From Thermodesulfovibrio sp. (GTDB lineage: Bacteria > Nitrospirota > Thermodesulfovibrionia > Thermodesulfovibrionales > UBA6898): 32,850 nucleotides of DNA. This document shows positions 1 to 32,850 of this stretch, in pieces. Below the pieces are notes generated by a model that was not told where the DNA came from, did no database searches, and saw nothing but the letters and a program-made list of their open reading frames with translations. Location of the stretch: assembly GCA_013824615.1 (NCBI GenBank), contig PNOC01000040.1, forward strand, positions 1 through 32,850. Direction: 5' to 3'. How positions within the stretch are numbered: position 1 is the first letter of the stretch; each line of letters opens with the position of its first letter. The position numbers were made by a program, and so were the translations under genes.

Positions 1-16
1 TAGTATGCACATGAAG

Positions 17-30
17 CTCTCAGGTGAGAG
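17..30. other. Small inverted repeat downstream of addA
   Basis: CTCTC and GAGAG flank a four-base AGGT loop a few bases beyond the addA stop. It could be a weak hairpin in the 3' end of the addBA transcript. There is no T-run after it in the minus direction, so an intrinsic terminator is not supported. The rest of positions 1-33 shows nothing recognisable. Confidence 0.25.
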
Positions 31-33
31 TCT

Positions 34-2868
34 TTAAACTATCTGTATCAGTTCGGGTCTGTTTGTGAAGATAATATAACCCTTTGTCTTTAGCTTGAAA
101 AGTCTCCCGATCGCCTCGCAATAGATGCTGATCTGAAAACGGTACTGGTCTGCAAGGGGTCCTGCCTCTTTCTCTTTGACCGGGAAGGTCTTATAGTCGT
201 AGACGTGGGCAGTCCCGTCCTGGATGATAACGCGGTCGATCCTTCCCCTGTAGACAGTGCTGCCCCTCTGGAGGATGAACGGCAGTTCCGTATGGGCATT
301 ATCTGTCGGCAGCAGTATTGCACTATAGAGGGGGGATTCGAGGAGTTTTCTGACATCAGTGCTGACAATGTCCATATACCTTCTGGCGGTTTTTTCGTCG
401 CGGACCTCTTTCCTGACTATCTCTTCTGTCCTGCGGTCAAGATCCACGGGCTGAATCAGCCCCTTTGACAGTCCTTCAAAAATGCGGTGGAAAAGACTGC
501 CAAGCAGGCTCCAGTCCTCCGGAGACTGCCTTTTTTCTATTTCTATATCTTCTGTTACATCTACCCAGCGTTCGATATTTGCATCAAGTGAAATTCGTTC
601 AGTATATACCGGCTCCTGAAAGAAAGACGACGCCTTTGAAAAGACCACGCCCGAAGCAGGAGCGCCCGCACTGATCTCCTCCTCGCCGGCCACCGAGAAG
701 AGGCCCTGTTGCCCTCTGGCCTCGGAGATGCTCCCGGGAAAGGCCTCCTCAATAAAAGAGAATGCACCTTTTATTTTTTGACTTTTCTTTCTATCTTTTC
801 TGACTGCCCCACTCAGGATAAGCCAGTCCATGGCCCGCGTCACCGCCACATAAAAAAGGCGCTTCTCTTCCTCTGCCTCTTTCGCCTTTCTCAGAATGAA
901 GAGCATTTCCCTGCTTCTCTGCGCCGGCTCCTCCTGGTATGCGAATCTGACCATATGATCCACTTCGTCTATGCAGACAGCCCCGGCCTTTGAAGGTGGA
1001 GACTCATCCAGAGACGGCAGAAAGACAACCGGGAACTGAAGACCTTTCGAACCATGGACCGTCATGATCTTCACGGCGTCAAGGGTCTCGGTGTTGACGT
1101 TCGCCTTTGATTCATTGCTCTTTTTGGAGATAATCAGCTGTTCCCTGATCTCAAGCAGGGAAAGTGCGGTGGACTCGTACTCCTCAATGATGCCCAGGAA
1201 CTTTTTGATGTTCGCATGCCGCTGCCTTTCCCAGAAGATCTCCCAGCCGTTTGTGCGGGTCAGGAATTCTTCTGTCAGGATTGAGAGCGGGACCGTTTGA
1301 GCCCTGTCTATGAATTCCATGAGCGTGGCCGCTGCCCTGCGGCAGGACTCGGCAGATGAATTCTTCAGATTTTCGAAGAGGCAGTGCTCCCTGACGGACA
1401 GCAGGTCAAACAGCAGGTCCTCGGAGAGGCCGATGAGCGGACTCCTCAATATGACGAAGAGGCTGAAGTTGTCGAGCGGGTCTGCAAGGAAAGAGACGAA
1501 TTCACGCAGCAGGGCCACCTCTGGTTCGTCATAAAAACCTATTCCGCCGACAACGACATACGGGATGTTCGCCGCGCGGAGAGAGGTCTCAAATGAGGCG
1601 AGGTGCGTGCGGTTTCTCAGGAGTATGCAGATGTCCGAGTGCCTGTAGCTGCGTCCGGAGTCCGGAAGAATCCGTTTGCCGTCGGCAATCGAGCGTATTG
1701 CATGCGAGACCAGCTCAGCCTCCCTTGTCCTGGTCATCTTGGCATTCTCCCGGACGTCGAAGAGTATCGCCTCGACCTTTCCCTCCCCCTGTCGGGTAGG
1801 GGAAAAGGCAGTATAGGTTGTCCTCCACGGCTCCAGGCCGAGACCTGTCATGATATGGCTGAAGAGGCTGTTGGTGAACCCGATTATTGCAGGGAGACTC
1901 CGGTAATTCTCCTTTGCCTCGATATACAATGCCTCTTTTCCAAGCCACTCGCTGAACCGCTCCTTCACCTCCTGGAACACGGAGACGTTGGCCCCTCTGA
2001 ACATATAGATAGACTGCTTTTCATCGCCGACCAGGAATATTGTCGGCGTTTTGCCCTCAGACCTCTTTGCCCCCAGTCCCGAGCGCCATTCCTCGGTCAG
2101 GGCATCGATGATCCGCCACTGTACCGAGTTCGTGTCCTGAAATTCATCGACGAGGATATGGTCGGTATGCTCGTCAAAGGCATAGAGTATATTGAGCCAT
2201 TCGGGATTTGTTGTAATGGCCCGGTAGGCAAGGACCTCCATATCATTGAAGTCGATCACACCAAGCAGGAGTTTCTTTGCCTGGTAGACGTTGAAGCATC
2301 GTCCGTAGAGTTCAAGGAGCTGTTCCTCTTCAGCGGTTAATTCCGTCGGCCGCTGGCTCACCAGAAATTCCGTATAAGGACGCCTGGAATGGATTACGGT
2401 CAGCGTGGAAAACAGGGATGCCCATCCCTTGATGCCCCTGAATTTCAGATAATCGAAGAAGACTGCGGGGGTTTTGCGCTCGGCACGGAGGGCGTCATAG
2501 ACCGCCTCTGCCCAGAGCTGCTTTGCCCTGAACTCATCAAGCACATCGACTGCAGGGTTCAGGCCAAGGTCCATCGCAAACCTGGTAATAAGCCTTTTGC
2601 AGAAGGCATGGATGGTCGTTATCCTCATCAGGGGTATCTTCTCCCGGTTCCTTTCGAAAAGGTCCGGATTTTCTTTGCGCATAATCGACAGCACTCTGTC
2701 CTTCATTTCTGCTGCAGCCTTTTCAGTGAAGGTGATTGCAAGAATCTTTTCGAGGCCCGATCCGCTTTCAAGCAGGCTGATATAGCGGCGGCTCAGCCTT
2801 TCCGTCTTGCCTGAGCCCGCCGGAGCAGAGATGATAACGCTCTTCTGCGGATCAAGATACCCTTCCAT
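34..2868 (-). CDS. addA: AddA-type ATP-dependent helicase/nuclease (UvrD/RecB superfamily)
   Basis: A 944-residue SF1A helicase with a C-terminal RecB-like nuclease, the motor subunit of an AddAB-type complex that resects double-strand breaks for RecA loading. Visible motifs in order: Walker A APAGSGKT (15-22), motif Ia around TFTEKAAAEM (46-55), motif II DEFQDT (241-246), motif III GDEKQSIYMFRGA (281-293), NYRS, TVHGSKGLQFPVVFLP (motif V), and LFYVAVTRAMDWL (motif VI). Near the C terminus GRIDRVI and YDYKT (about 878-892) form a PD-(D/E)XK nuclease core followed by the QxxxY-type helix. The ATG overlaps the stop of the upstream addB by one base, so translational coupling is likely. The length is somewhat short for AddA but all motifs are present. 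The assignment rests on the motifs and on the adjacent AddB-like gene. Confidence 0.9.
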   Translation of the reverse strand: MEGYLDPQKSVIISAPAGSGKTERLSRRYISLLESGSGLEKILAITFTEKAAAEMKDRVLSIMRKENPDLFERNREKIPLMRITTIHAFCKRLITRFAMDLGLNPAVDVLDEFRAKQLWAEAVYDALRAERKTPAVFFDYLKFRGIKGWASLFSTLTVIHSRRPYTEFLVSQRPTELTAEEEQLLELYGRCFNVYQAKKLLLGVIDFNDMEVLAYRAITTNPEWLNILYAFDEHTDHILVDEFQDTNSVQWRIIDALTEEWRSGLGAKRSEGKTPTIFLVGDEKQSIYMFRGANVSVFQEVKERFSEWLGKEALYIEAKENYRSLPAIIGFTNSLFSHIMTGLGLEPWRTTYTAFSPTRQGEGKVEAILFDVRENAKMTRTREAELVSHAIRSIADGKRILPDSGRSYRHSDICILLRNRTHLASFETSLRAANIPYVVVGGIGFYDEPEVALLREFVSFLADPLDNFSLFVILRSPLIGLSEDLLFDLLSVREHCLFENLKNSSAESCRRAAATLMEFIDRAQTVPLSILTEEFLTRTNGWEIFWERQRHANIKKFLGIIEEYESTALSLLEIREQLIISKKSNESKANVNTETLDAVKIMTVHGSKGLQFPVVFLPSLDESPPSKAGAVCIDEVDHMVRFAYQEEPAQRSREMLFILRKAKEAEEEKRLFYVAVTRAMDWLILSGAVRKDRKKSQKIKGAFSFIEEAFPGSISEARGQQGLFSVAGEEEISAGAPASGVVFSKASSFFQEPVYTERISLDANIERWVDVTEDIEIEKRQSPEDWSLLGSLFHRIFEGLSKGLIQPVDLDRRTEEIVRKEVRDEKTARRYMDIVSTDVRKLLESPLYSAILLPTDNAHTELPFILQRGSTVYRGRIDRVIIQDGTAHVYDYKTFPVKEKEAGPLADQYRFQISIYCEAIGRLFKLKTKGYIIFTNRPELIQIV

Positions 2869-5726
2869 CAGTTCCTCCCTGCATCAGCACACGAATCAGC
2901 GTCTGCGTCATTCCCTGCGTCATTCCCTGGTTCAGCAGCCTCAGGAATTGAAGGGGCGCCTGCCGGCGCCAGGTTTATGTATGGACAGAAGGGCGCCTCT
3001 ACACAACTTACGCAGAAAAAATCCTCCAGGGGGTGAGCCCGAAAAGTTCCTGTGTTTATCTCCCCCACGGTTTCTTCGAGGTATCTGAGTGCACTCTCTA
3101 TATACTCCTCCATGCGGTATTTGTCACGGCAGGTGGGTATCCACTTCATACTGATCGTATTAAGGGAATAGATCCCCGCTTTCTCGACCTCCATGCCTTT
3201 TACTTTCAGCATTGCCGCATAGAGGGGGAGCTGGAGGCCCTTGCCGGATTTTATGACTGCAGAGCCTATATCTGCGGTGCCTGTCTTGTAGTCTATGATG
3301 CGGAATACCTTGTTACCCGCATCGACCCTGTCTATCTTTCCCCTCAGAGAAATGCCGGGGAGCACCTCTTCTTTCTTTATATCCATCTCGAGGCTGAAGG
3401 GAAGAAAGCCTTCCTCCCTGAACTCGGACTCCATATCCAGGATCTTCGGGAGTACCTGGATGAAGGACTCTTTTAACAGGAGGGTCCAGTAGGGCTCAAG
3501 GTGATAGTCCTTCACAACAGCATCAAATATCGAGGCTGCACGTTGCTCCATGGCGCTGCATGACATTTCAGTTTCGGGATCCCTGAAGAGCTCTTCCATA
3601 ACCTTGTGGAATATGGTGCCGAGCAGCCGGGCCTCGATCTCATATTCTGATATCCGGGAGGCCTCCAGCCTCAGCAGTTTTTCAATAAAAAAGCGGCGGG
3701 GGCAATTTCTGAAGGCATCGATATCCGTCACCCGCAGGGGCATGGCAAGTTCCTTCTTCAGAATCCGGGCCACAGTCTTTTTACCGGGTTTTATCTCCCG
3801 TATATGCTGCTCAAAGGGCCTGAAGCCTTTCCGCGTCTGCAGTTCATCCAGGCTCAGAATGCCATACGTCTTTTCTCTGCTTTCTCTGCCCCAGGGCAGA
3901 TAGGGTGACTGCAGGAAGACGGTGTCTCCCTCGAGCGACGGGTAAGAGAGGTGGCGGTGGGAGGATGCCCCCGTGACCCTGAGGAAATAGACCTTCTGCG
4001 TCTGGAGATAGGTATTCAGATCGATCATCCCGAACTCCCTTCTGACGCTGTCGGGCAGTACATGGTCGACCGGAGGCTTTGACGGCATATCCCCGTCTTT
4101 CAGTCCGCAGAAATAGAGATGGTCCGGTTCAAGTCCCCTTGTCTCGGTGAACTCCATCACCTGTATGCCTTCGCCTTCATCACCGTATTCAGGAGTATTC
4201 AGCATGTGTCTCAGGAATTCGGCATACCTGGCCAGCGCTACGGTCTGCTTTCCGGAAAGTTCAGGAAGAGTCTCAAGGAATTCCAGAGCATCTTCAAGCC
4301 GTCTTTGAAGGGTGTCGTCGGCAGTAAAGCCGAGTTCATGCATGACCGAAATTATCAGGGCATGATAATTCTCAGGAGTCGACCCTCCCCTGACGCTGAT
4401 CAGGGGAAGCAGCAGGCTGAAGATATGCTTCAGTGCCTCAGCAAGAGGGGCGAGGACCTTTTTTGAGGCTATGTCCGGATTGAGATTCTCCCATGCCTCC
4501 CTGCCTTTCACAATTCCTGATTTCAGTGATATCGACGGTATCCATTGCCTGAGGAGCTCAGGTATCCCGGTAAAATGCGGAGAGTTCAGAAAAGTGGTAA
4601 ATTTCTGCCGGGGAAAATCGTCTGCAATGGTTTCAATGAGATATAGCAGGTCGCGCAGAGGGCCCTTCTGTGCAAAGGTCTTCTGCGTCGTAATAGTGAA
4701 GGGCAGGCCATAGCGCGTAAGGACCCGCTCAATAAGCTGGCGGTAATGAGAGAGTTGCGGGACCGTGAGGACCACGGAGTCGGCCGGTTTGATGGACCCC
4801 GCAATATAGAGGTTCTTTATATGCCGGGCTATACCCTCTACCTCATCCTCAACGCTGTTATACTTTATATAGGAAAGTTCGGGCATTCCGGTCGTGGGTT
4901 CGTCTTTCCGGAGATCGACCTCTTTGACCTCAAAAGCTGAACAAAGACGCTGGAGATATCCGGACGGACTATGAACGCCTTCATCCGGACCGGGTATAAA
5001 GGGATAGGTTATAAACACGTTGTCGGATTTTGCTATAAGCGCCCCGACGAGGTCCATCTCTGCGTGGGTCATATCGTAAAAGCCGTCCACAAGCAGGACC
5101 CGAAACCGGGAGGAGATATTCCGGACAGCTGCCGCGCCCCTGATAAGGATGTCGTCTTCGTCGGCGTATCCTGCTGACGTCAGGCTCGACTGGTATTGCT
5201 TGAATATCTCGAAGGTATTATCGAGACCCCTGAGCATGTCATCAGGCAGACCTCTGCGCTGATAGATAGCATGCAGCTCCAGGCGGACAGCCTGAAGGTC
5301 GCCGGAGGGATGGTGTTGCTTTATCTCCTTCAGGATAGAGGACAGGATGCCTGCATACCCTATTGCATGCCCTGAAATCTCGGAAATGAGGAGAGGCACG
5401 AGGGCATCAGGAAAAACTCTGCTGCGAGACTCTGCCGCAAAGAAGCTCCGGGCCAGCTGCTTGAGCGTGCTGAACCGCGGGGGGATGTAGGGGTTTACAA
5501 TAAGTCGGTGGAAACGTCTTTGGGCGTCCCTCAGTTTCCCGGGAGTAGGTGCTATATAGAGGACAGGAGAATAGTCAGGGGGGTGACTGCATTCCGCGCC
5601 GTCCCTCAGTATTCTGTCAGTTACCCCGCGGGAGGAGATCGAAAATTTCAGCAGGCATATGTCTGGTTGCTTATCAGCCACAGGGCACGTTACAGCGTCC
5701 GCGGTTTGCAGGCTACCGGGCGGCAA
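2868..5726 (-). CDS. addB: AddB-type nuclease subunit with Fe-S cluster motif
   Basis: About 950 residues, partner of the downstream AddA. The C-terminal third is a PD-(D/E)XK nuclease: GKIDRVD and IIDYKTGT (around residue 812), followed by GLQLPLYAAML. A cysteine in NCPRRFF (about 675) and three in FFCVSCVEAPFC (about 903-912) match the four-cysteine [4Fe-4S] staple of AddB-type nucleases. The N-terminal part resembles an inactivated helicase (VLYIAPTPGKLRDAQRRF) and shows no Walker A, unlike Firmicute AddB. The start is doubtful: the longest usual frame begins at TTG 5726 without a Shine-Dalgarno, and an in-frame stop lies about 80 bases upstream, leaving no ATG before the conserved region. 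The last 25 residues are a low-complexity Asp/Ala/Asn tail encoded partly by a short direct repeat. It is probably cotranscribed with prc, 90 bases upstream. Confidence 0.82.
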   Translation of the reverse strand: MPPGSLQTADAVTCPVADKQPDICLLKFSISSRGVTDRILRDGAECSHPPDYSPVLYIAPTPGKLRDAQRRFHRLIVNPYIPPRFSTLKQLARSFFAAESRSRVFPDALVPLLISEISGHAIGYAGILSSILKEIKQHHPSGDLQAVRLELHAIYQRRGLPDDMLRGLDNTFEIFKQYQSSLTSAGYADEDDILIRGAAAVRNISSRFRVLLVDGFYDMTHAEMDLVGALIAKSDNVFITYPFIPGPDEGVHSPSGYLQRLCSAFEVKEVDLRKDEPTTGMPELSYIKYNSVEDEVEGIARHIKNLYIAGSIKPADSVVLTVPQLSHYRQLIERVLTRYGLPFTITTQKTFAQKGPLRDLLYLIETIADDFPRQKFTTFLNSPHFTGIPELLRQWIPSISLKSGIVKGREAWENLNPDIASKKVLAPLAEALKHIFSLLLPLISVRGGSTPENYHALIISVMHELGFTADDTLQRRLEDALEFLETLPELSGKQTVALARYAEFLRHMLNTPEYGDEGEGIQVMEFTETRGLEPDHLYFCGLKDGDMPSKPPVDHVLPDSVRREFGMIDLNTYLQTQKVYFLRVTGASSHRHLSYPSLEGDTVFLQSPYLPWGRESREKTYGILSLDELQTRKGFRPFEQHIREIKPGKKTVARILKKELAMPLRVTDIDAFRNCPRRFFIEKLLRLEASRISEYEIEARLLGTIFHKVMEELFRDPETEMSCSAMEQRAASIFDAVVKDYHLEPYWTLLLKESFIQVLPKILDMESEFREEGFLPFSLEMDIKKEEVLPGISLRGKIDRVDAGNKVFRIIDYKTGTADIGSAVIKSGKGLQLPLYAAMLKVKGMEVEKAGIYSLNTISMKWIPTCRDKYRMEEYIESALRYLEETVGEINTGTFRAHPLEDFFCVSCVEAPFCPYINLAPAGAPSIPEAAEPGNDAGNDADADSCADAGRN

Positions 5727-5816
5727 GGATTTGCCAGTCGTGAGACTAGTCCGGGCTCTGCCTTTGAGGAATGGTATTGCAGAACATGATAACAGGGAAG
5801 AGACAAGCCGTCAGCC

Positions 5817-7967
5817 TCATTTGAGCGTTAGTGCTTTCTGATCAGCGATCAGATCAAGGAGCACCGAGACTGCCTCAAGGACATACGCATCTTCACGCAC
5901 TTCTTTATTCCAGAACTCCTTTTTTTCGTCTTCAGTCATGGGGCCGCTCGATTTTTTGCCGTTGCCATGTTTGCCGTGCGGACCCTTGTTTTCCTTTTCC
6001 CTCATGGCGCGGGTCTCTTCAAGCTCTTTCCTGGCTGTTTCAATATTCAGGGACTTGATGGTTTTTTTCTGTTCATCCGTGACTATTTTGCTGAAACCCT
6101 CGATTTCCAGAAAATCTTTTTTTGTCCTGACCCGCTGCAGACTTTTTTCCTTCAGCGCAGAGGTGCGTTCCACGGGGTTTTTCCATTTTGAGTATGTTGC
6201 CGCGTTGATGGTGTCCCACGGCAGGGCGTAATCGAGATGCTGCTCCCCGCTCTTTAACCCTGTGAACCGGTCAGGAAGGATGATGTCCGGCGTTATGCCG
6301 CGGTATTGGGTGGATGCCCCGGTTATCCGGTAAAACTTCTGGGTGGTAAGCTTCAGCGCACCGAGAGGTTTAAGGTAATCCATATTCTGGAAGGGCATCT
6401 CATCATTGAGGTCAACGATGGTCTGTACCGTCCCCTTGCCGTGCGTATGTTCTCCGCCAATGATGACCGCGCGGCCATAGTCCTGGAGAGCCCCGGCAAG
6501 GATTTCAGAGGCAGAGGCGCTGAATTTGTTCACCAGCACGATAATAGGACCTTCATAGGCGATATCCGCGTCATCGTCAGAAAGGACTGAAACTTTACCG
6601 TCAAGCCCCTTCACCTGCACCACCGGCCCGTCTTTGATAAACAGGCCTGCTGTTTTCACCGAGTCGGTCAGGGCTCCGCCCCCGTTGTTTCTCAGGTCGA
6701 GTATCAGCCCCTCTATTTTGGAGGACTCAAGTTTCTTCATCTCTTTCCGGACATCGTCAGTAGAATTGCGTCCGTTGCCCCCGAACCTCGTTTTTTCGAA
6801 GTCACGGTAAAAAGTAGGTATTCTTATATAACCGAAGTTTTTTCCAAGCTGGTCATCTTTCAGCAGCATGCCTTTGACAAAGCCTTCTTCAAGCTGGACC
6901 ACATCCCGGATAAGGGTTATTGAGGCGAGTGCGCCGCCCGGCTTTTTTATTGTAAGGGTTACTTCAGTCCCCTTTTTGCCCCGGATATGTTTGATGGCAT
7001 CCCGCAGTTTCATGTCGGTTATTTCAACCGGTTCGTTCTTCCCCTCGCGGACTTTCAGTATGGTGTCTTCGGGCTGGAGTGAGCCTTGGCGGTATGCGGG
7101 ACCGCCAGGCACAATGCTCACTACCTTGACGTAGCCGTCCTCTTCCTTAAGGGTTGCCCCTATGCCTTCAAGTTGTCCCTTCATGCCGATGTCAAAATCT
7201 TCCTTGTCCGTAGGCGGCAGATAGTCCGTATGAGGATCAAAGGCTTTTGAAAAGGACTCGAAATAGCGGTCGTAACGGTCCCTGGATTTTTCCTGAATCA
7301 GACGGGCGAAGATCGTTTCGTACGTTTTCAGAATCTTCTCTCGGGCAGTCGCGATGAGTTCCTTTTCCGATTTAGCGGGTTTTTTATTATCAGACTGCTC
7401 ATCTTTCTGGAGTGCCTTTTCATCTTCGAGGAGCGTGAGATAGCGATGCATCACCTGATATTTTAGGGTCTTCTGCCAACGTTCGCGCAGCTCGGGAAGA
7501 GAACTGCAGAATTCCAGCTTATCAATATCCGTTTCGATTGTTTCATTGCCGTTAAAGTCAAATTCCTGAGACAGTATTTCCCGGATCATGTCCCGGATAA
7601 GAGGGAGGCGCTGGCCCATGAGTTCTGATGCCCTGACAGGGAGTTGAATGCTGCCCGCCTTCATCTCATCATCTATTTTCTCAGCAAAGGCACTCAGCTT
7701 ATCAATATCTTCTTTAATAAAATACCGTTTCTGCGGATCGAGTTGCTTCAGGTAGACCTTAAAAGCGGCCTTCGAGAGGTCGTCATCAATCTTTTTTCTG
7801 GAAAAGTGGTGCTTCCCCAGGTTGTTGACGAGCATATAAGACAGCAATTTGGCCCTGTTTTCCTCAATCTTTGCCGGGTCATCATCTCCATGTGACGGGG
7901 CCAGATTGAAAGAGAACAGGCAGAGAATAAGAATAAGCAGGAACTTCTTGAGTGTACCGGATTGCAT
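5817..7967 (-). CDS. prc: Carboxy-terminal processing protease, Tsp/Prc type (S41A)
   Basis: A 716-residue periplasmic protease that degrades or trims envelope proteins from their C termini; E. coli Prc is 682 residues. The N terminus is a signal peptide (MQSGTLKKF then LLILILCLFSFNL). The order is an N-terminal Tsp-specific helical domain, a PDZ domain around 265-310 (GIGATL ... VVSIVPGGPAYRQG), and the S41 catalytic domain. The nucleophile is inferred to be S485 in SASASEILAGAL, with the general base K511 in HGKGTVQ. The loop between them is one residue longer than in E. coli Prc as recalled. A C-terminal Lys/Glu-rich region follows. The ATG at 7967 was chosen because it directly precedes the signal peptide. 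The gene is divergent from ftsY, and the downstream addBA genes may share its transcript. Confidence 0.93.
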   Translation of the reverse strand: MQSGTLKKFLLILILCLFSFNLAPSHGDDDPAKIEENRAKLLSYMLVNNLGKHHFSRKKIDDDLSKAAFKVYLKQLDPQKRYFIKEDIDKLSAFAEKIDDEMKAGSIQLPVRASELMGQRLPLIRDMIREILSQEFDFNGNETIETDIDKLEFCSSLPELRERWQKTLKYQVMHRYLTLLEDEKALQKDEQSDNKKPAKSEKELIATAREKILKTYETIFARLIQEKSRDRYDRYFESFSKAFDPHTDYLPPTDKEDFDIGMKGQLEGIGATLKEEDGYVKVVSIVPGGPAYRQGSLQPEDTILKVREGKNEPVEITDMKLRDAIKHIRGKKGTEVTLTIKKPGGALASITLIRDVVQLEEGFVKGMLLKDDQLGKNFGYIRIPTFYRDFEKTRFGGNGRNSTDDVRKEMKKLESSKIEGLILDLRNNGGGALTDSVKTAGLFIKDGPVVQVKGLDGKVSVLSDDDADIAYEGPIIVLVNKFSASASEILAGALQDYGRAVIIGGEHTHGKGTVQTIVDLNDEMPFQNMDYLKPLGALKLTTQKFYRITGASTQYRGITPDIILPDRFTGLKSGEQHLDYALPWDTINAATYSKWKNPVERTSALKEKSLQRVRTKKDFLEIEGFSKIVTDEQKKTIKSLNIETARKELEETRAMREKENKGPHGKHGNGKKSSGPMTEDEKKEFWNKEVREDAYVLEAVSVLLDLIADQKALTLK

Positions 7968-7987
7968 GATCTATCTTAACGATATAA

Positions 7988-8015
7988 TTCATAGTTTAGC
8001 AAATTGCGGGTACAA
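7988..8015 (-). promoter_or_regulatory. Possible sigma70 promoter for prc
   Basis: Read on the minus strand, TTGTAC (8015-8010) lies 16 bases before TATGAA (7993-7988) in the 117 bp divergent region. Both hexamers are imperfect, so this is only a candidate. Confidence 0.3.
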
Positions 8016-8020
8016 GTCAT

Positions 8021-8050
8021 TTGAAAGTATGCAATGGAAGTTGCTATGCT
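8021..8050 (+). promoter_or_regulatory. Possible sigma70 promoter for ftsY
   Basis: TTGAAA (8021-8026) and TATGCT (8045-8050) are separated by 18 bases. Initiation near 8057 would leave a short leader containing the GAGGAG ribosome site (8074-8079). A perfect TATAAT at 8068-8073 was considered, but it would start transcription too close to the ATG to include that site. Confidence 0.4.
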
Positions 8051-8084
8051 AAAACCCGGAATTACAATATAATGAGGAGAGCAG

Positions 8085-8990
8085 ATGGGATTTTTTGACA
8101 GGCTTAAACAGGGGTTGAGCAAGACCAAACAGAACTTTATCGGGAAGGTTGAGACGATCTTCTCCGGCAAGGCCGTTGACGCCGAAACTCTGGAGGAACT
8201 GGAGGAGACTCTTATTCTTTCTGATGTAGGCGGCAGGAGTGCGGCAGAGATTGTCAACCTCCTGAAAGATAAGGTGGACAGAGGCGAATTGAAGGACTCG
8301 TCGCTGGTCAGGGATTTTCTGAAGAAAGAGATGACCCGGATGCTCGGGACCTCTCACCCGCTGGTTGTCTTCGGTGAGAAACCTTTTGTTATTCTTACGG
8401 TCGGAGTTAACGGTGCTGGCAAGACCACAACAATAGGCAAGCTCGCTGCCCGGTTCAGGGACCAGGGACACTCGGTCCTGCTGGCAGCCGGAGACACGTT
8501 CCGGGCTGCTGCCATAGAACAGCTCGAAATATGGTCGGACAGGGCAGGGGCACAGGTTGTGAAGCATCAGAGCGGCTCAGACCCCTCTGCTGTTGTGTTT
8601 GATGCGGTTGAGGCTGCCCGGGCCCGGGCCGTGGACGTTGTCATCATCGACACGGCCGGCCGCCTGCATACAAAAAGTTCACTCATGGAAGAGCTGAAAA
8701 AGATCAACCGTGTCTGCGGCAAGGCCATGCCGGGAGCGCCTCATGAGGTCCTGCTGGTTGTGGATGCCACGAACGGTCAGAATGCGCTGAAACAGGCGGA
8801 GATATTCAATGAAGCGATCGGCCTGACCGGCATTGCCCTGACCAAACTGGACGGTACCGCCAAGGGCGGGATCGTCTTTGCCATAAAAAAGGAACTTAAT
8901 ATCCCGGTGAAACTGATCGGCGTCGGCGAAGGAGTCGACGATCTGCAGGACTTCGTCCCCGAAGAGTTTGTCCGGGCGCTGTTCGAATAA
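8085..8990 (+). CDS. ftsY: Signal recognition particle receptor FtsY
   Basis: A 301-residue SRP GTPase that docks SRP-ribosome complexes at the membrane for cotranslational insertion. A short N-terminal helical N domain (about 1-85) lacks the long acidic A domain of E. coli FtsY, leaving the minimal NG form common outside gammaproteobacteria. G-domain motifs are clear: G1 GVNGAGKT (107-114), DTFRAAAIEQL, DTAGRLHTK (about 189), TKLDGTAKGG (about 252), and the FtsY-type closing motif IGVGEGVDDLQDF. The start is fixed by GAGGAG a few bases upstream of the ATG. The amphipathic N terminus (MGFFDRLKQGLSKTK) probably serves as the membrane-targeting helix. It is convergent with ubiD, with only 24 bases between the stops. 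Confidence 0.96.
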   Translation: MGFFDRLKQGLSKTKQNFIGKVETIFSGKAVDAETLEELEETLILSDVGGRSAAEIVNLLKDKVDRGELKDSSLVRDFLKKEMTRMLGTSHPLVVFGEKPFVILTVGVNGAGKTTTIGKLAARFRDQGHSVLLAAGDTFRAAAIEQLEIWSDRAGAQVVKHQSGSDPSAVVFDAVEAARARAVDVVIIDTAGRLHTKSSLMEELKKINRVCGKAMPGAPHEVLLVVDATNGQNALKQAEIFNEAIGLTGIALTKLDGTAKGGIVFAIKKELNIPVKLIGVGEGVDDLQDFVPEEFVRALFE

Positions 8991-9014
8991 AAAGGTTATT
9001 GCCGGGCTTTTTTC

Positions 9015-10502
9015 TTAAAGTCCGTACTCCTTCCAACGTGAGTCGACCAGCTTCTTTATCTCTGCCGACATAAAGATCTCGTCAGGCCATTCGCGCATCA
9101 TGCCTTCTTCGCGAGTCTTGCGGGTGGCATCAATGCCCATTTTCGAGCCGTAGCGCGGCCAGTTGGCAGCGTGGTCGAGGGCGTCGAGAGGGCCGTCCGC
9201 AAAGACCGTATCCCGCTTCCAGTCAACGTTATTCAGCACCCGCCAGGCGGTATAGGAGAGGTTCTGGACATCGACATCATCATCAACGACGATCAGGAGT
9301 TTTGCGAACATCATCTGTCCCTTGCCCCAGAGGCCACTGATGATCTTTCTTGCATGGCCGGGGTAACTCTTTTTGATCGAGATGATCGCAAAATTATGAA
9401 ACACGCCTTCCATCGGCAGGCAGATATCTTTGATCTCCGGAAAATCGAGCTTGATCAGCGGCAGAAAAATCCTCTCAGTTGCTTTGCCCATGTAACAGTC
9501 TTCCATAGGCGGTTTGCCGACGATAGTTGTGGGATAGACCATATCCTTGCGGTGTGTTATGCAGGTGACATGGAAGACCGGGTAGGGGTCAGCTGGTGAA
9601 TAAAACCCGGTGTGGTCGCCGAAGGGGCCCTCAATGCGGGTCTCGCCCGGGTCAATGTAGCCTTCGATCACCAGTTCACTCTGGGCAGGCACTTCGATAT
9701 CTGACGTGATGCACTTGACCATCTCCACCGGGGCTTTTCTGAGAAACCCGGCAAAGAGCATTTCGTCAAGCGCCTCTGGCAGCGGCGCGCTGGAGGCATA
9801 GATGACAGCAGGGTCTGCACCTACCGCGATTGCTGCCGGCATCCGCTTGCCGAGTTTGGCATATTTGTCATAGTGCCGCGCCCCGTCTTTGTGTATATGC
9901 CAGTGCATGCCGGTTGTAATTTTGTCATAGACATGAATCCGGTACATGCCGCAGTTCGGACGACCGGTCTCAGGGTCTTTGGTGAAGACCATCGGGAAGG
10001 TGATAAAGCGGCCCTCATTGACAGGCTGGCCCGTGTTCCGGTCCGTGATCTGGCCATCGCCTGGCCAGCATTTAATGATCGGGAATTTTGAAAGGTCCGG
10101 GTTGTCTTTTTCGATTATCTCCTGGCAGGGAGCGCTCGATACCTTTTTGGGGAAATACTGGGACATCTCAAAGAGCTTCGGAAGAAGCGCGAGCTTTTCG
10201 AGAAGATTCTTAGGGGGTGCCTGATTCAGAAGGTCCTCGATCCGGGTTGCAATGTCATCAAGCTTATTTACTTCGAGTGCAAGAGACATCCTCTCAAACG
10301 ACCCGAATAGGTTTATAGCTACAGGGAACGCAGACCCCTTCACCTTCTCAAAAAGAAGGGCCTTGCCGCCCCCTGGTGACTTTGAAATCCTGTCGGTTAT
10401 CTCGGCTATCTCGAGAATCGGGTCAACCTCTGCCTTGATCTTTACGAGCTCCCCTTTTTTGTCCAGAAGCTGTATGAATTCACGTATATCTTTGTATGCC
10501 AT
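9015..10502 (-). CDS. ubiD: UbiD family prenylated-FMN-dependent decarboxylase
   Basis: A 495-residue UbiD-type (de)carboxylase, close to the E. coli UbiD length. Family signatures include NCGMYRIHV (183-191) and EGPFGDHTGFYSPADPYP (from 291), which holds conserved acidic residues of the prFMN active site, and KPPMEDCYMGKATER further on. Members act on aromatic carboxylates. In quinone-making bacteria the usual role is 4-hydroxy-3-polyprenylbenzoate decarboxylation, or the analogous step of futalosine-dependent menaquinone synthesis. Sequence alone does not decide between them, and no ubiX, ubiA or mqn gene is in this window. The start is well supported: GGAGG sits four bases before the ATG on the minus strand (CCTCC at 10507-10511). 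It stands as a single minus-strand gene. Confidence 0.9.
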   Translation of the reverse strand: MAYKDIREFIQLLDKKGELVKIKAEVDPILEIAEITDRISKSPGGGKALLFEKVKGSAFPVAINLFGSFERMSLALEVNKLDDIATRIEDLLNQAPPKNLLEKLALLPKLFEMSQYFPKKVSSAPCQEIIEKDNPDLSKFPIIKCWPGDGQITDRNTGQPVNEGRFITFPMVFTKDPETGRPNCGMYRIHVYDKITTGMHWHIHKDGARHYDKYAKLGKRMPAAIAVGADPAVIYASSAPLPEALDEMLFAGFLRKAPVEMVKCITSDIEVPAQSELVIEGYIDPGETRIEGPFGDHTGFYSPADPYPVFHVTCITHRKDMVYPTTIVGKPPMEDCYMGKATERIFLPLIKLDFPEIKDICLPMEGVFHNFAIISIKKSYPGHARKIISGLWGKGQMMFAKLLIVVDDDVDVQNLSYTAWRVLNNVDWKRDTVFADGPLDALDHAANWPRYGSKMGIDATRKTREEGMMREWPDEIFMSAEIKKLVDSRWKEYGL

Positions 10503-10532
10503 GAGTCCTCCGAAATGATCGATTTATTAGGA

Positions 10533-10538
10533 ATTATA
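10533..10538 (-). promoter_or_regulatory. Possible -10 element of ubiD
   Basis: A TATAAT on the minus strand lies about 30 bases upstream of the ubiD ATG and just before its ribosome site. No convincing -35 hexamer is found 16-18 bases further upstream, so this is only a candidate. Confidence 0.3.
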
Positions 10539-10669
10539 ATATCATAGAGTCCTGCTGAGATGTGAGTAGTGCTTTGTCGAAAGACTTTGTCCAGAATTCC
10601 GGCTGTCCCTTTATTTCGACAGATATATCACGAATCAGAAGAATATGTTAATCTAACGTCGGGATCCCA

Positions 10670-11143
10670 ATGCAGACAATAAAAGCAAAACTGACACGGC
10701 TGATGAAGGTTGCCTTTCTCTGTCTGTATCTTATCTACGCAGCTTCTCCTCTCACCGGTGTCTTGCATAAGACTGATCTCGTCAACCAGGAAATGACAAT
10801 GAAATTCGATCTGATTTTTGTTTCCAAAGTTATGAGAACTGTTCTATTGACACAGGGGGCCTTTCAATTCCCTCAGACTGAGGAAGGATTGAAGAATTCT
10901 GAAAGCGTTGACCATTCTTTCTTTATAGAAATGAAGCGGGCGTTAGTCAGGGCTGATAACCTTCTGCAGCTCGTGGCTTTTTTCATTGCCTTATGTATTA
11001 TTGTTGTTTTCACCTTCAAAATCTTGCCTCGTATTACTGCATGTATTTCCTGGCGGGGCCGGGAAATTCTGCCATCCACTGCTGCTGCCGGATATCGTCA
11101 TTGCTGGTCCGGCATGGCACCTCCTGTAGTATTCCTCGCATAG
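10670..11143 (+). CDS. Hypothetical membrane protein, two predicted TM segments
   Basis: A 157-residue ORF not recognised as any family. Two hydrophobic stretches are visible: residues about 12-30 (LMKVAFLCLYLIYAASPL) and about 99-118 (LQLVAFFIALCIIVVFTF). A polar loop of roughly 70 residues lies between them, presumably outside the cytoplasm. The ribosome site is weak (CGGGAT about five bases before the ATG). The last 30 residues look less protein-like. The ORF ends about 40 bases before the start of the beta-helix gene, so the two may be cotranscribed. The hydrophobic pattern favours a real gene, but there is no homology evidence. Confidence 0.45.
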   Translation: MQTIKAKLTRLMKVAFLCLYLIYAASPLTGVLHKTDLVNQEMTMKFDLIFVSKVMRTVLLTQGAFQFPQTEEGLKNSESVDHSFFIEMKRALVRADNLLQLVAFFIALCIIVVFTFKILPRITACISWRGREILPSTAAAGYRHCWSGMAPPVVFLA

Positions 11144-11184
11144 CTGTTCGTTTATTTTCTGAGCAAAGAAATAGGGAGGAAATG

Positions 11185-14100
11185 ATGAAATATCTGATGA
11201 AGCACTATTGGTTTCTGGCACTTTGTCTGGTGGCTGTATTCAGCGTGGCATTTGATGCAGACGCCGCGCTTATTACCGTGAACAGCACGGAGGATTCGCT
11301 GGCAGTGGACGGCAATTGTACACTTCGTGAGGCGGTCATCGCGGCAAATACGAATACAGCAGTCGATGGCTGTACCGCTGGGGATAGCGAACCTACGTTC
11401 GACGGCATCATTGTTCCCGCTGGTACGTTTATCCTAACACTCGTCGGAAGAAACGAACAGTTTGCTCAGGCTGGAGACCTGGATGTTCGCGAAAACACAA
11501 ATATTAGCGGCGCTGGACCGGGATTGACGATGATCGTCGGGCTACCGGGGGACCGCGTCTTTCACACTCAGGGTACGGTGGTTATTCAAAATATGACCAT
11601 CCAGGGCGGAGATGTCTCGGATTATGACAACAATACAGAAACAACTACCGAACAGTTCGGCGGCGTCATTAGTGCCGGTGCACAACTGGAACTGCAGGAT
11701 GTCATTGTAACCGGGGGCACAGCAAATCGCGGAGGCGGCGTTTATGCCCATGCCGCGCTCAGTTTTACTCGCGTTACGATAACGGAGAATGCGGCGCGCT
11801 CTACGGTCTGGCCTGCTTTTGGGGGCGGGCTGTACATCGTCAACGATGCAATCGGGGGCGGATACGTCGCTAAAAGTCTTATTGCGAATAATACGGCGAG
11901 CTGGCACGGAGGAGGAATCTACATCCAGAACTCGGAGGGTACGACAACACTGCACAACAGCACGTTGAGCGGAAATTCGGCCGAGGGGCATGGAGGCGGG
12001 CTTCGTGTGACGTATGCCTACGGAGCGGGAACAATTGCTCTGGTCAACATGACGATTACTAATAATACCGCTGATAGTAACGGAGACGGTTTCGGCGATG
12101 GTGGAGGCATCCATGTGGATGCGGATGAATTTGACGTGACCCTGGATCATGTTCTTTTGGCCGGGAATACCGACGGCTCTGTCGGCGACGCCCTTGCCGA
12201 CCGTTCACCGGACTGCTCGGGACGTCTTCTCTCGAACAGCTATAACCTGATTGGCGACGGGACCAACTGCACCATCGTCGGAGACCAAATCGGGAATCAG
12301 ATTGGCGACTGGACCGCACCGCGAGATCCGCGGATAGGGCCGCTTGCGGACAACGGGGGACCGACCTTGACACATGCGCTCCTGTCCGATAGCCCTGCTA
12401 TCGATGCCAGCCCTCTTCAGTGTAGTTTTTCTGACGATCAACGGGGTGTGGTCAGGCCCCGGGATGGAAACATGGATCACGTGCTTAAGTGCGATATCGG
12501 CGCTTTCGAACGGGAAGGGGCGCCCTGGACCGCGGTCATTACCGTGAACAACAATCTCGACGACGGAAGCGGCTGCACGCTGCGGTACGCAATAGAGTCG
12601 GCGAAGAGCAATTCAGTTTGGGGAGCGTGTACGCCGTCAGGGAACTGGGGGCATGAACTTATTGTTTTCGATCAAGGCGTTGTGGGAACGATAGCGATCA
12701 CCCCCGGGAATTATCTTCCGACGATCACCGAGTCGTTTACGCTCGTGGGACCTGGCTCCGGCATACTCGCCGTGGATTTTCAGGATGACGGGCTGGTTAA
12801 TGTTGACAGCCCCGGAGACAATCAAACTCTCTCCGTTTTCGGTCTGACGTTCACGCGAGGGGGCGGCGGAAACGGGGGATGCTTTCAGATGCATTCGGGC
12901 GACAGCCTTTCATTGAACGATGTGGTGCTCGACGCCTGTAATGGAAATTTCGGCGGTGGGATTTATGCTGTCAGCGGCGCCGTTTCGTTGACCGACAGTA
13001 TTATCCGGAACTGTCACAGCATCTACGACGGGGGAGGGATATATCATAGCGGATCTCTGGGCAGCGGGAGTCTCTTTTTAAGCGGCACAACGATCTCGGG
13101 GAACACTATCAGCGTGGGTGGAGCAGGCGGAGGCATCTACAGTCGTGCTCCTTCCCTTGCCATCGACAAATCCACGATTGCCGGAAACACCGCCAAGAGC
13201 GGCGAGGGGGGCGGAATCTATGCATCCGGTGTTACAGGCGGAACGATCACCGGCAGCACAGTAAGCACAAATCATGCGGATACGCTCGGTTTTGGGGCCG
13301 GTGGCCTCTTCGTCGACGGATCCATGACCGTTACGGATTCGACGGTAAGCAGCAACACCACGGCAGGTTCCGGCGGCGGAATTTTTCTGAATACCGCGGG
13401 TTCACTTACGATGAAGAACAGCACTGTTTCAGAAAACAGTTCCCAGCATGGTGCAGGAATCGCCAGTGCAGGGCTCCTGAATGTGGTTAACAGCACGGTG
13501 AGCGGTAACACAGCCAAATGCTTTGGCGGCGGTCTTAACAGCCTCACCGCGGGCGATCTTTTTCTGGCCAACGCTACCGTCACGGCCAACGTTGCCGGCA
13601 CGGATTGCGTAATAGCCGGGGAAGGCGGCGGAGTCTACATTGCCTGGAATGCCGGAGAGCTCAATCTCCGAAACTCGATCATTGCTGGAAACAGCGGAGG
13701 AACCTCACCTGATTGCTATACCGACTGGCGTAATGACCTCACAAGCGAGGGGTACAATTTGATCGGTGATAATCGGGGGTGTACGGTTGTCTTTGCGAGC
13801 GGCGACCTCTGGGGCAACGTCTCCGGCGGGGGCTCTGCGATCAATCCCCAGCTCGGCCCACTTTCCGACAACGGTGGACCGACCTTCACCCACAAGCTTC
13901 TCGCAGGAAGCCCGGCGCTTGACTTGGGCAATCCCGGCGGTTGCGAATGGGACAATGATGTGAACCCGGTCACGCCGGCCGTTTCACTGACAACAGACCA
14001 GAGGGGAGCGAATCGTTACGCGGACGGTAATGGAGACACTTTCAACGTCTGTGACATTGGGGCCTACGAATACACGGGGGACACCGATGAAGACGGGATC

Positions 14101-14391
14101 CCGGACAATTCCGACCGGTGCATCCAGAACAAGCCGGCCATGAGCGGCGTTACGGAATACTCGACCGTGCAGGCGGCTATGAATGCCGCGGCAGTTGGGG
14201 ATGGTGTCGTGAAGGTACAGGCCGGTACGTTTTCACAGTCCGTAACCGTGAGTCAGGCCGGGGCCGTGACCGTTCGCGGGCACTATACCTGCGACTTCAC
14301 GGGACTGGAGCTTGCGGATAAAACGATCCTCGGCGGCCCGTTCACCATCGGCACCGGTGGCCCAGTCACCTTTGATGGGTTTGGGCTGTGA
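11185..14391 (+). CDS. Secreted parallel beta-helix protein with duplicated CSLREA and choice-of-anchor modules
   Basis: About 1068 residues, probably exported to the cell surface. Two ATGs lie in tandem (11182, 11185) after GGGAGG (11174-11179); 11185 has the better spacing, and the open frame upstream of it is not protein-like. A signal peptide (MKYLMKHYWFLALCLVAVF, processed after DADA) is followed by a CSLREA motif (NCTLREAVIAANTN, about 31-57), beta-helix repeats with many GGGIY and NSTLSGN turns, and a choice-of-anchor Q-like block (DNGGPTLTH ... CDIGAFE, about 389-436). The same order then repeats: CTLRYAIESAKSN (about 452-476), a second helix, DNGGPTFTH ... CDIGAYE (about 895-956). 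A thrombospondin-3-type calcium motif, DTDEDGIPDNSDRC (967-980), and an 88-residue start of a further helix end the protein. Adhesin, structural or polysaccharide-binding roles are possible. No enzymatic motif is seen. Confidence 0.85.
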   Translation: MKYLMKHYWFLALCLVAVFSVAFDADAALITVNSTEDSLAVDGNCTLREAVIAANTNTAVDGCTAGDSEPTFDGIIVPAGTFILTLVGRNEQFAQAGDLDVRENTNISGAGPGLTMIVGLPGDRVFHTQGTVVIQNMTIQGGDVSDYDNNTETTTEQFGGVISAGAQLELQDVIVTGGTANRGGGVYAHAALSFTRVTITENAARSTVWPAFGGGLYIVNDAIGGGYVAKSLIANNTASWHGGGIYIQNSEGTTTLHNSTLSGNSAEGHGGGLRVTYAYGAGTIALVNMTITNNTADSNGDGFGDGGGIHVDADEFDVTLDHVLLAGNTDGSVGDALADRSPDCSGRLLSNSYNLIGDGTNCTIVGDQIGNQIGDWTAPRDPRIGPLADNGGPTLTHALLSDSPAIDASPLQCSFSDDQRGVVRPRDGNMDHVLKCDIGAFEREGAPWTAVITVNNNLDDGSGCTLRYAIESAKSNSVWGACTPSGNWGHELIVFDQGVVGTIAITPGNYLPTITESFTLVGPGSGILAVDFQDDGLVNVDSPGDNQTLSVFGLTFTRGGGGNGGCFQMHSGDSLSLNDVVLDACNGNFGGGIYAVSGAVSLTDSIIRNCHSIYDGGGIYHSGSLGSGSLFLSGTTISGNTISVGGAGGGIYSRAPSLAIDKSTIAGNTAKSGEGGGIYASGVTGGTITGSTVSTNHADTLGFGAGGLFVDGSMTVTDSTVSSNTTAGSGGGIFLNTAGSLTMKNSTVSENSSQHGAGIASAGLLNVVNSTVSGNTAKCFGGGLNSLTAGDLFLANATVTANVAGTDCVIAGEGGGVYIAWNAGELNLRNSIIAGNSGGTSPDCYTDWRNDLTSEGYNLIGDNRGCTVVFASGDLWGNVSGGGSAINPQLGPLSDNGGPTFTHKLLAGSPALDLGNPGGCEWDNDVNPVTPAVSLTTDQRGANRYADGNGDTFNVCDIGAYEYTGDTDEDGIPDNSDRCIQNKPAMSGVTEYSTVQAAMNAAAVGDGVVKVQAGTFSQSVTVSQAGAVTVRGHYTCDFTGLELADKTILGGPFTIGTGGPVTFDGFGL

Positions 14392-14425
14392 AGGTGCTTT
14401 TCTCAGCGGTCCGAAATGCAACGCG

Positions 14426-14445
14426 CGGCCTGTCGTCCGCGGCCG
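14426..14445 (+). terminator. Weak terminator-like hairpin
   Basis: CGGCC (14426-14430) and GGCCG (14441-14445) are separated by ten bases and followed by TTATTTTC. The stem is short. It lies in the 154 bp gap between the two surface-protein genes, which otherwise holds only the downstream gene's AGGAG ribosome site. Confidence 0.25.
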
Positions 14446-14545
14446 TTATTTTCATTGAACAAACGAGAGCAGACGATGCCATCTGAAAATTGCAATTAAT
14501 TTTGATGACACGCGGATTTACCCGATTCTGAAAGGAGAGTAAAAA

Positions 14546-16402
14546 ATGAAGAGGAATCTGATAGCAGTAGTTCTTGGGGGGTTTTTTGTTCTTGCTACGG
14601 CAGCGGGTGTCCTTTCCGCCGGCGCTCCAACGCCTGTCTCCCCGGGTGGCAGTGCTGAGTCTCCTGATGTGAGCACGCCGTGCCCTACGTTCAGTTGGGG
14701 TGCGGTCGAAGGGGCTAAGGCCTACGAGTTGGCGGTGTTTGAGCAGGCGGGCGAGTATCTGGCGTATGCAGACAACCTTGCGATATCCGGCAACTCAGTC
14801 CTGAAAAAGATCATACCGGCCCCGGCCCTTGCCTGGACACCGGGGGCCGGACATTGCCTCCGCCCGGACAACACCTACACCTGGTATGTCCGCAGCGTTG
14901 ATGTTGAGGGACAGGGCATCTGGTCCGCCGGACAGGCATTCGAGGTGGCCTCTCGCTTTTCAGGAGAACAGTTCGACGCTGCAGTTGCCTCTGCAATCGA
15001 ACGCTATATTGCAGGAAGAAAGGCCACGGACATCTCTTCTTTCGCCGGCAAAGCGCGTCCGGCAGTAACATGGGAGACAGAGCCCTCAGCGCTGCAGAAA
15101 CAGGGCGACCAGACCGGGGCAAATGTAACTGCCAATGTAATCTCGCCTGCTGCCTTCATCCCGCTGGACGGATATGAAGGTGAAGGCACGGTCTACGGCA
15201 ATTACAACAATACCGGCGATTTCGGCTACGTAGGCGGTTTGCGGGCCTCTGTGTACGGTAAACACTCGGCAGAAACTGTCGGCTCAGGCGTCCGCGGCTT
15301 CGGTGCCGGGACATATGCAAACGGCGTGACCGGCGAGACCGCTGGTGCTGAAGCCAGTGGTGTTAGAGGAAGCTCGACCGGTTCGACCGGGACGGGCGTA
15401 AGTGGTTCTGCAAGCAACGCAGGGGATTATCTGAACTACGGCGGATGGTTCAAGGCATGGGGCAAAAAAGGGATTGGGGTTTACGGTGAGGGTGTGGCGG
15501 CAGGGCTTGCTGTTCCGGGTGGCAATTTGTCGGATCCGGCATCCCACCTGATCAATTACGGAGGGTATTTCAAAGCCCATGGGAGCGCGGCGCGAGGAGT
15601 CTATGCCGAGGTTGACACCGGAGAAACCGGTTTGCATTGCGATGGAGAATCCTTAAACCAACCCTCTATGTGTACTTCGTACGCCGGAATGTTCGTCGGT
15701 GGAACAGATGGCATTGGAATTTATGCAACAGGTTACTATGGCGGAATAGTAGCATATTCTTCGAACAGAACCGCGGTGATCGGATACTCCGACGCGCCAG
15801 GGTTTCTCGGAGGTGTCGAGGGATTCGGGACCTATGGCGTAAAGGGCAATGGAAGCCTTATGGATTTTTACGCTTCTGGACCGGGGAGCAATTACGGGCC
15901 GTTCACCGGCTCTCACGAGGTAAGGCTTTCGACCGACACGAAGGTCGTTATCGTACCCGGCATGCTGACGTCTACGACTGGCAACACGGCAAAACGCCTG
16001 ACCGATAACGGCGAAGTTTCGCTTTCGTCCACGCTTCCCACGGTTCGCATCTCCGACACCCCGAATGATCCCGCGGTGTTCGGTGCCCTCGTAAAAGAGA
16101 CCCAGTCTCCTGGGGGCGACTGGTATACTGCCAAACCCGGTGACCGTTTCGGCATCGTAAACGCCCTTGGCGAAGGCCGTCTTTGGGTGTCCGATGCTAA
16201 CGGCCCGATTTCCGCAGGGGATCTCATCACGACCTCGAGTCTCCCGGGCTACGGCCAGAAACAGGACGACGACGTTCTCCACTCCTACACAGCGGCAAAG
16301 GCGACCGAGACGGTGGACTGGGACACCGTGACCGAGACCGTGGAGCATAACGGGCGGACACACAAGGTCTATCTCGTGGGGGTCGTCTATACGAGCGGCT
16401 AA
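14546..16402 (+). CDS. Secreted protein with FN3/Ig-like N terminus and GVYG-type repeats
   Basis: 618 residues, not assigned to a named family. A signal peptide (MKRNLIAVVLGGFFVLATA ... VLSAG) precedes a domain at about 30-130 with TPCPTFSWGAVEGAKAYEL and TYTWYVRSVD, typical of fibronectin-III/Ig-like beta sandwiches on bacterial surface proteins. Residues about 210-430 hold spaced Gly-rich repeats of the form NYGGxFKAxG...GVYxE and SGVRGxS, three to six copies depending on stringency, suggesting a repetitive beta fold or fibre. The C-terminal part (about 530-618) has DRFGIVNALGEGRLWVSD and ISAGDLITTSSLPGYGQK, resembling tail-fibre or surface-stalk proteins with a GDLLTTS motif. The start is supported by AGGAG upstream. 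Adjacency to the beta-helix gene suggests a shared envelope function. Role unknown. Confidence 0.75.
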   Translation: MKRNLIAVVLGGFFVLATAAGVLSAGAPTPVSPGGSAESPDVSTPCPTFSWGAVEGAKAYELAVFEQAGEYLAYADNLAISGNSVLKKIIPAPALAWTPGAGHCLRPDNTYTWYVRSVDVEGQGIWSAGQAFEVASRFSGEQFDAAVASAIERYIAGRKATDISSFAGKARPAVTWETEPSALQKQGDQTGANVTANVISPAAFIPLDGYEGEGTVYGNYNNTGDFGYVGGLRASVYGKHSAETVGSGVRGFGAGTYANGVTGETAGAEASGVRGSSTGSTGTGVSGSASNAGDYLNYGGWFKAWGKKGIGVYGEGVAAGLAVPGGNLSDPASHLINYGGYFKAHGSAARGVYAEVDTGETGLHCDGESLNQPSMCTSYAGMFVGGTDGIGIYATGYYGGIVAYSSNRTAVIGYSDAPGFLGGVEGFGTYGVKGNGSLMDFYASGPGSNYGPFTGSHEVRLSTDTKVVIVPGMLTSTTGNTAKRLTDNGEVSLSSTLPTVRISDTPNDPAVFGALVKETQSPGGDWYTAKPGDRFGIVNALGEGRLWVSDANGPISAGDLITTSSLPGYGQKQDDDVLHSYTAAKATETVDWDTVTETVEHNGRTHKVYLVGVVYTSG

Positions 16403-16431
16403 GCATAGCTGACTGCAGTTCGTGCCTGGGT

Positions 16432-16470
16432 CGGCCGGAATGACACTCGACTTTTCTGTCATCCCGGCCG
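16432..16470 (+). terminator. Long GC-rich hairpin, possible terminator
   Basis: CGGCCGGAATGACA (16432-16445) and TGTCATCCCGGCCG (16457-16470) pair at 13 of 14 positions around an 11-base loop, beginning 30 bases after the surface-protein stop. Only a weak T-rich run (CTTTT) follows about ten bases later. It may be a terminator, an mRNA 3'-stabilising structure, or a solitary REP-like palindrome. Confidence 0.5.
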
Positions 16471-16574
16471 CACCCTCGCTTTTACCGTTGCTTTGCAGCA
16501 GACAGAAATATCATAAAACGATGCAATTATTCTTTTATTATTAGCAAGTAAGATCAGTTTTGATGATAGAATAC

Positions 16575-16603
16575 TTGAATAATTAGCAGTTTTTTCATAT
16601 ATT
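16575..16603 (+). promoter_or_regulatory. Likely sigma70 promoter for the nifU-amidase operon
   Basis: TTGAAT (16575-16580) and TATATT (16598-16603) are exactly 17 bases apart within an AT-rich stretch (16500-16638) that codes for nothing. Initiation near 16610 would give a leader of about 205 bases containing the whole composite repeat at 16639-16789. Confidence 0.5.
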
Positions 16604-16638
16604 AAGAGTAATTAATTCGTAAAGAGTCAAAAATGAGA

Positions 16639-16789
16639 CGGGTTTGTAAAAAGCTCTGGAGGCGCGTGGTTCGACAAGCTCACCATGACAGGAGAAGAGC
16701 TTGCCCTGAGCCCTTCGACAAGCTCAGGACAAGCTCTGTCGAAGGGAGTTTCGAAGCGCAACGCAGCATGCGGACTTTTTACGAAGCCG
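16639..16789 (+). repeat. MITE-like dispersed repeat, copy A (composite)
   Basis: A 151 bp element bounded by imperfect 14-base terminal inverted repeats, CGGGTTTGTAAAAA (16639-16652) and TTTTTACGAAGCCG (16776-16789), matching at 12 of 14 positions. Its left 14 bases and right 44 bases (16746-16789, 40 of 44 identical) match copy B at 27668-27787 in reverse orientation. The middle differs: copy A carries a separate palindromic repeat at 16668-16746. It codes for no protein; open frames through it are accidental. It lies between the predicted promoter and the nifU-like gene. Confidence 0.75.
16668..16746 (+). repeat. Nested palindromic repeat of the TTCGACAAGCTCA family
   Basis: TTCGACAAGCTCA occurs twice as a direct repeat (16670-16682 and 16714-16726). 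The second copy starts a hairpin: CCCTTCGACA (16711-16720) pairs perfectly with TGTCGAAGGG (16737-16746) around a 16-base loop. Translations in some frames give the strings PELVEG and VSLSNH, a widely seen signature of a REP-like intergenic repeat in environmental bacterial genomes. It replaces the middle of the MITE-like element. Confidence 0.7.
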
Positions 16790-16816
16790 TCAAGAGTAGT
16801 TAATCGAGGAGGCTGC

Positions 16817-17038
16817 ATGATCAGAGAACGCGTTGAAGAAGTTCTAAAGAGCGTACGGGTAGGCCTGAAATCTGAAGGCGGTGATATAGAACTCATAGAT
16901 GTTAAAGATGGCGTTGTCTATGTAAAATTGACAGGTGCCTGCGGCACTTGCCCCATGTCCACCCTGACGATGAAAAATGTTGTCGAATCAAGCATCAAAA
17001 AAGCGATACCCGAAATCAAAGCTGTTCAGGCTGTCTGA
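16817..17038 (+). CDS. NifU-like Fe-S scaffold protein (NifU C-terminal domain)
   Basis: 73 residues, consisting only of the NifU C-terminal domain that assembles and transfers iron-sulfur clusters. The cluster-binding CxxC is ACGTCPMSTLTMK (C42, C45), followed by the conserved amphipathic helix to IPEIKAVQAV. The start is decided by a strong GAGGAGG (16806-16812) four bases before the ATG. A longer open frame reaching back to 16685 is rejected because it would translate the repeat element. It stands 20 bases before the amidase gene and is probably cotranscribed. General Fe-S cluster maturation is likely, but no particular client is indicated by the neighbours. Confidence 0.9.
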   Translation: MIRERVEEVLKSVRVGLKSEGGDIELIDVKDGVVYVKLTGACGTCPMSTLTMKNVVESSIKKAIPEIKAVQAV

Positions 17039-17058
17039 TCACGGGGCAAAGGGTGGTA

Positions 17059-18297
17059 ATGGATCTTTTTGCGGTGATGACGGGCAATAAAAAACAGGCC
17101 ATGTTTTTTTCTCTGGCTGTTTTTTTTGTTGTTTTCATTGCGTCGGTCTCCTTCGCAGCTGAAAAGATAGATGTTTCTGATATCCGCTTCTGGTCGTATC
17201 CTGATTATACCCGGGTGGTGGTGACGTTGTCTGATACCCCTGATTACACCAAAAACCGGCTTTCAAATCCCGACAGGCTTTACTTTGATATCAAAAACAG
17301 CCAGATAAGAAAAGAACTCAAGACTACGCTGCCTGTTGGAAACGGCATGCTGAAGTCGGTAAGGGCAAGCCAGTTTGATGACAGTACGGTCAGGGTGGTA
17401 CTCGATCTTGAAAAGGTGCGTGATTACAAGATCATCACGATGGAAGACCCGATCAGATTGATTATTGATATATACGGACAGACCGCGGCAGTTACGAATC
17501 CTGCAGTCTCGGCAAAAAGGAGGATTGTGATTGATCCCGGACACGGGGGACACGACCCCGGAGCCGTCGGTCCGAATAAGCTTTATGAGAAAGATGTGGT
17601 GCTCGACATAGCCCTGAAACTGAAGAAGATCCTCGCTGAGGATCCTTCTATCGAGATTTTTCTGACGAGGGACACGGATATCTTCATACCTCTTGAACAG
17701 AGGACCGCAATTGCGAACAGCAAGAACGCAGATCTTTTTGTATCGGTCCATGCAAACGCCAGCCCCCGGAAGGCAGCCAAGGGGATTGAAACCTATTTTC
17801 TGAACTGGACGAATGATGAAGAGGCAAACAAGGTTGCTGCGCGCGAAAACAGGATATCCCTGAAGAAGATGAAGAAGATGAACGAGGAGCGGAATGACCT
17901 TGAGATCATCCTGGGCTCTCTCAGTCGCGACAGCAAGAGGGATGAATCGCTGAAGCTTGCCAACTACATTCAGCTTTCGATGGTGAACAGTCTTAACCGG
18001 GACTACAGCCATATTGTCGATCTGGGTGTAAAACAGGCGCTCTTTTATGTTCTCTTTGGCGCCCGTATGTCATCGGTGCTGGTTGAGGTCTCGTTTATCA
18101 GCAATCCCCTGGAGGAGAAGCTTCTCTCCAAAAGTGAATACCGGGAGGGTCTGGCCAAGTCCATAGCAGGAGGCATAACAAACTACGTGGCATCGGTTCC
18201 CCCTGTCAAGGTGACACAAATTCAGAGCCACGCCAGGAACCAGAGTCAGGCCCACGCATCAGCCGGCACCAGGAAGACCGTTGCCTCCAGACGTTAG
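17059..18297 (+). CDS. N-acetylmuramoyl-L-alanine amidase with AMIN domain (AmiC-like)
   Basis: 412 residues. This periplasmic zinc amidase cleaves the lactyl-Ala bond of peptidoglycan, typically during cell separation. A signal peptide spans about 1-34 (MFFSLAVFFVVFIASVSFAA). The AMIN domain (about 36-140) targets the enzyme to septal wall or envelope machinery. The Amidase_3 domain begins at RRIVIDPGHGGHDPG. Zinc ligands are H162, E177 (LYEKD) and H231 (SVHANAS), and the likely catalytic Glu lies in VLVEVSFISNP near residue 342. A basic, Gln/Ser-rich tail of about 30 residues follows. The ATG at 17059 was chosen because it precedes the signal peptide and follows a GGGTGG ribosome-site-like motif. 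An extension back into the nifU-like gene is rejected. The next gene overlaps its last 17 bases. Confidence 0.93.
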   Translation: MDLFAVMTGNKKQAMFFSLAVFFVVFIASVSFAAEKIDVSDIRFWSYPDYTRVVVTLSDTPDYTKNRLSNPDRLYFDIKNSQIRKELKTTLPVGNGMLKSVRASQFDDSTVRVVLDLEKVRDYKIITMEDPIRLIIDIYGQTAAVTNPAVSAKRRIVIDPGHGGHDPGAVGPNKLYEKDVVLDIALKLKKILAEDPSIEIFLTRDTDIFIPLEQRTAIANSKNADLFVSVHANASPRKAAKGIETYFLNWTNDEEANKVAARENRISLKKMKKMNEERNDLEIILGSLSRDSKRDESLKLANYIQLSMVNSLNRDYSHIVDLGVKQALFYVLFGARMSSVLVEVSFISNPLEEKLLSKSEYREGLAKSIAGGITNYVASVPPVKVTQIQSHARNQSQAHASAGTRKTVASRR

Positions 18298-18934
18298 GGC
18301 GGGCGTCAGGCCTGACATCCGCCCTGATATCCGTATTGTTTTTTACCTTGTTTTTTCTGTATCTCTCTATAGCATCAGGAGCATACCTCTGCTTGGGATA
18401 CTCTCCGGAATTCTTTTATTGTTTCTGCTGCGTCTCCCGTTCAGAAAGCTGAAGGCGGGCTGGATACCCATATCCCTGTTTCTTTCATTTACCTTCATGA
18501 GTAATCTCCTTAACCACCATGGTGAGATCCTGGCAGCGGTCGGTAATTTTTTTGTGACCAGGGAAGGGCTGCATACTGCTCTTTTGCGGACGTTAAGGCT
18601 TTTTCTTATGATCGGCGGGCTCAAGGCGCTTATGGCAGGAACTCCTGCCATGGACCTCGTCAACGCGCTCGGCAGGCTCTTTATGCCGCTCGAGCGACTC
18701 GGGCTGCCGGTAAAGGACCTTGTCCATACCATGGGCCTGACCCTGCAGTGCTTTCCTGTGCTCAAGGACATGGGCTCTGAACTTTACCGTAAGCAGTTAG
18801 GGTTGCAGCAGGCAAAAGGGTTCTCGGGGAGGATAAAGGTCATCTCAGCCTTTATGGTGCCGATGTTCGTCATGAGTGTCCGTACGCCGGAGATATTTTT
18901 TCAGCAAGGGAGCATGGATCGCAATGAAGATTGA
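18281..18934 (+). CDS. EcfT/CbiQ-like transporter transmembrane protein
   Basis: About 217 residues with four to five hydrophobic segments (for example VFYLVFSVSLYSI, LLGILSGILLLFLL, WIPISLFLSFTFM). The arrangement resembles the T component of energy-coupling factor transporters: paired helices, then a cytoplasmic region with LGRLFMPLERLGLPVKDL, and a terminal hydrophobic segment. The classical T-component motif ending in an alanine-arginine-glycine triplet is not obvious; the C terminus reads VMSVRTPEIFFQQ. No ATPase or substrate-binding S component is nearby, so the substrate is unknown. The usual start would be TTG 18281, four bases after AGGAAG, overlapping the amidase by 17 bases. The stop overlaps the next gene by 11 bases. 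Family membership is probable, function uncertain. Confidence 0.6.
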   Translation: MPPDVRAGVRPDIRPDIRIVFYLVFSVSLYSIRSIPLLGILSGILLLFLLRLPFRKLKAGWIPISLFLSFTFMSNLLNHHGEILAAVGNFFVTREGLHTALLRTLRLFLMIGGLKALMAGTPAMDLVNALGRLFMPLERLGLPVKDLVHTMGLTLQCFPVLKDMGSELYRKQLGLQQAKGFSGRIKVISAFMVPMFVMSVRTPEIFFQQGSMDRNED

Positions 18935-20522
18935 TTTTCTGATACGCAATGCCCTGGTCTTTGACGGAAGTCTTAACAGCCCGGTCCGCACCTCTGTCGG
19001 GATAGTCTCCGAGAAAATCGTGTATGTTGGAGATGCTGATCTGAGTTCTGCTGCCGGCAGGGTGATCGAGGCTGACGGGCTGGCCCTGGCCCCCGGGTTC
19101 ATCGATACCCATGCACATTCCGATTTTACACTTCTTGCCGACCCGCGGGCTTTTGGAAAGCTGAGTCAGGGAGTTACAACCGAAATAAACGGAAACTGCG
19201 GCATGTCTGTTGCACCTCTCATCGACAGGGCGCTTGAGCGGCGGGAAGAGGATTTCCGCGAACTGGGAATAAAGGAGCGCTGGGGCAGTCTGGATGAGTA
19301 TTTTGGGCTTATTGAACAGAGGGGTATTGGCGTTAATACAGCAAACCTTATCGGTCACGGGAACCTCCGCGGTTCGGTTGTTGGATACGCTGACAGGCAG
19401 CCGTCTGCCGGGGAACTGGCCGCAATGCAGCACCTGCTTTCGGAGGCTGTGGCAAGCGGGGCAATCGGGCTTTCTACCGGATTGATATATCCGCCGGGAA
19501 TATATTCGGATCTGGCGGAGTTGACGGCACTCGGCAGGGTACTTCATGAAAAGGATCTGATCTATACAAGCCATATGAGAAGCGAGGGGACGCGGCTTGA
19601 GGAGGCGGTCGATGAAGTTATCCGCATCGGCCGGAGCGCAGGCATAAAAGTCCATATTTCTCATATCAAGACCGCCGGTGAGTTGAACTGGCAGAAGGCG
19701 GATGCGGTCATCAGGCAGTTGCAGCAGGTCCGCAAAGAAGGCCTCAGGCTTACCTGCGACCGGTATCCGTATGTTGCATCGAGTACGGACCTGGATGCGA
19801 TCCTGCCCTCATGGGTTTTTGATGGCGGGAATGATGAAGAACTCAGGAGGCTGAATGATCCGGCGCTGCGCAAGCGCATAGAAGCAGAGATCGGGGAGCA
19901 GGTCAGCAGGCCGGGATATTGGGGAAAGATAATTGTGTCGAGCATCGGCTCGGAGAAGAACAGGTGGATGGAGGGTATGACGATTGAAGAGATTTCCGGA
20001 CGTCTGACCGTCACCGGGTTGGAGGCTTTCTTTAGAATCATTATTGAAGAACGCCTCAGGGTCGGTGCAATATTCATGTCTATGAACGAAGACAACCTCA
20101 GAAAATTTCTATCACTTCCCTTCTGCATGATCGGCTCTGACAGTTCGGCCCGGTGCTTTGAAGGGCCGACAGAACTCGGCAAGCCTCATCCTAGGACGTT
20201 TGGGACTTTTCCCCGGCTGTTCAAGAAGTATGTGAAAGAGGAGGGCCTTTTCTCACTCTCAGAGGCTGTCCACAAATCAACAATGCTTGCTGCGGAAACC
20301 TTCGGGCTCAGGAACAGGGGGAGAATCAGGGAAGGGTTTTTTGCTGATCTGGTGATCTTTGATCCTGAAACTATAGCGGACAGGGCGACATTCGAAAAGC
20401 CATACCAGAAGTCTGCGGGGATCCATTCCGTATTTGTCAACGGCGTCGAAGCGGTTTCAGAGGGTCTTCCAACCGGCAGACTCGGCGGCAGGGTTCTTCG
20501 ACACGGCGGTGCCGCTTCATAA
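18924..20522 (+). CDS. D-aminoacylase / N-acyl-D-amino-acid deacylase (amidohydrolase superfamily)
   Basis: 532 residues. Members hydrolyse N-acyl-D-amino acids to the free D-amino acid and a carboxylate. Metal-site residues align with those of the Alcaligenes D-aminoacylase as remembered: HAH (H63, H65) in GFIDTHAHSD, Cys92 in EINGNCGMS, H217 in YTSHMRSEG, H247 in HISHIKTAG, and D406 in MIGSDSSAR. The N-terminal IRNALVFDG and C-terminal FADLVIFDPETI are the small beta-sandwich flanks typical of the fold. The ATG at 18924 is preferred because homology starts at MKIDFLIRNA; an upstream in-frame alternative at 18876 would overlap the previous gene further. Placement after a peptidoglycan amidase suggests a role in D-amino-acid or muropeptide salvage (inference). 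Confidence 0.9.
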   Translation: MKIDFLIRNALVFDGSLNSPVRTSVGIVSEKIVYVGDADLSSAAGRVIEADGLALAPGFIDTHAHSDFTLLADPRAFGKLSQGVTTEINGNCGMSVAPLIDRALERREEDFRELGIKERWGSLDEYFGLIEQRGIGVNTANLIGHGNLRGSVVGYADRQPSAGELAAMQHLLSEAVASGAIGLSTGLIYPPGIYSDLAELTALGRVLHEKDLIYTSHMRSEGTRLEEAVDEVIRIGRSAGIKVHISHIKTAGELNWQKADAVIRQLQQVRKEGLRLTCDRYPYVASSTDLDAILPSWVFDGGNDEELRRLNDPALRKRIEAEIGEQVSRPGYWGKIIVSSIGSEKNRWMEGMTIEEISGRLTVTGLEAFFRIIIEERLRVGAIFMSMNEDNLRKFLSLPFCMIGSDSSARCFEGPTELGKPHPRTFGTFPRLFKKYVKEEGLFSLSEAVHKSTMLAAETFGLRNRGRIREGFFADLVIFDPETIADRATFEKPYQKSAGIHSVFVNGVEAVSEGLPTGRLGGRVLRHGGAAS

Positions 20523-20602
20523 GGCGGTAAGGATTATGCTAATATATCCTTAGGGACAGAAGAAGTTCCCGTCTAGTGAATAAATCGGGGAGAAAACAAA
20601 TC

Positions 20603-20854
20603 ATGAAACCAAAAGCTGTTGAGCGTTTTGAATTTGAAAGAGATGCCATGGACCAGTCTGCCTCAGTTTCGATGGAACATCCGATGGACAGGCTTAAATA
20701 CCACATTTTGCAGACTCAGGGCAGGATTTTGAAGTCCGAATTCTCGATGGATGGAACGGCCTATGTCATATGGGAAAGTCAGGGGAAACAATATCGGGCA
20801 TGGAGTTCCTGGCCTGATCAGGACTATGGAGTTAACTGGAAACCTGTGCTTTAA
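20603..20854 (+). CDS. Small protein of unknown function
   Basis: 83 residues, acidic N-terminal half and a compact C-terminal part (residues about 45-83, ILKSEFSMDGTAYVIWESQ) that looks like a short beta-strand-rich domain ending in YGVNWKPVL. No family is recognised. The ATG at 20603 follows GGGGAG by ten bases; a GTG at 20576 in frame would add nine residues and is less likely. A six-base inverted repeat (AAGGAT 20529-20534 and ATCCTT 20546-20551) lies upstream. The gene is convergent with the kinase gene, 23 bases away. Confidence 0.6.
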   Translation: MKPKAVERFEFERDAMDQSASVSMEHPMDRLKYHILQTQGRILKSEFSMDGTAYVIWESQGKQYRAWSSWPDQDYGVNWKPVL

Positions 20855-20877
20855 GGAATATGTTACTGCGGAAAAAG

Positions 20878-23250
20878 TTATCGTTTCGTTCTGGCGAGGT
20901 GTTTCCTTAGTTTTTCAGCAGTTTCCTCTGCCTTAGCAGCACGGCTGTCAGTTTTTGCGGCGATTGACAGGAAGTCTTCAAGAGCGGTCAGTGCCTCCTG
21001 GTGCATTTTATTTTTCAGGTAAGCGAGGCCAAGATTATAGTAGGGGTCGGCATACATTGTATTGGCATCGATCGCCCCGCGGTAAGCCTGTATCGCCTCC
21101 TCGATAAGCCCTTTTTTCATGTAGACGCTGCCCAGATTGTTATAAACCTCGACATAGGCCGGGTTTATCTTCAGGGCCTCTTTATAAGCATTGATGGTTT
21201 CGTCAATATCATTGTTGGCGAGATAGGCGAGGCCGAGTTTATAGTAGGCCTCGGCAAAGAACGGATTTATCGTGAGGGCCTCCCGGTATGCTTTCATGGC
21301 CTGGCCCGTCAGGCCTTTTTTGTGCAGTGCGACGCCCAGGTTTACATAGGCCGCATCCAGTTCAGGATCCAGCCGGATGGCCTCTCTGTATTGCGTAATG
21401 GCCTCATCAAGCTGGCCATTTCTGTAGAGAGCAATCCCGAGGTTGAAATGGGCTGCGGTCATGTTCCGGTCAATTCTTACGGCTTCCCGATATTCCCTGA
21501 TGGCTTCTGCCAGACTGCCTTTCTGGGCCAGGGCATTGCCGAGATTGTAATGCGCGTCTGCATTACCGGGATTCAGTTTTATCCCCTGCCGGTAGTTCTT
21601 GATGCCCTCTTCAATGAGACCCAGGTTTGCCATGGACATGCCTTTGTTGATGAGTTCTGCCTCACTTAATTCTTCCAACTCCGGCGCTGTAGGCGGCAAA
21701 TCGCCCGTTTTTCGGGTTATTTCCTTTTTGAAGACGTCTTCAAGATCTTTTCTTAGTTCCCTGAAGTCGCTGTATCGTTTATCACGCCTTTTCTGCAGAC
21801 ACTTGTTGATGATATGCGCGATCCCTTCTCCCTGCTTCGGTATCCGGGGGACCGGGTATTCCTTATGCGCCATCCTCCAGGTTTCACCCTTCCGGGGCTT
21901 GAAAGGGAGGTCGCCGTTGCTTATCAGCTGGAACAGTATAATGCCGAAACTGTATATGTCGCTCTGGGTCTCTGCTACGCCGTAGAACTGTTCAGGGGCC
22001 ATCCAGGGCGGGGACCCCGCCACAACCCGGTTGTTATGCGTCGACAGAAAGGTCAGCCCCTCCTGATTTTTTTTCATCAGGTCCTTTATCTCCTCTGATT
22101 TCTCGGTCTTGTCCCATAGTCCGACAAGTCCGAAGTCAGTAATTTTAACATCTCCGTCTATCGTGATCATAATGTTGTCCGGCTTGATGTCCCGATGCGG
22201 GGTAACACCCCGGGAGCAGGCGTATTCCATGCCGTGACAGATCTGTATTGCCCAGGTCAAGGCTCTTTTCAGTGAAAAATTTCCCTTCAGAAAAGGCGTT
22301 AACGAGTTTCTGCCGCCCCCGTCGGGCACGATAAACTCGCAGGCAACGAATATTTTATGATCGAGTTCACGTACCCAGTGAGCCCTTACAATATAAGGGT
22401 GGTTTCCCAGGTGTATCCAGGCCAGGGCCTCTTTTTTGAAACTGTCGATGATCTTCTTTGAATCAAGGAACCTCTCCTGCAGGGTCTTCAATGCCAGTAT
22501 TCTGTTATGCTCAAAGTCAAAGCATTTATATACAATCCCCATAGCGCTTTTGCCTTCTCCGCCGAAGATCTCCTGAACCTGATATCTGCCAGCAATCAAC
22601 TCCCCGAAGTGGGCGGCTTTTCCCTGTGATACCGTAGCGGCTTTATTCGAGAAGTCCCTGGTCCTGCCGCTTTCGGACGCATGAGATCCAGACATCTGAG
22701 ACCCGGACTCCTGCTGCCGTGAGTCAGAGGATGCGTATGAATTCAGCAAAGACCTGCATTTGCCGCATCTGGGATTTTCGGGTAACCGGACCTTGAGAAT
22801 CCGGTTTTTTACCCCGCAGTTTCTGCAGCCGATAATGACGCTTTCCGGAGCTGCTGTCCGCTCTGCTCTGTCTGGTTCGGACACGGGTGTTTTGACTTCG
22901 GCGGTCGTCGTTGTCAGGTCGCTGTCTTGACTGTTGCTCATGGAAAGTTCTGCGGCGAAACCGGCATAGGTATCATCCTCATTGATAATTTCAATGCCTA
23001 TGCCGTTATCGGGAGAAGATGCCGGGGTGGGGGTCACCCACCTGATTATACCCGTCAGGCTGGAGGAGCGGTGTTCAGGAAGCTGCAGGGTTATATGGAC
23101 GATAGTGTCCGGCGCAAAGGATCCTTTTGTCTTTATGAAGCAGCCTTCCCTGGAGAAATTGCCTGAAATGCCCCGATATTGTTCCCCCTGGTAGGAAATA
23201 TCCAGCTCAAGGCGCTTAGGGAATCTGTCATGTTTTCTTCGCGATCTCAT
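20878..23250 (-). CDS. PilZ - zinc ribbon - Ser/Thr protein kinase - TPR fusion protein
   Basis: 790 residues with four modules. (1) PilZ domain, about 5-103: an RxxxR-type basic motif (RRKHDRF, from R4) and NFSREG (31-36) fit the two c-di-GMP contacts. (2) Zinc ribbon with CRNC and CGKC (C142, C145, C162, C165). (3) Complete Hanks-type kinase, about 221-507: glycine loop GGEGKSAMG, K255 in ALKTL, HRDIKPDN (352-359), DFG (372-374), MAPE (417-420), SDIYSFG. All catalytic residues are present, so it should be active. (4) At least seven TPR repeats, about 530-770, probably a partner-docking surface. No transmembrane segment is visible, so it is cytosolic. It is the last gene of a methyltransferase-PP2C-kinase operon, 18 bases after the phosphatase. 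Control by c-di-GMP is inference from the PilZ motifs. Confidence 0.92.
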   Translation of the reverse strand: MRSRRKHDRFPKRLELDISYQGEQYRGISGNFSREGCFIKTKGSFAPDTIVHITLQLPEHRSSSLTGIIRWVTPTPASSPDNGIGIEIINEDDTYAGFAAELSMSNSQDSDLTTTTAEVKTPVSEPDRAERTAAPESVIIGCRNCGVKNRILKVRLPENPRCGKCRSLLNSYASSDSRQQESGSQMSGSHASESGRTRDFSNKAATVSQGKAAHFGELIAGRYQVQEIFGGEGKSAMGIVYKCFDFEHNRILALKTLQERFLDSKKIIDSFKKEALAWIHLGNHPYIVRAHWVRELDHKIFVACEFIVPDGGGRNSLTPFLKGNFSLKRALTWAIQICHGMEYACSRGVTPHRDIKPDNIMITIDGDVKITDFGLVGLWDKTEKSEEIKDLMKKNQEGLTFLSTHNNRVVAGSPPWMAPEQFYGVAETQSDIYSFGIILFQLISNGDLPFKPRKGETWRMAHKEYPVPRIPKQGEGIAHIINKCLQKRRDKRYSDFRELRKDLEDVFKKEITRKTGDLPPTAPELEELSEAELINKGMSMANLGLIEEGIKNYRQGIKLNPGNADAHYNLGNALAQKGSLAEAIREYREAVRIDRNMTAAHFNLGIALYRNGQLDEAITQYREAIRLDPELDAAYVNLGVALHKKGLTGQAMKAYREALTINPFFAEAYYKLGLAYLANNDIDETINAYKEALKINPAYVEVYNNLGSVYMKKGLIEEAIQAYRGAIDANTMYADPYYNLGLAYLKNKMHQEALTALEDFLSIAAKTDSRAAKAEETAEKLRKHLARTKR

Positions 23251-23268
23251 CCGTAACCCTGATTTCTG

Positions 23269-23988
23269 CTAACGCCCGATGGCAATAACAGAGATATTGT
23301 CCTTCCCGCCTCTGCTGTTGGCATTGTTTGCCAGCGTTTCAACCATGGTCCCGAGCGCATGCCGGTGACTGCTGATAACCTGTTGAATTTCCTCATCCGT
23401 CAGCATGTCCGTCAGCCCGTCTGAGCAGACCAGCAGTATATCGCCTTCCGCCAGTTCTATCTGTTTTTTGTCAGGGACCGGATGGCTGTTTGTTCCCACA
23501 GACTGTGTGAGGACATGCCAGAGGCGGGGCGGTACTTTATCGTTCTCCATCTGACCGCTTTCAACATAGGCATCGCCGACTGTATGGTCCCGGGTAATGC
23601 GCTCCAGCATATCACGAAACAGATAGACCCTGCTATCCCCTGCATGACAGAGATATGCCTGCCTGCCCCGAATATAAAGTTCTACAAGTGTTGTTCCCAT
23701 GCCGTGAAGCTCCGGATCACTCGCGGCCATTATCTTTATCGAACGGTGCGCACAGCAGAGGGCCTCTTCCATGACATCAAGGACCGAAGGACCGTCTCCG
23801 GCCCCGGGTATCTCCTTCAGAAGAAAGGCATATGCCTCGTTGACCGCCAGTTCGCTGGCGATCTCGCCTGCGTTATGGCCGCCCAGGCCGTCAGCCAGGA
23901 GAAAGATGCCGAGCTTTTCATCGATCAGCAGTCTATCCTCATTTGTCGACCTCACGTTTCCTATATCGGTCTTCCAGGCAACGGTCAT
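23269..23988 (-). CDS. PP2C-family Ser/Thr protein phosphatase (PrpC/Stp-like)
   Basis: 239 residues, a stand-alone bacterial PPM phosphatase of typical length. Metal-binding motifs are intact: NED (16-18), ADGLGGHNAGE (32-42), HAGDSRVYLFR, CSDGLTDMLTDEEI and GGKDNISVIAI (D230, N231). It removes phosphate from Ser/Thr of proteins and by position is the natural antagonist of the kinase encoded directly downstream. Its ATG overlaps the stop of the upstream methyltransferase gene by four bases (ATGA), a sign of translational coupling. No signal peptide or extra domain is present. Confidence 0.95.
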   Translation of the reverse strand: MTVAWKTDIGNVRSTNEDRLLIDEKLGIFLLADGLGGHNAGEIASELAVNEAYAFLLKEIPGAGDGPSVLDVMEEALCCAHRSIKIMAASDPELHGMGTTLVELYIRGRQAYLCHAGDSRVYLFRDMLERITRDHTVGDAYVESGQMENDKVPPRLWHVLTQSVGTNSHPVPDKKQIELAEGDILLVCSDGLTDMLTDEEIQQVISSHRHALGTMVETLANNANSRGGKDNISVIAIGR

Positions 23989-24632
23989 TTCAGGTTCTCA
24001 TTGCTCCAGCCGCCAGGAAAGGGATTGCTCTGCTGATAGGCGAAAAGGGTAAAGTCATGGCAGAGCCTATCCTGACGAAGAGAGACGAAGGGTGTGAGTT
24101 CCTTAAGCGCAAAACCCAGGATTTCTTCCGGTGCAGTATAGTGCAGTTCATGGCTCTTGTGGTGATTATGCACTGAAAGGCCGTTATAGGCCAGACCGAT
24201 GCGGCAGTGGCTGAAGAGTTTTTTCAGCGTTGTCCGTATGACTTCGTCCAGTCCCTGAATTTTCAGGTTAAAGACGCCGCAAAGAAATATATAATCGAAC
24301 ACATTGGTCAGCGTGTCAGTCGTGATATCAAAAACAGAGAAGGGAACGCCGGGATATTTTTGTTTTGCCAGATCGATCAGTCCCGGATTGATATCAACTC
24401 CTGTATAAGATACCGTGATATTGTTCTGCTGCAGAAAACCGCAGAGATCTCCCTTGCCGCAGCCGAAGTCAAGGACGCTTGCCCCTTCAAGAGACGGGGC
24501 TATATCGAGCAGACATTTGTAGTGTATGATCTGTCCCGGTACGGTCCAGCGTACCGCCTCAGGCCGGTCCCCGTGCAGCCGCAGCGACGCATCGAAAAAA
24601 GAGATAACATATTCCTTCGAGAGATCCTCCAC
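23985..24632 (-). CDS. Class I SAM-dependent methyltransferase
   Basis: About 215 residues with a Rossmann methyltransferase core: motif I VLDFGCGKGD (53-62), the acidic residue ending strand beta-2 in YTGVDINPG (D80), and FDYIFLCGVFNL as motif IV. The substrate is not evident; small molecule, lipid or protein are all possible. The start is taken as GTG 24632. An upstream ATG on the same strand is out of frame, and there is no strong ribosome site, so the N terminus is uncertain by a few residues. It is the first gene of the kinase/phosphatase operon and divergent from glyQ across 83 bases. Confidence 0.8.
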   Translation of the reverse strand: MEDLSKEYVISFFDASLRLHGDRPEAVRWTVPGQIIHYKCLLDIAPSLEGASVLDFGCGKGDLCGFLQQNNITVSYTGVDINPGLIDLAKQKYPGVPFSVFDITTDTLTNVFDYIFLCGVFNLKIQGLDEVIRTTLKKLFSHCRIGLAYNGLSVHNHHKSHELHYTAPEEILGFALKELTPFVSLRQDRLCHDFTLFAYQQSNPFPGGWSNENLK

Positions 24633-24674
24633 CCTGAAATCATACCACAGGCCGGAATTTCAGTGCTGCTTTGA

Positions 24675-24702
24675 TTGACAAAAAGAGGGTCTATCCTTTA
24701 AG
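24675..24702 (+). promoter_or_regulatory. Possible promoter for glyQ
   Basis: A consensus TTGACA (24675-24680) is followed after 16 bases by TTTAAG (24697-24702), a four-of-six match to a -10 box. Initiation would be about ten bases before the glyQ ATG, so the leader would be very short. No glycine riboswitch or T-box leader is visible. Confidence 0.35.
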
Positions 24703-24715
24703 ATTTTTTTCTACC

Positions 24716-25591
24716 ATGTACTTTCAGGATATCATTTTAACGCTTCAGAATTTCTGGTCGAAGAAGGGCTGTCTCCTTCTTCAGCCGTATGATATTGAGG
24801 TCGGTGCGGGTACGTTTCACCCTGCGACTTTCTTCAGGGTGCTGGGGCCTGAACCCTGGAAGGTTGCCTATGTGGAGCCTTCCAGAAGACCGACTGACGG
24901 CCGCTATGGCGAGAACCCTAACCGGCTCCAGCATTATTATCAGTATCAGGTTATTATCAAGCCATCTCCGGCCGACAGTCAGGGCCTTTACCTTGAAAGT
25001 CTTGCCGCTATCGGCATAGATCCGGTCCAGCACGACATACGCTTTGTAGAGGATGACTGGGAATCGCCGACCCTCGGTGCCTGGGGGCTTGGGTGGGAAG
25101 TGTGGCTTGACGGCATGGAAGTGACACAGTTCACGTATTTCCAGCAGGTGGGCGGCATTGATCTGAAGCCGGTTTCTCTCGAAATAACCTATGGCCTTGA
25201 GCGGATCGCAATGTATCTTCAGGGTGTTGACAACGTCTATCATCTGAAATGGAATAAAGACCTCACCTACGGCGACGTGCACCATGCCAGCGAGGTGGAG
25301 GGCTCAAAATACAATTTTGATCATTCGAATGCCGAACTGCTGGCACGCCATTTTGAGGACTGTGAAAAAGAATCACTCAAGCTGAACGAGGCCGGCCTTG
25401 TTATTCCGTCGTACGAATTCTGCCTGAAATGTTCCCACCTTTTTAACCTTCTGGATGCACGCGGTGCCATATCGGTCACTGAACGGACGAAATATATTGC
25501 CAGGGTCAGAAACCTTGCCAAGCGGGCGGCAGAGGCCTTTTACAAACAGCGCGAGGAGATGGGCTTTCCTCTGCTGAGGGACAATTCATGA
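24716..25591 (+). CDS. glyQ: Glycyl-tRNA synthetase alpha subunit
   Basis: 291 residues, class II aminoacyl-tRNA synthetase catalytic subunit of the bacterial alpha2beta2 glycyl-tRNA synthetase. The start [18 protein letters not shown] is the conserved N terminus, which decides for the ATG at 24716 over a TTG 45 bases upstream. Family-specific stretches include [51 protein letters not shown] and [14 protein letters not shown] (motif 3). The C-terminal [19 protein letters not shown] is typical. The gene overlaps glyS by four bases (ATGA), so subunits are translated together in equal amounts. Confidence 0.97.
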
Positions 25592-27678
25592 CCGCCGATA
25601 CGTTGAGTCAGGGATTACCGCTGCTGCTTGAACTGGGGACTGAAGAGATTCCCTCGCGTTTTTTACCCGGTGCCCTGAAAGATCTGGAACGCATTGCGTC
25701 GATGGTTTTTTCTGATGCAAGGATTGCACATGAAGGCCTGAGGGCCTGTGCAACGCCGAGACGGCTCAGCCTGATAATACAGGGCGTAGCTGCAATGCAG
25801 CAGGACAATACCCGCGAGGTCTTCGGCCCGGCGAAAAAAGCTGCTTTTGATGAGGCAGGAAACCCGACCAGGGCTGCCATTGGTTTTGCCCAGTCGGCAG
25901 GGGTCTCACCTGCTGATCTGGTTATAAAGAAGAAGGGCGCTGCTGATTATGTGGTTGCAGTTGTCTATGAAAAAGGTGTTGAAACAGTCGGCGTGCTGCC
26001 GGAGATGCTCCGGAAGATCGTCCTGTCCCTGCGCTTCCCGAAATCCATGAGATGGGGTAATGGTGATTTTGCCTTTGTCAGACCGATACACTGGCTTGTG
26101 AGTATCTACGGCACTCAGGTTATCCCTCTTGACATTGAAGGTATCAAGGCGACCGGTATGACGCGGGGACACCGCTTTTTATCTCCGGGATCATTTCAGG
26201 TGAAAGACATATCGTTATACATGAACCTGCTTGAAAACAGTTTTGTGATACTGGACCAGGAGAAGCGGAAGCAGATTATACGGGACGGCATTGTTGCCAT
26301 CGCAACGAAGTCCGGCGGCCATCCGGTCATGGATGAAGAGTTGCTGGAACTGGTTAATTTTCTGGTCGAATATCCGACCCCTGTGCTGTGCAGTTTCAAT
26401 GCTGAGTATCTGAAACTGCCGAAGGAACTTCTGATTACCGTTATGAAGGATCATCAGAAATATTTTGCCATAGAGGATGATAACGGTAGCCTGATCAATA
26501 AATTTGTTGTAATAAGTAACACCCGTGCAGAGAATAATGAGAACGTCAGAATAGGGGCGGAGCGGGTCATCAAGGCCCGATTTGATGATGCAAAATTTTA
26601 CTTTTATGATGACCTGAAGAAGAAACTTGAGGAGAGGGTGGAAGACCTCAGAAAAGTCACGTTTCATGACCGGCTCGGCAGTACCTTTGCCAAGACAGAA
26701 CGGATTGTTTCGATTGCGAAAGGTCTTGCTGCAGCAGTAAATCCTGCCCTGGCCGGTCCGGTTGCGAGGGCTGCCCTGCTGTCGAAGACGGACCTGATTA
26801 GCGGTGTGGTCCGGGAGTTCCCCGAACTGCAGGGGATTATGGGCAGGTATTATGCGATGAATGACCGGGAAGCAGATGAAACAGCTGCTGCCCTTGAAGA
26901 GCAGTATCTACCGAAAGCTTACGGAGGACTGCTGCCTGCGTCTGATGTCGGGGCACTGGTGAGCATGGCTGATAAGCTTGACAGTATTGCTGCTTTTTTT
27001 GCTATCGGCCAGGTGCCGAGCGGCTCGGAAGACCCGTTTGCCCTGAGAAGGCAGGCCATGGGCATTGTTGCCATCCTGCTTGACAGGGGCTACGGGGTGA
27101 CCGTTCGGGAGATATTTGATACGGCCTTGGGTTGCCTGGGCGATATTAGAATTAAAGAGGGCACTGCAGGCAATATCGGAAGTTTTATGGAACAGCGGGT
27201 CGAGTTTATTTTCTCAACGCTCGGGTATGAGCAGGATCTTGTCAAGGCCGTTTTGTCCCTCTCCCTGACGTATCCCCTCAAGACGATTTCCGGAAGGCTT
27301 GATGCGTTAAGGCTTTTCAGGTCTGAAGACATATACCCCTCGTTCCTGATGGCGATTAAAAGAGTGAACAATATTATTCCCAAGACTCCTCTGCCGGATT
27401 TTGAGGCTGCGCTTTTGGTTCAGGATGAGGAAAAGGCTCTTTATGCAGCTTTTCAGAGACTCAGGGGGCAGGTCGCAGTTCTGGTGCATGAAAAGAAATT
27501 TGCCGAGGGGCTGAAGGCTTTCGGGGAGATCACGTCACCGGTGAACAACTTCTTTGACAAGGTACTTGTTATGGACAAAGACGAGTCCGTGAAGAATAAC
27601 CGTCTTGCTCTTCTCCGGGATATCTGGTCTGCTGCGGTCACTCTTGCAGATTTTTCAAAGCTGCCGTCGGCTTCGTAA
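25588..27678 (+). CDS. glyS: Glycyl-tRNA synthetase beta subunit
   Basis: 696 residues, normal for the beta subunit, which binds tRNA-Gly and is required for aminoacylation. Recognisable parts are the N-terminal [19 protein letters not shown], the central [19 protein letters not shown] and [11 protein letters not shown], and a C-terminal anticodon-binding-like region ending in [17 protein letters not shown]. The ATG overlaps the glyQ stop. The last codons (from about 27668) and the TAA at 27676-27678 lie inside the terminal inverted repeat of the dispersed element at 27668-27787, so the native C terminus was probably replaced or trimmed by its insertion; the lost residues would be few. Confidence 0.96.
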
Positions 27679-27787
27679 AAAATCCGTATACTGCGTTACG
27701 CTTCGAAACTCGTCACTGCGACGTACGAATAGTACGCCTCATTCCTCATTTCTTGTGCGCCTTGTCTCCGAATTTTTTACAAACCCG
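27668..27787 (-). repeat. MITE-like dispersed repeat, copy B
   Basis: A 120 bp element in reverse orientation to copy A. Its ends are CGGCTTCGTAAAAA (27668-27681) and TTTTTACAAACCCG (27774-27787), imperfect 14-base inverted repeats. The middle contains CGTAC GAATA GTACG, a small hairpin. This copy has the uninterrupted central part and is therefore closer to a family consensus. It occupies nearly all the space between the convergent genes glyS and the potassium channel, where it may act as a bidirectional end-of-transcript structure. No transposase is encoded. Confidence 0.75.
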
Positions 27788-27803
27788 GCGCTGTTTATTA
27801 TCA

Positions 27804-28826
27804 TTAACTTGTTTTCGTCATAGCCATATCTTCGAGCACCCTGAGCTTGGATATTTCTCCCAGTGCGATAAGGGTGTCGCCGGCGCTGATCGTGCTTCGG
27901 AAGGTGGGGTTGAATTTCATCTCTCCTGCCTGGGTCTTGATGCCGACGATGATGATCCCCAGTTCGCGCCCGATCCCGCACTCGTCCAGGGTAAGCCCTA
28001 CCAGTCCGCAATGCTCCCGAATGGATATCTCCTCCATCTGCAGGTCAATATTCCCGCTTTTTGTGGCAAACTCTATGAAGTCAACCACAGCCGGTTTAAG
28101 GACGGTATGTGCTATCCTGAGCCCGCCGATATGGTAAGGCGAGACGACCCGGTCAGCGCCTGCGCGGATCAGTTTCTTTTCTGAACCTTCATCCCCGGCA
28201 CGGGCGACGATAGTGAGTGACGGGTTCAATTCCCTGGCGCTCAGGACAACATACATGTTTTCAGCATCGGTCGGCAGAACGGATATCAAACCCCTGGCCC
28301 GGTCAATGTGTAGTTCTCTGAGGACTTCGTCCTTCGTAGCGTCTCCCCGGTAGATGAGAGCGTCTTCATTATCATAGACGACGTCACTATGCTTCTCAAT
28401 CGCAACAAAATCAAAATTCTTTTCTTTGAGTTCGCGGGCGATGATCCTGCCCATCCGGCCATAGCCGCAGATAATATAGTGGTCCTTCAGATCCTTGATC
28501 TTTTTTTCCAATCTCTTCCTCCCGAATATCTCCTGAAGTTCGCCTTCCAGAATTATCTTGGCCCCGGTGCTTAATGCATAAAATACCGTTCCGACGCCAC
28601 CGATGATCAAGACGATCGTAAATATCTGGCCCCTGAAGGAAAGGTCATGGACCTCCCGGTAGCCGACGGTCGTCAGAGTGATAATGGTCATATAGAGTGA
28701 ATCGAAGAACTGCCATCTTTCGATGAACATGTACCCCAATGTTCCGAAAGAGATGATCAGCAGGATAAGCCCTGCCGTCAGCACCAGCCGTTCTCTGAGT
28801 TCCTCAACCTGTGTTTTTATAGCCAT
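27804..28826 (-). CDS. Potassium channel with RCK/TrkA domains (MthK-like)
   Basis: 340 residues. Two transmembrane helices (about 14-35 and 66-88) flank a pore loop with selectivity filter TLTTVGYREV (TVGY at 53-56). A TrkA_N/RCK Rossmann domain begins at YIICGYGRMG (118-126) with the nucleotide-binding glycines and the acidic residue ending strand 2 (AIEKHSD). A TrkA_C domain occupies about 245-335. The cytosolic RCK ring gates the pore in response to calcium, nucleotide or ligand in characterised relatives. The residue after the filter is Arg instead of the common Gly. No Shine-Dalgarno is seen before the ATG. Transcribed with dedA and corA, probably as one operon for ion and envelope homeostasis (inference). 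Confidence 0.92.
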   Translation of the reverse strand: MAIKTQVEELRERLVLTAGLILLIISFGTLGYMFIERWQFFDSLYMTIITLTTVGYREVHDLSFRGQIFTIVLIIGGVGTVFYALSTGAKIILEGELQEIFGRKRLEKKIKDLKDHYIICGYGRMGRIIARELKEKNFDFVAIEKHSDVVYDNEDALIYRGDATKDEVLRELHIDRARGLISVLPTDAENMYVVLSARELNPSLTIVARAGDEGSEKKLIRAGADRVVSPYHIGGLRIAHTVLKPAVVDFIEFATKSGNIDLQMEEISIREHCGLVGLTLDECGIGRELGIIIVGIKTQAGEMKFNPTFRSTISAGDTLIALGEISKLRVLEDMAMTKTS

Positions 28827-28853
28827 TTTTTTAACGTATTGTATTGATCATAG

Positions 28854-28897
28854 CATGATCAGCCCATGATCAGCCCATGATCAGCCCACGATCAGGA
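28854..28897. repeat. 11 bp tandem repeat, four units
   Basis: CATGATCAGCC occurs three times exactly (28854-28864, 28865-28875, 28876-28886), then a diverged fourth unit CACGATCAGGA (28887-28897). Each unit contains the TGATCA palindrome, except the fourth (CGATCA). The array spans the dedA stop (28892-28894) and the gap before the channel gene's promoter side. It probably arose by slippage. Confidence 0.85.
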
Positions 28898-29536
28898 CTG
28901 TCTGCGATAACGGTGGCGGAGGAATTCGATGACACCGGGCAGGATCGAAATCAGAATAATCGCCATTATGACCAGGGTGAAATTCTTTCTGACTACCGGC
29001 AGGTTGCCAAAAAAATAGCCTCCGCAGACAAAGATTCCGATCCAGGTCAACCCGCCTGCTACATTGTAGATGATAAACCGGGAGTAGGTCATGCTGCCGA
29101 CGCCTGCAATAAAAGGGGCGAAGGTCCTGATGATAGGGATAAACCGGGCAATGATAATGGTTTTGCCCCCGTATTTTTCGTAAAACTGATGCGTACGGTC
29201 CAGATATTCCCGGTTCAAAAAGCGGACTCCCTGCCGGCTGAAGACCTTGGGGCCGAGGTAGTGGCCGATCCAGTAGTTAAGGGTATCGCCCAGAATTGCT
29301 GCAATAGCGAGCAGGGCCGAGAGCCAGTAAATATCAAAAGCTCCCAGGGCAGCGAAGGCCCCGGCTGCAAACAGAAGGGAGTCTCCCGGGAGCAGCGGCA
29401 TGATGACCAGCCCTGTCTCACAAAAAATAATAAGGAACAGAATGGCATAGGTCCATACCCCATAGCTCTCGATAAGAATGCTGAGGTGCTTGTCCAGATG
29501 CATGAAGATGTCGATGAAGGTTTTAATATAGTCCAT
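28892..29536 (-). CDS. DedA family membrane protein
   Basis: 214 residues with about five hydrophobic helices. DedA proteins are inner-membrane proteins implicated in undecaprenyl-phosphate/lipid recycling and envelope integrity. The signature is clear: a FCETGLVIMPLLPGDSLLFAAG segment (E and PGD), then ARFIPIIRTFAPFIAGVGSM with the conserved Arg and Gly, and a YNVAGGLTWIGIFVCGGYFFG helix. GGGAG stands five bases before the ATG. The stop lies in the 11 bp tandem repeat, so the last residues (YRRQS) are partly set by the repeat. It follows corA by 23 bases. Confidence 0.93.
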   Translation of the reverse strand: MDYIKTFIDIFMHLDKHLSILIESYGVWTYAILFLIIFCETGLVIMPLLPGDSLLFAAGAFAALGAFDIYWLSALLAIAAILGDTLNYWIGHYLGPKVFSRQGVRFLNREYLDRTHQFYEKYGGKTIIIARFIPIIRTFAPFIAGVGSMTYSRFIIYNVAGGLTWIGIFVCGGYFFGNLPVVRKNFTLVIMAIILISILPGVIEFLRHRYRRQS

Positions 29537-29559
29537 TTTTCTCCCGGGTTATCGCGTAG

Positions 29560-30627
29560 TCACAGCCACTTCTTTTTTCTGAAGAAAAGCAGCATCCCTG
29601 CGCTGATCGAGATCATGACCAGCCAGAGCAGAGGGTAGGCCCAGGGCTTGTCGAGTTCGGGCATATGTTTGAAGTTCATGCCGTAGACGCCGACCAAAAA
29701 GGTGAGCGGCATGAATATCGTGGCGATGATCGTCAGGACCTTCATGACGGCATTCATCCTGTTGCTCATGCTCGACAGATAGATGTCGATCATTCCCGAT
29801 GCCATGTCCCGGAAGGTCTCGACGGTCTCTATAATCTCGATCGTGTGGTCATACACATCCCTGAGATATACCCGTGTTCCCTCCTGTATCAGGGGAGATT
29901 CGCCGCGCTGAAGCCCGCTGATAACCTCGCGCAGCGGCCAGACAGCCTTGCGCAGATAGATCAGTTCACGTTTGAGAAAGTGGATTTCGGTCAGTGTTTT
30001 GTCAGCAGGGTTGGTGACCAGCCGGTCTTCCAGTGTTTCGATTTCTTCCCCCAGCTTCTCCAGGATACTGAAGTAGTTGTCGACCACAGCATCAATGAGA
30101 GAATAGAGAAGGTAGTCAGCCCCCATCTTTCTGATCCGGCCCTTGTCGTTGCGGAGGCGGTCCCTGACCGCAGTGAAGACATCGCCCTCAATACCCTCCT
30201 GAAAAGAGATGATAAAGTTTGCGCCGGCTATCAGGCTAATCTGTTCGCTGACAACAGAGCCTCCGTCTGTGCCCGGATACAGCATCTTCAGGACAACATA
30301 GAGATATTCGTTATAGTCTTCCATCTTTGGCCGCTGACCGGTATTGAGTATATCTTCAAGCACCAGAGGATGAAACCCGTAGCAGTCGCCGAGCTTCTGT
30401 ATTATATCCGGCTGGCTGAGCCCGTCGATATTGATCCAGGTGACCGATGGTTTGTCCCTGAAGAGGAAGCACTCATCGATAACACTGATCTGCTTCTCCT
30501 GAATACTTGCGCCATCGTAGTCCATGACTGTGATCAGGATCTGCCGGCCTGGCGTATTGCCAAGGTGAACGAGTGAGCCGGGGGGAAGGCCTGCCTTTGC
30601 CGAGCGTTTATGGGTATGTCGTGTCAT
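29560..30627 (-). CDS. corA: CorA-type magnesium/cobalt transporter
   Basis: 355 residues. The long cytosolic N-terminal domain (PSVTWINIDGLSQ, EDILNTGQRPKMEDY) and coiled central helices (LGEEIETLEDRL) lead to two C-terminal transmembrane helices. The hallmark YGMNF (GMN at 316-318) lies after FMPLTFLVGVYG, and the protein ends in a basic tail, RKKKWL. CorA forms a pentameric channel for Mg2+ uptake gated by intracellular Mg2+. No ribosome-binding site is clear before the ATG at 30627. It is the first gene of the corA-dedA-channel group and divergent from thrC. Confidence 0.95.
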   Translation of the reverse strand: MTRHTHKRSAKAGLPPGSLVHLGNTPGRQILITVMDYDGASIQEKQISVIDECFLFRDKPSVTWINIDGLSQPDIIQKLGDCYGFHPLVLEDILNTGQRPKMEDYNEYLYVVLKMLYPGTDGGSVVSEQISLIAGANFIISFQEGIEGDVFTAVRDRLRNDKGRIRKMGADYLLYSLIDAVVDNYFSILEKLGEEIETLEDRLVTNPADKTLTEIHFLKRELIYLRKAVWPLREVISGLQRGESPLIQEGTRVYLRDVYDHTIEIIETVETFRDMASGMIDIYLSSMSNRMNAVMKVLTIIATIFMPLTFLVGVYGMNFKHMPELDKPWAYPLLWLVMISISAGMLLFFRKKKWL

Positions 30628-30755
30628 GATGGAATATCCGGGTCCATGTCAGGTGAGTAATGCTATCAGACAGGATTTATCGTTGTCAAATCGGGTTGTT
30701 CATATGTATCCGGGCAGGAAAGCGTTTTCTAAATATCTTTTAATTAATGGGTGCT

Positions 30756-30783
30756 TTGAAGTAAAATACACGATAAATATAGT
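30756..30783 (+). promoter_or_regulatory. Possible promoter upstream of thrC
   Basis: TTGAAG (30756-30761) and TATAGT (30778-30783) are 16 bases apart in an AT-rich part of the 172 bp corA-thrC gap. Transcription would begin at the ribosome site itself, so the element may be shifted or unrelated. Confidence 0.25.
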
Positions 30784-30799
30784 AAATGAGGTGCGAGGC

Positions 30800-32041
30800 A
30801 TGGGACACATAAAAGGTCTGAAGTGCAGGGAATGCAGCAGGGAATATCCGATTGAGCCCATATATGTCTGTGAGTTCTGTTTTGGGCCGCTTGAGGTGGC
30901 CTATGATTATACGAGCATTGCCACGGAGATCAGCAGGAAGAAGATCGAAAAGAGGGAGAAGAACCTCTGGAGATACCGCGAACTGCTGCCTATTGATGGA
31001 GACCCGCAGGTAGGACTCGATTCGGGGTTTACACCTCTTATGAAGGCGAACAATCTGGCGAAGGTTCTGGGTATCGATGAACTTTATATAAAGGATGATA
31101 CGGTGGTGCATCCGACGCTCTCGTTCAAGGACAGGGTGGTTGCTATTGCCCTGACCAAGGCGAAAGAGTTCGGGTTTGATACGGTTGCCTGTGCTTCTAC
31201 CGGCAACCTGGCTCATTCGGTCTCTGCCCATGGCGCCCGGGCAGGATTTAAGCGTTTTATCTTTATCCCGGCGACACTGGAGGCAAGCAAGATCGTTGCG
31301 TCGCTCGTCTATGAACCGAACCTTGTCGCGGTCGACGGCAATTACGATGATGTCAACCGGCTCTGCAGCGAGATTGCCAACAAATATAAATGGGCCTTTG
31401 TGAATATCAATATCCGGCCGTTTTATGCCGAGGGTTCGAAAACCATAGGGTTCGAGATCATCGAGCAGTTGGGCTGGAAAGTGCCGGACAATATTGTTGT
31501 ACCCTGTGCCAGCGGGTCCCTGCTTACTAAGGTCTGGAAGAGCTTCAAGGAGTTTAAGGAAGTCGGCATTATTAAAGAGGTCGGAACAAAAGTCTACGCA
31601 GCACAGGCCACCGGGTGTTCACCCATTGCGACGGCCATCAAACAGGGCACTGACGTTATAAGGCCGGTAAAGCCGAATACGATTGCAAAGTCTCTGGCAA
31701 TCGGAAATCCTGCTGACGGGTTTTATGCCTCGCAGGTAGTCAAAGAGACCGGAGGTTATGCAGAGGACGTGAGTGATCAGGAGATCATTGACGCCATGAA
31801 GCTCCTGGCAAGGACAGAGGGGGTTTTTGCAGAGACTGCCGGAGGAGTGACCCTCGCAGCAGCCAAGAAGATGATAGAGAGCGGTAAGATCAAAAGAGAA
31901 GGGGTAACGGTCATCTGCATTACCGGCAACGGACTGAAGACTCAGGAAGCCCTGCAGGGCCATACCACCTCGCCGCATTACATAAAGCCGAGCCTGGCCG
32001 CGTTTGAAGAGGTGCTCGTGAATATTAATAAGGGCGCGTAA
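30800..32041 (+). CDS. thrC: Threonine synthase (zinc-ribbon form)
   Basis: 413 residues. PLP enzyme converting O-phosphohomoserine to threonine. It begins with a zinc-ribbon-like head (C9, C12, C24, C27: LKCRECSREY ... VCEFCFGPLEV). The fold-type-II PLP lysine is K110 in LSFKDR. The substrate/cofactor loop is CASTGNLAHSVSAHG, followed by VVPCASGSLLTK and AETAGGVTLAAAKK. The ATG at 30800 was chosen because homology starts at the zinc head and GAGGTG lies upstream. An open frame to 30626 is noncoding leader. A cluster of sulfur-carrier and phosphoglycerate-mutase-like genes follows directly. Confidence 0.95.
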   Translation: MGHIKGLKCRECSREYPIEPIYVCEFCFGPLEVAYDYTSIATEISRKKIEKREKNLWRYRELLPIDGDPQVGLDSGFTPLMKANNLAKVLGIDELYIKDDTVVHPTLSFKDRVVAIALTKAKEFGFDTVACASTGNLAHSVSAHGARAGFKRFIFIPATLEASKIVASLVYEPNLVAVDGNYDDVNRLCSEIANKYKWAFVNINIRPFYAEGSKTIGFEIIEQLGWKVPDNIVVPCASGSLLTKVWKSFKEFKEVGIIKEVGTKVYAAQATGCSPIATAIKQGTDVIRPVKPNTIAKSLAIGNPADGFYASQVVKETGGYAEDVSDQEIIDAMKLLARTEGVFAETAGGVTLAAAKKMIESGKIKREGVTVICITGNGLKTQEALQGHTTSPHYIKPSLAAFEEVLVNINKGA

Positions 32042-32072
32042 AAATAAACATAATGCAGAAGGAGGATACTAC

Positions 32073-32375
32073 ATGGCAGTCAAGGTAAGAATTCCTACCC
32101 CGCTTCAGAGGTTGACTCAGGGCAAAGAAGAAGTTGAAGGGAAGGTCGGTACGATTATTGAACTTGTCCTCGCACTGGATAAGGATTATCCCGGGATAGC
32201 TGAGCGGATCTCTGAAAACGGAAAAATCAGGAGATTTGTCAACATATATCTTAATGAAGAGGACATCAGGTTCTTAAGTGCCGAGGCCACCCCGGTGAAA
32301 GACGGTGACGAAGTTTCGATTGTCCCCGCTATTGCAGGTGGAGCAGGCCGGAGGCAGCATGAAGAAGCGGGTTAA
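32073..32375 (+). CDS. ThiS/MoaD-family sulfur carrier with C-terminal tail
   Basis: 100 residues with a ubiquitin-like beta-grasp fold: MAVKVRIPTPLQRLT, LDKDYPGIAERI, FVNIYLNEEDIRFL, and DGDEVSIVPAIAGG. In such proteins the terminal Gly-Gly is adenylated and converted to a thiocarboxylate that donates sulfur. Here the diglycine is at residues 89-90 and is followed by a ten-residue tail (AGRRQHEEAG), so processing by a metalloprotease would be needed before activation, as known for some CysO/HcyS relatives. AAGGAGG-type ribosome site precedes the ATG. The 3' end overlaps the NIL gene by 17 bases and holds that gene's GGAGG. Confidence 0.9.
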   Translation: MAVKVRIPTPLQRLTQGKEEVEGKVGTIIELVLALDKDYPGIAERISENGKIRRFVNIYLNEEDIRFLSAEATPVKDGDEVSIVPAIAGGAGRRQHEEAG

Positions 32376-32595
32376 GCTGACTTTTCCTCAGCAACTGATC
32401 AAGGAGCCGGTTATTTTTATGATGGCAAACCAGTATAACGTTATCCCGAACATCCGTCGTGCCAGGGTTACTGAAACGGTCGGGGAGATGATCCTCGAAC
32501 TGGACGGTGAGGCGGAAGATGTTGAAAAAGGGATACACTGGCTGAGGGAGAAGGGCATTGAAGTAGAGATGGCTGAGGGCGACATCATTGAATAA
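32359..32595 (+). CDS. Stand-alone NIL-domain protein
   Basis: 78 residues comprising essentially one NIL domain (named for its Asn-Ile-Leu motif; better known at the C terminus of methionine ABC-transporter ATPases, where it binds methionine). Visible features: VKLTFPQQLIKEPVIF, NVIPNIRRARVTETVGEMILELDG and the closing helix VEKGIHWLREKGIEVEM. In archaea and anaerobic bacteria NIL proteins, usually fused to ferredoxin, take part in sulfide incorporation into homocysteine. No ferredoxin part is present here. ATG 32359 follows GGAGG (32350-32354). A role in sulfur amino acid synthesis is inferred. Confidence 0.85.
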   Translation: MKKRVKLTFPQQLIKEPVIFMMANQYNVIPNIRRARVTETVGEMILELDGEAEDVEKGIHWLREKGIEVEMAEGDIIE

Positions 32596-32598
32596 CCA

Positions 32599-32850
32599 AT
32601 GAAATATATTGTGATCATAGGCGATGGGATGGCCGACAGGCCTCTCAAAGAACTTGGCGGCAAAACGCCCCTCCAGTATGCCACGACAAAGAATATGGAC
32701 CGGCTTGCCACCGAAGGCTGCCTGGGCAGGGCCCATACAATTCCCGAGGGTATGCCTCCGGGCTCTGATGTGGCTAACCTGAGTATCCTCGGTTACGATC
32801 CGGTTCTGTACTACTCAGGCAGGGCCCCGCTTGAGGCCGCCAGCATAGGG
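32599..32850 (+). CDS. Archaeal-type phosphoglycerate mutase-like protein, possible homoserine kinase (partial)
   Basis: The first 84 codons of a gene running past the window edge. The N terminus [16 protein letters not shown] has the metal-binding Asp of the alkaline-phosphatase superfamily (D9), and [16 protein letters not shown] contains the phosphorylatable Ser (S57). This matches cofactor-independent phosphoglycerate mutases of the ApgM type. A subfamily adjacent to thrC is annotated as a proposed homoserine kinase. The gene starts three bases after the NIL stop, and the neighbourhood makes that second role likely. The sequence shown cannot separate the two. Confidence 0.85.

Follow-up and report, generated by a model that had tools for sequence, protein, structure and literature searches.

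Which signal controls the Ser/Thr kinase encoded at positions 20878 to 23250 of the window (the whole stretch of 32,850 nucleotides that was analysed), and could cyclic di-GMP (c-di-GMP) act on this kinase directly? The open reading frame, on the minus strand, starts with ATG, contains no internal stop codon and encodes 790 amino acids. The original prediction described a single polypeptide composed of a PilZ domain with both c-di-GMP-type motifs, a four-cysteine zinc ribbon, a catalytically intact Hanks kinase domain, no active-site residue being missing, and a TPR tail. All these elements were recovered from the reading frame and from the Pfam matches, and are located as follows:

20878..23250, minus strand: gene of the PilZ-zinc ribbon-kinase-TPR protein, 790 aa
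22918..23250, minus strand: PilZ domain, residues 1-111
23224..23238, minus strand: RxxxR motif, R5 to R9
23143..23160, minus strand: (D/N)xSxxG motif, N31 to G36
22744..22842, minus strand: zinc ribbon with four cysteines, probably of thioredoxin-2 type, residues 137-169
22621..22740, minus strand: Ser/Gln-rich linker, predicted disordered (pLDDT <50), residues 171-210
21712..22605, minus strand: Hanks Ser/Thr kinase domain, residues 216-513
20956..21669, minus strand: TPR array, residues ~528-765 (model pLDDT mostly >90)

The same domain order is found in two other MAGs of the genus (G002 and G004, 57% identity). This recurrence shows that the four-part protein did not arise from a fortuitous junction or a faulty assembly, and an assembly chimera is ruled out. 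In the full-length predicted model the PilZ block has a pLDDT of 33-60 and the arrangement of the PilZ domain relative to the kinase is not fixed.

The PilZ domain is detected by PF07238 with 46.3 bits over residues 4-93 (cut-off 22.5) and contains the two motifs R5-K-H-D-R9 and N31-F-S33-R-E-G36. The alignment of 28 PilZ sequences was composed of 3 kinase-borne modules and 25 separate PilZ-ribbon proteins; the residues R5, R9, S33 and G36 are invariant in all of them, and position 31 is either Asp or Asn. Orthologues without the basic motif, which were named at the outset as evidence against the c-di-GMP link, were observed neither among the kinases (3/3 keep the motif) nor among the separate proteins (25/25). 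Modelled with AlphaFold (mean pLDDT 82.9), residues 1-175 match MotI/DgrA (5vx6; Foldseek E 1.5e-5; VIA Z 14.0, rmsd 3.0, 107 residues) and also the c-di-GMP-bound structures of MapZ, Alg44, PA0012 and MrkH. The most diverged kinase copy, from G004, has changed 18 of the 35 strongly conserved PilZ positions, including the allowed D-to-N replacement at position 31, and has kept R5, R9, S33 and G36; in a simple draw, the chance that these four invariant positions would stay unchanged is about 4-5%. This retention points, though modestly, to selection for ligand binding; the three copies are not independent. The genome contains 19 GGDEF matches above cut-off and 14 PilZ matches, and c-di-GMP signalling is therefore very likely present. 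Altogether, we consider it likely that the PilZ domain of the window protein binds c-di-GMP.

Another type of PilZ fusion was detected in a different Nitrospirota genome, where a protein (L100, 1039-1932) comprises a PilZ domain followed by an apparent class III nucleotide cyclase with the motif DIRGFT. Its sequence suggests a cross-talk from c-di-GMP to a cyclic nucleotide.

The ribbon is situated between the PilZ and kinase domains and contains the cysteines C142-x2-C145 and C162-x2-C165, all four invariant in the 28 aligned proteins. A probable type can now be given for it. Scanned alone, the window ribbon scores 22.7 bits against PF21352 (thioredoxin 2, N-terminal), below the cut-off of 27.1, whereas relatives lie above it (41.2 and 36.1 bits for pieces of two relatives, 31.8-39.8 bits for four whole relatives). 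The profile of the module also matches the solved TrxC chains 7ysi, 2ppt and 3p2a. Judged by sequence, the ribbon is thus probably of the thioredoxin-2 (TrxC) type, and it would be expected to bind zinc and to sense the redox state. In thioredoxin 2 the N-terminal Cys4 ribbon is followed by a thioredoxin domain, whereas the window protein has a kinase at this place and no thioredoxin domain among the Pfam matches listed. Elsewhere in the window, residues 66-90 of a PLP-dependent enzyme (30626-32041) match the phage NinF family (PF05810, 36.2 bits) and probably form a small zinc-binding segment.

The kinase domain matches PF00069 with 114.6 bits (residues 233-496). In agreement with the original prediction, the residues K255, E274, H352-R353-D354, K356, N359, D372-F373-G374, P419-E420, D431 and R492 are all present, and they are invariant in an alignment of 11 kinases. 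The Lys, Glu, HRD, DFG and APE elements of Hanks-type kinases are among them. The glycine loop GGEGKSAMG displays an extended form common to all six close relatives and to the L054 sequence. The linker between ribbon and kinase is poorly conserved in the alignment and flexible in the predicted model. Downstream of the kinase, Pfam detects six TPR repeats (residues ~530-765), which may recruit substrates.

The nearest solved sequences to the kinase domain are StkP, PknA and PknB. The window kinase shares with the PASTA kinases PknB and StkP the type of kinase domain and a PP2C neighbour, but no PASTA repeats were found among the Pfam matches listed for the window protein. A membership of the PASTA kinases (Stk1/PknB) was rejected, since the family model NF033483, which has a cut-off of 450 bits, scores 146.5 and on the kinase part only.

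Over the whole architecture, the closest solved chain is PknG (2pzi, 7mxb), a kinase of mycobacteria and corynebacteria in which a Cys4 metal domain (in mycobacteria), a kinase and a C-terminal TPR region follow in the same order. Foldseek aligned the full-length model with these two structures over 655-711 columns, with a low TM-score because the domain arrangement of the model is unsettled. PknG has a rubredoxin-like domain and no PilZ domain, whereas the window protein has a TrxC-type ribbon and a PilZ domain; some true PknGs also lack the rubredoxin-type domain (PMC8546545). PknG is absent from the best 60 sequence matches to the window kinase domain, and no GlnH/GlnX-type gene is annotated next to the window kinase. 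Assignment to PknG was rejected, since the kinase sequence is nearest to StkP, PknA and PknB and the metal domain is not of the rubredoxin type. In PknG, the rubredoxin domain restrains catalysis and the TPRs couple the signal to the substrate (PMC8546545). By analogy, the ribbon and the PilZ domain of the window protein may gate the kinase while the TPRs recruit, and the protein is best read as a soluble kinase of PknG-like construction to which c-di-GMP would have been added as a signal.

The search for the same domain order in other genomes, proposed with the original prediction, covered 176 genomes of the order and recovered the full PilZ-ribbon-kinase in three of the five genomes of one genus, that of the window included; in the two further genomes of the genus any close match is absent. 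Two genomes of a sister genus (G008 and G020) encode a ribbon-kinase-TPR protein without PilZ, and G012 encodes the kinase and TPRs alone, with neither PilZ nor ribbon. Relatives of 58-62% overall identity thus have no PilZ domain at all. A coordinate or frame error hiding a PilZ domain was ruled out in G008 and G020, where the kinase frame opens immediately past the PP2C stop codon and thus leaves no room for such a domain. More distant relatives have other N-terminal parts or none. The kinase-TPR core is therefore stable, with an N-terminus that appears as an interchangeable input part; the PilZ domain is dispensable to the kinase family, which as a whole cannot depend on c-di-GMP. Support in the kinase tree is too low within the six close relatives for PilZ gain and PilZ loss to be put in order.

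This distribution bears on a reading in which the ribbon is the main sensor: its TrxC-type site would lose zinc on oxidation and regulate the kinase as the rubredoxin domain regulates PknG (PMC8546545), the PilZ domain being a modulator. Its retention in the two PilZ-less relatives and the invariance of its four cysteines in the 28 proteins are consistent with such a role, but G012 lacks the ribbon as well and the window copy remains under the Pfam cut-off. We regard this reading as improbable as the main account, although it is compatible with the mechanism that we propose below.

Other long PilZ proteins were considered as further kinases and rejected, the seven loci inspected in the phylum and those inspected in this genome being without a kinase domain; a 601-aa PilZ protein in L030 was read in part, and PF00069 detects no other kinase above cut-off in this genome. 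In one protein (L096, 474-2150) a pair of PilZ-like stretches precedes a J-domain-like segment, and the tail resembles TPRs. In a plasmid search, not one of the 447 records obtained reached 80% coverage of the query, and the eight matches listed are 24-31% identical.

The N-terminal module also exists by itself, as a protein of ~170 aa that is widespread in the order. At E 1e-8, 99 of the 396 Nitrospirota genomes sampled match the PilZ-ribbon module, many of them by the PilZ domain alone. The separate protein has both domains and the motifs as in the kinase (~31-40% identity) and lacks both kinase and TPR. Its gene in this genome lies on contig C5 (L032, 5440-5979), directly downstream of the adenylosuccinate synthetase gene; its gene neighbours belong to serine and purine biosynthesis and are uninformative on the function of the module. 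In the phylogenetic tree, the three modules carried by kinases group in a single clade, apart from the 25 separate ones (support 100/99). Since the N-terminal module is that of the separate family, the kinase would have gained it by fusion, and the simplest reading of the sequences is that this fusion occurred inside this lineage.

The kinase-borne PilZ domains have longer branches than the separate ones, which fits an altered or relaxed function. They could then have ceased to sense c-di-GMP and serve as a structural or interaction module, the kinase answering to TPR partners or to the ribbon. The close relatives without PilZ agree with this proposal, and precedents exist in Myxococcus xanthus. 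PlpA shows that the motifs do not by themselves guarantee c-di-GMP binding (PMC8316039), and the Ser/Thr kinase Pkn1 (PMC8316039, PMC8844925) has a C-terminal PilZ domain in which the c-di-GMP motifs are missing and which is predicted not to bind. The three diverged kinases of the genus, however, keep all the ligand motif residues, and we consider a non-sensing PilZ domain rather unlikely.

Pkn1 also qualifies the statement that PilZ-kinase fusions are uncommon. It is a precedent that likewise unites a Ser/Thr kinase and a PilZ domain in a single polypeptide (PMC8316039). Its PilZ domain is at the opposite end and without ligand motifs, and in the accessible parts of these papers neither ribbon nor TPR is described for Pkn1. 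Apart from Pkn1, our search of the open literature found no c-di-GMP-responsive PilZ Ser/Thr kinase. A PilZ-kinase protein as such is known; what is new here is the identity of the module with a separate protein, the narrow distribution of the fusion and the conserved pairing with a PP2C gene.

Two genes are located upstream of the kinase:

23269..23988, minus strand: gene of a PP2C-type Ser/Thr phosphatase of 239 aa (PF00481, 46.4 bits), separated from the kinase gene by 18 nt
23985..24632, minus strand: class-I SAM methyltransferase gene (PF08242, 41.9 bits), overlapping the PP2C start by 4 nt

Against the Stp1 family NF033484, the PP2C scores 207.6 bits for a cut-off of 230. The methyltransferase gene presumably heads an operon with the PP2C and kinase genes; it was not found adjoining the PP2C in the relatives examined. 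The PP2C-kinase pairing is observed in 5/6 close relatives (G002, G004, G008 and G020 besides the window), and the genes around the pair differ between relatives while the pair stays. The kinase and a counteracting PP2C are probably co-transcribed. Promoter and terminator scans gave nothing that altered this picture. The original prediction mentioned neither the PP2C gene nor the separate PilZ-ribbon protein, nor that the nearest relatives beyond the genus lack PilZ.

The upstream neighbour of the kinase is the only PP2C that PF13672 detects in this genome, and the window kinase is the only Hanks-type kinase above the PF00069 cut-off. No FHA domains were found in this genome. The assembly comprises 96 contigs and is estimated 100% complete, so that an unseen copy of either gene is possible but unlikely. 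A second Hanks kinase was rejected, the sole other match, on contig C67, being below cut-off and without HRD and DFG. This match is a 441-aa protein (L063, 159-1484, minus strand) that begins with a hydrophobic stretch, contains tandem repeats and ends in a degenerate kinase-like region; from its sequence it is a probable membrane pseudokinase.

The occurrence of intact PilZ ligand residues in the only recognisable eukaryote-like Ser/Thr kinase of the genome means that c-di-GMP may directly control phosphorylation. In the mechanism that we propose, a soluble Hanks kinase of PknB/PknA type, whose TPRs form a scaffold at the C-terminus, would have taken up the N-terminal PilZ-zinc ribbon from the separate family. 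c-di-GMP would be bound through R5/R9 and N31/S33/G36 and the flexible N-terminus would become ordered; this ordering would pass through ribbon and linker and alter the access to the kinase or its choice of substrate. The TPRs would recruit substrates or partners, and the phosphorylation would be reversed by the PP2C. Taken as a whole, this explanation seems to us evenly poised between true and false.

The flexible, poorly conserved linker speaks against a rigid allosteric coupling and leads to a further alternative, in which the c-di-GMP-bound PilZ domain is a switch of localisation or dimerisation that brings a constitutively active kinase to a target such as a pole, a pilus or a flagellar machine, catalysis being unchanged. 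Protein-protein contact is the mode of action of known PilZ proteins, MapZ and MotI among them, and these two are also among the best fold matches. Nothing direct speaks against this alternative, but no obvious target is encoded beside the gene; we hold it to be rather unlikely.

The direct link between c-di-GMP and phosphorylation that had been predicted is thus upheld in part: the motifs, the PilZ fold and the GGDEF proteins support it, whereas the domain is absent in relatives of 58-62% identity and none of the computed results shows the ligand altering catalysis. Control of phosphorylation by the ligand has, in our opinion, an equal chance of being right or wrong. A bolder proposal, for which our expectation is low, is that the whole detectable Hanks-type system consists of one kinase and one PP2C, that the kinase jointly reads c-di-GMP and zinc or redox state, and that it would be the first known case of c-di-GMP acting as the direct switch of a Ser/Thr kinase, having arisen by fusion with a separate PilZ-ribbon protein.

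If c-di-GMP does control a Ser/Thr kinase directly, two signalling systems that are usually regarded separately would be connected. As this genome has a single detectable Hanks kinase and one PP2C, the output would be easy to trace. The natural series of N-terminal parts (PilZ and ribbon, ribbon only, neither) on related kinase cores offers a comparison of the contribution of each part.
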